64,000 nt of DNA, taken from NCBI RefSeq assembly GCF_025263265.1, contig NZ_CP079869.1, forward strand, positions 4,340,001-4,404,000, read 5' to 3'. The notes under the pieces are model-generated. The model searched no databases, was not told where the DNA came from, and worked only from the letters and a program-made list of their open reading frames with translations. The position numbers and the translations under genes were made by a program. Position 1 is the stretch's first letter. Each line of letters starts with the position of its first letter. Shown one piece after another: positions 1 to 64,000 of this stretch. The DNA comes from Mycobacterium sp. SMC-4 (lineage in GTDB: Bacteria; Actinomycetota; Actinomycetes; Mycobacteriales; Mycobacteriaceae).

Positions 1-1433
1 CCTCGGCCAGTGCGGTGGTGTCGATGCGGGACTGGCGCGCGTGTCGTGGCGACGGCTTGTCAGTCTGAAATGCGCGGGTTGGTTACCGCAGGGCGGTGTT
101 TCGAGTGACGGTGGACCGCTGTCTATTCACGAGCGTGATCCATTGTGGCGTTTGGGGATTACTCATAGCATTCGCGCGGGTCACCGTCAGCTTGCCCGCC
201 TGTACCCGGCAGCGACACGGCACTGGACGTTTGTGGGGTTGGCCTACTCGTCGAGGACGGCCAACGACCAGCACCAGCCGGCCAACTCGCGGGCGATCGC
301 GGTGTTGGCCACCGCGGGGCGTTTGGCGCGGGCGTCAAACCCGCGCCAGCGGGTGTGCAGACGCTGGTTGGCCTGCTGACCGCGTCGGCGTGCCGCCGGG
401 CTGGCTACCTGCCAGCGCCGTCGCAGCGCCACCCCGGGGCGGTAGGGGCGGCGATGGTGCCAGGCCGCCTCGATCAACAAGCGACGCGCGTGGGAGTTGC
501 CGGTGCGGGTGATCGCTCCCTGCACTCTGGAGGCGCCCGAGGAGTACTCGGTAGGCACCAATCCCAGATAGGCCCCGATGGTGCGGCCGTTCAGCCGTGA
601 CCAGTCTCCGATCTCCACCGCTAAACCGAACGCCGTCAACGTGGACACCCCGCGCAGACAGCCCAGCCGACGCACCACCGCGCCGAACTCGCTGTCGCCG
701 GCCATGTCGGTGATCGCGGCATCGAGGCGGTCCCGCCGATCCCCGCACGCCAACATCGTCTCCACCGCAGTGTCATAAGCAGCCTGGGCCGGCGCCGCGT
801 CGAAGCGTTGCCGCTGCAGCCACGCCTCATGTGCCACCGTCCACGCAGATCCGCCGCTGTAGACCAGGTTGTGACGCAACAGCAGCGCAGCCACCCGATG
901 TCGGGCCCGCATCAGGTCAGCCCGGCAGTCCTCCCGGGCGCGCACCAGATCCCGTGCCGCTTCACGCTCGAGGCTGGGAATACAGACCGGCGTGATCTCG
1001 CCCAGATGCAGCAGACGGGCCAGATGGGCGGCATCGCGGGCGTCAGTCTTGACCCGATCGCCGGACGGGCGCACCAACTTCGACGGTGCGGCAACCAGAC
1101 ACTCAACCCCAGCCTCAAGCAGGAACCGGGCTAACCCGAAACCGGTCGGTCCGGCCTCGTACGTCACCGCAACCGGGCCGGGCAACCCGCTGACCCAACT
1201 CTGGATCTCGCGGTGATCTGGACTCAACCGGCGCTGGAACACCTCACCGGTCTGACCATCAAGTGCACACCCGAACACCGAACGTGCGTGCACATCTAAA
1301 CCAACACTCGTACGCTGAAACTTCACTGGGGCCTCCCACAGTTGTGGCTCTACCGGCCAGGACCCAATTCCTGACGGCAACCCACGCTCACATGTGGTGA
1401 GGCCCCAGCCTCCCCATACTGTCTATTCCGCGG
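1..1433 (-). mobile_element. IS110-family insertion sequence, copy A (cut by window edge)
   Basis: This block is the reverse complement of 5423-6855: position x here matches 6856 minus x, and I found no difference in the stretches I compared. Similarity ends sharply at 1433, just after CCGCGG. The other end lies outside the window, so the true length is unknown. The block carries one transposase gene plus non-coding DNA on both sides. With copy B it flanks the ars/ktr segment in inverted orientation, so recombination between the copies would invert that segment. A 10-bp motif, GAATAGACAG, occurs at both ends of the transposase region (here as its complement, 1419-1428 and 119-128), and may mark the real element ends about 1.3 kb apart. 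Confidence 0.88.
244..1326 (-). CDS. IS110-family transposase (copy A)
   Basis: This is a 360-residue DEDD transposase, the same as the one in copy B. The N-terminal RuvC-like domain has its acidic residues at D11, E57, D95 and D98, and the C-terminal Transposase_20 domain (about residues 215-300) has the serine-rich YSSG segment near 261-264, where IS110 enzymes place the nucleophilic serine. I chose the GTG at 1326 because a GGGAGG sits just upstream and the family core (RTSVGLDVHARS) begins right after it. A longer frame reaching 1380 would add an N-terminus unlike the family. IS110 enzymes are known to insert by guide-RNA-directed recombination without ordinary terminal inverted repeats. 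Confidence 0.92.
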   Translation of the reverse strand: MKFQRTSVGLDVHARSVFGCALDGQTGEVFQRRLSPDHREIQSWVSGLPGPVAVTYEAGPTGFGLARFLLEAGVECLVAAPSKLVRPSGDRVKTDARDAAHLARLLHLGEITPVCIPSLEREAARDLVRAREDCRADLMRARHRVAALLLRHNLVYSGGSAWTVAHEAWLQRQRFDAAPAQAAYDTAVETMLACGDRRDRLDAAITDMAGDSEFGAVVRRLGCLRGVSTLTAFGLAVEIGDWSRLNGRTIGAYLGLVPTEYSSGASRVQGAITRTGNSHARRLLIEAAWHHRRPYRPGVALRRRWQVASPAARRRGQQANQRLHTRWRGFDARAKRPAVANTAIARELAGWCWSLAVLDE

Positions 1434-1452
1434 CCCGGCGTTCTGAGTGACC

Positions 1453-1863
1453 TTAACGCGTGGTCAGTTCGGCTGCCAGGGCGTTGACGCGTGCGGCTAT
1501 GTCGTCACGGATGATTCGCATGCGGTCGATTCCTTCGATACCGCGCAGTGACGGTTCGTCGGTCTCCCATCGCTGGATGAGCGTGTCGGGGTGGTGCTTG
1601 AGGTCGGCTTGAGTTCCTACGATGACGACTCGGTCGGCGTCGGCGATCATCTGGTCGGTGAGCTGGGTCGGACGATGGTCGCTGATGTCGACGCCGACTT
1701 CTGCCAATGTCTGCACAGCGACATCGTTGACAGCAGTTTTCGCGTGGGTGCCCGCTGAGGCGACGTGCACGTCGCCACCTGCGAGGTGGCGCATGAGGCC
1801 GGCGGCCATCACAGATTTTCCGGCGTTGCTGACGCAGACGAACAGCACCGATTTCGCTGACAT
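1453..1863 (-). CDS. Low-molecular-weight phosphatase-type arsenate reductase-like protein
   Basis: The 136-residue protein has the LMW-PTPase/ArsC fold signature: a hydrophobic strand, then the P-loop CVSNAGKS at residues 10-17, and a late WETDEPS segment in the place of the acid loop. Relatives reduce arsenate with thioredoxin or mycothiol. The invariant P-loop arginine of C(X)5R is a lysine here (K16), which may mark a subfamily or a protein with altered chemistry. It lies 200 bp downstream of the ArsI/CadI gene on the same strand, so both may be transcribed from the ArsR-controlled promoter at 2541-2643. Its stop lies 19 bp from the end of IS copy A. An arsenic role is supported mainly by context. 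Confidence 0.75.
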   Translation of the reverse strand: MSAKSVLFVCVSNAGKSVMAAGLMRHLAGGDVHVASAGTHAKTAVNDVAVQTLAEVGVDISDHRPTQLTDQMIADADRVVIVGTQADLKHHPDTLIQRWETDEPSLRGIEGIDRMRIIRDDIAARVNALAAELTTR

Positions 1864-2063
1864 ATCGGGTTTTTCCTTGCGGTTAGGGCGGTGGGGACGT
1901 CCGGGTCGCTCGTATGTCGATGCCCACCTTCAGGAGCACACACCACGATATTGATAGTCATCGATTCGGTGCACAAGCGAACACCAGGTGAACCAACCCG
2001 GGATACAGGGATCGGCGCCGGGCCGTGCGGTACGGACGCCGATCCCCTCCCGCTGCATACCGT

Positions 2064-2540
2064 TCAGCAGCAGGCTGCGCCCGCGACGGCCGGCTGCTCG
2101 GGAGTCGCTTGTCCACCGCAGCACACGGCCTGATCGGAGTCCTCGGTCGGGCGCTGGGGGCTCGCGCCGAAGGTGTCGGAGTCAGCGAGCACGGTGTAGA
2201 CCTCCCACTTCTCACCGCCGGGCCCGGTGACCCAGACCTTGTCCTGGGTGGCGAAACAGCACGTGGTGCCCATCTCTTCCTCGGTGAACAAGCCTTCGCC
2301 GGCCAGTCGTGCGATCTCGGCGTTCACGGTGTCGCTGGATCCCACCTCGACGCCCAGGTGGTTGAGCGTTCCCCCATGGCCGGGGTTTTCGAGGAGTACC
2401 AGCTTCAGTGGTGGCTCTGTGACCGCGAAGTTGGCATAGCCGGGCTTGCGTTTGGCCGGTTCGGTGTTGAACAGCTTGGTATAGAACGTGATTGCGGCCT
2501 CAAGGTCATCGACGTTGAGGGCCAGTTGAACACGGGACAT
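2064..2540 (-). CDS. arsI: ArsI/CadI-type glyoxalase-fold protein (probable C-As lyase)
   Basis: This 158-residue vicinal-oxygen-chelate protein has the features of ArsI, the Fe(II)-dependent C-As lyase that demethylates trivalent organoarsenicals: a vicinal cysteine pair in TTCC (C94-C95), and likely metal ligands Q5, H61 and E113 at the spacing expected for the family. Mycobacterial relatives are named CadI because cadmium induces them. The C-terminal tail adds two more cysteine pairs (140-141 and 157-158), which could bind soft metals. The start has a strong AGGAGG. It is divergent from arsR across a 103-bp regulatory region and is followed on the same strand by the ArsC-like gene. Whether the substrate is methylarsenite or the role is metal protection cannot be decided from sequence. 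Confidence 0.85.
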   Translation of the reverse strand: MSRVQLALNVDDLEAAITFYTKLFNTEPAKRKPGYANFAVTEPPLKLVLLENPGHGGTLNHLGVEVGSSDTVNAEIARLAGEGLFTEEEMGTTCCFATQDKVWVTGPGGEKWEVYTVLADSDTFGASPQRPTEDSDQAVCCGGQATPEQPAVAGAACC

Positions 2541-2564
2541 GATCGACCTCCTGACAGAGAGTTA

Positions 2565-2620
2565 GACATATATCGAACTGACGCGTCAGCGCTCAGCATG
2601 CCACCTTTTTGATATATGTC
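2565..2620. promoter_or_regulatory. Probable ArsR operator in the arsI-arsR divergent promoter region
   Basis: Two perfect 10-bp arms, GACATATATC (2565-2574) and GATATATGTC (2611-2620), form an inverted repeat separated by 36 bp between the two start codons. The AT-rich arms stand out from the GC-rich surroundings. On the minus strand a TTGACA (complement of 2617-2622) overlaps the right arm and could be the -35 of arsI. ArsR/SmtB dimers bind such palindromes and release on metalloid binding, so one site could control both directions. The 36-bp spacing suggests two dimers or looping. Confidence 0.6.
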
Positions 2621-2643
2621 AATATCTATGGCAGTCTGGGATC

Positions 2644-3003
2644 ATGCCCAAAGCGCTGCCGGTGATCGACATCTCCGCTCCCGTTTGCTGCGCCCCGGTC
2701 GCCGCCGGGCCGATGAGCGACGACGACGCCCTGCAGGTGGCGCTTCGGCTGAAGGCCCTGGCCGATCCAGCGCGGGTCAAGATCATGTCCTACCTGTTCA
2801 GCTCGTCGGCCGGCGAGGAGATCAGCGGCGCACTCGCGGCCGCGTTGAACCTGTCCGACGGCACGGTCAGCCACCACCTGACCCAACTGCGCAAGGCCGG
2901 CCTGGTGATCTCCGACCGCCGCGGCATGAACGTCTACCACCGGCCACACCCGCAAGCCCTGCAAGCCCTCTGCGCGGTCCTGAACCCCGACTGCTGCACC
3001 TGA
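2644..3003 (+). CDS. arsR: ArsR/SmtB-family metalloid-responsive repressor
   Basis: The 119-residue winged-helix protein has the ArsR core at residues 30-100, with the recognition helix around LSDGTVSHHLTQLRKAGLV. An N-terminal Cys pair (C15-C16) matches the placement in corynebacterial ArsR, where such a pair binds As(III) with a third cysteine near the DNA-binding domain; here position 55 is serine, and other cysteines are C110 and the C-terminal pair C117-C118. The sensing site may therefore be rearranged. It is divergent from arsI across palindromic arms, fitting autoregulation plus control of arsI and the ArsC-like gene. The ligand could also be another soft metal such as cadmium. Confidence 0.88.
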   Translation: MPKALPVIDISAPVCCAPVAAGPMSDDDALQVALRLKALADPARVKIMSYLFSSSAGEEISGALAAALNLSDGTVSHHLTQLRKAGLVISDRRGMNVYHRPHPQALQALCAVLNPDCCT

Positions 3004-3418
3004 CCACCCAGACCCGATGCCTGCGCCCGGCGAGCCCAGTGACTGCACCGCCGCCAGCATCGAATCCCACGCTGCGACGTCGGTATCGCAAGGTTCGACA
3101 TCAGGGCTCGATCCGGAGATATCGGTCGCCAACGCCGGCATGCAGGCTCCCCGAATGGCCACCTCCCGCGCCCTGCTCGTCACCACCGTCGAGAACGGTG
3201 ATCGCGGGACTCGGATGCTTGGCCCGCCGAAAGGGGATTCTGGGAACTGGTCGGACAACACCGCCACATCCGCACCGTTGTCCACCTGCGGAAGGGATCG
3301 TGATGGACACGTATGGCTTTCAGACCTGATACGACTACCTCACCCTCGCGACGCTGCTCGTCATGGCGTCGGTGACGGCGGGTGTTCCTGATTCGGGACT
3401 TCAAGAACAATCGGTCCG
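3004..3418. other. Gap between arsR and ktrA without an intact gene
   Basis: This stretch has open frames on both strands, but none looks like a recognisable protein and none has a convincing start. Its right part holds a degraded small gene (next entry). No arsenite efflux gene (arsB or acr3) is present here or elsewhere between the IS copies. I see no clear terminator. Confidence 0.5.
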
Positions 3419-3430
3419 TCAACCGAGTCC
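3303..3430 (+). pseudogene. Remnant of a small membrane protein gene (broken)
   Basis: An ATG at 3303 follows a good GAAGGGA site, but the frame meets a stop after eight codons (MDTYGFQT). Translation past the stop in the same frame gives YDYLTLATLLVMASVTAG, a plausible membrane segment. A +1 shift then gives FLIRDFKNNRSVNRV, the kind of basic flank that follows a membrane helix. The last bases run into the ktrA stop on the other strand. I do not recognise the family. It could be chance, but a good ribosome site, a hydrophobic stretch and a basic flank together suggest a decayed gene with one nonsense and one frameshift lesion. Confidence 0.35.
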
Positions 3431-4081
3431 GACGACGCGGTCGATGTCGTTGACCCGGCCACTGATGAGGATGACATCGTCGTAGACCAACTCGGTGTCT
3501 GCTGCCGCGTAGGTGAACTCCCCACCGTTGGATTTCACAGCTACCACAGTGACGTGAAACTTCGACCGTAACCTCGTCTCCCCCAGGGGCATTCCCACAA
3601 ACGCGTGTGGTGGCCGGATCTTGGCGATCGCGAAGTCCTCGTCGACCTGGAGGTAGTCGAGCAACTGGCCGGAAACCAGGTGGGCAACCCGTTGCCCGGC
3701 TTCACGCTCGGGGTACACGACGTGTCCGGCACCGATCCGCTCAAGGATTCGCCCGTGATGGTCACTGACCGCTTTGGCCCAGATATCGTCGACCTCCATC
3801 TCCACCAGCATCGACGTGATCAGAATGCTGGCTTCGATGTCGGTGCCCACCGCGACCACGGCCCGGTAGAACTCGTCGACACCGAGTTCGCGCAGCGTCT
3901 CCTCATCGGTACAGTCTGCGGCGACCACACGGGTCAAGCGGCCGGCCAAGCTCTGCACCAACTTTGGCGACTGGTCGATCGCCAGCACCTCGGTTCCGCG
4001 CCGGGTCAGTTCCAGTGCGATCGAACTTCCGAAGCGCCCCAGTCCGATGACGACGACCGGCTCGTTCGAGACATCAGCCAA
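3419..4081 (-). CDS. KtrA/TrkA-type potassium uptake regulatory subunit
   Basis: The 220-residue protein is a complete RCK unit: an N-terminal Rossmann domain opening with VVVIGLGRFGSSIA, and a C-terminal RCK-C domain (about residues 140-220). Such subunits form cytoplasmic octameric rings that bind nucleotides and gate a KtrB/TrkH channel. I chose the TTG at 4081 because AAAGGA lies six bases upstream and the reading frame then overlaps the end of the ktrB-like gene by 8 bp, which suggests translational coupling. An upstream ATG at 4120 would lie inside ktrB and add an unrelated N-terminus. The single RCK unit of about 220 residues is closer to KtrA than to double-length TrkA. Confidence 0.86.
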   Translation of the reverse strand: MADVSNEPVVVIGLGRFGSSIALELTRRGTEVLAIDQSPKLVQSLAGRLTRVVAADCTDEETLRELGVDEFYRAVVAVGTDIEASILITSMLVEMEVDDIWAKAVSDHHGRILERIGAGHVVYPEREAGQRVAHLVSGQLLDYLQVDEDFAIAKIRPPHAFVGMPLGETRLRSKFHVTVVAVKSNGGEFTYAAADTELVYDDVILISGRVNDIDRVVGLG

Positions 4082-5411
4082 GATTGATCCTTTCCATCGG
4101 CAATTCGTATCGGCGCTCACGTTGCCGCAGCGCCAGCGCCGACGCCAGCGTCAGCGGTCCGATCCGGCCGACGAACATCAGCACGATCAACACCACTTGA
4201 CCGGCCTCGGGCAGATCTGCGGTGATACCCGTCGACAGACCTACCGTCGCGAATGCTGAGACCACCTCGAACAGGACGTCCTCGAAGGCAAGCTTGGTTT
4301 CTGCCAGCAGGGCGAACACCGAGATCGCGATCAACGCCACCGACACCAGTACCACCGCCAGTGCCTGCCGCTGGTTGTCGGGCGGTATCTGACGGGGTCC
4401 GACGTTCACCCGATCCTCCCCGCGTAACTCGGCCCACACCACGACCGCCAACAGCCCGAATGTCGTCACCTTGATTCCCCCGGCTGTCCCTGCGCTTCCG
4501 CCCCCGATGAACATCAGGAACTCGGTGAGGAACAGTCCTTCAGGTGTCATCGCGCCGATGTCGATGGCGTTGAATCCAGCGGTTCGGGGCATCGTCGCGC
4601 TGAAGAACGCAGCCAACAGACGACCTGGTGGAGCCAGCGCACCCAGGGTGTCGGGGTTGGTGTGCTCGACGGCCGCCAGCGCCACCGTGCCGAGGAACAG
4701 CAGGACCACCGTCACCCAGACCGTCACCCGTGTGGTCACCGACCACGACCCCGGATGGCGCCACGACTTGGCCAGTTCGAAAACCACCGGGAAACCCAGT
4801 CCGCCGACGATCACCGCGATCGCGATGGTCAGCAGGATCCAGGCGTCTCCGACATAGCGGGTCAAGCTGTCGGCGTACAACGCGAAACCGGCGTTGTTGA
4901 AGGCCGAGATGGCATGGAACACACCGTGATAAAGCGCTGAGCCGAAGCTCATGTCCGTGCTCATCAACAATCTGGCCGTCAACACAGCCGACACGATGAT
5001 CTCGCAGACCACCGCGAAGATCGTCACATTGCGCACCACGCGGCCGATGTCGCGCACCGTCAGTGACCGTGTCTGCGCGGCGGCGATCAACCGAGCGCGC
5101 AACCCCAGCCGGCGTGACAGGAGCACCACCGTCAACGACGCAATGGTCATGATCCCCAGCCCACCGACTTGGATGAGGAGCAAGATGACGACTTCACCGA
5201 AAGTGGACCAGTAGGTTGCGGTGTCGACGACGACCAGGCCCGTCACGCACACCGCGGATGTCGCGGTGAACAGCGCCTCCATCAGAGTCGCACTCTCCCC
5301 CGCCTGTGCGGCGATCGGCAGCGACAGCAGCGCGGTGCCCACGGTGATCGCGATGAGGAAAGAGCCGGCGATCACCAGACCGGGATGGCGGAACCTGTCA
5401 TTTGTGGCCAT
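4074..5411 (-). CDS. KtrB/TrkH-type potassium transporter membrane subunit
   Basis: The 445-residue polytopic membrane protein has four membrane-pore-membrane repeats with filter-glycine loops visible as AVCVTGLVV, SAFNNAGFA, PRTAGFNAI and FATVGLSTG. It should form the K+ (Na+-coupled) pathway gated by the RCK subunit encoded just downstream. The start at 5411 (MATNDRF) is preceded by a G-run about ten bases upstream. The frame stays open further upstream, but those codons fall in the IS110 element: copy B begins only 12 bp before the ATG. The native promoter has therefore been separated from the gene, and expression now depends on read-through from the IS or on a hybrid promoter. Confidence 0.87.
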   Translation of the reverse strand: MATNDRFRHPGLVIAGSFLIAITVGTALLSLPIAAQAGESATLMEALFTATSAVCVTGLVVVDTATYWSTFGEVVILLLIQVGGLGIMTIASLTVVLLSRRLGLRARLIAAAQTRSLTVRDIGRVVRNVTIFAVVCEIIVSAVLTARLLMSTDMSFGSALYHGVFHAISAFNNAGFALYADSLTRYVGDAWILLTIAIAVIVGGLGFPVVFELAKSWRHPGSWSVTTRVTVWVTVVLLFLGTVALAAVEHTNPDTLGALAPPGRLLAAFFSATMPRTAGFNAIDIGAMTPEGLFLTEFLMFIGGGSAGTAGGIKVTTFGLLAVVVWAELRGEDRVNVGPRQIPPDNQRQALAVVLVSVALIAISVFALLAETKLAFEDVLFEVVSAFATVGLSTGITADLPEAGQVVLIVLMFVGRIGPLTLASALALRQRERRYELPMERINLG

Positions 5412-5437
5412 CAACCATGCCCCCGCGGAATAGACAG

Positions 5438-5529
5438 TATGGGGAGGCTGGGGCCTCACCACATGTGAGCGTGGGTTGCCGTCAGGAATTGGGTCCTGGC
5501 CGGTAGAGCCACAACTGTGGGAGGCCCCA
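5438..5529 (+). other. 5' non-coding end of IS copy B, candidate guide-RNA region
   Basis: The 92 bp before the transposase start can fold into two short hairpins: CTCAC/GTGAG (5455-5459 with 5465-5469) and CAGGA/TCCTG (5483-5487 with 5494-5498). IS110-group elements encode their bridge RNA in the left non-coding end, IS1111-group elements in the right one. The 115 bp at 6613-6727 is the other candidate. The same sequence lies in copy A. Which end makes the RNA is undecided. Confidence 0.3.
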
Positions 5530-6612
5530 GTGAAGTTTCAGCGTACGAGTGTTGGTTTAGATGTGCACGCACGTTCGGTGTTCGGGTGTGCACTTGATGG
5601 TCAGACCGGTGAGGTGTTCCAGCGCCGGTTGAGTCCAGATCACCGCGAGATCCAGAGTTGGGTCAGCGGGTTGCCCGGCCCGGTTGCGGTGACGTACGAG
5701 GCCGGACCGACCGGTTTCGGGTTAGCCCGGTTCCTGCTTGAGGCTGGGGTTGAGTGTCTGGTTGCCGCACCGTCGAAGTTGGTGCGCCCGTCCGGCGATC
5801 GGGTCAAGACTGACGCCCGCGATGCCGCCCATCTGGCCCGTCTGCTGCATCTGGGCGAGATCACGCCGGTCTGTATTCCCAGCCTCGAGCGTGAAGCGGC
5901 ACGGGATCTGGTGCGCGCCCGGGAGGACTGCCGGGCTGACCTGATGCGGGCCCGACATCGGGTGGCTGCGCTGCTGTTGCGTCACAACCTGGTCTACAGC
6001 GGCGGATCTGCGTGGACGGTGGCACATGAGGCGTGGCTGCAGCGGCAACGCTTCGACGCGGCGCCGGCCCAGGCTGCTTATGACACTGCGGTGGAGACGA
6101 TGTTGGCGTGCGGGGATCGGCGGGACCGCCTCGATGCCGCGATCACCGACATGGCCGGCGACAGCGAGTTCGGCGCGGTGGTGCGTCGGCTGGGCTGTCT
6201 GCGCGGGGTGTCCACGTTGACGGCGTTCGGTTTAGCGGTGGAGATCGGAGACTGGTCACGGCTGAACGGCCGCACCATCGGGGCCTATCTGGGATTGGTG
6301 CCTACCGAGTACTCCTCGGGCGCCTCCAGAGTGCAGGGAGCGATCACCCGCACCGGCAACTCCCACGCGCGTCGCTTGTTGATCGAGGCGGCCTGGCACC
6401 ATCGCCGCCCCTACCGCCCCGGGGTGGCGCTGCGACGGCGCTGGCAGGTAGCCAGCCCGGCGGCACGCCGACGCGGTCAGCAGGCCAACCAGCGTCTGCA
6501 CACCCGCTGGCGCGGGTTTGACGCCCGCGCCAAACGCCCCGCGGTGGCCAACACCGCGATCGCCCGCGAGTTGGCCGGCTGGTGCTGGTCGTTGGCCGTC
6601 CTCGACGAGTAG
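5530..6612 (+). CDS. IS110-family transposase (copy B)
   Basis: The 360-residue product is the same as that of copy A: RuvC-like domain with D11, E57, D95 and D98, then Transposase_20 with the serine-rich YSSG segment. The GTG at 5530 has GGGAGG about six bases upstream. The gene looks intact and so potentially active, and the identity of the two copies suggests recent transposition or gene conversion. It reads toward the alpha/beta-hydrolase gene, which is on the opposite strand, so transcription past its end would be antisense to that gene unless stopped by the hairpin at 6927-6969. Confidence 0.92.
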   Translation: MKFQRTSVGLDVHARSVFGCALDGQTGEVFQRRLSPDHREIQSWVSGLPGPVAVTYEAGPTGFGLARFLLEAGVECLVAAPSKLVRPSGDRVKTDARDAAHLARLLHLGEITPVCIPSLEREAARDLVRAREDCRADLMRARHRVAALLLRHNLVYSGGSAWTVAHEAWLQRQRFDAAPAQAAYDTAVETMLACGDRRDRLDAAITDMAGDSEFGAVVRRLGCLRGVSTLTAFGLAVEIGDWSRLNGRTIGAYLGLVPTEYSSGASRVQGAITRTGNSHARRLLIEAAWHHRRPYRPGVALRRRWQVASPAARRRGQQANQRLHTRWRGFDARAKRPAVANTAIARELAGWCWSLAVLDE

Positions 6613-6926
6613 GCCAACCCCACAAACGTCCAGTGCCGTGTCGCTGCCGGGTACAGGCGGGCAAGCTGACGGTGACCCGCGCGAATGCTATGAGTAATCC
6701 CCAAACGCCACAATGGATCACGCTCGTGAATAGACAGCGGTCCACCGTCACTCGAAACACCGCCCTGCGGTAACCAACCCGCGCATTTCAGACTGACAAG
6801 CCGTCGCCACGACACGCGCGCCAGTCCCGCATCGACACCACCGCACTGGCCGAGGAAGCGGCGGCCACAACGACGGTTGCGGCCGCCGCTTCACCCTGCC
6901 CACTTGACAAAACGCTCCCCATATCA
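6613..6926. other. Non-coding DNA after the transposase of IS copy B
   Basis: No credible gene lies in these 314 bp. The first 115 bp, up to the second GAATAGACAG (6728-6737), would be the right non-coding end of a 1.3-kb element. The next part up to at least 6855 is also present in copy A, although the left flanks of the two copies differ. The segment CCCGCGCGAATGCTATGAG near 6679 loosely resembles the left junction motif and is one place to look for a target-guide loop. Confidence 0.4.
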
Positions 6927-6969
6927 GCATTCCTGGTTACGAAATTCGAAAATTCGCGACCAGGAATGC
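6927..6969 (-). terminator. Hairpin terminator of the alpha/beta-hydrolase gene
   Basis: A perfect 11-bp stem, GCATTCCTGGT (6927-6937) with ACCAGGAATGC (6959-6969), encloses a 21-nt AT-rich loop that is itself nearly palindromic. It starts within the stop codon of the minus-strand hydrolase gene, as expected for an intrinsic terminator, although no T-tract follows. It may also shield the gene from IS transcription. Confidence 0.6.
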
Positions 6970-7859
6970 TATTCCGCGGCCCCGGCCGGTGCAACGCGGG
7001 GCGGGAACTCTTGTGCCAGCGCGATCAGCTTGGCGCGCACCAACTCCGGGCGTTCGTCGAGGATGAAGTGGCCGCAGTCGGTGTACTCGACCGTGTAGTC
7101 GTCGGCGCGCGCGGTCTCGGCGGCCGCGAGGTCGGGATGGATGGCTTCATCACCCGTCCCGAAAAGCGCCCGGATAGGCACCGTGGCACGCCGCCGCTCG
7201 CCCTTGCGCGCCACCGACGGCACTTCGTGCAGCAGGAACGTCCGATAGGTGTCGCGTGCGGTGCGCGCCACCAGCGGATCCCGGAAGCGCTCGGTGTAGA
7301 CCCGCGCGGTGTGCGGGTCTACCTCCGAGACCTTGCGGTACACCACGTCGAGGAACGGTGTCCGCGTCTGCACCGGCACGCCGGCAAAGGCGATCAGCGG
7401 TTGATACATCAGGAACCGCCACAGGTGCGGCGCGAGCACTTTCGGCGGCACCCACAGGTGGGCGATGTTCAGCGGCAGGTACGCATCGATGCGCTCGGGG
7501 GCCTGCAGCGAAACCAGGAACCCGATGTAGCCGCCCCAGTCGTGCCCGACCAGCAGCAACCGCTCCAGGCCCAGCGCGTCGATCAACGCGACCAGGTCGG
7601 CGGCCACATCCTCTTTGGCCCAGCGGTGCGGCGCCGCCCCGGACCAGCCATAGCCCGGCAGATCGGGGGCAATGATGCGCAACCCGGGGGGCGGATCGCC
7701 CAGCAGGTCGCGGTACACATAGTGGTGCTGCGGCCAGCCGTGCAGCGCCAGCACCGGCCTGCCGTCCTCGGGGCCTGCCTCGGTCACGTGGAAGTTCACG
7801 CCACGGGCGGTGACAAAGCGTCTGCGAACGCCAGGAATCTCCGGAGGTTGGCTCGTCAT
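6969..7859 (-). CDS. Alpha/beta-hydrolase, epoxide hydrolase/haloalkane dehalogenase-like
   Basis: The 296-residue protein has the HGWPQ oxyanion motif near residue 40 and the nucleophile elbow GHDWGG (about 99-104) with an aspartate nucleophile, followed by a cap domain and the late histidine in CGHFI. An aspartate nucleophile points to epoxide hydrolases or haloalkane dehalogenases rather than serine esterases. The substrate is unknown. It is divergent from the propionyl-CoA synthetase gene with 37 bp between starts. On the minus strand a TAGTCT box lies seven bases before the ATG, so the mRNA is probably leaderless. Its 3' end carries a 14-bp motif also present beside IS copy A. Confidence 0.82.
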   Translation of the reverse strand: MTSQPPEIPGVRRRFVTARGVNFHVTEAGPEDGRPVLALHGWPQHHYVYRDLLGDPPPGLRIIAPDLPGYGWSGAAPHRWAKEDVAADLVALIDALGLERLLLVGHDWGGYIGFLVSLQAPERIDAYLPLNIAHLWVPPKVLAPHLWRFLMYQPLIAFAGVPVQTRTPFLDVVYRKVSEVDPHTARVYTERFRDPLVARTARDTYRTFLLHEVPSVARKGERRRATVPIRALFGTGDEAIHPDLAAAETARADDYTVEYTDCGHFILDERPELVRAKLIALAQEFPPRVAPAGAAE

Positions 7860-7896
7860 GCCCCTGAGACTAATCCGAAAGGTCTACGGTGCACCC

Positions 7897-9768
<1,872 letters not shown>

Positions 9769-9786
9769 CGAAGCCGGACCGGGCGA

Positions 9787-10407
9787 TCAGACCAGTTCCG
9801 GCACCCTCAGGTGCGCGATCGCCAACTCGAAGTTGCACTCCTCCAACACCTCTGCGCCCGTCTGCTCGACCGTTGCATCTCGGATCCGGTCCAACTCGGC
9901 CCGGTGGTGCGCTAGCGTATCCATGCTGTCGTAGGCTGACGACACCACCGCGCGCCCCGCAGCGCGGTTGACCAACATGCTTGTGCTGCAGTGCCCTTCG
10001 AGTCCGTCGAGAACGGGTAGCACAGCCTGTTTGAAGATTTCGATGCCTGAATCCATCCGGGCTGGATCAACGGCGACCCAGCTCACCCGCACGCAGGCTC
10101 CTTCGGCACTCTCGTGGTGGCGGTGCATGACGGCGATCTCCCAGTCCGCCACCTCCATGGTTCCGCCCAGCATCTGCGCTGCGCGGTCTCGCACCTCGCG
10201 CACCAGTGGTGCGCTGGCCTGAATCGCGTCCTCGGATTGCCATGCGCTGGCCGCGATGCACCGCCCCGACCTGCGGTCGACGAGCAGCGAGAAACCGACA
10301 AAACCGTGCAACTTCTGCACCACGGGCATCACAGAGTCGCGGATGTACGCGATACCGTCGTCGACCGACGACGGCCGCCCCCAGACGGTCGTTGTTCGTG
10401 CGTACAC
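9787..10407 (-). CDS. Two-domain antibiotic-biosynthesis-monooxygenase-like protein
   Basis: The 206-residue protein is an internal duplication: residues about 1-95 and 100-206 each look like a dimeric alpha/beta-barrel (ABM-like) domain, with parallel segments such as MPVVQKLHGFVGFSLLVDR and LPVLDGLEGHCSTSMLVNR, then a second strand (IAASAW, VVSSAY). Single-domain relatives dimerise to make one barrel; a fused pair could do so within one chain. Heme or quinol oxidation is possible, but no catalytic residues can be assigned. The GTG at 10407 has a strong AAGGAGG. It is convergent with prpE, 18 bp away. Confidence 0.72.
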   Translation of the reverse strand: MYARTTTVWGRPSSVDDGIAYIRDSVMPVVQKLHGFVGFSLLVDRRSGRCIAASAWQSEDAIQASAPLVREVRDRAAQMLGGTMEVADWEIAVMHRHHESAEGACVRVSWVAVDPARMDSGIEIFKQAVLPVLDGLEGHCSTSMLVNRAAGRAVVSSAYDSMDTLAHHRAELDRIRDATVEQTGAEVLEECNFELAIAHLRVPELV

Positions 10408-10503
10408 AATCTGCCTCCTTCCGGTGAGGCAGCGTCGTGACGGCGCTGCCGTCGGAACCGATTGTCCTCCCTCGGCCGCCACACGACAAGGTCCTGGACG
10501 CGC

Positions 10504-11442
10504 TCAGGCGATCGACAGCGCGATGCCGTCGAGGATGTCGTGCTCGCTGACGATCAACTCCTCGATAGCCGCGCGCTCGCCCAGGATGGCGGCCAGCTCC
10601 CGCACGATCAATGCTCCCCCGCCGATGACGTCGACCCGCCCCTCGTGCATGGGCCCCAGGACTGCGCGTTGCTGACGGGTCATCGCCAACAGCTGATCGC
10701 AGATCTCGAGCAGATCCTCGAACGGAACTCGCGACAGGTGGATCGCATCGGAGTCGTAGGTCGTCATCTTGTGGGCCAGCGCGGCCAGCGTCGTCATCGT
10801 GCCCGCCACGCCTACCCAGGTGCGTGCCTGCTCGACGGGCACCACCCGCAGCGCCTCGTCGAGCGCGGCGCGTACCACCGATCGGGCCTCGTCGATCTGC
10901 TGTCTGCTGGGTGGATCGGAATGCAGGCAGCGTTCGGTCAGCCGAACACACCCGATGTCGGTCGAGAAGGCGGCCGTCACCTCACGCCCGCCGAGGACCA
11001 GCTCCGTGGACCCGCCGCCGAGGTCGACGACGACGAAAGGTGCCTGCGCAGCGGCGAGTTCGCCGACCGCGCCCCGAAACGACAACTCGGCCTCCTCGTC
11101 ACCGGTGATCACCTCGGCGACCGCGCCGGCCACCACATCTGCGAGCACCTGTGACGTCATCGCGAAGAACTCGTCACGGTTGGCGACGTCGCGCGCTGCC
11201 GAGGTGGCCACCATCCGCACCGCGTCGACCCCGTGCAGCTGCATGGTCTCGGCGTAGCCGGTCAGCGCTACCCGAGTGCGCGCCAACGCATCCGGGGCGA
11301 ACTCACCGGTGGCGTCCACACCTTGACCCAGCCGGACGATCCGCATCTCCCGAACAACGTCGGTCAAGGTCCCATCGGCGACATCGGCGATCAACAGCCG
11401 GATCGAATTGGTTCCGCAGTCCACCGCTGCCACTCTGGTCAT
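10504..11442 (-). CDS. Exopolyphosphatase / pppGpp phosphohydrolase (Ppx/GppA family)
   Basis: The 312-residue protein has the ASKHA phosphate-binding motifs GTNSIRLLIADV near the N-terminus and VVDLGGGSTEL near the middle. It should remove terminal phosphates from polyphosphate or act on pppGpp in the cytosol. It has the short, two-domain form typical of the mycobacterial enzymes (Rv1026-like). The ATG at 11442 overlaps the stop of the DUF501 gene as ATGA, so the two are probably translationally coupled. It is the last gene of the eno, ftsB-like, DUF501, ppx operon, in the same order as in M. tuberculosis. Confidence 0.9.
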   Translation of the reverse strand: MTRVAAVDCGTNSIRLLIADVADGTLTDVVREMRIVRLGQGVDATGEFAPDALARTRVALTGYAETMQLHGVDAVRMVATSAARDVANRDEFFAMTSQVLADVVAGAVAEVITGDEEAELSFRGAVGELAAAQAPFVVVDLGGGSTELVLGGREVTAAFSTDIGCVRLTERCLHSDPPSRQQIDEARSVVRAALDEALRVVPVEQARTWVGVAGTMTTLAALAHKMTTYDSDAIHLSRVPFEDLLEICDQLLAMTRQQRAVLGPMHEGRVDVIGGGALIVRELAAILGERAAIEELIVSEHDILDGIALSIA

Positions 11443-11930
11443 GCCCACCGCTCCCGATCCACTATGCCGGCCATCGCCGGCTCGATTGCCAGCACTGCCA
11501 GCGCTTCGTCACCGAACGGGTTGACTCCCGGGCCTTTCGCCAGCGCGTGCGCGATCACCACATGCAGACATTTCACCCGGTCGGGCATCCCGCCTCCGGA
11601 GAATGTGGTACCCAGTGGCTCGATCGCGTCGCGCTCGGCCAGGTAGGAGTCGTGCGCCCGACGATATGCCGCGGCCAGCTCCGGATCGTGGACCAGCCGC
11701 TCGGTCATGTCCCGCATCATTCCCGAGGACTCCAGCCTGCTGGCCGCCGCGGTGAGCGCCGGATGGGTCAGGTAGTACAGCGTCGGAAACGGCGTGCCAT
11801 CGGGCAGTTTCGGTGCGGTCTTGACGACCCCGGGCTCGCCGTTGGGACAACGATAGGCAATCTCGAGTACGCCGCGCGGCTCCCGGCCCAGCTGTGCCGC
11901 GACGGCTTCGAGGTCAGCCGGGTCAACCAC
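11439..11930 (-). CDS. DUF501 family protein
   Basis: The 163-residue protein matches the actinobacterial DUF501 family (Rv1025 type), with the PNGEPGVVKTAPKLPDGTPFPT core and a GGMPDRVKCLHVVIAHAL segment with cysteine and histidine. Its function is unknown. It is always found between the FtsB-like gene and ppx, as here. The GTG at 11930 (VDPADLEAV) lies within the end of the ftsB-like gene; starts farther upstream would be encoded by its proline-rich tail. The 3' end overlaps ppx by four bases. Confidence 0.85.
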   Translation of the reverse strand: MVDPADLEAVAAQLGREPRGVLEIAYRCPNGEPGVVKTAPKLPDGTPFPTLYYLTHPALTAAASRLESSGMMRDMTERLVHDPELAAAYRRAHDSYLAERDAIEPLGTTFSGGGMPDRVKCLHVVIAHALAKGPGVNPFGDEALAVLAIEPAMAGIVDRERWA

Positions 11931-12624
11931 CGGGCGGTGGCGGGTCGGGCGGCGGCTCCGGCGCAGGCGCACCGGGCGGCGGTATCGGCGTCGGCGGCGA
12001 AATCGTACGTGGCACATCGGAAATCGTATTCCACAGCGCGGTATACCACGGATCACTGCTGGCAACCTCGGCCGGATCCTCGATCACGGCTTCGGGATCG
12101 GTTGCACCAGGAGGTAATTGGACCTGATACGGGATCTCCCCGGGCATCACGAAGCCGAGCCGTTCGCGCGCCTGCGCCGCGATGAACACCGGGTCTGCGA
12201 GCTTGGCCTTCTGCTCCTCCAACTCGGCGATCTGTTCGCGCAGCTGGGCTTCGCTGGCCTGCAGCTGTCTCATCTCGGTGCGCTGTGAGAAATAGGTCCG
12301 CACCGGCCCGGCGATCGTCAACGTCAGCACACAGATCACCGCAGCCAGGATGGCAGCCCGCCGTGCAGTCGAGCCGAATCGCTGCTCTGCGGCCGCCTCG
12401 GCCGAGATGAGGATCGATTCACGGATCGACCCGGTGGACTTGGTGGCAGCATCGTCCTCATGGCCGGTACCGGCCAGTTCCTTGCCGGGCTCCCCATTTC
12501 GCGCCTCGCGACGAACCGACGTCCCCCGCGGCTTGGCGCGCCCGGCGTCGCCGGACCTGCCCGGCTTGGCTGGCCGGGACGCCGGAGTCCGCCGACGGGG
12601 GTCGGGCCGTTTCGCGTCGGGCAC
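11923..12624 (-). CDS. FtsB/DivIC-like septum formation initiator
   Basis: The 233-residue bitopic membrane protein has a long basic cytoplasmic N-terminus (residues 1-100), one membrane segment (AAILAAVICVLTLTIAGPV), a coiled coil with EAQLREQIAELEEQKAKL, the conserved RERLGFVMPGEIPY motif, and a proline-rich outer tail (residues 200-233). This is the Rv1024 type of FtsB homologue, expected to bind the FtsL/FtsQ division complex. It starts three bases after the eno stop and overlaps DUF501 by eight bases, so it sits within one operon. The last codons are part of the DUF501 start region. Confidence 0.87.
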   Translation of the reverse strand: MPDAKRPDPRRRTPASRPAKPGRSGDAGRAKPRGTSVRREARNGEPGKELAGTGHEDDAATKSTGSIRESILISAEAAAEQRFGSTARRAAILAAVICVLTLTIAGPVRTYFSQRTEMRQLQASEAQLREQIAELEEQKAKLADPVFIAAQARERLGFVMPGEIPYQVQLPPGATDPEAVIEDPAEVASSDPWYTALWNTISDVPRTISPPTPIPPPGAPAPEPPPDPPPPGG

Positions 12625-12627
12625 GAG

Positions 12628-13965
<1,338 letters not shown>

Positions 13966-13994
13966 CTAGAGCCTGCCCCGCACGGCGGCGCTGC

Positions 13995-14759
13995 CTAGAG
14001 TCGTCGGCCGCTGGCGTAGGCGGTCGCCCAGTCGCGCACCGCGCGCGCGTACTGCTCGGAGTTGTTGTAGGCCAGCACCGCGTTCATCCAGCCCCGCGGT
14101 GTGTCGAGGTTTTTACCACTCCAGCACAGGTAGCCCGCCGCCGACAGCGCCGCGTCGTCGATGTTGTCGGCGTCGATCACCCCGTCGTTGTTGGCGTCCA
14201 CGCCGTAGAGCCGCCATGTCTCGGGGATGAACTGCATCGGCCCCATGGCCCGGGCGTATGGCTCGTCACCGTCGTGGCTGACCGCATCGTGGTCGAGGAT
14301 CTCCAGGTTGCCGGCGGTGCCGTCGAGCAGCACGCCGCGAATGGGCGGCTCCACGTCACCGTTGGGCGAGACGATGGCACCCCGGTAGGTGCCGTGGTGG
14401 CTTTCCACCTGCCCAATGCCGGCCAGCGTGGTCCACTTCAGGTTGCAGTCCGGGTTCTCCACCTCGGCGACCCGCGCCGCGAACGCGTAGGCCTCCAGCG
14501 CGGTGACCGGAATGCCCAGAGAGGGGGCCCGCGCGGCAGCCCAGTCGTGCAGCTGGTCGGCGGGTCGGCCGGCGGCGTAGGTGTCGATCTGCGGCACCGG
14601 GTCCCCGGGCGGCGGGGGCACGCCGCGGGGGATGCCCGACCCCAGATGCCAGGAACAGCTCGCAGCCATGAGCAGCGCTGTCGCGCCGATCACGGCTATC
14701 GCCTGCAGCCAACGCACCCGCGTCACCGGACTCCTCAACCCGTCTCGGACGTAGCCCAT
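13995..14759 (-). CDS. lpqU: LpqU-type lytic transglycosylase-like lipoprotein
   Basis: The 254-residue protein begins with a signal segment (residues 10-35) ending in ALLMAASC, a possible lipobox, and then has a SLT/MltB-like domain: GIGQVESHHGTY with the presumed catalytic glutamate, AMGPMQFIPETWRLYG, and the C-terminal NAVLAYNNSEQYA. It would cleave peptidoglycan at the outer face of the membrane. I chose the ATG at 14759 because the signal peptide starts there. Gene order with eno and mfd matches the M. tuberculosis lpqU locus, but here efeO and efeB have been inserted between lpqU and mazG. Confidence 0.88.
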   Translation of the reverse strand: MGYVRDGLRSPVTRVRWLQAIAVIGATALLMAASCSWHLGSGIPRGVPPPPGDPVPQIDTYAAGRPADQLHDWAAARAPSLGIPVTALEAYAFAARVAEVENPDCNLKWTTLAGIGQVESHHGTYRGAIVSPNGDVEPPIRGVLLDGTAGNLEILDHDAVSHDGDEPYARAMGPMQFIPETWRLYGVDANNDGVIDADNIDDAALSAAGYLCWSGKNLDTPRGWMNAVLAYNNSEQYARAVRDWATAYASGRRL

Positions 14760-14849
14760 GGTCCCATGCATTTGGGAGTGCTCGGCCCGACACACCCGCC
14801 CCACAGTCCTGACGTCACCGGGAAACCACCGGACCATGCGCAATCTGCG

Positions 14850-14868
14850 TTAGGTATGCCTACTCTCA
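14850..14868 (+). promoter_or_regulatory. IdeR-like iron box upstream of efeO
   Basis: TTAGGTATGCCTACTCTCA matches the 19-bp mycobacterial iron box (TTAGGTTAGGCTAACCTAA) at 13 positions, including the whole first half-site. A TACGTT -10 box lies at 14885-14890, so iron-loaded IdeR at this site would cover the -35 region and repress efeO-efeB. Confidence 0.6.
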
Positions 14869-14914
14869 TCCAGGCGCGGCGTGCTACGTTGCGCCCCGAC
14901 TACGAGGAGGCTCA

Positions 14915-15844
14915 GTGAGACGTCATCATGGCTGGCCAGCGGCGGTTGGTGCGCTGGTGTTGGTACTGGCCGGCTGCGCCGGGGGCGGCTCCGGCGACCA
15001 GGACGCCGACACCACCACCAGCCCGGCCGAAACCACGACATCGGCCGCCGCGGCGACACTCGATCCGCTGGTCGAGCAGGCGGCCACCGAGTACAAGACT
15101 TACGCCAGCAGGCAGATCGACGAACTCGTCGGCGTGGTCAAGGTCTTCACCGACGCTGTACGCACCGGTGACCTGCAGGCCGCTCAGGATGCCTACGCCC
15201 CGTCGCGGGTCCCGTGGGAGCGCATCGAGCCGATCGCCGGCCTGGTCGAGGAGATCGACGGCAAGATCGACGCCCGGGTCGATGACTTCGAAGGAGTCGA
15301 CGACCCGGAGTTCACCGGCTGGCACCGCCTGGAGTACATCCTCTTCGAACAGAACACCACCGAAGGCGGCGCACCGTTCGCCGACCAGCTCGACGCCGAC
15401 GTCGCCGAGCTGCAACAGCAGTTCGCGACGGTCGAGGTCAAACCCATCGATGTCGCCAACGGCGCGGCCGAGCTGATCGAAGAGGTCTCCGAGGGCAAGA
15501 TCACCGGCGAGGAGAACCGCTACGGCAAGACCGACCTGTGGGATTTCGAGGCCAATCTGCAGGGTTCTCGCGACGCGATCGACACGTTGAGCCCGGCGCT
15601 GGCCGAGGCCGACCCGGCGCTGCTGGGTGAGATCGACGGGGGCATCAACACGGTGTTCGAGACCATGGCGCCATTGCGACGCGGGGACGGCTGGGTGCTC
15701 TTCTGCACCGAGAACGATCCGTACCCGTCGCCGCGCTGCCCGGAGGTGACTGTCGATCCGCAGACCATCGACGTTCTCAAGGCCGAGTTGGCGAACCTGT
15801 CGGAGAACATGTCCCAGGTCGCCGGAGCGCTGAAACTGCAGTGA
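14915..15844 (+). CDS. efeO: EfeO/EfeM-type iron uptake lipoprotein (imelysin-like)
   Basis: The 309-residue lipoprotein has a signal peptide ending in the lipobox LAGC and a low-complexity linker, then one M75/imelysin-like domain with the metal-binding GWHRLE motif. The cupredoxin domain of full EfeO is missing, as in the EfeM form. It would bind iron at the outer face of the membrane and pass it on. The GTG at 14915 has AGGAGG six bases upstream. Its stop overlaps the efeB start (GTGA), and an IdeR-like box lies upstream, so it is probably part of an iron-repressed operon. No permease gene efeU is next to it. Confidence 0.88.
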   Translation: MRRHHGWPAAVGALVLVLAGCAGGGSGDQDADTTTSPAETTTSAAAATLDPLVEQAATEYKTYASRQIDELVGVVKVFTDAVRTGDLQAAQDAYAPSRVPWERIEPIAGLVEEIDGKIDARVDDFEGVDDPEFTGWHRLEYILFEQNTTEGGAPFADQLDADVAELQQQFATVEVKPIDVANGAAELIEEVSEGKITGEENRYGKTDLWDFEANLQGSRDAIDTLSPALAEADPALLGEIDGGINTVFETMAPLRRGDGWVLFCTENDPYPSPRCPEVTVDPQTIDVLKAELANLSENMSQVAGALKLQ

Positions 15845-17100
15845 GCGACCGGCCGCGGCGCCCGGGACTGTCCCGCCGGGGGTTCGTCACCGCCGTAGCG
15901 GGAGCCGGCGCCGCGGCCGGAGCGGGTGCGCTGGTCGGGTGCTCAGCGCCCGACTCGGCACCCGCGGCCCAGCCCGCTGAACGCTTCGTCGACTTCGAAG
16001 GACCGCACCAGACCGGCATCACGGCCCTGCCGATCCCCGAACAAGGGCTGATCGCGACGTTCAACGTGCTCTCGAAGGACCGCGCGCGGTTGACCGACAC
16101 ACTGCGCGAACTCACCGACGAGATCCGCGCCCTGATGGCCGGCCGCGCGCCCGAGGCGCGCGACCCGGCCTACCCGCCGGTGGATTCCGGAATTCTCGGT
16201 GACAAACCGCCGGCGGACAACCTGTCGATCGTCGTCAGCGTCGGCGCGTCGTTGTTCGACGACCGGTTCGGCCTGGCCGATCGCAAACCCCGCGAGCTGG
16301 TCACGATGCCGTTCCTGGCCAACGATCGGCTGGATCCGAAGCTGTCCCACGGCGACATCGCGATCTTGTTCGAAGCCGGCCACAACGACACCGTGCAGTT
16401 CGCGCTGCGCCAGCTGATGCGTCGCACTCGCCGTGACCTGGTGCTGCGCTGGATGATCGACGGTTACGCACGCGGAATCGGCGCGGGCCGCGCCTCGGAG
16501 GCCGGCACGCCGCGAAACCTGATGGGATTCAAGGACGGAACCTCGAACCTCGATGTCGGCGATGCGACGGTGATGGACCGCCACGTCTGGGTGGGGCCCG
16601 ACGACGGTGAACCCGAATGGGCGGTGGGCGGCTCGTATCAAGCCGTACGAATCATCCGGATGTTCGTCGAGTTCTGGGACCGCACCCGACTGGCCGAGCA
16701 GGAGGCGCTGTTCGGACGGGCCAAGGTCAGCGGCGCTCCGCTGGGGCTCGACGGCGAGTTCACCGATCCCGACTATGCCTCGGATCCCGACGGACAGCGG
16801 ATCCCGCTCGACGCGCACATCCGGCTGGCCAACCCGCGGACCCCGCGGACCGAGGAGAACTTGATCCTGCGGCGCGGCTTCAACTATTCGCGGGGTTTCG
16901 ACGGTGCGGGCCGCCTCGATCAGGGGCTGACCTTCGTCTCCTATCAGCGCAGCCTCGACAAGGGGTTCCTGGAGGTGCAGCGCCGTCTCAAAGGCGAACC
17001 ACTCGAGGAGTACATCCTGCCGGTCGGCGGCGGATTCTTCTTTGTGCTTCCCGGAGTGCCCGGCCCGGACCGCTTCCTCGGCGACCGACTGATCGACTGA
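15841..17100 (+). CDS. efeB: Dye-decolorising heme peroxidase EfeB
   Basis: The 419-residue protein starts with a twin-arginine signal (SRRGFVTAVAGAGAA) and has the Dyp signature GFKDGTSN with the catalytic aspartate at about residue 236, and the C-terminal LRRGFNYSRGFD segment. It is exported folded, with heme, by Tat. In Efe systems it is thought to oxidise Fe(II) or take iron from heme. It is coupled to efeO by a four-base overlap. The gene ends just before the hairpin at 17110-17172, which it shares with the convergent mazG gene. Confidence 0.93.
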   Translation: MSDRPRRPGLSRRGFVTAVAGAGAAAGAGALVGCSAPDSAPAAQPAERFVDFEGPHQTGITALPIPEQGLIATFNVLSKDRARLTDTLRELTDEIRALMAGRAPEARDPAYPPVDSGILGDKPPADNLSIVVSVGASLFDDRFGLADRKPRELVTMPFLANDRLDPKLSHGDIAILFEAGHNDTVQFALRQLMRRTRRDLVLRWMIDGYARGIGAGRASEAGTPRNLMGFKDGTSNLDVGDATVMDRHVWVGPDDGEPEWAVGGSYQAVRIIRMFVEFWDRTRLAEQEALFGRAKVSGAPLGLDGEFTDPDYASDPDGQRIPLDAHIRLANPRTPRTEENLILRRGFNYSRGFDGAGRLDQGLTFVSYQRSLDKGFLEVQRRLKGEPLEEYILPVGGGFFFVLPGVPGPDRFLGDRLID

Positions 17101-17109
17101 CCCGGACTT

Positions 17110-17172
17110 CCGCGAAAGTGCTCCCACGGTAGTGATTTGGCTACACGAACTACCGTGAGGTCACTTTCGCGG
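17110..17172. terminator. 63-bp two-stem hairpin between efeB and mazG (copy 1)
   Basis: Outer arms CCGCGAAAGTG (17110-17120) and CACTTTCGCGG (17162-17172) are perfect complements, as are inner arms CACGGTAGT (17125-17133) and ACTACCGTG (17149-17157). This fits a terminator for both convergent genes. The right arm includes the stop codon and last codons of mazG. A related element of the same length lies at 56462-56524. Confidence 0.7.
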
Positions 17173-18101
17173 TGTCACCGGCCAGTGCGTGCGCCACTCG
17201 TCGCCGTCGATCGCGGTCACCGCTGCGTCGTCGAGTTCCTCGGCCACCTCATCGCCCCGGCGCGCGGCTGCCACCGCACGCTCGGCACCGCGCACTTGGT
17301 CCATGAAGTTCAACACCGCAGTGCGTAAAGCGGTTTCGGCGTCGACGTCAGCCGACACCGTCACCGAGGTCAATGCTTCGGGGATCAGGTCGGCGGGCAC
17401 ACCGGCAGTCTCGGCCCGAGCCAGCACCTTCTGCGCCAACGCCAACGCCGGCTGCCCGGTGGGAATGTCGTCCATACAAGATGCCCGGGACTTCTTCTCC
17501 AGAGCCTTGCGCTGCTCCCACTGCGCCAGTTGGTCTTCCAGCGTGACAGTCTCACCGGCCAACACCGCAGGCACTCGGTTGCCGAGCTTGCGCACCAACG
17601 CGTCGGCGACATCGTCGACGCCGAAAGCATTCTCGGGGGCATCCTCGGCGATCCGGGCATGGAACAACACCTGCAGCAACACATCGCCCAGTTCGTCGCG
17701 CAGCTCGCTCAGATCACCACCGTGCACCGCATCGAACAGTTCGTAGGTTTCTTCGAGCAGGTAGCGCCGCAACGAGTCATGGGTCTGCTGGCTCTCCCAC
17801 GGCCCCGCGGTCCGCAGCCGGTCCATCATCGCGACGGCATCGACCAGGCGTTCACCGGGCTGCGCGGCGGGCGCGGAGATCACCCGTTCGCCACCGGCGA
17901 TGCGCGCAGCCACTGCCGGATGCTCAGGATCGGACGACAACAGCGTCGCTGCGGCGTCACCGTCGTGGACCGGCCGCGCCGAGGGCAACGACCACGGCAC
18001 CTTGATCGGCATCTCCTCGGTGTACTGCACGTCACCGGCCAGCAGGCCGATTGCCTCGATCGGGATCAGCGAAGGCCGCCGCGGGTCCACCAGGACAACC
18101 G

Positions 18102-18105
<4 letters not shown>
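17161..18105 (-). CDS. mazG: MazG-type nucleoside triphosphate pyrophosphohydrolase
   Basis: The 314-residue protein has the MazG metal-binding helices [12 protein letters not shown] and [19 protein letters not shown] around residues 112-150, after an N-terminal segment of about 85 residues seen in mycobacterial MazG. It hydrolyses non-canonical NTPs to NMPs and pyrophosphate and so limits misincorporation. Its ATG overlaps the mfd stop as ATGA, pairing a nucleotide-pool cleaner with a repair factor in one operon. The C-terminal TPRK is encoded by the right arm of the hairpin element, which suggests that the element's insertion set the present end of the protein. Confidence 0.92.
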
Positions 18106-21752
<3,647 letters not shown>

Positions 21753-21833
21753 GATGGACCCATTCTAAGCGGCACCACCGATCGCACCCCGACCACGGTG
21801 CCGAGCGTTCTCGGCAAATTCGTCGCAAAGTAA

Positions 21834-21861
21834 TTGACAGCAAAAGCAATTTTATTATGCT
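21834..21861 (+). promoter_or_regulatory. Sigma-A-like promoter of the secreted PGRS gene
   Basis: TTGACA (21834-21839) and TATGCT (21856-21861) are separated by 16 bp in an AT-rich island that stands out from its surroundings. Transcription would start near 21868 and leave a leader of about 170 nt before the ATG at 22037, unlike the many leaderless genes of this window. Confidence 0.6.
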
Positions 21862-22036
21862 TCTCAAGAAGCGTTCGGAAAGCAGCGCTTTGCCGCGGCT
21901 GTCGCAGTCACAGACCCGTGGTTCTGTCTCCAATCTCCTTGTCACGCTCACCTCTGAGCAAAGCAGTCAGCCCTGGCTGGATGCTGAATCGACACCGATG
22001 CGCCCCAGGCCGGGGTGGCACAACCGAGAGGGTTGC

Positions 22037-23707
22037 ATGGCGCGTACGTCTGTCGGTCGGGCCGCGGTCGCGGCGGCTGCGGTGAGTGTCGGACTCACCG
22101 TGCCGTTCGCCGCCGGCGCAGCGCCGACACCTCCGACCCCGGGTCACCTGTCGATTTCGATCGACGGCGAACTCAAGCACCAGGAAGGCACCGCGACCGC
22201 CAGCTCCGCCGGCTTCGCTTCAGAGGCGATCGCCCGAGGTGCTGGAGCCAAGGCAGCGGCGCAGGCCGAGGACACGATCGCCGAAGCCACCGGTGACGGC
22301 GCCACCGCGGTGGCGGCGGGGATCGGAAACCTGGCCCGGGTGACCGGCGCAGGCAGCAGCGCGACGGTCAAAGGGCGGCGCAGTACCGCCATCGTCTCCG
22401 GAGACGGCATCAGAGTCTTCGTCGACGACGGCGACCACAACAGGGTCAGGGCCGAGGGTTCGAACTTCTCTCTCGTTCTGCGGGGCGTATTGAACGACGT
22501 CGACTACCGGGATGTGCACGCAGGCAGCTACGACCTGTTCGGCGACGGGAAGACCTTCTGCCGCAATGTCGAGTGCCCGACACGTCGCGACCCTGAACTC
22601 ATCGGGCATCGGATGCTCATCCTGGCGCCAGTGGGCGGGCCGCTGTTCGGGCTGTTCGGCAACGGTGTCGACGCCCCGGCCGACTGCATTGGCGAGGCGT
22701 GCAACGGCGGGCGTGGCGGACTGTTGTGGGGCAACGGCGGCGCCGGGGCCAACGGCGGTCACGGTGGCGCTGCCGGACTGTTCGGCAACGGCGGTCTCGG
22801 AGCGGCTGCCACCGCGACGACCGCGGCAGGCAACGGCGGGCGCGGCGGGTTGCTGATAGGCAACGGCGGCAACGGCGGCAACGCGAACGCAATCTTCACC
22901 ACCGCGGGTAACGGCGGCCACGCCGGCCTGCTGGGTAACGGCGGCCAGGGTGGATCGGCCACCGCAGACGGTGGCGACGGCGGTGACGGTGGCCGCGGCG
23001 GACTGCTGGCCGGAAATGGTGGCCGGGGTGGTGACGCCAGCGGTGACTACGGCACCGGAGGCGACGGCGGCAACGCCGTGACCGTCGGCACCGGCGGACG
23101 GGGCGGCAACGGCGGATCCGCCCAAGCGGGCTCGGGCTACGGCGGCGACGGCGGCCAGGGCGGATCGCTCGCCGGCCACGGTGGCCCCGGCGGAGATGCC
23201 AACGGCACCAAGACGGCAATCGCCGGATGGGGCGGCGACGCCCGGGGCACCGGCAACGGCGGGCAAGGGGGCAACGCCACCGCCACCAGACCCGACTTCG
23301 GAGTGGCCGTAGGCGGGGACGGCGGTGATGCCGGACAGTACGGCCGCGGCGGCCACGGCGGAGCGGCGACCGGTACCTTCGCCGGCATCGGCGGTGACGG
23401 CGGCAACGGCGGCAAGCGGCGCGGCAACGGCGGCGATGGTGGCGCAGGAATCGGAGACTCCGCGATCGGCATCGGCGGTGGCGGGGACGGCGGTGACGCG
23501 GGTGCGCGCGGTATCGGCAAGGGCGGAAAGGGCGGCCAGGGGACCGGGTGGTCGGGATCCGGGGGCAATGGCGGGGACGGCGGCGGCCGCTTCGGTTACG
23601 GTGGCGACGGTGGCGACGGGGAGCGCGTCGGTGGCACCGGAGGCAGCGCCCCCTCGGCGACGGGCAGAAACGGACGCGACGGCAGCAGCGGCCGAAGCGC
23701 CGACTGA
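22037..23707 (+). CDS. Secreted PGRS-type glycine-rich repeat protein without a PE domain
   Basis: The 556-residue protein begins with a Sec signal peptide (VAAAAVSVGLTVPFAAGAA), not a PE domain. Residues about 30-220 form a non-repetitive domain of unknown family; then from residue 222 to the end the sequence is nearly all GGxGG repeats (GNGG, GDGG, GRGG), like the PGRS region of PE_PGRS proteins, which fold as polyglycine-type sheets with calcium sites. The repeat opens with a Cys pair (DCIGEACNGG). No sortase or membrane anchor is seen at the C-terminus. GAGAGGG precedes the ATG; an open frame continues upstream through the leader but would hide the signal peptide. It lies between mfd and tetR, where M. 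tuberculosis has no such gene. Confidence 0.82.
   Translation: MARTSVGRAAVAAAAVSVGLTVPFAAGAAPTPPTPGHLSISIDGELKHQEGTATASSAGFASEAIARGAGAKAAAQAEDTIAEATGDGATAVAAGIGNLARVTGAGSSATVKGRRSTAIVSGDGIRVFVDDGDHNRVRAEGSNFSLVLRGVLNDVDYRDVHAGSYDLFGDGKTFCRNVECPTRRDPELIGHRMLILAPVGGPLFGLFGNGVDAPADCIGEACNGGRGGLLWGNGGAGANGGHGGAAGLFGNGGLGAAATATTAAGNGGRGGLLIGNGGNGGNANAIFTTAGNGGHAGLLGNGGQGGSATADGGDGGDGGRGGLLAGNGGRGGDASGDYGTGGDGGNAVTVGTGGRGGNGGSAQAGSGYGGDGGQGGSLAGHGGPGGDANGTKTAIAGWGGDARGTGNGGQGGNATATRPDFGVAVGGDGGDAGQYGRGGHGGAATGTFAGIGGDGGNGGKRRGNGGDGGAGIGDSAIGIGGGGDGGDAGARGIGKGGKGGQGTGWSGSGGNGGDGGGRFGYGGDGGDGERVGGTGGSAPSATGRNGRDGSSGRSAD
22703..23690 (+). repeat. Glycine-coding PGRS repeat tract
   Basis: About 1 kb of GGCGGC-rich DNA made of short degenerate units coding GGxGGx. 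It is coding repeat within the secreted protein gene and explains several long open frames on the opposite strand. Such tracts are prone to slippage and to assembly errors. Confidence 0.85.
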
Positions 23708-23712
23708 CCGCG

Positions 23713-24348
23713 TTATTCCTCGTGCAGGGTCGGGTCGGACTCCAGATGCGTCAGGCCGTTCCAGCACAGGTTCACCAGGTGTGCGGCGACCACCTCTTTC
23801 TTCGGCTCGCGCACGTCGAGCCACCACTGGGCGGCCATCGACACCGAGCCGACCAGGGCCTGGGCGTACAGCGGTGCGAGGTCGGGATCGAGCCCGCGCC
23901 GGGAGAAGTCACCGGCCAGAATCGACGCCACCTGGCTGACCGCATCGTTGAGCAGCGTCGAATAGGTGCCCTGGGTGATGCTGGCCGGTGAGTCACGGAT
24001 CAGGATCCGGAATCCATCCGTGTGTTCCTCAACGTAGGTCAGCAGCGCCAGCGCGACCCGCTCGACACGGACCCGGGACCGGTTGTTGGTCAGCGACGAC
24101 GTGATGCCGTCGAGCAGCGCGGACATCTCGCGGTCGACGACCACCGCGTAAAGGCCCTCCTTACCGCCGAAGTGCTCGTAGACCACCGGTTTGCTCACGT
24201 TGGCGCGCAGCGCGATCTCCTCGACCGAGGTGGCGTCGAAGCCACGCTCGGCGAACAGCGATTTGGCGATCTCGACCAATTGCTGGCGCCGTTCGGTGCC
24301 CGTCATCCGGGCCCGTGGGGCGCGCAGCTCCTTCTCCGTTCCAGCCAC
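23713..24348 (-). CDS. TetR-family transcriptional regulator (Rv1019-like)
   Basis: The 211-residue protein has a TetR N-terminal HTH (residues 20-65: ERRQQLVEIAKSLFAERGF and ALRANVSKPVVYEHFGGKE) and an all-helical ligand domain with WWLDV near residue 180. The inducer is unknown. The GTG at 24348 follows a TACGCT box by six bases, so the mRNA is probably leaderless; an ATG ten codons upstream is less likely. It is divergent from pucR (50 bp between starts) and convergent with the PGRS gene, whose stop is 5 bp away. Its place near mfd corresponds to Rv1019 in M. tuberculosis. Confidence 0.87.
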   Translation of the reverse strand: MAGTEKELRAPRARMTGTERRQQLVEIAKSLFAERGFDATSVEEIALRANVSKPVVYEHFGGKEGLYAVVVDREMSALLDGITSSLTNNRSRVRVERVALALLTYVEEHTDGFRILIRDSPASITQGTYSTLLNDAVSQVASILAGDFSRRGLDPDLAPLYAQALVGSVSMAAQWWLDVREPKKEVVAAHLVNLCWNGLTHLESDPTLHEE

Positions 24349-24398
24349 GGCTTCAGCGTAGAGGGTGATTGCCGCCACACCGGGTAGCGTCAGGCACC

Positions 24399-25910
24399 GT
24401 GATCACGCTGGACCGGCTGATCAATGTCCTCGGGGGATACGGCGCTCGGCTGCGCGTCACCTCGGTCGTCAGGTCGACCGAGCTGCGTAGCGTGGTGCTA
24501 CCCGAGGTCGTCGACGGCCGCACCGTGTCGGGTGACGTTTTGCTGGCCGTCGGCGCGTCAACGGCAGAGGAGGCACTGCAGTGGGCGCGGTCGGCCCGCG
24601 CCGCGGTCGTGATCATCCGCCACACCGAGTCGGCGCTCCCCGCCGAGCCCGCCGACATCGCCGTGGTGGCGATCGACTCGGCGATGCCGTGGAGCGACTT
24701 CGCCGCCATTGTCTACGGGCTGGTGATGGAGGGCCGCGAAACCGAGTCCGGCCGCGGCCCGACCGACCTGTTCGCGCTGGCCGACAGTCTCGCCGGAGCG
24801 CTCGGCGGTCCCGTGGTCATCGAGGACCGGCTCTCCCAGGTGCTGGCCTACTCGCGGGCGCAGGAGTCCGCCGACCCGGCGCGGGTCGCCACCATCCTGG
24901 CGCGCCAGGCTCCACCGGAGCTACGCGCGGTGTTCGAGCAGCACGGGGTCTTCAGCCACCTGGCCGGGTCCGACGAGCCGATGTTCGTGCCCGGTGACGA
25001 CGCGACCGGTCTGCGCGGTCGCATGGTGGTGGCCGCCCGCGCCGGGCGCGAGCTGCTCGGCTCGATCTGGGTGGCCTGCGCGGCGCCGCTGACCGGGCCC
25101 CAGGCATCCGCGCTCGCCGAAGGCGCACACACCGTGGCGCTGCATCTGCTGCGCTCGAGGGCCAGTGCGGACCTCGAGCGGCAGGTGGAGTCGGAACTGG
25201 TGATTCGGCTACTGGAGAGCCCCGCCGATGCCGCCACCGTGGCCAGCCGGCTGGGCCTGCCGCAGGCCGACCTGCGGGTGATCGCGGTGCGCGCCCACCA
25301 GGGCGGGCAGGGTCACGCGGCGCTGCTGCAGGTCTTCGAACGTGCCACCGCAGGTTTCGGCTGGTCACGCCCATCGCGCAGCGCGCTGGCCGGTACCACC
25401 GTCTACACCGTGCTGGCCGCGCCGGAGGCCGCCGCCGCGCGCGCCTGGGTCGACGGTCTGGTCACCACGCTGACCGCGCAGGTGGTCGTCGCCGCCGGCA
25501 TCAGCGCACCGGCCGACGCCACCGGCCTGGCCGCCGCGCGGACTGAGGCCGATGAGTGCCTGGCCCTGCAGGAGAGCGCCAACCCACCGGCCTTCCCGGC
25601 CTACGACGAGTCGTGGGACGACCTGCTGCTGCAACGGCTACGCACAGCGGCGCGGTCGGGCCGCACCCGGCCCCGCGGTGTGGTCGCCGAGCTGCGCGAC
25701 CATGACCGCCTTCACCGCACCGCCTACGTGGACACCCTGCGTGCCTGGCTGCAGGAGCACGGCGATCCGGCGCGAACCGCCGCGCGACTGGGTGTGCACG
25801 AGAACACCGTCCGCTATCGGATGCGGCGGATGACCGAGGTCACCGATCTGCGTCTCGACGACGCACACAAACGGTTCGCGATGATGATCGAGTTGACCGT
25901 TCTGGACTGA
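24399..25910 (+). CDS. PucR/CdaR-family transcriptional regulator
   Basis: The 503-residue protein has the PucR layout: an N-terminal purine-catabolism-type sensor region (residues 1-130), a GAF-like or GGDEF-like middle, and a C-terminal HTH_30 helix-turn-helix with DPARTAARLGVHENTVRYRMRRM. Such regulators control purine, amino-acid or sugar-acid use. It lies directly upstream of a D-amino-acid dehydrogenase-like gene, the likely target. The GTG at 24399 follows a TAGCGT box by eight bases. The inducer cannot be predicted. Confidence 0.88.
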   Translation: MITLDRLINVLGGYGARLRVTSVVRSTELRSVVLPEVVDGRTVSGDVLLAVGASTAEEALQWARSARAAVVIIRHTESALPAEPADIAVVAIDSAMPWSDFAAIVYGLVMEGRETESGRGPTDLFALADSLAGALGGPVVIEDRLSQVLAYSRAQESADPARVATILARQAPPELRAVFEQHGVFSHLAGSDEPMFVPGDDATGLRGRMVVAARAGRELLGSIWVACAAPLTGPQASALAEGAHTVALHLLRSRASADLERQVESELVIRLLESPADAATVASRLGLPQADLRVIAVRAHQGGQGHAALLQVFERATAGFGWSRPSRSALAGTTVYTVLAAPEAAAARAWVDGLVTTLTAQVVVAAGISAPADATGLAAARTEADECLALQESANPPAFPAYDESWDDLLLQRLRTAARSGRTRPRGVVAELRDHDRLHRTAYVDTLRAWLQEHGDPARTAARLGVHENTVRYRMRRMTEVTDLRLDDAHKRFAMMIELTVLD

Positions 25911-25945
25911 CGTTTGTCCCCAGGCGACACCATCTCGCGGTTGAT

Positions 25946-25962
25946 TTGTCGAATTTTGACAA
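25946..25962. promoter_or_regulatory. Palindrome between pucR and dadA, candidate operator
   Basis: TTGTCGAATTTTGACAA has 5-bp arms TTGTC/GACAA around an AT-rich centre in an otherwise GC-rich 128-bp gap. It lies about 75 bp before the dadA start and may be bound by the PucR-type regulator encoded just upstream. Confidence 0.4.
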
Positions 25963-26038
25963 CCCCCGCCGGTGGGTCCGGCCCGACCATGGAGCCATCG
26001 AACGGCACACATACCGGCACCGACGGGGAGGAATGGCG

Positions 26039-27325
26039 ATGGCGGGCAGGTCAGGGATAAACGACGGTCCCCGATCCGTGGTCGTCGTCGGCGCCGGCAT
26101 CGTCGGGCTGTCCGCCGCATGGTTCCTGCAGGAGCGCGGCGTCGAGGTCACCGTCGTGGACCGCGACGGTGTCGCCGCCGGTGCCTCGTGGGGCAACGCA
26201 GGATGGATCGCGCCGGCACTGACCGCACCGCTGAACTCGCCGGCGGTGCTGCGGGCCGGGCTGCGGTCGCTGGCCGATCCCGGCGCAGCGCTGCACATTC
26301 CGCTGCGCCCCGACAGCGCCTTGGTGCGCTTCTTGACGCGGTTCGCCGCGCACTGCCGGCCGTCGGTGTGGCAGGACGCCGTGGCCGCCAACGCCGTCCT
26401 CAACGACGAGGCGATCGAGACCTACGACGTCCTGGTGGCCAACGGGGTGGAAGCCCCGGTCACCGACACGTCGATCTCGGTGGCGTTCCGGGACCCGCGC
26501 AATGCCCGTGGATTCCTGACCGAGTTGAACCACATGCGTACCACCGGCCATGAGCTGCAGACCGAGCTGCTGAACGGCAGCGCACTGCGCGAACAGATGC
26601 CGCTGGCGTCGTCGGGCGTCGCCACCGTCGTCATCGTGTCCGGGCAGCGGTTCGTCGACCCGGGCCGGTTCACCCGCGCGCTGGGCCGCGCGGTGGTCGA
26701 GCGCGGCGGACACATCGTCACCGGCGAGGCCACCGGCTGGTCGGGAACTCGCGGCGAGCTGCGGGTGCGGCGACGCGACGGCGAACCCCTGCCCGCCGAC
26801 GCGGTGGTTCTGGCTGCCGGCGCGTGGCTGCCGGCGCTGACCGGCCGCCGGGTCCGAGTCCGGGTTCAGGCAGGCCGCGGTTACTCGTTCACCGTGCCCG
26901 TCGACCGCGCGGTGCCCGGCCCGATCTACCTGCCTGAGGCTCGGGTCGCCTGCACCCCGTACCACGGCGGTCTGCGGGTGGCAGGAACCATGGAGTTCCG
27001 GCGTCCGGACGAACCGTTGATGCCGCGCCGAATCGACGCCATCGTCGCGTCGGCGGCCCCGCTGCTCGACGGTGTGCGCTGGCATCAGCGGCACGACCTG
27101 TGGGTCGGCTCACGCCCGGTCAGCGACGACGGCAAACCGCTGATCGGCCTGCTCGAACCCGGCGTTTTCGTCGCCGGCGGCCACGGCATGTGGGGTCTGG
27201 CCCACGGGCCGGCCACCGGCCGGCTGCTGGCCGAGCAGATCATCACCGGCAAACAACCCGAGGTGCTGCGGCCGTTCGACCCGCTGCGGCGAGGATCTCC
27301 GGCCACCGACCCGACCGACACCTGA
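26039..27325 (+). CDS. FAD-dependent D-amino-acid dehydrogenase-like oxidoreductase
   Basis: The 428-residue DAO-family flavoprotein has the dinucleotide motif SVVVVGAGIVGLSAAWFLQERG at its N-terminus, the GASWGNAGWI segment typical of DadA, and GVFVAGGHGMWGLAHGPATGRLLAE near the C-terminus. It probably deaminates D-amino acids and passes electrons to the membrane chain, but proline- or sarcosine-like substrates are possible. Two ATGs are near; the one at 26039 is seven bases from GGGGAGG, while 26033 is too close. The PucR-type regulator upstream suggests induction by the substrate. A strong hairpin at 27357-27394 ends the unit. Confidence 0.85.
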   Translation: MAGRSGINDGPRSVVVVGAGIVGLSAAWFLQERGVEVTVVDRDGVAAGASWGNAGWIAPALTAPLNSPAVLRAGLRSLADPGAALHIPLRPDSALVRFLTRFAAHCRPSVWQDAVAANAVLNDEAIETYDVLVANGVEAPVTDTSISVAFRDPRNARGFLTELNHMRTTGHELQTELLNGSALREQMPLASSGVATVVIVSGQRFVDPGRFTRALGRAVVERGGHIVTGEATGWSGTRGELRVRRRDGEPLPADAVVLAAGAWLPALTGRRVRVRVQAGRGYSFTVPVDRAVPGPIYLPEARVACTPYHGGLRVAGTMEFRRPDEPLMPRRIDAIVASAAPLLDGVRWHQRHDLWVGSRPVSDDGKPLIGLLEPGVFVAGGHGMWGLAHGPATGRLLAEQIITGKQPEVLRPFDPLRRGSPATDPTDT

Positions 27326-27356
27326 CATCTGCGCCCTCGACCGAGGGCTCCCCAGC

Positions 27357-27394
27357 CGTCAGGGGCGGCGCCGTTCCTCGGCCCGCCCCTGACG
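27357..27394 (+). terminator. Hairpin terminator after dadA
   Basis: A perfect 12-bp stem, CGTCAGGGGCGG (27357-27368) and CCGCCCCTGACG (27383-27394), with a 14-nt loop lies 31 bp after the dadA stop. It lacks a T-run, as is common in mycobacteria, and ends 31 bp before the next gene. Confidence 0.6.
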
Positions 27395-27425
27395 ACGATC
27401 ACTCCCATCGGAAGGACGAATCCTC

Positions 27426-27905
27426 GTGTACGACACCGACCGCATCTGGATGACACCGCAGACCCGGCAGAGCCTGGAAGCCGAACTGGCCGCCCTGCTG
27501 GCACTGCCGAACTCCGCCGACGTCGACGACACCGAGCGCACCGACCAGGTGGTGGACGCCTGGCTGGCCCGCAAAGAACGCATCCGCGAGATCCACGAAC
27601 TGTTGAGCAGGGCTGACGGTTCGGAGCTCCCGCCCGACGACGGCATCGTCGAACCGGGCATGGTGGTGACCGTCCGCTACGAGGACACCGGCGAATCGGA
27701 GGCGTTCCTGCTCGGCACTCGCGGCACCTCCGACACCGAGCTCGACGTCTACACCGTCAACTCCCCGCTGGGCAGTGCGCTGCTGGGCGCAAAGGCCGGT
27801 GAGCAGCGCAGCTACCAGTTACCCAACGGCACCGTTCAGCAGGTTACGGTGCTGACGGCCAAACCCTTCGGCGCCCACGCACTCGACAACGCCGCGACAG
27901 GTTGA
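27426..27905 (+). CDS. GreA/GreB-family transcription elongation factor-like protein
   Basis: The 159-residue protein has a short N-terminal helical region in place of a full coiled coil (MTPQTRQSLEAELAALLAL) and a C-terminal FKBP-like Gre domain (VEPGMVVTVRYEDT, SPLGSALLGAKAGEQRSYQLPNG). It resembles short Gre relatives such as Rnk or Rv3788, which bind the RNA polymerase secondary channel. Whether it stimulates cleavage or blocks the channel cannot be told. The GTG at 27426 has GAAGGA about ten bases upstream. It lies between dadA and tRNA-Gln. Confidence 0.8.
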   Translation: MYDTDRIWMTPQTRQSLEAELAALLALPNSADVDDTERTDQVVDAWLARKERIREIHELLSRADGSELPPDDGIVEPGMVVTVRYEDTGESEAFLLGTRGTSDTELDVYTVNSPLGSALLGAKAGEQRSYQLPNGTVQQVTVLTAKPFGAHALDNAATG

Positions 27906-27956
27906 CCCGCACGTCGGATAAAGTGCACGCGTACGAGACGTCCGATCCGTCTCCGA

Positions 27957-28028
27957 TCCGTCGTGGTGTAATCGGCAGCACCTCTGATTTTGGTTCAGAT
28001 AGTTCAGGTTCGAGTCCTGGCGACGGAG
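27957..28028 (+). tRNA. tRNA-Gln (TTG)
   Basis: The acceptor stem TCCGTCG pairs with CGACGGA; the anticodon arm TCTGA/TCAGA holds the loop TTTTGGT with anticodon TTG; the T arm has GGTTCGAGTCC. After the discriminator G the genome reads CA, so CCA is not fully encoded. It lies just upstream of glmU, as in M. tuberculosis. Confidence 0.95.
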
Positions 28029-28086
28029 CACATCATCGCGAGCGTGCGCCTGCGCTGACACGCGCGTTCGCGGGGGAAGGACGAAT

Positions 28087-29556
28087 ATGGCTCAGGCCGC
28101 GGTTCTGATCCTGGCCGCCGGTGCGGGCACCCGGATGAAGTCGGACACCCCCAAGGTGCTGCACACCCTGGGCGGGCGCAGCATGCTGGCCCACGCGCTG
28201 CATGCGGTGGCCGAGCTTGACCCGGGACACGTGGTCGTGGTGGTCGGCAAAGACCGCGAGCTCGTCACGCCCGCAGCATTACAGATCGGGCAGCAGCTCG
28301 GACGAGACATCGAAATCGCCGTGCAGGAACAGCAACTCGGTACCGGCCACGCTGCCGAGTGCGGCCTGGCGGCGCTACCCGGGGACTTCGCCGGAACCGT
28401 CGTGGTCACCTCCGGCGACGTTCCGCTGCTCGACGCCGGCACCTTGGCAGGGCTGATCGGCACACACCAGACCGCGGGGGCCGCGGTCACGGTGTTGACC
28501 ACCACGCCGGCCGACCCGACCGGCTACGGACGCATCCTGCGCAATACCGACGGCGCGGTGACGGGCATCGTCGAGCAGGCCGATGCCACTGCGCAACAGC
28601 GGGCGATCACCGAGGTCAATGCCGGGGTGTACGCGTTCGACGCCGTTGCGCTGCGCTCGGCTCTGGCCCGGCTGCAATCCGACAACGCCCAGCATGAGCT
28701 GTACCTGACCGATGTGCTGGCCATCGCACGCGCCGACGGCCGGGTGGTGCGGGCCGAGCACGTTGCCGACAACATGCTGGTGGCCGGCGTCAATGACCGG
28801 GTGCAGCTCTCCGCGCTCGGGGCCGAGCTGAACCGGCGCATCGTCGCAGCCCACCAGCGCGCCGGGGTCACCGTGATCGACCCGGCGACCACCTGGATCG
28901 ACGTCGAGGTGACCATCGGCCGCGACACCACCGTTCGTCCGGGCACCCAGCTGCTGGGGAGCACCGTGATCGGCGCGCGGTGTCAGATCGGCCCGGACTG
29001 CACCCTGACCGATGTCACGGTGGGAGACGGCGCCGAGGTGGTACGCACCCACGGCAGCGCGTCGACGATCGGTGCGCACGCCGTCGTGGGACCGTTCACC
29101 TACCTGCGTCCCGGCACCGCGCTGGGTAGTGCCGGCAAGCTCGGCGCGTTCGTCGAAACCAAGAATGCGTCGATCGGCACTGGCACCAAGGTGCCGCATC
29201 TGACCTACGTCGGTGACGCCGACATCGGTGAGCACTCCAACATCGGCGCGTCCAGCGTGTTCGTCAACTACGACGGAGAAACGAAGAGTCGCACCACGAT
29301 TGGCTCTCACGTACGGACTGGGTCGGACACCATGTTCATCGCCCCGGTGACCGTCGGCGACGGCGCCTACACCGGCGCCGGCACGGTGGTCCGCGACGAC
29401 GTCCCGCCGGGGGCGCTGGCGGTGTCGGCCGGCCCGCAACGCAACATCGAGGGGTGGGTGGCGCGCAAGCGCCCCGGCAGCACCGCCGCGGCAGCGGCAG
29501 CAGCGGCGTCGGCGGCCGCGAGCGAAGAAGAACCTGGTGCAGCCACCGAGCGGTAG
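28087..29556 (+). CDS. glmU: Bifunctional UDP-GlcNAc pyrophosphorylase / GlcN-1-P acetyltransferase
   Basis: The 489-residue enzyme has the nucleotidyltransferase start [20 protein letters not shown] and a C-terminal left-handed beta-helix (from about residue 250) with the acetyltransferase loop near PFTYLRPGT. It makes UDP-GlcNAc for peptidoglycan and arabinogalactan linker synthesis in the cytosol. A low-complexity alanine-rich tail ends the protein, as in other mycobacteria. The start has GGAAGGA. prs and arsC follow on the same strand. Confidence 0.98.
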
Positions 29557-29658
29557 TGATCGGCGGCCTTTTGTTGGCATTCTGGTAACCCGCCAGCGCA
29601 GGTGCGTAACCGCTACGTACGATGGCCCCGTATCGATCCCCGACGCCGAGGGCAGCCC

Positions 29659-30639
29659 GTGAGCCACGAATGGACTGACAACCGCAAGAACCTGATGCTT
29701 TTCTCGGGTCGGGCGCACCCTGAGCTGGCCGACCAGGTCGCCAAGGAACTCGACGTCCCGGTGACCGCGCAAACTGCGCGAGTCTTCGCAAACGGCGAGA
29801 TCTTCGTCCGGTTCGACGAATCGGTCCGAGGATGCGACGCCTTCGTACTGCAAAGCCATCCCGCGCCGCTCAACGAATGGATCATGGAGCAACTGCTCAT
29901 GATCGACGCGCTAAAGCGGGGCAGCGCCAAACGCATCACCGCGATACTGCCGTTCTATCCCTATGCCCGGCAGGACAAGAAGCACCGTGGCCGCGAACCG
30001 ATCTCGGCCCGGCTGATCGCCGACTTGTTCAAGACTGCCGGCGCCGACCGTATCGTCACGGTCGACCTACACACCGACCAGATCCAGGGTTTCTTCGACG
30101 GCCCGGTCGACCACATGCGAGCGCAGAAGCTGCTCACCGGGTACATCGCCGAGAACTACTCCGAGCACGACATGGTGGTCGTCTCCCCCGACTCCGGCCG
30201 GGTCCGTGTCGCGGAGAAGTGGGCCGACGCGCTGGGCGGCGTTCCGCTCGCCTTCATCCACAAGACCCGGGATCCGCTGGTGCCCAACCAGGTGGTTTCC
30301 AACCGTGTGGTCGGTGACGTACGCGGCAAGACCTGTGTGTTGACCGACGACATGATCGACACCGGCGGCACCATCGCCGGCGCGGTGCGGTTACTCAAGC
30401 AGGACGGTGCCGGTGACGTGATCATCGCCGCAACCCACGGCGTCCTGTCCGACCCCGCACGGGATCGACTGGCCGACTCCGGTGCATGCGAAGTGATCGT
30501 CACCAATACACTTCCGATCAGCGAGGAGAAGCGTTTCCCGCAGCTGACCGTGCTGTCGATCGCCCCGCTACTGGCCAACACGATCCGCGCCGTGTTCGAC
30601 AACGGCTCGGTCACAAGCCTTTTCGACGGATCAGCCTGA
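29659..30639 (+). CDS. prs: Ribose-phosphate pyrophosphokinase (PRPP synthetase)
   Basis: The 326-residue enzyme has LFSGRAHPELADQVA at the start, the ATP flag-loop region PYARQDKKHRGREPISARL, DLHTDQIQGFFDGPVDH, and the PRPP loop DDMIDTGGTIAGA. It makes PRPP for nucleotides, His, Trp and, in mycobacteria, decaprenyl-phosphoryl arabinose. I chose the GTG at 29659, after GAGGG, because it gives the usual 326 residues; an ATG at 29602 would add 19 unrelated residues. The arsC gene starts directly after its stop. Confidence 0.97.
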   Translation: MSHEWTDNRKNLMLFSGRAHPELADQVAKELDVPVTAQTARVFANGEIFVRFDESVRGCDAFVLQSHPAPLNEWIMEQLLMIDALKRGSAKRITAILPFYPYARQDKKHRGREPISARLIADLFKTAGADRIVTVDLHTDQIQGFFDGPVDHMRAQKLLTGYIAENYSEHDMVVVSPDSGRVRVAEKWADALGGVPLAFIHKTRDPLVPNQVVSNRVVGDVRGKTCVLTDDMIDTGGTIAGAVRLLKQDGAGDVIIAATHGVLSDPARDRLADSGACEVIVTNTLPISEEKRFPQLTVLSIAPLLANTIRAVFDNGSVTSLFDGSA

Positions 30640-30640
30640 T

Positions 30641-31006
30641 ATGAGCGCCCGGTCCGATGGGCGGCCCGCCGCCCGCATCTACCACAACCCGAAGTGTTCG
30701 ACTTCACGCAAGACCCTGGATCTCTTGCGCGACAACGACATCGAACCCGAGGTGGTGCTGTACCTGAAGACACCTCCGACCCGGGCAGAGCTTGAGCAGC
30801 TGATCGGCGATGCCGACATCGACGTACGCACTGCGGTGCGCAAACGCGAGTCGCTCTACGCGGAGCTGAGACTGGCCGAGGCCTCGGACGACGAACTGCT
30901 CGACGCGATGGCCGAGCACCCCATCCTGATCGAGCGGCCTTTCGTGGTGACCGACAAAGGCACCCGCCTGGCCCGTCCACTCGACTCGGTGCGCGAAATT
31001 CTGTGA
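30641..31006 (+). CDS. arsC: ArsC-family (glutaredoxin-fold) arsenate reductase-like protein
   Basis: The 121-residue protein has the ArsC/Spx-type start IYHNPKCSTSRKTLDLL with the single catalytic cysteine at about residue 19, and the C-terminal LIERPFVVTDKGTRLARPL segment with the arginine that binds arsenate. It is unrelated in fold to the LMW-type ArsC at 1453. It begins one base after the prs stop and overlaps lpqT by four bases, so it is part of a housekeeping operon and not of an ars operon. A role in arsenate reduction is likely but unproved. Confidence 0.88.
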   Translation: MSARSDGRPAARIYHNPKCSTSRKTLDLLRDNDIEPEVVLYLKTPPTRAELEQLIGDADIDVRTAVRKRESLYAELRLAEASDDELLDAMAEHPILIERPFVVTDKGTRLARPLDSVREIL

Positions 31007-31689
31007 CCCGGCGCATCCGGCTGACTTCGGCCGCGGCGGCACTGCTGCTGTCCGCGGTCGCCTGCGCACCGGAAGCCCCTGACTACCAAACGATCTGGTC
31101 GACGACGAATACCCCTGCCGCCGCGACCGCTGATCCCGAGGCCGAGGCCGACCAGGAGCGGATGTCGATCGCCGCGTGGCTGGAGCGCGCAGGTGTGGTC
31201 GGTCAGCAAGTGGCCCCCGACAAGCTGACCGACATCACGGTCTCGATGCCGATGCCGCAGGGCTGGCAGCCTTACCAGAACCCCAATCTCAGTCCCGGCA
31301 CCCGGGTCATCGCACAGGGCTCCACTTATCCGATGGCCATGCTGATGGTGTTCGAACTCGACGGTGACTTCAATACGACCGAGGCGCTCAACCACGCCGA
31401 CGTCGACGCCAAGGCGTCGGAGAACTTCCGGGAACTCAACGCCTCACGCAACGATTTCCGGGGATTTCCGTCGTCGATGATCGAGGGCAGCTACGATCTC
31501 AACGGCGCCCGGATGCACAGCTACAACCGCATCGTCATCGCCACCGGCGCCGCGCCGCAGCGGCAGCGCTACCTGGTGCAGTTCACCGTCACCGGTTTCG
31601 CCGACAAGGCCGCCGAGGAAGCGCCCGACATCGAAGCGATCATCAGTGGTTTCACCGTAGAGGTGCCGGTCGGGCCGCCTCCCCCGTGA
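31003..31689 (+). CDS. lpqT: LpqT-type lipoprotein (LpqN/LpqT family)
   Basis: The 228-residue protein has a signal peptide ending in the lipobox SAVAC and a mature part of the LpqN/LpqT family, with the VSMPMPQGWQPY opening and YLVQFTVTGFADKAAEEAPDIEAII at the end. It should be anchored to the outer face of the cell membrane; its exact role is unknown, though LpqN relatives bind trehalose monomycolate. The GTG overlaps arsC (GTGA), which suggests coupling. It is in the M. tuberculosis order next to prs and rplY, but an SDR gene lies between here. A second family member is at 60377. Confidence 0.9.
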   Translation: MTRRIRLTSAAAALLLSAVACAPEAPDYQTIWSTTNTPAAATADPEAEADQERMSIAAWLERAGVVGQQVAPDKLTDITVSMPMPQGWQPYQNPNLSPGTRVIAQGSTYPMAMLMVFELDGDFNTTEALNHADVDAKASENFRELNASRNDFRGFPSSMIEGSYDLNGARMHSYNRIVIATGAAPQRQRYLVQFTVTGFADKAAEEAPDIEAIISGFTVEVPVGPPPP

Positions 31690-31702
31690 CTCCCGCTCCC
31701 GC

Positions 31703-31730
31703 TTGACGTGCCCGTACCGCAACTTAGGGT
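31703..31730 (+). promoter_or_regulatory. Promoter of the SDR gene
   Basis: TTGACG (31703-31708) and TAGGGT (31725-31730) are 16 bp apart. The ATG at 31737 follows the -10 box by six bases, so the transcript is probably leaderless. Confidence 0.55.
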
Positions 31731-31736
31731 GTGGGA

Positions 31737-32606
31737 ATGAGCGACTGGACCGCAGCAGAGCTGCCCTCCTTTGCCAGTCGAACCGTCGTCGTCACCGGCG
31801 CCAACAGCGGATTGGGTCTGATCACCGCGCGTGAACTCGCACGCGTCGGGGCCACGACCATCCTGGCCGTGCGCAACCTGGACAAGGGGCATGCCGCAGC
31901 GGCGAGCATGGCCGGTGACGTACAGGTGCGCCAACTCGACCTGCAGGACCTGGCGTCGGTGCAGGACTTCGCCGACAGCGTGGACAGGGTCGACGTGCTG
32001 GTGAACAACGCGGGCATCATGGCTGTGCCGTATGCGCGCACCGTCGACGGATTCGAGAGCCAGATCGGGACCAACCATCTGGGCCATTTCGCGTTGACGA
32101 ACCTGCTACTACCCCGGATCACCGACCGCGTGGTGACGGTGTCGTCGCTGATGCACCTGTTCGGATACGTCAGCCTGACCGACCTGAACTGGAAGTCGCG
32201 GCCCTACCTTGCCTGGCCCGCCTACGGGCAATCCAAGCTGGCGAACCTGTTGTTCACCAGCGAACTGCAGCGAAAGCTGACCGCGACGGGCTCTGCGGTG
32301 CGGGCGGTGGCTGCCCATCCCGGGTACTCGGCGACCAACCTGCAAGGTCAGAGCGGCAATCGGATCGGTACCCGGATCGCCCTGCTCGGCAACCGGTTCA
32401 TGGCCACCGACGCCGACTTCGGCGCGCGCCAGACGCTCTACGCCGTGGCCGCCGACGTTCCTGGTGACAGCTTCATCGGTCCGCGGTACATGTCACGTGG
32501 GGCGACGGGACCATGCTGGCGCAGCCCATTGGCACGCGATCGCGCCAAAGCAGCGGGACTGTGGTCGTTGTCCGAGGACCTCACGGGTGTGCGATTTCCG
32601 CTCTGA
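31737..32606 (+). CDS. Short-chain dehydrogenase/reductase
   Basis: The 289-residue classical SDR has the cofactor motif VVVTGANSGLGLITARELA, NNAG at about residue 84, the catalytic serine in VTVSSLMHLFG and the YGQSK active site, with the retinol-dehydrogenase-like GTNHLGHFALTNLLLP. The TGANSGLG motif together with an arginine soon after fits NADP(H). The substrate is unknown, perhaps a lipid or a hydrophobic carbonyl. It has its own promoter and lies between lpqT and rplY, where M. tuberculosis has none. Confidence 0.87.
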   Translation: MSDWTAAELPSFASRTVVVTGANSGLGLITARELARVGATTILAVRNLDKGHAAAASMAGDVQVRQLDLQDLASVQDFADSVDRVDVLVNNAGIMAVPYARTVDGFESQIGTNHLGHFALTNLLLPRITDRVVTVSSLMHLFGYVSLTDLNWKSRPYLAWPAYGQSKLANLLFTSELQRKLTATGSAVRAVAAHPGYSATNLQGQSGNRIGTRIALLGNRFMATDADFGARQTLYAVAADVPGDSFIGPRYMSRGATGPCWRSPLARDRAKAAGLWSLSEDLTGVRFPL

Positions 32607-32746
32607 GGCGTCGCTGCGCTAACCTGGCGAGCGCGTCACGGCGAGGGTGGCCCTACCGGCCACCGTTATCGACGGGAACCAGCACATCTTTGTGAGCAGC
32701 CCTGGCCGTGCCCGAGAAACCGAACTTCGGCACAGGAGCAACGACC

Positions 32747-33403
32747 ATGGCACAGACGCCCGTCAACAATCTCACCGCGCACGTCCGCGATACCACCGGC
32801 AAGGGCGCCTCGCGCCGCGCCCGCCGAGAGGGCCGTGTTCCGGTGGTGCTCTACGGTCACGGATCCGAGCCGCAGCACCTCGAGCTCGACGCGCACGACT
32901 TCGCCGCGGTGCTGCGCCACGCGGGCACCAACGCGGTGCTGACGCTCGACATCGCCGGCACCGAACAGCTCGCACTGACCAAGGCCCTCGACATTCATCC
33001 GATCCGCCGCAGCATTCAGCACGCCGACCTGTTGGTCGTGCGCCGCGGCGAGAAGGTGACCGTGGAGGTCAACGTCATCGTCGAAGGCGACGCCACGCCG
33101 GGCACGCTGGTCACCCAGGAGGCCAACACCATCGAGATCGAGGCCGACGTGCAGTCCATCCCCGAGCAGCTGACCGTCTCGGTCGAGGGTGCCGAAGAGG
33201 GCACCCAGTTCCTGGCAGGCCAGGTCGAACTGCCCGGCGGAGTCACGCTGGTGACCGACCCTGAGGCGCTGGTGGTCAACGTTGTCGCTGCGCCGTCTGA
33301 AGAGGAACTCGAGTCCGAGGGCGCCGGTGCGCCGGACGGGGAGCAGCCCGAGGAGGCCGGGGCAGCCGACGAGGCCGCCGAAGCCCCCGCCGACTCCGAG
33401 TAG
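32747..33403 (+). CDS. rplY: 50S ribosomal protein L25/general stress protein Ctc
   Basis: The 218-residue protein has an N-terminal L25 5S rRNA-binding domain (residues 8-95) and the C-terminal TL5 domain, ending in an acidic alanine-rich tail. GGAG lies before the ATG at 32747. It leads directly into pth (9 bp). A leader of roughly 100 nt lies upstream with a TAACCT box near 32624. Confidence 0.95.
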
Positions 33404-33412
33404 GTCGAACCG

Positions 33413-33991
33413 ATGGCCGAGCCCGTCTTGGTGGTCGGCCTGGGCAACCCCGGACCTCGGTACGCCACCACTCGGCACAACCTCGGCTTCCTGGTCGCCG
33501 ACATCCTGGCCGATCGCATCGGCGCGGGATTCACCGTGCACAAGAAGTCGGGGGCCGAGGTGGTGGCCGGACGCCTCGGCGGGAAGTCCGTGGTGCTGGC
33601 CAAACCGCGCACGTACATGAACGAGTCAGGTCGCCACGTCGGCCCGCTGGCGAGGTTCTACTCCGTCGCGCCTGCCGATGTGATCGTGATGCACGACGAA
33701 CTGGACATCGACTTCGGCCGTATCCGGTTGAAGTTCGGTGGCGGCGTCGCCGGACACAATGGTCTGCGTTCTGTCGGATCAGCGTTGGGTACCAATGATT
33801 TCCACCGCGTGCGCATCGGCGTCGGACGTCCCCCGGGGCGGCAGTCCGGTGCGTCGTTCGTGCTGGAGAACTTCAATTCGCGGGAACGCCCGGAGGTCGC
33901 CACCATCTGCGAGCAAGCCGCCGACGCCACCGAACTGCTGATCGCGCAGGGGCTTGAGGCTGCGCAGAACATCGTGCACGCCTGGGGTTAG
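33413..33991 (+). CDS. pth: Peptidyl-tRNA hydrolase
   Basis: The 192-residue enzyme has all family marks: [15 protein letters not shown] with the catalytic histidine, [37 protein letters not shown]. It frees tRNA from peptidyl-tRNA dropped by the ribosome. It is coupled to rplY and convergent with the ABC permease gene, whose stop lies 5 bp away. Confidence 0.97.
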
Positions 33992-33996
33992 TCGTG

Positions 33997-34848
33997 TCAG
34001 TCCGACGTGCGGCGCCGGTAGGCGTAAAGCGCGAACGGCGCGAATATCGCGGTGAGGGCGACCGACCAGAGCACGGTGGACAACACCGGATGGTGCAGAG
34101 GCAACTGGGCACTGGCCGGTGCCGGCCCGCCGTTGCCCCAGAGCTCTCGCATCGCCTGCGCCAGCGAGGACACCGGATTCCATTCGGCGATGACCCGTAG
34201 CCAGTGCGGCATCGGTTCGGTGGGCACGAAGGTGTTGGCCAAGAACGTCATCGGGAACAGCGCGGTGAACATCACCCCGTTGACCGCCTCGACGGTGCGC
34301 ATCAGAGAACCGACCAAGATGCCAAACCAGATGATCCCGAAACCGAACAGCAGCAGCAGGATGAACGCCAGCACCGCCTCGGCCACGCCATTGCGGATGC
34401 GCCATCCGATCGCCAGGCCGGTCAGCGACATCACCACCACACCGAGCGAGGAGTGGATCAGGCTGGCGATGCTGCGGCCGATCAGCACCGCCGAACGCGA
34501 GATCGGCAGCGACCGGAAGCGGTCGATGATGCCCTTCTCCACGTCGGCAGTGATACCGGAGGCGACGACGAAGGCCGAAAAGACGATGGTCTGCGCCAGT
34601 ATTCCGGCCAGAAGGTACTCCCGGTAGGACGACCCGCCGGTGTTGATCGACGCACCGAAGACGAACGCGAACAACAGCACGAACATGATGGGTTGCGCCG
34701 TGACGTCGCTGAGCATCTCCGGCATCCGCTTGGTGTGGATCATGTTGCGCTTGACCATGATCCAGGACTGCTGAGCTATGTTGGTCGGGTGGGTCGGGAC
34801 CGGGTCGGGCCGGACCGAAGCCCGCGCCCTGGCGTCGAGTGCGGTCAT
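33997..34848 (-). CDS. ABC-2 type permease (DrrB-like)
   Basis: The 283-residue membrane protein has a cytoplasmic N-terminus (about 50 residues), six membrane segments and the ABC-2 motif region EKGIIDRFRSLPISRSAVLIGRS. With the ATPase encoded upstream it would form a DrrAB-type exporter for a lipid or drug-like molecule. The ATG at 34848 overlaps the stop of the ATPase gene (ATGA). The pair lies between pth and a large secreted protein gene and is absent from this place in M. tuberculosis. Confidence 0.88.
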   Translation of the reverse strand: MTALDARARASVRPDPVPTHPTNIAQQSWIMVKRNMIHTKRMPEMLSDVTAQPIMFVLLFAFVFGASINTGGSSYREYLLAGILAQTIVFSAFVVASGITADVEKGIIDRFRSLPISRSAVLIGRSIASLIHSSLGVVVMSLTGLAIGWRIRNGVAEAVLAFILLLLFGFGIIWFGILVGSLMRTVEAVNGVMFTALFPMTFLANTFVPTEPMPHWLRVIAEWNPVSSLAQAMRELWGNGGPAPASAQLPLHHPVLSTVLWSVALTAIFAPFALYAYRRRTSD

Positions 34849-35807
34849 ACGCCGGCCTCCTGGTTGTCGTCGGTGCGGTGCCCGGTCAGGGAGAGGAACA
34901 CGTCGTCGAGGCTGGGTCGTGACAGTCCGATGTCGTCGACCGCGACGCCGCCGTCGCGCAGCCAACCCGCGACGGTGATCATGTCGTCGAGTCCGTCGGC
35001 CGAGGCGGTGAGTTTGCGTGCCGCGGCGTCGACGAAAACCTCTGCCCCGGTACGGGCCAGCAGACCCCGCGCGCGCTCGAGGTCGGCCCCGGCCGAGACG
35101 GTGACCACCAGACTGGCGCGCCCGGCCTGCTGCTTGAGTTCCAGCGGCGAACCCTGCGCGATGATCCGGCCGCGGTCGATGACGACGATGTTGTCGGCCA
35201 ACTGATCGGCCTCCTCGAGATACTGGGTGGTCAACAGCAAGGTGGTGCCTTGGGCCACCAGTGCGCGCAACACATCCCACAGCTCGCTGCGACTGCGTGG
35301 ATCCAGACCCGTGGTGGGCTCGTCGAGGAACAGCACCGGCGGTGCGGCCAGCAGGCTCACCGCCAGATCCAGCCGCCGCCGCATGCCCCCGGAGTAGGAC
35401 TTGACCACCCGGTCTGCGGCATCGGTGAGCGAAAACTGGTGCAGCAGTTGGTCACCGAGCCGGTCCAGGTCCTTCCTGCGGATACCGTACAGACCGCCGA
35501 TCATCCGGATGTTCTCCCGGCCGGTCAGGATCTCGTCGACGGTGGCAACCTGGCCGGTCAATCCCATATGTCGGCGGACCTGATCGGGCTCGGTTCGGAT
35601 GTCGTACCCGGCCACCCGGGCCGTCCCACCGGTCGGCTCGGTCAGCGTCGTCATCATCCGCACGGTGGTGGTCTTTCCCGCACCGTTGGGGCCGAGCAGC
35701 CCCAGCACGGTCCCCGGCGGAACCGTGAAGCTGACCCGCTCCACCGCGGGGACCCCGTCGTAGTGTTTGACCAATTCGACGGCCTCGATCGCCGGCGCAG
35801 TAGACAT
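34845..35807 (-). CDS. ABC transporter ATP-binding protein (DrrA-like)
   Basis: The 320-residue ATPase has Walker A GPNGAGKTTT, signature SYSGGMRRRLDLA, Walker B VLFLDEPTTGLD, and LLTTQYLEEADQLAD with glutamine in the H-loop place, as is usual for DrrA-type daunorubicin resistance transporters. The C-terminal DUF4162-like domain (residues 230-310) ends in LSRPSLDDVFLSLTGHRT. I chose the ATG at 35807 (MSTAPAIEAVELVKHY). It is translationally coupled to the permease and divergent from the PGRS-peptidase-like gene (253 bp apart). Confidence 0.92.
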   Translation of the reverse strand: MSTAPAIEAVELVKHYDGVPAVERVSFTVPPGTVLGLLGPNGAGKTTTVRMMTTLTEPTGGTARVAGYDIRTEPDQVRRHMGLTGQVATVDEILTGRENIRMIGGLYGIRRKDLDRLGDQLLHQFSLTDAADRVVKSYSGGMRRRLDLAVSLLAAPPVLFLDEPTTGLDPRSRSELWDVLRALVAQGTTLLLTTQYLEEADQLADNIVVIDRGRIIAQGSPLELKQQAGRASLVVTVSAGADLERARGLLARTGAEVFVDAAARKLTASADGLDDMITVAGWLRDGGVAVDDIGLSRPSLDDVFLSLTGHRTDDNQEAGV

Positions 35808-36060
35808 GGCTCGACGGTATCGGGTCGCGCCGACACGCACCGACCGGCAGTGCCACAGGCTAATGGCGCCGGCCTGGGGACAGGCCGGGGCGCAACGCGA
35901 AGGCGCCCACACCCCAGGTGTTTCTGCCCGACACAAAGTTGCGGCAGAAAATTCACGCATTTGGCCAGCAACGTCATTCGTCGGTCCCTACGATCCTGCT
36001 AGCTCGTTTACGCGGGTGTCAAAAACAGTGTCCGTTTCCGTGCGGACCGATCCGGGGGGA

Positions 36061-39000
36061 ATGACGTCGATGGCTGCTTGCGCTGCAACGAACCAGGTGG
36101 ACCGTGCCGGGTCCGGCGATGCCGCACCGAGAAATGCTCGCGCAACACGGCGGCCGTCGGAGGACTTCGCCGTGCGGCGCTGGTTGAAGGTCGGCGCCGC
36201 GTCGGCCGGCCTCGGTGCAGCACTGGTGGGTTTCTCCCTGATGGGTCCTCAGATCGGCGTCGCCGCCGCCGAGGACACCAGTTCGTCATCGTCAGCCAGT
36301 TCGTCACCACGCAGTTCCGAATCCACCTCGGCCGGCACGAGAAGTGACCGTTCAGATCGTGATTCCGCGACGCCCGGCAAGCGGACGCGCGCATCTGCGG
36401 ATGCGTCCACCGCAGCCCGCAAGAGCACCACGTCGCGCAGCACCGTCGATGTCGAGGCGGCCCTGACAACCGAAGGGAACCACTGGGCAGCCGAGAAAGC
36501 CGACACCGCGGAGCCGTCGAGTACCACAAGCCGCTCGACCACCAACCAGCCCGACCCGGCACCGGCGTCAACCTCCTCCGATCGTCGCAGCGCCCAGCCG
36601 TCCACCACCAGCACCGAGGTGCAGGTGGTGGTCGACACAGTCGATCTTGAGCCGAAGGCCCTGAGCTCCAATGCAGCCCCACTGGGGCCCGTGACCACAC
36701 CAGGCCTGTTCACCTTCCTGTTCGGCAACGGCACCGCCGCCCGACCCAACGGCGGCATCCTGATCGGCAACGGCTTCTCCTGGACTGCTGACACCTGCCC
36801 CGCAGTGACCTCCTGCAAGGGCGGTAACGGTGGCATCTTCGGCAACGGCGGAAACGGCTTCAACGGCGGAAACGGCGGGCGCGCAGGCTGGTTCGGGGAT
36901 GGCGGAAACGGCGGGATCGGTGTGGCCGGACTCAACGGCGGCGCCGGCGGAAACGGCGGCGCGGGCGGGCTGATCTACGGCAACGGTGGTGCGGGCGGCG
37001 CCGGGGCCACCACGGTGGCCGGGTCCCTCGGCGGGCGCGGCGGCTCGGCCGGTGTGTTCGGACACGGCGGCGACGGCGGCGCCGGTGGCACCTCGACCGG
37101 TGACTTCCGCGGCGGAACCGGAGGTCAGGGCGGCACCGGTGGCCTGCTGTCCGGAGACGCCGGAGACGGCGGCGACGGCGGCGACGCCATCCTGAACGGT
37201 CAGACCGGCGGCACCGGTGGCCGCGGCGGCGACACCGGACTGGTATCGCTGTCGGGCAACGCCGGCGCCGGCGGAGCCGGTGGCAACGCCAGTTTCGGCG
37301 GACAAGGCGGCGACGGCGGAAACATCGGCCTGCTGGCCCCCTCTGGCATGGGCGGCGACGGCGGCGCGGGAGGCAACAGTCCCCGCGAGGGCAACAGCGG
37401 CAACCAGGGCGGAAACGGCGGAAACGGCGGCCGGGCCGGTCTGCTCATCGGCAACGCGGGCGACGGCGGCGAAGGCGGACGCGGCGGCGGGAACGGCGGC
37501 AACGGTGGCAACGTCGGGCTGCTGTCCCTGTTCGGCGCCGGTGGTGACGGCGGCGACGGCGGACAGGGCCAGGCGGGATTACCGGGGCTCAACGGGACGA
37601 ATGCAGAACCCGACGGCGCCGAGGGCGGCACAGGCGGCTTGGGCGGGCGCGGCGGCAACGGTGGCCGGGGCAGTCAACTCTTCGGCGTCGGCGGCAACGG
37701 CGGTGACGGTGGCGCGGGCGGAACCGGCGGCAAGGGCGGTCAGGGACGCTACGGCGAGCGCGTTCCCGTCGGGCCCGGCCGGGACGGAGGCAACGGCGGA
37801 GACGGCGGAACCGGAGGACCCGGCGGGGCGCTCGGCGGCCTGCCCGGTACCGGTCGCTTCTTCCTTTTCATCGCCGCGAACGGAACCGCCGGTGCCGTCG
37901 GTGCCGGCGGCACCGGCGGTGAGGGTGGCGCCGGCGGTGACGGCGGCTTCTCCGATGACGGTAGCGACGGGGGCAACGGCGGCAAAGGTGGAAACGGCGG
38001 GGCCGGTGGAGCCGCCGTCGCAGGCGGCGACGGCGGTGACGGCGGAAACGGCGGGGTCGGCGGCGCCGGCGGGGAAGGCGGTGACCTCACCGCCGGCGGA
38101 ACCGGCGGCACCGGCGGTAACGGCGGGGTCGGCGGCGCCGGTGGGCCCGGACTCGATGACGATGATCCCGGCGGCGACGGCGGGGCGGGCGGCAGCGGAG
38201 GGGGTGGCGGTAACGGCGGTTACGGCGGAACTCCCGGAGTCGGTGGCAACGGGGGCGACGGCGGGGACGGTGGCGACGGCGCGCCCGTCGACGGGGACGG
38301 CGGCCTGGGTGGCGCCGCAGGTGAGGGCGGCCTGGGCGGTTACGACCCCGACGACGACCAGGCGGCCAGTGGCCAGGACGGTGACCGCGGCGCCGACGGT
38401 ACACCGGCAACCAGCGCCACGGCCACGGTGACCGACTCGGCGTCGTTCTTCACCGAGATCAGCCGTGCGCTGGCCTACGTGTACTTCAATCGCGCGCCGA
38501 GCGTCTCCCCCGACATCGGCGGCCAGGTCGGCGACGACAAGTCGATCACCATTGATCTGAATGGCAAGAGCAACAACGGCTTCGAGGTCTCCTACACCAT
38601 CAAGGAGGGGCCGCGGTACGGCCGCTTGGAGCTCGGGGAGTCACCCGGCACCTTCGTCTACGTCGCCGACGAGACGTTGATCAGGCCGGGCATCGTCGAC
38701 AGCTTCATCATCACCATCGACAACGGCGCGGCGGCCAAGCGTCCCGGTCTGGCAGGCCTGTTGCAGACTCTGTTGCACAGTTTCGCTGTGCGGATGGGCT
38801 ATTCCGACGCCGACACCATCGACGAGCAGATCACCGTCACGGTCAGCGGAGATGGACAGTACGGAAATGCCAAGGACGCCGCGGAATATTGGGTCTCACA
38901 GAATTACGAGAATTGCGTGCTTCAGGCCAGTGCGGCCGCCATCGGCCAGGCCACCCGCAGCACCCCGCCCGGTGAGGAGTGGATGGTCCATCTGGCCAAG

Positions 39001-39501
39001 ACCACCGACAGTGTGGCCGAACCGGGCCGGAAGATGTATTTGCACGAGCGCATCTCCGAAGGTGTCGACGAAGAGGATGCGGCGGCACTGATGCAGATGT
39101 ACTTCGACGTCACCGCAACCCACCGGAAATACGGCACCTTGGACAAGGAGACCGATACCTGGAGTTCCACAGAGCAAGACGGTCAGGATGCGCTGCGTGA
39201 CCTGCAGGCCGCACTGGCTCGCGGCGACGCCGCGATGGTCGCCTATCCCGTCGCGATCGTCTGGAGCGCCGTCACCGATTTCATTCCGGGCCCTGAGAAC
39301 AGCTACACCTACGCCGACCACGCAGCAGTTGCGACGCAGGTCGATCTGAAACGAGGCATCGTCTACGTCAACGACAGCTCGATGACCGATAAGGGGGAGC
39401 CGGTCGGACAAGCCAAGGCATTGCCGATCGGCGTCTTCATGGCCGGTTGGCAGGCCGCCAACTATGAGCTGACCATCGTGTCGGCCAAGAAGTCCGACTA
39501 G
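36061..39501 (+). CDS. Secreted PGRS protein fused to an Ig-like segment and a C39/papain-like cysteine peptidase domain
   Basis: The 1146-residue protein starts with a long signal region (RRWLKVGAASAGLGAALVG then GVAAA), followed by a Ser/Thr-rich linker (residues 70-215). A module with FGNG, GGILIGNG and a Cys pair leads into about 530 residues of GGxGG repeats (252-780). Residues about 810-930 look like a bacterial Ig/cadherin-like domain (SPDIGGQVGDDKSITIDLNG, GRLELGESPGTFVYVAD). Residues about 935-1146 resemble the C39-like papain fold: Q947 and C952 (SQNYENCVLQASAAA), H1087 (YADHAAVATQVD) and N1104/D1105 (VYVNDSS) could form the active site. The first ATG (36061) abuts a G-run; the ATG at 36070 has better spacing. 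Peptidase activity is inferred from residue pattern only. Confidence 0.78.
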   Translation: MTSMAACAATNQVDRAGSGDAAPRNARATRRPSEDFAVRRWLKVGAASAGLGAALVGFSLMGPQIGVAAAEDTSSSSSASSSPRSSESTSAGTRSDRSDRDSATPGKRTRASADASTAARKSTTSRSTVDVEAALTTEGNHWAAEKADTAEPSSTTSRSTTNQPDPAPASTSSDRRSAQPSTTSTEVQVVVDTVDLEPKALSSNAAPLGPVTTPGLFTFLFGNGTAARPNGGILIGNGFSWTADTCPAVTSCKGGNGGIFGNGGNGFNGGNGGRAGWFGDGGNGGIGVAGLNGGAGGNGGAGGLIYGNGGAGGAGATTVAGSLGGRGGSAGVFGHGGDGGAGGTSTGDFRGGTGGQGGTGGLLSGDAGDGGDGGDAILNGQTGGTGGRGGDTGLVSLSGNAGAGGAGGNASFGGQGGDGGNIGLLAPSGMGGDGGAGGNSPREGNSGNQGGNGGNGGRAGLLIGNAGDGGEGGRGGGNGGNGGNVGLLSLFGAGGDGGDGGQGQAGLPGLNGTNAEPDGAEGGTGGLGGRGGNGGRGSQLFGVGGNGGDGGAGGTGGKGGQGRYGERVPVGPGRDGGNGGDGGTGGPGGALGGLPGTGRFFLFIAANGTAGAVGAGGTGGEGGAGGDGGFSDDGSDGGNGGKGGNGGAGGAAVAGGDGGDGGNGGVGGAGGEGGDLTAGGTGGTGGNGGVGGAGGPGLDDDDPGGDGGAGGSGGGGGNGGYGGTPGVGGNGGDGGDGGDGAPVDGDGGLGGAAGEGGLGGYDPDDDQAASGQDGDRGADGTPATSATATVTDSASFFTEISRALAYVYFNRAPSVSPDIGGQVGDDKSITIDLNGKSNNGFEVSYTIKEGPRYGRLELGESPGTFVYVADETLIRPGIVDSFIITIDNGAAAKRPGLAGLLQTLLHSFAVRMGYSDADTIDEQITVTVSGDGQYGNAKDAAEYWVSQNYENCVLQASAAAIGQATRSTPPGEEWMVHLAKTTDSVAEPGRKMYLHERISEGVDEEDAAALMQMYFDVTATHRKYGTLDKETDTWSSTEQDGQDALRDLQAALARGDAAMVAYPVAIVWSAVTDFIPGPENSYTYADHAAVATQVDLKRGIVYVNDSSMTDKGEPVGQAKALPIGVFMAGWQAANYELTIVSAKKSD
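36817..38400 (+). repeat. Glycine-coding PGRS repeat tract of the PGRS-peptidase gene
   Basis: About 1.6 kb of short degenerate units coding GGxGGx, denser in GDGG toward the 3' part, where acidic inserts (DDDDPGGD, DPDDDQ) appear that could add calcium ligands. It is in-frame coding repeat and the cause of long open frames on the other strand. Confidence 0.85.
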
Positions 39502-39507
39502 CCCGCG

Positions 39508-39553
39508 CCGATTCCCGGCGTAGCCCAATCCTGTTGGGCCCGCCGGGATTCGG
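39508..39553. terminator. Nested hairpin between convergent PGRS-peptidase and pks16 genes
   Basis: Outer arms CCGATTCCCGGCG (39508-39520) and CGCCGGGATTCGG (39541-39553) pair with one mismatch; inner arms GCCCAA (39523-39528) and TTGGGC (39534-39539) pair around a 5-nt loop. The stem lies 4-6 bp from both stops and fits a terminator for both strands. Confidence 0.65.
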
Positions 39554-39557
39554 CATT

Positions 39558-41192
39558 CTAGGTGACCAGCGAGACCGAGGTGGAACGGCGCAGCTTGCCC
39601 GAGGATGTCTTCGGGATGCTGCCCGGGCCGAGCACCACGACATTGCGCGGGCGCACGTCGACCTCGGCGACGACCTCGTGAGCCACCTGATGTTCGATGC
39701 GGCGCACCTCGACCGGGTCCTGCCAGGCGTTGGACTCCACAGCGACAGCGAACGTCTCCCGGGAGTGCCCGGCATCCAGGCGCACCGCGACGGCACAACC
39801 CTGCCGGACCCCGTCGACGCGGCCGGCGGCGCGCTCGATGTCGGTGGGATAGATGTTGCGCCCGGCCATGATGATGACGTCCTTGACGCGGCCGCACACC
39901 ACCACATGACCTGACTCGGTCAGATAGCCGAGATCTCCGGTGTCATACCAGCCGTGCTCGTCTTGAGCCGGGATGAACCCGCCCATGGTCATGTAGCCCG
40001 GGGACACGCATTCGCCGCGCAGCTCGATCACCCCGACGCCGCGCGGCGGCATCACGTTGCCGTGGTCATCGATGACGCGCGCCTCGAGATCCTTGAGCAG
40101 CGGGCCGAGCGTGGCCAGTCGCTTGGTGTGCCCTTTGGTGGCGGGAACCGCCCGCCGCAGGGCGGCCAGCAGATCGGCGTCCACCTCGTCGACCACCAGA
40201 CCGGCTCCGCACGGCGAAAACGAAACCGCCAGGGTGGTTTCGGCCATGCCATAGGCGGGCAGGATCGCCTCGGGCCGCAGCCCGAACGGCTTGCCCGCGT
40301 CGATCAGGTCGTCGACGTCGGCCGGTTCGACCGGCTCCGCTCCGGACAGCGCGAAACGCAACGTCGACAGATCGAACTCGCCCGGCTTGGCCTGCCGGCG
40401 CAGCCGTTTGGCGAACAGCGCGTAGGCGAAGTTCGGCGCCGCGGTCATGGTGCCCTTGTACTTGTCGATCAACCGGGCCCACAGCAGAGTGTCGCGCAGG
40501 AAGTCGACCGGGGTGACCTTGACCAGCTCCGCGCCGAAGTACATCGGGATGGTCAGAAAGCCGACCATGCCCATGTCGTGGAAGCAGGGCAGCCAGCTGA
40601 CCATCACGTCGGTGTCGACGTCATATTCGGCACCGATGAACATCGCCTCGGCGTTGGAACGGATGTTGCGGTGGGTGATCTGAACGGCTTTGGGCGACCC
40701 GGTGGAGCCCGAGGTCAGCTGCATCAGCGCCAGATCGTCCTCGCCGACATCGATCGGATCGATCGGGTCCGAGGCGAGCAGCTCCGCGACCGTCAGCACC
40801 GTGATGCCCTTCTCCTCGAGTACCGGGATGGCGACGGTGAAGGGCTCGGAGACGATGACGGCCTTGGCTTCGATCATGCCGATGACGGTCAGGGTGTCCT
40901 CGGCCCACAGCGCGAGGTCGGTGCGCGGAGTCGGCTGATGCAGCATGGTCAGGCTGGCCCCGCGCATCCACAGGCCCTGCGCGGTCGGAGCGATCTCGAC
41001 CGGGTATCCGGCCAGGACACCGACCGCGTCACCGCGTCCGACGCCAGCCGCAGCCAGCCCACCGGCAATGCACCGAGCACGCTCGTGCACCTGCGCCCAG
41101 GTGTGCCGAACCGGAGTGTGCGGTTCACCGGTCACCATGCCTCGCGAACTGGCGCGGGCGCTGGCATACATCTTCTCGGTGAATTTGCTCAC
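39558..41192 (-). CDS. pks16: Fatty-acyl-AMP/CoA ligase (Pks16-like)
   Basis: The 544-residue ANL-superfamily enzyme has the P-loop [42 protein letters not shown], and the C-terminal lysine in [13 protein letters not shown]. It resembles Rv1013, misnamed Pks16, which is an acyl-activating enzyme and not a polyketide synthase. Similarity to FAAL-type enzymes ([27 protein letters not shown]) suggests acyl-adenylate formation. The GTG at 41192 has a strong AGGAGG and gives exactly the size of the M. tuberculosis protein. Its acyl substrate and acceptor are unknown. Confidence 0.88.
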
Positions 41193-41513
41193 GACGACCT
41201 CCTCGTCGACATCTGCCCGGGTGCACATGCCCTTTTGCCATGCTCCGCCTGATGCGCGGCCTTTTCGCGGAGGCGCGCAAACAATTGGGGAGCGGTTGTG
41301 TCTCGAATCGGTGATGTCCTGAAGACCAGGTCAAAGCCGGTACCGGCAGCCCGCCGCCCACCGTCCGCGACGGCGGGCGGGCCGTTTTCGTCCACTGCTT
41401 GACCGCTGGCACTCACCGACGTCATCTTAGGCAACTCTTAAGTAGCTGCCAAACGTAAGCGATTATTGAGGTGCGTGTCACATCACCCTCCCCACCGCCG
41501 GTACCGGAGCAGG
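41193..41513. other. Gap between ispE and pks16 (leader and promoter region)
   Basis: There is no credible gene. A GC-rich hairpin, GCCCGCCGCCCACCGTC with GACGGCGGGCGGGC (41349-41382), could end the rpfB-ksgA-ispE transcript or fold in the pks16 leader. On the minus strand a TAAGAT box (complement of 41426-41431) with TTTGGC 18 bp upstream could be the pks16 promoter, leaving a leader of over 200 nt. Confidence 0.4.
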
Positions 41514-42482
41514 TCATGCCGACGGCGACGTTCCGGGAATGACGCGCGCACCGGGGACCGGCCCACTGGCCACCCGCACGGTTCTGCACACCCCGGCGCC
41601 GGCCAATTCGGCACCGACCCGCACGGCCGCGTCACCCGAGGAACACAGAAATGCGCACGTGGGCCCGGACCCTGACACCACGCCCGCCAAGGCGCCGGCC
41701 TCGATGCCGGCGCGCAACGTACGCCGCAGTGCCGGTTGCAGATTCAGCGCTGCCGGTTGCAGGTCGTTGCCCAGTAGCGCGGCCAGCTGCGCGGGGTCAC
41801 CGGAGGCCAGCGCGGAAAGCACCGGTTCGGGTGATTCCAGCCGGGCCGGAAGCTGGCGCTCCTGTTCGGCACGCAACCGATCGATCTCACCGAAGACCCT
41901 GGCCGTCGACAGCCCGCCCGACGCGAAGGCCAGCACCCAGTGGAAGGTGTCGCGGGCCAGCACGGTGGTCAGTTCCTCGCCGCGACCGGTGCCCAGAGCG
42001 GTCCCGCCGTGCAGAGCGAAAGGCACGTCGCTGCCCAGTCGCGCGGCCAGCGTGTGCAGGTCCCGGCGCGGCACGCCGAGCTCCCACAACTCGTTCATCG
42101 CCACCAGAACCGCAGCGGCATCGGCACTGCCGCCGGCCATCCCGCCGGCGACCGGGATCGCCTTGTCGATCGCGATGGCGACGTCCGGGGCGCGCCCGAC
42201 GTGCTCGGCCATCAGGACGGCGGCCTGCCAGGCAAGATTGCTCTCGTCGGTGGGCAGCGTCTGAGCACCCTCCCCCGTCACCTCCAGTGACAGCAGGTCG
42301 GCGGTGGTGACGGTGACTTCGTCGAACAGCGAGACCGCGTGGAAGACGGTGGCCAACTCGTGATAGCCGTCGTCGCGGCGATCACCGACCTCGAGATAGA
42401 GGTTGACCTTGCCGGGAACACACACCGTCACCGACCCGGTGGTCACCCAGTCGGTGGCGGTACTGCCCTCACCCACGGTCAT
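41514..42482 (-). CDS. ispE: 4-diphosphocytidyl-2-C-methyl-D-erythritol kinase
   Basis: The 322-residue GHMP kinase has [22 protein letters not shown] at its N-terminus, the ATP loop [15 protein letters not shown], and [11 protein letters not shown] near the C-terminus. It phosphorylates CDP-ME in the MEP isoprenoid pathway. It is the third gene of the rpfB, ksgA, ispE set, as in M. tuberculosis. The ATG at 42482 gives about 15 more N-terminal residues than M. tuberculosis IspE; a start nearer [10 protein letters not shown] is possible. Confidence 0.95.
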
Positions 42483-42566
42483 CGGACGACACTAACGTCC
42501 TCGAACCCACCCGTGCGCGCGCGCAGGCCGCAGGCTTACCTCCACGGTGCACCAGATCGGTCGCCG

Positions 42567-44692
<2,126 letters not shown>

Positions 44693-44715
44693 TCACAGGA
44701 CCGTAACGAAAAGGT

Positions 44716-45567
44716 CTACGTCCGGCAACTCGCCAGACCGAAAACCCGCTCGGCGGTTGCCGAGCTCTCCTCGGCGATCGCCTGCGCCGGTCGATCCAGC
44801 AGCTCGGCGAGCGCTCGCACAGTGTAGGGCAGGCAGTAGGGCTCGTTCTTCGCGCCGCGATACGGGTGCGGCGTCAGAAACGGTGCGTCAGTCTCGACCA
44901 GCAGTTGCCGCGGCGGAATCAACGGCGCGGCTTCGCGCAGCTCACGGGCATTCCGGAAGCTCACCGTGCCGGACAGGCTCAGGATCCAGCCGGCCTCGAC
45001 GCACGCGCGGGCCATCTGAGGGCCGGAGGAAAAGCAGTGAAAGATCACAGTCTGCGGTGGGCCCTCGGCATGCAACACGTCCAGAATCTCGGCATCGGCG
45101 TCCCGGTTGTGGATCATCAGCGGCTTGCCGGTGCGCTTGGCCAGGTCGATGTGCCAGGCGAACGCCTCCCGCTGCTGCGCGGGCTGCGCGCAGCCGTCCA
45201 GCCGCCCCGGCCAGTACAGGTCCATGCCGGTCTCACCGATCGCCACCACCCGGGGGTGCGCGGCGAGCGTCTCGATCTCGCCGCGCGCCTGCTCGGTCAG
45301 CGCATCAGCACGCGTCGGGTGCAGCGCCACCGCGGCGTACACCCGCTCATCCCACTCGGCGGCCGTGGTGACCCAGCGCGCCGACTCCATGTCGTCGGCG
45401 ATCGTCACCACGGCGCGCACCCCGGCGCTCGCGGCACGATCCAGCATCGCGTGCACATCGTCGGCGTCGGCGGCACCGCATGCGTCGAGGTGGGTATGAG
45501 CGTCGATCAACGGTGTGAGGGGTTCCGGTGGCGGCGGCGGCTCACGCCGCTGTTTCGTGGAGCTCAC
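44716..45567 (-). CDS. tatD: TatD-family metal-dependent hydrolase (DNase-like)
   Basis: The 283-residue TIM-barrel hydrolase has the metal ligands in LIDAHTHLD near the N-terminus, GETGMDLYWP, MIHNRDAD, VIFHCFSSG, and LVETDAPFLTPHPYRG. TatD proteins act as Mg-dependent 3'-5' exonucleases in DNA repair. The GTG at 45567 lies seven bases after a TAGAGT box, hence a leaderless start; a GTG at 45576 is possible. It is divergent from metS with only 26 bp between starts. Confidence 0.93.
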   Translation of the reverse strand: MSSTKQRREPPPPPEPLTPLIDAHTHLDACGAADADDVHAMLDRAASAGVRAVVTIADDMESARWVTTAAEWDERVYAAVALHPTRADALTEQARGEIETLAAHPRVVAIGETGMDLYWPGRLDGCAQPAQQREAFAWHIDLAKRTGKPLMIHNRDADAEILDVLHAEGPPQTVIFHCFSSGPQMARACVEAGWILSLSGTVSFRNARELREAAPLIPPRQLLVETDAPFLTPHPYRGAKNEPYCLPYTVRALAELLDRPAQAIAEESSATAERVFGLASCRT

Positions 45568-45574
45568 AGGCCAC

Positions 45575-45584
45575 ACTCTAGGGT
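45575..45584. promoter_or_regulatory. Overlapping divergent -10 boxes of tatD and metS
   Basis: ACTCTAGGGT reads as TAGGGT (45579-45584) toward metS and TAGAGT (complement of 45575-45580) toward tatD, sharing the central TA. The starts are 9 and 7 bases away, so the two genes appear to use one bidirectional promoter and leaderless mRNAs. Only one polymerase could open the site at a time. Confidence 0.5.
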
Positions 45585-45593
45585 GAGGTGGAC

Positions 45594-48477
<2,884 letters not shown>

Positions 48478-48494
48478 TGATCTAGGTCACTCTT

Positions 48495-48527
48495 CGTCAC
48501 GACCGAGTGCGCCCCGGTGTCTTGAGG
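48495..48527 (+). promoter_or_regulatory. ECF41-type promoter of module 1
   Basis: CGTCACG (48495-48501), a 16-bp spacer, then TGTCTTGAGG (48518-48527) match the promoter of module 2 at 50671 in sequence and spacing. Known ECF41 promoters have TGTCACA and CGTC-like boxes at this distance. The ATG at 48530 follows almost at once, so the mRNA would be leaderless. Confidence 0.6.
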
Positions 48528-48529
48528 AC

Positions 48530-49747
48530 ATGACCGAAAACACCACACCTCCCACGGTCGTCGTCCTCGGCGGCGGTTACTCCGGAACGCTGGCAGCCAA
48601 TCAGCTCCGCATGCGCGGCGGCGGGATACGTCCCGACGTCACGCTGGTCAATCCGCGTCCCACGTTCGTCGAGCGGATACGTCTGCACCAAGTGGTCACC
48701 GGCGGTTACGACGCCGCGCTGGACTACAGCACGGTGCTGGGCGACGGTATTGACCTGATCGTTGACACCGCGACACGAATCGAGGCCGCGGCGCGTTCGG
48801 TGCGCCTGGCCTCGGGCCGCTCACTGGACTACGACTACCTCATCTACGCGGTGGGAAGCACGGCAGCCGTACCGTCGTCAGTACCGGGTGTGGGTGAGTT
48901 CGCCTATACCGTCGCCGAACTCGAGGAGGCCCAGCGACTCCACGCGCGACTGGTTGATCTGCACCCGGCGGCGCCGATCACCGTTGTCGGCGGCGGGTTG
49001 ACCGGAATCGAGGTCGCTGCCGAGCTCGCCGAACAGGGCCGTCGTGTGACGTTGGTCTGCGGCGGACAACTCGCGCCGACCCTGTCAGATCGCGGTCGTC
49101 GGTCGGTGGGCAGGGTGTTGGCCCGGCTGGGAGTGGCAGTCCTCGCCGACGACGTCGTCGCCGAGGTGCGTGCCGATGCGGTGGTTTTCGCCGACGGAGC
49201 GGTCCGGCCCACCGCCGTCACGGTGTGGGCTGCGGGTTTCGCCGCCCCGGGGCTGGCCAGCGCGAGCGGCTTGAGCGTCGACATCGTCGGCCGCCTGCGG
49301 ACCGATGAGACACTCACCAGTGTGGATGACGACCGGATCGTCGCAGCCGGTGACTGCGCCGCGCCGTCGAGTGCGCCGCTGCGCATGTGCTGCGCGACGG
49401 CATCGCAGCTCGGGCCACAGGCCGCCAACACCGTCCTGAGCCGGATCGCCGGCACCGAGCCGGCGGCCCTGGAGTACGGGTTCGCCGGCAATTCGTGCAC
49501 CAGTCTGGGCCGCCGTCGTGGCATTTTTCAGTTCGGCCGCAGCGACACCACGCCGATCAACCTCTACCTCGGCGGCCGCGCGGCCGCGGCCTTCAAGGAG
49601 ATCGTCTGCCGAGGCACGGTCTGGGGGCTGCGTCGTCAAGCTCGCAAACCCGGTTCGGCTCGCTGGTTCACGGGTGGCCCGCGACCCAGCGCCGACGATG
49701 GACGCCTGCGAGAAGAACCCGTCACCGAAACGGGTGGGCACTTGTGA
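48530..49747 (+). CDS. NDH-2-like FAD/NAD(P) oxidoreductase of ECF41 module 1
   Basis: The 405-residue pyridine nucleotide-disulphide oxidoreductase-type flavoprotein has the FAD motif VVVLGGGYSGTLAANQL, a second dinucleotide motif ITVVGGGLTGIEVAAELAEQG near residue 150, and TSVDDDRIVAAGDCA with the FAD-binding aspartate. There is no CxxxxC redox pair, so it is closer to type II NADH dehydrogenases or ferredoxin reductases than to disulphide reductases. The stop overlaps the sigma factor start (GTGA). ECF41 sigma genes usually lie beside one enzyme gene that they control, which is the likely case here. The substrate is unknown. Confidence 0.86.
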   Translation: MTENTTPPTVVVLGGGYSGTLAANQLRMRGGGIRPDVTLVNPRPTFVERIRLHQVVTGGYDAALDYSTVLGDGIDLIVDTATRIEAAARSVRLASGRSLDYDYLIYAVGSTAAVPSSVPGVGEFAYTVAELEEAQRLHARLVDLHPAAPITVVGGGLTGIEVAAELAEQGRRVTLVCGGQLAPTLSDRGRRSVGRVLARLGVAVLADDVVAEVRADAVVFADGAVRPTAVTVWAAGFAAPGLASASGLSVDIVGRLRTDETLTSVDDDRIVAAGDCAAPSSAPLRMCCATASQLGPQAANTVLSRIAGTEPAALEYGFAGNSCTSLGRRRGIFQFGRSDTTPINLYLGGRAAAAFKEIVCRGTVWGLRRQARKPGSARWFTGGPRPSADDGRLREEPVTETGGHL

Positions 49748-50646
49748 CGTCACCGGAACGGCACGCCGAACGCTTCAACCACTTCCGCCCGCTGCTGTTC
49801 ACCATCGCCTACGAAATCCTGGGATCGGCGGTCGAATCTGACGACGTGTTGCAGGACAGCTACCTGCGCTGGGCTGACGTCGATCTTCAGAAGGTGCGCG
49901 ACACCAAGTCTTATCTCGCGCAGCTCGTGACACGGGAGGCGCTCAATGCACTGCGGGCCGGGGCCCGCCGCCGCGAGCACTACGTCGGCCCGTGGTTGCC
50001 CGAGCCGCTGCTGGTCGACGAACGCGATGCGGCCACCGATGTCGTACTGGCCGAATCGGTTTCGGTCGCGATGCTGGTGGTGTTGGAGTCGTTGACGCCG
50101 GACGAACGCGCGGTGTTCGTGCTGCGCGAGGTCTTCGGCTTCGACCACGAAGAGATCGCAGACGCGGTCGGCAGATCCGTGGGTGCGGTGCGCCAGATAG
50201 CGCACCGTGCCCGCGCACACGTTCAGTCCCGACGTCGACGGTTCGGCCCGGCAGATGCCAAGTGGACGGCACAGGTCACCGATAAGTTTCTCAAGGCGGC
50301 CCACACCGGTGAGGTGGCGGAGCTGATGGCGATGCTCGCGCCAGACGTCGCGTTCGTCGCCGACAGCGGCGGCAAGGCGACCGCCGTCCGCCGCCCCATC
50401 GTCGGTGACGAACGGGTGGCCAGGATTCTGACGCGATTCTTCCAGTTCATCCGCGACACGGCCGACGTCCGCATCGAGCTGACCACGTGCAATTTCGCTC
50501 CTGCCATCGCCATTCATCGAGGACCCACCTTCGAAGGCCTTGTCCTCATCGAGGTCGCCGAGGGCCAGATCACCAACTTCTACGCCGTCCGGAACCCGGA
50601 CAAGCTGGCCGCGTTCGCGGTACGCCGGACCATCAGTCGGCAGTGA
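49744..50646 (+). CDS. ECF41-family sigma factor (module 1)
   Basis: The 300-residue sigma factor has region 2 (residues 10-75), region 4 (110-165), and a C-terminal SnoaL-like extension. All three ECF41 marks are present: WLPEP (84-88) in the linker, DSGGK (207-211) in place of DGGGK, and NPDKL (284-288) at the end. In ECF41 proteins the extension controls activity and replaces an anti-sigma factor. The GTG at 49744 overlaps the end of the oxidoreductase gene, so both are made from the promoter at 48495, which the factor probably recognises itself. Confidence 0.92.
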   Translation: MTSPERHAERFNHFRPLLFTIAYEILGSAVESDDVLQDSYLRWADVDLQKVRDTKSYLAQLVTREALNALRAGARRREHYVGPWLPEPLLVDERDAATDVVLAESVSVAMLVVLESLTPDERAVFVLREVFGFDHEEIADAVGRSVGAVRQIAHRARAHVQSRRRRFGPADAKWTAQVTDKFLKAAHTGEVAELMAMLAPDVAFVADSGGKATAVRRPIVGDERVARILTRFFQFIRDTADVRIELTTCNFAPAIAIHRGPTFEGLVLIEVAEGQITNFYAVRNPDKLAAFAVRRTISRQ

Positions 50647-50670
50647 CCTGCGCCACATTCAGCCGTCGGG

Positions 50671-50703
50671 TGTCACACTGTGCGGGTGCGCGGTGTCTCG
50701 AGG
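50671..50703 (+). promoter_or_regulatory. ECF41-type promoter of module 2
   Basis: TGTCACA (50671-50677), 16 bp, then TGTCTCGAGG (50694-50703). The -35 box is the ECF41 consensus, and the layout is the same as at 48495. Transcription would start near 50707, giving a leader of about 40 nt with GAAGGAG before the ATG at 50748. Confidence 0.65.
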
Positions 50704-50747
50704 GCAGACCGACTCAGCAGCGAGCCGGATGACCGAAGGAGATCGTC

Positions 50748-51911
50748 ATGACCACCACCCCCAGCGTCGTCGTCATCGGTGGCGGATACGCCGGCGTGAT
50801 GGCCGCCAATCGGCTGGCCCCGCACGCCCGCGTCACCCTGATCAACCCACGGCCGCAGTTCGTCGAGCGCATCCGCTTGCACCAATTGGCTGCAGGCAAC
50901 GACGACGCCGTCGCCGACTTCGCGACGCTGCTGCATCGTGATGTCGAGCTGGTGGTCGACAACGCCACCACGATCGACGCCGCCGCGCGCCGGGTGCAGC
51001 TGGGCTCGGGCGGCCCGATCGCCTACGACTATCTGATCTATGCCGTCGGCAGCACCGGCGCGGTGTCGCCGTCCCTTCCTGGTGCCGAATTCGTCTATCC
51101 GATCAGCGAATTGGAACAGGCGCAACGATTGCGTGCACGGCTCGACGACATCGCCGACACCGCGCCGATCGTCGTGGTCGGCGGTGGCCTGACCGGCATC
51201 GAGGCGGCCTCTGAGTTCGCCGGAGCGGGTCGCGCCGTCACCCTCGTCGCGACCGCGGTCGGCCCGTCGCTGAGCGCACCGGGCCGCCGTTCGGTGGCCA
51301 GGCAGCTGCGCAAGCTCGGCGTGACGATGCTGGAGGGCCCGGAAGCAAACGTGACGGCTGTGACCGCCGACCGGGTGCGGTTGGCCGACGGGCGCAGCCT
51401 GCCCAGCGCGGTGACCGTGTGGACCGCGGGCTTCGGAGTCCCCGGGCTGGCGGCCGCCAGCGGACTGACCACCGACGTGCTGGGCCGCATCATCACCGAC
51501 GAGACGTTGACCAGCGTCGACGATCCCCGCATCATCGCTGCCGGCGATGCCGCATCACCGTCGCGGCTGCCGTACCGGATGAGCTGCCAGGCCAGCCTCC
51601 CGATGGGAGCCCATGCCGCCGAAACCGTGCTGGCCAGGATCTCGGGAACCCGGCCCGACGACGTCTCGGTGCTGATGTCGGCTCAGTGCATCAGCGTGGG
51701 CCGCCGCGGCGGGACCCTGCAGATCCAGCGCAAGGACGACACGCCGCTCCCCCTCTACCTGGGTGGTCGCACCGGTGCGTTCATCAAGGAGCAGGTGTGC
51801 CGGTTCACGCTGAAGTGGCTGACCGCCGAAGCCGAGCGTCCGGGGTCCTACACACTGCGCCGCGGAGCGGACCGTTCGGCGCAGCTGATCCCGGCAGTGC
51901 CCTCCCGATGA
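50748..51911 (+). CDS. NDH-2-like FAD/NAD(P) oxidoreductase of ECF41 module 2
   Basis: The 387-residue flavoprotein is a paralogue of the gene at 48530, collinear over its whole length: SVVVIGGGYAGVMAANRLA, INPRPQFVERIRLHQL, IVVVGGGLTGIEAASEFAGAG, TSVDDPRIIAAGDAA, and a C-terminal YLGGRTGAFIKEQVCR. It too lacks a redox-active cysteine pair. GAAGGAG lies before the ATG. It overlaps the second sigma factor gene by ATGA. The two enzymes differ in many positions and could have different substrates. Confidence 0.87.
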   Translation: MTTTPSVVVIGGGYAGVMAANRLAPHARVTLINPRPQFVERIRLHQLAAGNDDAVADFATLLHRDVELVVDNATTIDAAARRVQLGSGGPIAYDYLIYAVGSTGAVSPSLPGAEFVYPISELEQAQRLRARLDDIADTAPIVVVGGGLTGIEAASEFAGAGRAVTLVATAVGPSLSAPGRRSVARQLRKLGVTMLEGPEANVTAVTADRVRLADGRSLPSAVTVWTAGFGVPGLAAASGLTTDVLGRIITDETLTSVDDPRIIAAGDAASPSRLPYRMSCQASLPMGAHAAETVLARISGTRPDDVSVLMSAQCISVGRRGGTLQIQRKDDTPLPLYLGGRTGAFIKEQVCRFTLKWLTAEAERPGSYTLRRGADRSAQLIPAVPSR

Positions 51912-52801
51912 CGACCGAACGGGACGAGCACGCCGAGAGGTTCACCCTCCTGCGTCCGCTGCTGTTCACAATCGCCTACGAAATCCTCGGCAGTGCCACA
52001 GAATCCGACGACGTGCTGCAGGACAGTTACCTGCGCTGGGCAGAGGTGGACCTCGCGACGGTCACCGACACCAAGGCCTACCTCGCGCAGCTCGTCACCC
52101 GCCAGGCGCTCAACGCGCTGCGGGCGCAGTCGCGCCGCCGCGAGGACTATATCGGGCCGTGGCTGCCGGAACCGCTGCTGACCGACCATGACGCATCGGC
52201 CGATGTGCTGCTGGCCGAGTCGGTTTCGATGGCGATGCTGGTGGTCCTGCAGACATTGAGCCCCGACGAGCGGGCAGTGTTCGTACTGCGCGAGGTGTTC
52301 GGGTTCGGCCACGACGAGATCGCGTCGACGATCGGCAAATCCAGCGCCGCGGTGCGCCAGCTCGCCCATCGGGCCCGTGAACACGTCCAGGCCCGCCGCA
52401 AGCGGTTCGAACCGGTGGATCCGAAAGTGTCCACCGAGATCACCACCCGGTTCTTCACCGCCGCGGCCACCGGTGACCTCGACGGTCTGATGGCGATGCT
52501 CGCACCCGACGTGGTGTGGACCGCCGACAGCGACGGCAAGGTCTCCGCCGCGCGCCGGCCGGTCGCGGGCGCCGACCGCGTCGCACGGCTCATCATGGGA
52601 TTCGTGCGGCTCGCGGGTGACCAGGGCCGGGTGCAGACGGCGATCTACAACAGCGCGCCGGCGTTGGTGCTCTACCTCGGCGATCAGCTGGAAGGCGTGG
52701 TCACCTTCGAGGTCATCGACGGCAAGATCACCAACTTCTACGCGATGCGCAATCCCGAGAAGCTCTCGACCGTCACCGTGCCGCGGCCCATCGGCCGGTA
52801 G
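51908..52801 (+). CDS. ECF41-family sigma factor (module 2)
   Basis: The 297-residue paralogue of the gene at 49744 has WLPEP (85-89), DSDGK in place of DGGGK, and NPEKL in place of NPDKL. Region 2 and region 4 are strongly conserved between the two, including the segment ERAVFVLREVFGF, which suggests overlapping promoter choice. The changes in the DGGGK and NPDKL motifs of the regulatory extension suggest different activity control. It ends the second module; pabB follows after 30 bp. Confidence 0.92.
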   Translation: MTTERDEHAERFTLLRPLLFTIAYEILGSATESDDVLQDSYLRWAEVDLATVTDTKAYLAQLVTRQALNALRAQSRRREDYIGPWLPEPLLTDHDASADVLLAESVSMAMLVVLQTLSPDERAVFVLREVFGFGHDEIASTIGKSSAAVRQLAHRAREHVQARRKRFEPVDPKVSTEITTRFFTAAATGDLDGLMAMLAPDVVWTADSDGKVSAARRPVAGADRVARLIMGFVRLAGDQGRVQTAIYNSAPALVLYLGDQLEGVVTFEVIDGKITNFYAMRNPEKLSTVTVPRPIGR

Positions 52802-52831
52802 CTCACCATCGGCATCTGACAAGCTGAGCCG

Positions 52832-54079
52832 GTGCATGTCGAGCGGCTCGGTGCTGTGGGCGCGGCCCCCACGGTGTTGCGCGCGCTGGCCGCTGCGACC
52901 GCCCGACTGGGTCTGCCGCCGCCCGCGGCGCTTCTCGGCGAATGGTTTCACTCACGCGCGGTGATCGCACCGTCACTGTCGGTGACCCCGGTCGCCGTCG
53001 CCGAGGCGTTCGACGTACCCGCCGGCGCCGGGACCGATGGGCCGGTCGGCGGCGGCTGGTTCGGTTACCTCGCCTACCCGGACGCCGGCGCCGACGGTGC
53101 CGGTCCCCGGGTTCCGCCAGCAGCCGGCGGATGGTCGGACTGTGTACTGCGATGCGACAACGACGGAATCTGGTGGTACGAAAGCCTCTCCGGTGCAGCC
53201 ATTCCCGACTGGGTCACCGAGGCCCTCAGTCGTCGACCCCCGCCGACTGACGCGGTCATCCGCTGGGGCGACGCGGACCAGGAGGCACATCGACGAGGCG
53301 TCGCGTCCTGCCTGGAGGCCATCGCCGCCGGAGAGGTGTACCAGGCCTGCGTGTGCACGCAGTTCACCGGCACGCTGGTCGGCGAGCCGTGGGAGTTCTT
53401 CGCCGAGGCGGTGGCGCGCACCGCGCCGGCCCGCGCCGCCTACCTCGCCGGAAACTGGGGTGCGGTGGCGTCGCTGTCGCCGGAGTTGTTCCTCCGTCGC
53501 CGTGGCGAATTGGTCACCTCCAGTCCGATCAAGGGCACGTTGCCGCACACCGCTGATCCAGTAATGCTGCGGGCATCGGTCAAGGACGTCGCCGAGAACA
53601 TCATGATCGTCGATCTGGTCCGCAACGACCTGGGCCGGGTCGCGCGCACGGGATCGGTGACAGTACCCGAACTGCTGTCGGTGCGCGCCGCTCCCGGCGT
53701 GTGGCATCTGGTGTCCACGGTGGCAGCCCAGGTTCCCCACGACGTGCCGATGTCGGCGCTGCTGGCGGCCGCATTCCCCCCGGCTTCGGTCACAGGAACA
53801 CCGAAAGTCCGTGCTCGTCAACTACTTTCGACATGGGAACCTCGTCGGCGCGGCGTCTACTGCGGCACCGTGGGGCTTTCCTCGCCGGTGGCCGGCGCTG
53901 AGCTCAACGTGGCGATCCGAACCGTCGAGTTCGTCCACGACGGCACCGCGGTGCTCGGCGTCGGTGGCGGAATCACCGCAGATTCCAACCCGGCCGCCGA
54001 GTGGCAGGAGTGTCTGGACAAGGCCGCACCGATCCTGGGCGACGCACGTCAGGCGCGTGCGCGCAGCACCGCGTCGTAG
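52832..54079 (+). CDS. pabB: Aminodeoxychorismate synthase component I
   Basis: The 415-residue chorismate-using enzyme has EVYQACVCTQFTG, SPELFLRRRG, the KGT motif SPIKGTLPHTADP, and VTGTPKVRAR, GVYCGTVG and GGGITADSNP near the end. KGT with an alanine-free context fits the PabB/TrpE split in favour of PabB, and the gene order (Rv1005c) agrees. It makes aminodeoxychorismate for folate. The GTG at 52832 is the likely start. Its last 31 bp overlap the end of the convergent rsmI gene. Confidence 0.9.
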   Translation: MHVERLGAVGAAPTVLRALAAATARLGLPPPAALLGEWFHSRAVIAPSLSVTPVAVAEAFDVPAGAGTDGPVGGGWFGYLAYPDAGADGAGPRVPPAAGGWSDCVLRCDNDGIWWYESLSGAAIPDWVTEALSRRPPPTDAVIRWGDADQEAHRRGVASCLEAIAAGEVYQACVCTQFTGTLVGEPWEFFAEAVARTAPARAAYLAGNWGAVASLSPELFLRRRGELVTSSPIKGTLPHTADPVMLRASVKDVAENIMIVDLVRNDLGRVARTGSVTVPELLSVRAAPGVWHLVSTVAAQVPHDVPMSALLAAAFPPASVTGTPKVRARQLLSTWEPRRRGVYCGTVGLSSPVAGAELNVAIRTVEFVHDGTAVLGVGGGITADSNPAAEWQECLDKAAPILGDARQARARSTAS

Positions 54080-54885
54080 AGCTCACGGCGCGGCGGCGCC
54101 CCCGGCGTCGAGGACACCACCGCTGCACACGCGTCCTTGACGCGCATCCCGTCGTCGACCAACCGGTTCACCCGATCGACCAGCTCATCGGTGTCGGCGA
54201 CCGGTGTCGCGCCGTCCAACACGACGGTGACCTCTCCGAGGACCCCGTCAGCAGCCCAGTCGGCAAGCTCACCCAACGTCCCGCGCACGATCTGCTCATG
54301 AGTCTTGGTCAGCTCGCGGCACACCACCGCGCGGCGCTGCGGACCCAGGACGTCCACGGCGTCGCGCAGGCAGTCGGCCAGCCGGCGCGGGGACTCGAAG
54401 AACACACACGTGCGCGGCTCCAGCGTCAGCCCCTGCAGCCAGGTGGTGCGGGCGGACTGCTTGCGTGGCGCGAAACCCTCGAAACAGAACCGCTCCGCGG
54501 GCAGCCCCGCGACGGCCAGCGCCGTCGTCACCGCCGACGGGCCCGGCAGACACTGCACCGGTAGGTCAGCCTGGACGCACGCCGAGACCAGCCGGTAGCC
54601 GGGGTCGCTGATCAGCGGCATGCCGGCGTCGCTGACCAGCAGCACCGTCGCGCCGCTGCGGATGTCGTCGACCAACGCCGGGACTTTGGTGGCTTCGTTG
54701 CTGTCGAACAGGCTGACCACCCGGCCGCCGATCCGGACCTCCAGCGCAGCGGCCAGCGACCGCACCCGGCGGGTGTCCTCGGCGGCGATCACGTCCGCGC
54801 CGGCCAGCGCGCGCACCAACCGGACCGAGGCGTCCGACGGCTGCCCCAGCGGCGTGGCACCGATGAGCAGTCGTCCGGTGGTCAT
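54049..54885 (-). CDS. rsmI: 16S rRNA 2'-O-ribose C1402 methyltransferase
   Basis: The 278-residue tetrapyrrole-methylase-fold protein has LLIGATPLGQPSDASVRLVRAL, AEDTRRVRSL, VSDAGMPLISDPGYRLV, CLPGPSAVTTALAVAGLP, FFESPRRL, all typical of RsmI. It methylates C1402 in the decoding centre. The ATG at 54885 lies seven bases after a TAGGCT box (leaderless). The open frame continues far upstream, but that part overlaps pmt on the other strand. It is divergent from pmt and convergent with pabB. Confidence 0.96.
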   Translation of the reverse strand: MTTGRLLIGATPLGQPSDASVRLVRALAGADVIAAEDTRRVRSLAAALEVRIGGRVVSLFDSNEATKVPALVDDIRSGATVLLVSDAGMPLISDPGYRLVSACVQADLPVQCLPGPSAVTTALAVAGLPAERFCFEGFAPRKQSARTTWLQGLTLEPRTCVFFESPRRLADCLRDAVDVLGPQRRAVVCRELTKTHEQIVRGTLGELADWAADGVLGEVTVVLDGATPVADTDELVDRVNRLVDDGMRVKDACAAVVSSTPGAPPRRELYDAVLRARA

Positions 54886-54892
54886 GTCAGAC

Positions 54893-54902
54893 AGCCTACG
54901 AT
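54893..54902. promoter_or_regulatory. Overlapping divergent -10 boxes of rsmI and pmt
   Basis: AGCCTACGAT reads as TACGAT (54897-54902) toward pmt and TAGGCT (complement of 54893-54898) toward rsmI. Both starts are seven bases away, and the boxes share TA, exactly as between tatD and metG. Confidence 0.5.
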
Positions 54903-54909
54903 CGCTTAG

Positions 54910-56451
54910 GTGACCGCCCCCGCCACCGACGCCACGCGCGCGGTTGCGGTGGCAAGCCCCGCACCGCTGGTGCCGGTGGCCGACTTCGGCCCACTGGACC
55001 GGTTGAACGGCTGGGTGATGACCGCGGTGCTGGTCGCGCTGGCCGCCATCACCCGATTCCTGAACCTGGGTTCGCCCACCGATGCCGGAACCCCGATCTT
55101 CGACGAGAAGCACTACGCACCGCAGGCCTGGCAGATGCTGCACAACGGCGGTGTCGAGGACAACCCCGGCTACGGGCTGGTGGTGCATCCGCCGCTGGGC
55201 AAGCAGCTGATCGCGATCGGCGAGGCGATATTCGGATACAACGCGCTGGGGTGGCGGTACTCCGGAGCGGTCTGCGGCGTGGTGTTGGTCCTGCTGGTCG
55301 TGCGGATCACCCGGCGGATCAGTCGCTCGACGCTGGTGGGAGGGATTGCCGGGCTGCTGGTGATCGCCGACGGCGTCACGTTCGTCACCGCCCGCACGGC
55401 GCTGCTGGACGGTTTTCTGACGATGTTCGTCGTCGCCGCGTTCGGCTGCCTGATCGTCGACCGTGACCAGGTTCGACAGCGGATGCACAACGCGTTCTTG
55501 GACGGCCGGATCGCCGAGACTCGGTGGGGTCCGCGGCTGGGTGTGCGGTGGTGGCGATTCGGCGCCGGGGTGTTGCTGGGGATGGCCTGCGCGACGAAGT
55601 GGTCCGGCCTGTACTTCGTGGTGTTCTTCGGTTTGATGACGGTGGCGTTCGACGTCGCCGCCCGCAAGCAGTATCGGGTGCCACGGCCGTGGCTGGGCAC
55701 CCTCGGCCGAGATGTCGGCCCCGGGCTCTACGCGCTGGTGCTCATCCCGTTCGGGGTCTACCTGGCGTCCTACACACCGTGGTTCGCGTCGGAGACGGCG
55801 ATCAACCGGCATCAGGTGGGACGGGCGATCGGTCCCGACAGCGTGCTACCGGTACCCGACGCGGTCCGCTCGCTGTGGCACTACACGTATGCGGCCTACA
55901 GATTCCACTCCGGCCTGACCAACGCCGACGGCAACCACCACCCGTGGGAGTCCAAACCGTGGGCATGGCCGATGTCGCTGCGGCCGGTGCTCTACGCGAT
56001 CGACACCGAGAACATTGCAGGGTGCGGCGCGCAGTCGTGCGTGAAAGCGGTGATGCTGGTCGGGACCCCGGCGATGTGGTTTCTCGCGGTGCCGGTGCTG
56101 GCCTGGGCGTTGTGGCGAGCGTTCGTCAAGCGCGACTGGCGCTACGCGGCGCTGCTGGTGGGCTATGGCGCAGGCTTTCTGCCCTGGTTCGTCGACATCG
56201 ATCGGCAGATGTACTTCTTCTACGCCGCGACCATGGCCCCGTTCCTGGTGATGATCATCGCGTTGATCCTGGGCGACATCCTGCACAAACCCAAGCAGAA
56301 CGCCGAGCGGCGCACGCTGGGCCTGTTGGTGGTGTGCTGTTATGTCGCGCTGGTCATCACCAACTTCGCCTGGCTGTACCCGATCCTGACCGGGCTGCCG
56401 ATCTCCCAGCACACCTGGAACATGCAGATCTGGCTACCGTCCTGGCGCTGA
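54910..56451 (+). CDS. pmt: Protein O-mannosyltransferase (GT39)
   Basis: The 513-residue polytopic glycosyltransferase has a large outer loop with the catalytic pair in FDEKHYAPQAWQML, the VVHPPLGKQLI segment, and about ten membrane helices. It moves mannose from polyprenyl-phosphate mannose to Ser/Thr of proteins as they leave the Sec channel. The N-terminal 20 residues are alanine-rich. The GTG at 54910 is seven bases after TACGAT (leaderless). It is Rv1002c-like. The Ser/Thr-rich secreted proteins in this window are possible substrates. A hairpin element lies after its stop. Confidence 0.95.
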   Translation: MTAPATDATRAVAVASPAPLVPVADFGPLDRLNGWVMTAVLVALAAITRFLNLGSPTDAGTPIFDEKHYAPQAWQMLHNGGVEDNPGYGLVVHPPLGKQLIAIGEAIFGYNALGWRYSGAVCGVVLVLLVVRITRRISRSTLVGGIAGLLVIADGVTFVTARTALLDGFLTMFVVAAFGCLIVDRDQVRQRMHNAFLDGRIAETRWGPRLGVRWWRFGAGVLLGMACATKWSGLYFVVFFGLMTVAFDVAARKQYRVPRPWLGTLGRDVGPGLYALVLIPFGVYLASYTPWFASETAINRHQVGRAIGPDSVLPVPDAVRSLWHYTYAAYRFHSGLTNADGNHHPWESKPWAWPMSLRPVLYAIDTENIAGCGAQSCVKAVMLVGTPAMWFLAVPVLAWALWRAFVKRDWRYAALLVGYGAGFLPWFVDIDRQMYFFYAATMAPFLVMIIALILGDILHKPKQNAERRTLGLLVVCCYVALVITNFAWLYPILTGLPISQHTWNMQIWLPSWR

Positions 56452-56461
56452 CTGTTGCGTC

Positions 56462-56524
56462 TCGCCAAAGTGCACCCACCGTAGTCACATCTGCCGCGTC
56501 GCTACCGTCAGTGCACTTTGGCGG
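56462..56524. terminator. 63-bp two-stem hairpin between pmt and arcA (copy 2)
   Basis: Outer arms CGCCAAAGTGCA (56463-56474) and TGCACTTTGGCG (56512-56523) pair perfectly; inner arms ACCGTAG and CTACCGT pair with one mismatch. Size, arm order and the AAAGTG/CACTTT and GTAG/CTAC cores match the element at 17110-17172. It lies between convergent genes and would serve as a terminator for both. Confidence 0.7.
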
Positions 56525-56538
56525 AACCGAAGCCCACG

Positions 56539-57747
56539 CTAGAGCGGGTCGCGGGCAGCCGGACAGGACATACACCGCGGGCCGCCTCGCCCGGTCCCCA
56601 GCTCGGAGGCTGCGATCGACAACACCTCGATACCCGAGTCCGCGAGGCGCGCATTGGTTTCCGCGTTGCGCTCGTAGGCCACCACCACGCCGGGAGCCAG
56701 CGCCAGCGTGTTGTTGCCGTCGTCCCACTGCTCACGCTCTGCGGTCACCGGATCCAACCCGGTGTCGATGACGCGTAGCTTGGCGATGCCCATCGCATCG
56801 GCCGCCGCGGCAACGAACGGCGCAGCGCGGTCGATCGTCACCCCGCCGGCGGACCGCCGGATCGTGAACGCTGTCAACGAGTCGACCACATTCGGGTACA
56901 TGACCACGGCGTCGGTGTCGACCATCGTGCACACCGTGTCCAGGTGCATCTGGGCGCGACCCTGCTCGATCGGCACCGCCAGCACGGTGTGCGCCAGGTC
57001 GTCGTCGAAGAGGCTGCGGGCCAGCGCTTCCGCCCCGGCCGGTGTGGTTCGCTGCCCGACGCCGACAGCCACCACCCCGGGCGCCAGCAGCAGCACATCT
57101 CCACCCTCCACCGGCGCCGATCGCGACTCGTAGGCGCGGCGCACGCCGAGGAAACGGGGATGATGGGCATAGATCAGGTCCGTCAGTGAGGTCTCACGCA
57201 CCCGCGCAGGCAGCGCCAAGGAGGTGATCGCCACGCGTGGGCCGATCCAGAACGAGGAGTCCCTCGCGAACAGCAGGTTGGGCAGCGGGTCGATGACGAA
57301 GTCGGCGCCATGGTGCATGCGGCGAACCAGCGAGAGCTCATTCTCGCCGAAAGGCAGCTCGTCGAACGTCATTCCGGCGATCAGCACCCGCGCCAGGTCC
57401 ACGGCGGGAAGCGTCCGCAGGTATGTCGAGAGTTCCTGAGCCAATGGCGATCCCAGGCGGCGGGCGTTGACCGCAGCCGAGATTCCGTGCATCCGCGCCG
57501 CGCCGCTGTGAGCGATCGCCTCGGTCAGCAGATCACCGAGCAGGAGTACCTCCACGCCGCGCGACCGCAACAGGTCGGCGAACGCGTCGTGCTCCTGCTG
57601 CGCCCGATCCACCCACGGAAGGCCGTCGAACAGCAGCGAGTCGTTGTTACGCGGAGTCAGCCGCTTCAGCTCCGGACCGGGCCGGTGCAGCACCACCACC
57701 CGCAGTGCACCGACCTCGGAATTGCATCCCAGCACCGCCTCCGCCAC
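56539..57747 (-). CDS. arcA: Arginine deiminase
   Basis: The 402-residue enzyme has the guanidino-group modifying fold with [51 protein letters not shown], and the C-terminal catalytic cysteine in [11 protein letters not shown]. It turns arginine to citrulline and ammonia. The GTG at 57747 is seven bases after TACGGT (leaderless); a GTG three codons earlier is possible. It is divergent from soxR (46 bp). Rv1001 is the counterpart. No other arc genes are nearby. Confidence 0.96.
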
Positions 57748-57773
57748 ACGTAGCACCGTAGCGCCGACAGGAG

Positions 57774-57791
57774 CCTCAACTATTGTTCAGG
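57774..57791. promoter_or_regulatory. SoxR box at the soxR promoter
   Basis: CCTCAACTATTGTTCAGG closely follows the SoxR operator CCTCAAGTTAACTTGAGG, with outer CCT/AGG and AA/TT kept. It contains a TATTGT -10 box (57781-57786) seven bases from the soxR ATG, so SoxR would bind on its own promoter. Confidence 0.7.
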
Positions 57792-57793
57792 TC

Positions 57794-58228
57794 ATGGACA
57801 GGTCGTCGGCGATGACCCCCGGGGAGATGGCGGCGCGCAGCGGAGTCGCGGTGTCGGCGCTGCACTTCTATGAACGTCAAGGCCTGATCGTGAGCACCCG
57901 CACCGGAGGCAACCAACGTCGCTACGCGCGCGAGACGCTGCGACGTGTGGCGTTCATCCGGATGTCGCAACGACTGGGGATCCCGCTGGCCCGTATCCGC
58001 GACGCGCTGGCCACCCTTCCTTCCGACCGCGTGGCGACCAGTAAGGACTGGGCCCGGTTGTCGGCCGGTTGGCGCAAAGAACTCGACGAGCGCATCGCCC
58101 ATCTGGAGCGGCTCCGTGACAATCTGACCGGCTGCATCGGATGCGGTTGCCTGAGCTTGAAGGCGTGCACCCTGGTCAACCCTGGCGATGTGTTGGCCAG
58201 CCAAGGACCCGGGGCCACCGGACTGTAA
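57794..58228 (+). CDS. soxR: Redox-sensitive MerR-family regulator SoxR
   Basis: The 144-residue protein has the MerR HTH ([26 protein letters not shown]) and the C-terminal [2Fe-2S] motif Cx2CxCx5C (C114, C117, C119, C125). Oxidation or nitrosylation by redox-cycling compounds activates transcription. The ATG at 57794 lies inside its own operator region. alkB follows after 32 bp but has its own -10 box. In actinobacteria SoxR usually controls a few oxidoreductases or exporters; no clear target other than itself lies here. Confidence 0.94.
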
Positions 58229-58260
58229 AAGTCGAACAATTGTGCGATAAACTGCAGCCC

Positions 58261-58869
58261 ATGGAGCAGGCGGTGCAGAGCTCTTTGTTCGACCACGCCG
58301 ACCGTCGCGACCTCGGCAACGGGGCCTGGCTGGAGGTGCGTTCGGGCTGGCTGTCGCAGGATGGCGCCCGCGACGACGACCTGTTCGGCGAACTGCTGGA
58401 GACGATTCCCTGGCGTGCCGAGCGACGCCAGATGTACGACCGCGAGCTCGACGTACCGCGGCTGGTCAGCCATCACCATCTGGTGGACGAGCCGGCTCCG
58501 CATCCGCGCCTCAAACAGCTGCGCCGGCGCCTCAACGACACCTACGCAGGCGAACTCGGTGAACCTTTCGTCACCGTGGGGCTCAACCTGTACCGCGACG
58601 GTGAGGACTCGGTGGCCTGGCACGGCGACAACATCGGGCGCAGCCGCACCCACGACACCATGGTGGCAATCGTCGGGCTGGGTGCGACCAGGGTCTTCGC
58701 GCTGCGTCCGCGAGGCGGCGGCGCCTCGCTGCGACTACGTCATCACCACGGCGATCTGCTGGTGATGGGCGGCTCGTGCCAACGCACCTGGGAGCATGCA
58801 GTCCCGAAGACCACCCGCCCCACCGGTGCCCGAATCAGCATCCAGTTCCGTCCGCACGACGTGCGCTGA
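58261..58869 (+). CDS. alkB: AlkB-family alpha-ketoglutarate-dependent dioxygenase
   Basis: The 202-residue Fe(II)/2OG oxygenase has the metal triad H121, D123 (WHGDN) and H179 (WEHAV), and the 2OG-binding arginines R191 and R197 in RISIQFR. It probably repairs alkylated bases by oxidative demethylation. It is Rv1000c-like. The ATG is seven bases after TAAACT (leaderless). The mRNA could also come from the soxR promoter, which would tie it to redox stress. Confidence 0.92.
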   Translation: MEQAVQSSLFDHADRRDLGNGAWLEVRSGWLSQDGARDDDLFGELLETIPWRAERRQMYDRELDVPRLVSHHHLVDEPAPHPRLKQLRRRLNDTYAGELGEPFVTVGLNLYRDGEDSVAWHGDNIGRSRTHDTMVAIVGLGATRVFALRPRGGGASLRLRHHHGDLLVMGGSCQRTWEHAVPKTTRPTGARISIQFRPHDVR

Positions 58870-58870
58870 G

Positions 58871-59536
58871 CTATCCCCGCACCAGAGCGACCGCCTGACC
58901 GACCAGGTCGCGGGCCCGGGCAGTGTCGATCTCGGCCACCGGCGCGTCGGCCACCACCAACGGGTTCGCGGTGACGATGACAATGAAATTGCCGAACTTG
59001 GCGACATAGTTGTAGAGCTCGCCGGTACGCGGACCCTGCGCCGTCGTCGTCTGCAGGATGCGATGGGTACCGACGGTGTCGGTGTGCTCGATGTGGGGGG
59101 CCTCTACCACTTCGACCAGCCCGCGTACTCCTTGTCCGCTGAACGTGACCTTGTGGCACTGCTCGTCGGGGGTGTTCACCGGCACCGGCGCCGAGGTCTC
59201 CACCGCAATCACGATGTAACGCACCCCCTCCCCCTCGGCGGTGACCGCGGCCATGTTGCCTCGGGTTCCCTCCGGCACGGTTTGGTCAACGGCACTGGCG
59301 GCGCAGTCGCCGGGATCGAAGGTCAGGCCCGCAGGCAGCGTTTGCGGCGCCAACAGTCGAGGGTCGACTGCGGCCGGACCCACCGAGCTGACGGTGAACG
59401 GCGGACCGAAACTGGTCTGGAGATCAGCGATATTGGCGATGTCGGCACCGGACAGGTCGTCGCCCTGCCCGGCCTGACACGCGACGACACCCGCGCACGC
59501 CATCAGTGTGGCCACCAACTTGCCCCGGTTCGACAT
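58871..59536 (-). CDS. DUF5642-type lipoprotein (first of a tandem pair)
   Basis: The 221-residue protein has a signal peptide ending in a lipobox (GVVAC) and a mature domain seen in mycobacterial DUF5642 proteins, ending in ARDLVGQAVALVRG. It would be anchored at the outer face of the membrane. Function is unknown. A paralogue lies directly upstream (59565-60215) with the same end pattern (DLLTETVAALRG). The stop is one base from that of alkB on the other strand. Confidence 0.8.
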   Translation of the reverse strand: MSNRGKLVATLMACAGVVACQAGQGDDLSGADIANIADLQTSFGPPFTVSSVGPAAVDPRLLAPQTLPAGLTFDPGDCAASAVDQTVPEGTRGNMAAVTAEGEGVRYIVIAVETSAPVPVNTPDEQCHKVTFSGQGVRGLVEVVEAPHIEHTDTVGTHRILQTTTAQGPRTGELYNYVAKFGNFIVIVTANPLVVADAPVAEIDTARARDLVGQAVALVRG

Positions 59537-59564
59537 CGGCGCCAATGTACCTGCGCACGGCGCC

Positions 59565-60215
59565 TCAGCCGCGCAACGCCGCCACCGTTTCGGTCAGCAG
59601 ATCAGCGGCGTCGTCCGGCGTCAGCGCCGGATGGCCGGCGCCGGGGTCGGTGACGACGGTGACGAAACACACGTGACCGTCCAGGTAGGCCACGAAAGTG
59701 TCGGCATGCATGCCGGTTTCGGTCCCGCCCTCGACGACCGTACGGGCCTGCGTGCTCATGCCGTAGACCACTGCGGAGTCCACCGCGGGGGCGGGGATCT
59801 CGGTGACGGTGGCGCTGCTGGGCGCCGCGGTGACCTGCCAGTCCCGGCAGCCGCCGATCAGGCCGGCGTCCGGCCGGTCCGGTGTGGCCGCCGCGACGGC
59901 GTAGATGATGCCGCCCGCTCCCGAGGCCGACCAGCCGCGCACCGTGGCCGGATCCACCGTCGGCGCGCCCAGGGCCAGGCAGTGCGGCGGATCGGCGCTG
60001 GCCGCATCGCGCAGCCCCCACAACGAGATCGGCGATGCCGGTCCGGAGTAGCGCGCCACCTCGTAGCCGTCGGGCACCAGGTCGCGGGCTCGGTCGATCC
60101 TGGCCGGGTTGACCGGCTGCACCGCCACGGCCGCCGAGGTGTCGGGTTGCGGTGACGATGTCTGCCCGCAGGCCACGCACAGCGGCACCAGCGCCCATGC
60201 CGCCAACCACCTCAC
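59565..60215 (-). CDS. DUF5642-type lipoprotein (second of a tandem pair)
   Basis: The 216-residue protein has a short signal peptide with the lipobox CVAC and the same general layout as the gene at 58871: IDRARDLVPDGYEVA near the N-terminus, one cysteine pair likely in the mature part, and a final helix ADLLTETVAALRG. The pair probably arose by duplication and has diverged much. The GTG at 60215 is the likely start. Function is unknown. Confidence 0.77.
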   Translation of the reverse strand: MRWLAAWALVPLCVACGQTSSPQPDTSAAVAVQPVNPARIDRARDLVPDGYEVARYSGPASPISLWGLRDAASADPPHCLALGAPTVDPATVRGWSASGAGGIIYAVAAATPDRPDAGLIGGCRDWQVTAAPSSATVTEIPAPAVDSAVVYGMSTQARTVVEGGTETGMHADTFVAYLDGHVCFVTVVTDPGAGHPALTPDDAADLLTETVAALRG

Positions 60216-60376
60216 GAGGCCTTGATACCACCGACTCGCCCACCCACGCGGCAGGACGCAGGGCGCAGCCGAACTGTCGGATATCTTCCGCTCGGCCCGA
60301 TATGCTGCGCTGCGATCCGGCCTTCGTTGCGCACAGACCGTGTCGCCGCATCACGGGCCGACGAACAGGAGACCAC

Positions 60377-61069
60377 ATGACCAACCCCATGCGTGCCGGC
60401 GCTGTCGCGATCGCCGCGGCTGCGCTCGCAATCGGCCTGTCGGCCTGCGGGTCCGACGGCGAGCCGGCGGACCAGACGTCACCAACGGCCACCGAGACCA
60501 CGGCGCCACCCACCGAGGCACCCGAAACCACCGGCGAGGCGGCCGGCCCCGCCACCACCCTCGACGACTACATCGCAGAGAACAACCTGGTGCGCAGTCC
60601 GGTGCTGCCCGGGGACCCGGGGTCACCGACCGTGGAACTGCCCACCCCCGAGGGTTGGGTCGACATGGGCGCGGACACTCCCGAGGGCGCCTACAAGGCG
60701 ATGACCTTCACCGGAGAACCCCCGGCAGCCGACCCGGCAACGATCGTCACTCGGATGTTCAAGCTGACCGGCAACGTCGACCCGGCCAGGGTTCTTGAGG
60801 TCGCACCCAATTTCTTGCGGACCCTGCCCGAGTTCGAGGGACCCGAGACCGGGCAGAGCGGGACCCTCAGCGATTTCGAGGCGGTGACCATCGGCGGTCT
60901 CTACGTCCGCGAGGGCGTTCCGCGGATGATCGCCCAGAAGACGGTGGTCATCCCCGGCCAGGACGGGTTGTTCGTGCTGCAGATCGACGCCGAGGGCACC
61001 GAGGAGCAGGCCTATCCGCTGATGGACGGGACCGCCGCGATCGACGACGAGACCCGCATCACCCTGTGA
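60377..61069 (+). CDS. LpqN/LpqT-family lipoprotein
   Basis: The 230-residue lipoprotein has a signal peptide ending in LSAC, a Thr/Pro/Glu-rich linker (residues 25-65), and the LpqN domain starting PTVELPTPEGWVDMGADTP. It has the same family as lpqT at 31003. LpqN-type proteins bind mycolate-trehalose lipids in the periplasm. CAGGAGA lies eight bases before the ATG. It is divergent from the DUF5642 pair, with 161 bp between. Confidence 0.85.
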   Translation: MTNPMRAGAVAIAAAALAIGLSACGSDGEPADQTSPTATETTAPPTEAPETTGEAAGPATTLDDYIAENNLVRSPVLPGDPGSPTVELPTPEGWVDMGADTPEGAYKAMTFTGEPPAADPATIVTRMFKLTGNVDPARVLEVAPNFLRTLPEFEGPETGQSGTLSDFEAVTIGGLYVREGVPRMIAQKTVVIPGQDGLFVLQIDAEGTEEQAYPLMDGTAAIDDETRITL

Positions 61070-61078
61070 GCGAGCTGG

Positions 61079-62086
<1,008 letters not shown>

Positions 62087-62209
62087 TTACGGCTGTCCGA
62101 CGAGGTCGGGCAAGGAATCGAGCGCTGCCGTGGAGACATTCGGCGGATACACCCCCTGGTCGGATCTGGTTTGCTAGACAGTGGGACTGCAGCCCTGAGA
62201 CAGGACGAG

Positions 62210-63331
62210 ATGCCCAGCCACCCACGACGCGGCGACCACTACGAGTGGTTCAGCAGTTACCTCGACGCACGGCACACGACACCGGCCGTGCGTGCGTTGA
62301 TGGCCGGCATCGCACTGATGATGTCGACAGCCGTGCTGGTTTTGATCTTGGATCTGGAGCAGCCGCAGCACTTTCCGCGGCTGGCCATGATGTGGTTCGC
62401 CTTCGGCGGCGGCCTGGCCGGAGCGGCACTGTGGGTCTGGCGGTGGCCCACCCGCGCTCAGTCCATGTTGTTCGCGGCGTTGACCTCGGCGTCGATCGCG
62501 GCCATCTGTCTGGCTTATCCCGATCCGCTGGCCGCGCTCCTGGGTTGCATCGCGTTTGCGACCAACGGGGCCTACCTGGCTTTCTTCCACTCCACGCGCC
62601 TGGTGCTGATCAACTTCGTGGTGGCCGCACTGGTCGGCACCAGCAAGGCGATGATGATCGCCGCCGAGGGTCGCACCGCGCTGGCCGTGGTGGATCTTTT
62701 TCTGGTGCTGCAGATCAACATCGTGATGCCGCTGGCCATTCAGGTGCTGTTGCGCGCACTGGAAGGCGATCTGAAGTACGCCGATCTCGACCCGCTGACC
62801 GGCTTGCTCAACCGGCGCGCCTTCCGCAGGCAGACGCTGAACATGATCGCGCGGCGCGGCGACGAGGATCACTACCTGATCGTTGCGTTGGCCGACCTCG
62901 ACGATTTCAAGTCCGTCAACGACACCCACGGCCACCTGGCCGGTGACCGCGCTCTGGTCGCCGTCGCAGAAGCGTTGCGGGCCAATGTGACACCGACCGC
63001 AGTGGTCGCCCGCACCGGCGGCGAGGAGTTCCTGATCGCCGATGTGGCGCCGTCTCACCGGACCGTCTCCACCTACCAGGACATCTGCGACGCCATCGCA
63101 TCGTTGAGCGCGCAGATCACGGCAAGTGTCGGGACGGTCTACACCGCGCTGGACTCCGTGTCGCGACGCCCCATGGAGGCGGTGGTCGACCATCTGGTGG
63201 CCGCCGCCGACGTCGCCATGTACACCGCCAAGCGCAAGGGTGGCAACCAATGTCACCACCACGGCGCCTGGCCGGGTCCGGAGTCGGCGTGGATGGCTCC
63301 GGACCCGGCAACCGGAGCCACACCGCCCTGA
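62210..63331 (+). CDS. Membrane-bound GGDEF diguanylate cyclase
   Basis: The 373-residue protein has about six membrane segments (residues 28-180) with short loops and no evident sensor domain, followed by a GGDEF domain (about 195-345) with LTGLLNRRAF, DLDDFKSVNDTHGH and the active-site RTGGEEF (268-274). GGEEF is a catalytic form. There is no RxxD inhibition site five residues before it. It should make c-di-GMP at the inner face of the membrane. CAGGACG precedes the ATG. It is divergent from pat, so a cAMP-responsive enzyme and a c-di-GMP enzyme are neighbours. Confidence 0.9.
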   Translation: MPSHPRRGDHYEWFSSYLDARHTTPAVRALMAGIALMMSTAVLVLILDLEQPQHFPRLAMMWFAFGGGLAGAALWVWRWPTRAQSMLFAALTSASIAAICLAYPDPLAALLGCIAFATNGAYLAFFHSTRLVLINFVVAALVGTSKAMMIAAEGRTALAVVDLFLVLQINIVMPLAIQVLLRALEGDLKYADLDPLTGLLNRRAFRRQTLNMIARRGDEDHYLIVALADLDDFKSVNDTHGHLAGDRALVAVAEALRANVTPTAVVARTGGEEFLIADVAPSHRTVSTYQDICDAIASLSAQITASVGTVYTALDSVSRRPMEAVVDHLVAAADVAMYTAKRKGGNQCHHHGAWPGPESAWMAPDPATGATPP

Positions 63332-63374
63332 CGGATGATCGTCAGCAGCCCTGCACCTCTGCGGAAGGAACGCC

Positions 63375-63800
63375 GTGCGCACGCTGATCACCGGAACCGA
63401 CGCCGCCGGCAGGTCCTGCGTGGTCAGCGACGGCGAGCTGACACTGGACGAGCTGGCGCCCGGATTTGCGATGGGCGTGCCGTACGCGACAACGGCCAGC
63501 CCGCCCCCGGCCCGGCCCGCCGGTTCCGCACCGCTCATCGATCAGGGCATCGCACCGGGGCTGGTCCGCTGGATGGTCGTCGATCTCGGCGCCGGCTCGG
63601 AGACGCCGATGCACCACACCGACACGCTCGACCTGCAGACGGTGATGTCGGGCACCGTCGAGTTGATCCTCGACGACGGCGCGCACCCGCTCGAGCCGGG
63701 CGACCTGGTGGTGCTGACGGGCGTGGACCACGCGTGGCGCGCGGGACCGGACGGGTGCCAACTGAGCGCGGTACTGGTCGGTACGCCGTCACCGCAATGA
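63375..63800 (+). CDS. Cupin-domain protein
   Basis: The 141-residue protein has a C-terminal cupin barrel (residues 65-138) with METPMHHTDTLDLQTVMSGTVELILDDG and LEPGDLVVLTGVDHAWRAG; histidines at H78-H79 and H118 could bind a metal. It is probably a small enzyme or sensor for an unknown small molecule. GGAAGGA precedes the GTG at 63375. A MarR-type gene follows on the same strand. Confidence 0.8.
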   Translation: MRTLITGTDAAGRSCVVSDGELTLDELAPGFAMGVPYATTASPPPARPAGSAPLIDQGIAPGLVRWMVVDLGAGSETPMHHTDTLDLQTVMSGTVELILDDGAHPLEPGDLVVLTGVDHAWRAGPDGCQLSAVLVGTPSPQ

Positions 63801-63864
63801 CGCCCGGCCCGGTGTGAGCAACCCGATATTGTTTGTGCGCTAACTAATCGGGCACGATGGAAGC

Positions 63865-64000
63865 ATGTCGGCCAGCCCGACGGCTGCGGCCGATCCCCTC
63901 ACCCTCGAACGCCAGGTGTGCTTTGCACTGGCGGTCACCAACCGGGCAGTGCTGGCCGTGTACCGTCCGCTGCTGGAGCCGCTGGGCCTGACGCATCCGC
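63865..64000 (+). CDS. MarR-family regulator, OhrR-like (cut by window end)
   Basis: Only 45 codons are inside the window: an ATG followed by a Thr/Ala-rich start and LERQVCFALAVTNRAVLAVYRPLLEPLGLTHP, a typical opening for OhrR-type MarR proteins, whose peroxide-sensing cysteine lies in just this place (VCFAL). It would sense organic peroxides. Upstream, CCCGA (63820s) and TCGGG (63848s) frame TTGTTTGTGCGCTAACTAA, a partial palindrome that may be the operator. Confidence 0.78.
   Translation, partial: MSASPTAAADPLTLERQVCFALAVTNRAVLAVYRPLLEPLGLTHP

Follow-up and report, generated by a model that had tools for sequence, protein, structure and literature searches.

PGRS proteins have been studied mainly as PE/ESX-5 substrates. 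The closest described system is PecA/PE_PGRS35 of M. marinum and M. tuberculosis, presented in three sources as a PGRS protein with a C-terminal surface aspartic protease (PMC6819658, PMC9436101, PMC7550000). It has a PE domain, and PE_PGRS proteins depend on ESX-5 for export. A precedent for exchanging the export module is the mycobacterial LipY, which sits behind a PE, a PPE or a signal peptide depending on the species, but it is a lipase, and the passages describing it mention no PGRS (PMC7550000). PGRS domains are also reported in M. smegmatis and Mycolicibacterium by a 2025 review, which calls the N-terminus questionable and the PE domain in need of confirmation; neither ‘signal peptide’ nor ‘C39’ occurs in that text (PMC11939664). 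Within the open-access literature, we found no title or abstract on a PGRS-C39 fusion or on signal-peptide PGRS proteins. In C39 exporters with double-glycine leaders, the peptidase domain is fused to the ABC exporter, and the cytoplasm is where such C39 domains work.

The window analyzed here, a stretch of 64,000 nucleotides from Mycobacterium sp. SMC-4, encodes a protein that shares with PecA/PE_PGRS35 a PGRS module and a C-terminal protease-like domain. The aspartic protease domain of PecA is absent, and in its place is a predicted papain-like fold of the cysteine type, with Cys and His, set off from the PGRS by an Ig-like segment; the N-terminus resembles a signal peptide, and ESX-5-dependent export is not expected because there is no PE domain. 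We propose, with a probability of roughly 0.68, a PE-less PGRS protein that would tether a predicted cysteine peptidase to the mycomembrane, outside the cell, in the manner of PecA, the surface placement being drawn by analogy. This reading builds on computation: the order of segments, the fold of the model, conserved residues, purifying selection and a tree on which the PGRS state changes once.

Positions 36061-39501 of the forward strand make up one 1146-codon frame comprising a signal peptide, a Ser/Thr linker, the PGRS, an Ig-like segment and a C-terminal enzyme domain; frame and translation thus bear out the single frame, segment order and coordinates given in a preliminary description of this DNA. 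The in-frame stretch upstream stays open to 35767. A start at 36070 (coding sequence 36070..39501, 1143 aa) is more likely than the alternative in-frame ATG at 36061 (1146 aa), because GGGGGGAA, a possible ribosome binding site recognized by eye (36054..36061, forward strand), lies 8 nt before the ATG at 36070, and the M. duvalii protein (MAACAATNQ) aligns from that methionine. Residue numbers below count from the ATG at 36061 unless the 1143-aa product is stated. Judging from relatives with identical segment order in other mycobacteria, from dN/dS and from a PGRS alignment with invariant glycines, the frame is not a chance ORF. An NCBIfam scan of the protein gave no match over any cut-off, and a sub-threshold PGRS match was the sole match in a Pfam scan.

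The signal peptide region (36061..36270, forward strand), delineated by hydropathy and a loose AxA pattern, has a long basic n-region and a hydrophobic core at about residues 44-61, with predicted cleavage perhaps after A70 (between AAA and ED). The n-region contains RRWLK, which we take to resemble a Tat motif; it is present in the window protein and M. duvalii and missing in most of the relatives printed, so Tat export was set aside and Sec appears likelier on sequence grounds. Scans for the PE domain (PF00934) found none in the window protein (E up to 1) and none in seven relatives (E up to 0.1), in agreement with the earlier suggestion that a signal peptide replaces the PE module. Next comes a Ser/Thr-rich linker of about 145 residues (36271..36705), predicted to be disordered; in the full-length model, pLDDT stays under 50 across residues 1-209 of the 1143-aa product. 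A cap precedes the repeats (36706..36855) and reads NGTAxxPNGGILIGNGxSWT followed by C246-x5-C252. Both cysteines are invariant in all 16 aligned full-length sequences (the window protein and 15 relatives, namely P0002 of M. duvalii and 14 of the 20 listed loci, the same set that underlies the full-length model), and similar Cys pairs stand before the PGRS in PGRS proteins that lack C39.

The PGRS module itself (36823..38400, forward strand) holds about 525 residues of GGxGG repeats, close to the 530 or so first counted, and many Gly columns are invariant through it in the same alignment. The full-length model is confident from about 210 to 780, in blocks mostly at 80-96 pLDDT, and there shows hardly any helix or strand. 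The best PDB match, a nine-helix polyproline-II bundle, is a weak hit (E 1.7e-3, and none under E 0.001), but one that agrees, as far as a predicted model can, with the polyglycine-II sandwich described for PGRS in the relevant part of PMC9436101. The Pfam PGRS profile (PF21526) reaches 18.3 bits over three stretches of the window protein against a cut-off of 27, although the GGxGG pattern is plain; a C39-less relative (L115) scores 28.2 bits.

Between the repeats and the enzyme domain lies an Ig/cadherin-like segment (38476..38835, residues 806-925; a helix spans 893-909 in the numbering of the 1143-aa product). Foldseek matches it loosely to cadherin repeats (E about 0.006), and the Pfam Big_9 cut-off is passed by one of the seven relatives scanned (L012). 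The C-terminal domain that follows (38836..39498, forward strand, residues 926-1146, 221 aa) is a predicted papain-like, C39-type cysteine peptidase. Its AlphaFold2 model has a pLDDT of 87.7, and in a second pass over the Foldseek list, the C39 domains of ComA and PCAT1 superpose at about 2 Å over 135-136 residues, so the papain-like, C39-type fold first guessed from residue patterns recurs in the predicted structure. The plain Foldseek result is weak: the sole match under E 0.001 is a Treponema cysteine-protease construct at an rmsd of 16.8, papain-fold entries appear at E 0.002 and above, and no C39 chain is among the best 50. The papain family ranks above C39 in that plain search, but was rejected as the closest kin since its Z values fall below those of the C39 entries. 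The C39 entries are tied with phytochelatin synthase, which shares the fold but is a transpeptidase, so the fold alone leaves the type of reaction unfixed.

Sequence profiles place the domain at the edge of the C39 group. Peptidase_C39_2 (PF13529), the family to which the preliminary description had looked, does not match the window protein at E values up to 1. Two of eight relatives scanned pass its cut-off of 24 bits (L038 with 30.2 and L034, of 506 aa, with 29.6), and four more fall below; none of seven full-length PGRS-type relatives pass, three of them matching weakly. Sequence searches of the PDB with the domain and with a profile returned no C39 structure and nothing meaningful. The domain has in common with Peptidase_C39_2 and the C39 domains of ComA and PCAT1 the predicted fold and the order Gln/Cys/His/Asp, and differs in having Val after the Cys, a length of 221 aa, no fusion to an ABC transporter and a score below Pfam detection. 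As modelled, it is best called C39-like, not a Pfam member.

Of 70 distinct copies, 67 keep all four predicted catalytic residues. Individually, Q947, the predicted oxyanion-hole residue (38899..38901), is kept in 69; C952, the predicted nucleophile, lying close to the N-terminus of a long helix (38914..38916), in 68; H1087, the predicted catalytic His, where a strand begins (39319..39321), in 68 (one gap, one Lys); and D1105, the predicted third residue (39373..39375, all on the forward strand), in 69 (one gap). This conservation is partly built in, as 25 loci came from sequence patterns, one of which contained YVNDSS; loci from profile searches are free of that bias. Conservation supports Q947, C952 and H1087, singled out before any homologue had been collected, and neither of the outcomes that would have overturned the assignment, a fold unlike papain or the loss of C952 or H1087 in homologues, was encountered. 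N1104, then taken as the third residue, is kept in 62 copies and gives way to D1105, which is the better candidate from conservation; this is not final, as papain has Asn at the third catalytic position, while Asp suits C39. Val directly follows C952, a place where C39 domains usually have Gly. In two double-domain proteins, the first copy is broken: Cys is replaced by Thr in L024, and Gln, Cys and His are lost in L035.

The gene is under purifying selection. Against the M. duvalii orthologue (P0002, 71% identity over residues 830-1146), dN/dS is 0.53 for the signal peptide and linker, 0.18 for the cap, 0.28 for the PGRS, 0.30 for the Ig-like segment and 0.22 for the C39 domain. Against the orthologue in G420, the respective values are 0.56, 0.10, 0.38, 0.28 and 0.22, and against the more distant L005, they are 0.46, 0.27, 0.22, 0.28 and 0.36, the last set being rough, with dS up to 1.3. 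P0002 has the same segment order and, if the genome G277 is M. duvalii, the same neighbors; it is named ‘Peptidase C39-like domain-containing pr...’ in UniRef and hypothetical protein by NCBI, and we found this annotation only, with nothing on its function, architecture or family.

Across the genus, the C39-like domain is widespread: with a limit of E 1e-10, it is found in 132 of 248 genomes, and many of the matches listed are frames of 230-310 aa, some of the domain's kin being small stand-alone proteins. (A first protein search, in which scoring was confined to the 7994 candidates with the most words in common, had given three matches.) Frames of 1000 aa or more are found in at least 20 of the 248 genomes; all 20 that were fetched, from 14 genomes, carry 35-45 GGxGG units each, and the C39 profile matches every one. 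Forms without PGRS include Ig plus C39 (L036, L039, L040), linker plus C39 in tandem genes (L034) and a double C39 (L035). In an unrooted tree of 68 of the 70 copies (the truncated genes L023 and L025 were left out, and the long branches L035 and L040 are unsure), all 45 PGRS-bearing copies fall on one side of a single branch (98/88; 97% of 200 bootstrap trees). The simplest reading of this topology would be one PGRS-C39 fusion followed by duplication. Outside chromosomes, viral contigs hold no relative, the N-terminal 280 aa are without a match in phages, and plasmids give one match, a C39-only protein with 29% identity on pRHL3 of Rhodococcus jostii RHA1.

For export, location, catalysis and substrate, we infer the following scheme. 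The signal peptide would direct the protein into the general export route and so across the inner membrane; the cap and PGRS may fold as a polyglycine-II sandwich seated in the mycomembrane, as in the published PGRS model, with the disordered Ser/Thr linker on the N-terminal side; and the Ig-like segment would carry the C39-type domain on the cell surface, where Q947, C952, H1087 and D1105 most likely cut extracellular proteins or peptides. The whole would be analogous to the surface protease PecA/PE_PGRS35, but of a different catalytic class and with a different export signal. As a special case of this explanation, the domain might mature its own protein, or other PGRS proteins, within the disordered linker, much as PecA does in the PE domain. 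The linker of about 145 residues speaks for it, as do similar linkers, judged by eye, in C39-less signal-peptide PGRS proteins, some of whose genomes encode the C39 form as well (G034, G004, G002, G242, G117); it is nonetheless somewhat unlikely, since C39 copies without PGRS exist, many of 230-310 aa, which suggests that the ancestral substrate was probably another. The same placement could also serve an acyl- or peptidyl-transferase, comparable to phytochelatin synthase, or an amide hydrolase with envelope material as its target, in place of a protein peptidase. We consider this unlikely given that relatives match Peptidase_C39_2 and the third residue is Asp. That the fold is a binding module without catalysis, for which the broken first copies in L024 and L035 offer a parallel, is quite improbable with Q/C/H/D intact in the window protein and 67 of 70 copies and a dN/dS of 0.22 for the C39 domain against two orthologues. 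Very improbable is a contact-delivered effector, with the PGRS as a stalk and C39 as a toxin tip directed against neighboring cells: the window's neighbors are not kept at 25 loci, where no kept candidate immunity gene was seen, and the domain's kin occur as stand-alone proteins.

The peptidase reading was also weighed against a role in peptide processing for the adjacent exporter, as the preliminary description had speculated. A divergent DrrB/DrrA-like ABC exporter (33997..35810, reverse strand) neighbors the gene and is probably not its functional partner. The divergent pair is kept in M. duvalii (taken as G277) and G420, and among the loci examined, these two are the only ones with DrrAB adjacent and with pks16, ispE, ksgA, drrAB and pth at the same place. 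At 25 genome-contig loci, covering up to 8 kb a side and less at contig ends, no DrrAB orthologue was seen, a single DrrA match of 29% aside; the neighbor scan as a whole reached up to 8-10 kb a side at some loci and about 1 kb at many. DrrB orthologues (E up to 1e-80) occur in 31 of 118 genomes, 29 of which have no long C39 frame among the matches listed; the two with such a frame of at least 1000 aa are G277 and G220, and the genes are adjacent only in G277. These counts rule out the exporter partnership as a general rule and leave the peptide role unsupported. The C39 domain is, moreover, predicted to be extracellular, unlike the C39 domains of exporters. That it processes peptides for DrrAB is thus extremely unlikely, and the link looks positional.

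The PE-less platform is the newer part of this work, the C39-like label of the M. duvalii orthologue being already in UniRef. With the cap and the first PGRS units as query, 81 places matched, spread over 19 of 60 genomes of the genus; 20 of the 81 were fetched, mainly frames in which C39 had not yet been recorded. At E up to 10, the C39 profile matches not one of them, against all 20 of the long C39 frames. A script located a hydrophobic N-terminal segment in 19, choosing another stretch in L107, where one is visible by eye; the loose Cys-pair cap pattern is present in 16, compared with 17/25 and 17/20 in two overlapping C39 sets. None of nine C39-less PGRS proteins scanned with Pfam have a PE domain (E up to 0.01). 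Judged by these sequences, signal peptide, Cys-pair cap and PGRS make up a PE-less family with varied C-termini, whose N-terminus is a signal-peptide-like segment plus linker. For this family, the comparison answers the question, raised in print, about a PE domain in PGRS proteins of Mycolicibacterium; the two proteins of that review are likened to it by description only, having PGRS in non-pathogenic mycobacteria and a doubtful PE domain (PMC11939664).

Among the same 60 genomes, the cap-PGRS module occurs in 19 of 38 PE-poor ones (four or fewer PE hits) and in none of 22 PE-rich ones (eight or more; a count of 71 is a lower bound). Fisher's p of 2.4e-5 overstates the evidence, as genomes are not independent and the split probably follows few lineages, and diverged modules in PE-rich genomes may be missed by a query from one PE-poor species. 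PE hits were counted at a threshold of 1e-6, at which none of 14 control genomes match; at E up to 0.001, E. coli matched. We tentatively raise the possibility of two largely exclusive routes of PGRS display, one by the PE domain in PE-rich lineages and another by signal peptide and cap, with enzyme tips of their own, in PE-poor lineages, where the C39 tip may play for signal-peptide PGRS proteins the processing or shedding role that PecA has for PE_PGRS. If an ordinary signal peptide exports PGRS in PE-poor species, then folding, seating in the mycomembrane and enzyme display become testable without ESX-5. The C-termini of the 20 fetched proteins differ widely: 12 end 35 or fewer residues past the last GGxGG, L122 is cut by the contig end, and among the nine scanned with Pfam, L115 carries a TNT-like domain and L119 a cadherin/Ig array.

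The gene at 36061–39501 (plus strand), encoding a signal peptide, a Ser/Thr linker, a PGRS region, an Ig-like segment and a predicted papain-like, C39-type domain at the C-terminus, shares between 53 and 88% identity, depending on the segment, with its orthologue in M. duvalii (loci L077/L089), the C39 segment being 71% identical. Nine neighbours, by comparison, are 85–98% identical to their M. duvalii counterparts. Thus, this gene evolves faster than its surroundings.

Cap-PGRS modules, consisting of a Cys-pair cap and PGRS behind a signal-peptide-like N-terminus, were searched with a query from one PE-poor species in 60 genomes of the genus, which are not independent points, and were found in 19 of the 38 PE-poor genomes (≤4 PE domains) versus none of the 22 PE-rich ones (≥8); in none of the 60 were such modules found alongside large PE families.

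The signal-peptide PGRS proteins that lack C39 have diverse C-termini: a TNT-like domain in L115 (524 aa, from genome G253; PF14021, E 2.8e-19), a cadherin/Ig array in L119 (Pfam scan), and, in L114, a domain whose FDFDNT motif is reminiscent by eye of HAD phosphatases, although Pfam gives no HAD phosphatase match at E up to 0.01.

Among the C39-like proteins, L024 (2143 aa) and L035 (808 aa) each carry two copies, the catalytic Cys being lost from the first and kept in the second, and from their sequences may represent pseudo-enzyme and enzyme pairs. A PGRS-C39 gene of M. litorale F4 (L043) has its C39 region split over two overlapping frames, reflecting either gene decay or a sequencing error. 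A stand-alone C39-like protein (29% identity) is encoded on plasmid pRHL3 of Rhodococcus jostii RHA1 (L064, 4860–5558); it scores 23.6 bits against PF13529, slightly below the cut-off of 24, and its gene is followed by an ABC-domain gene.
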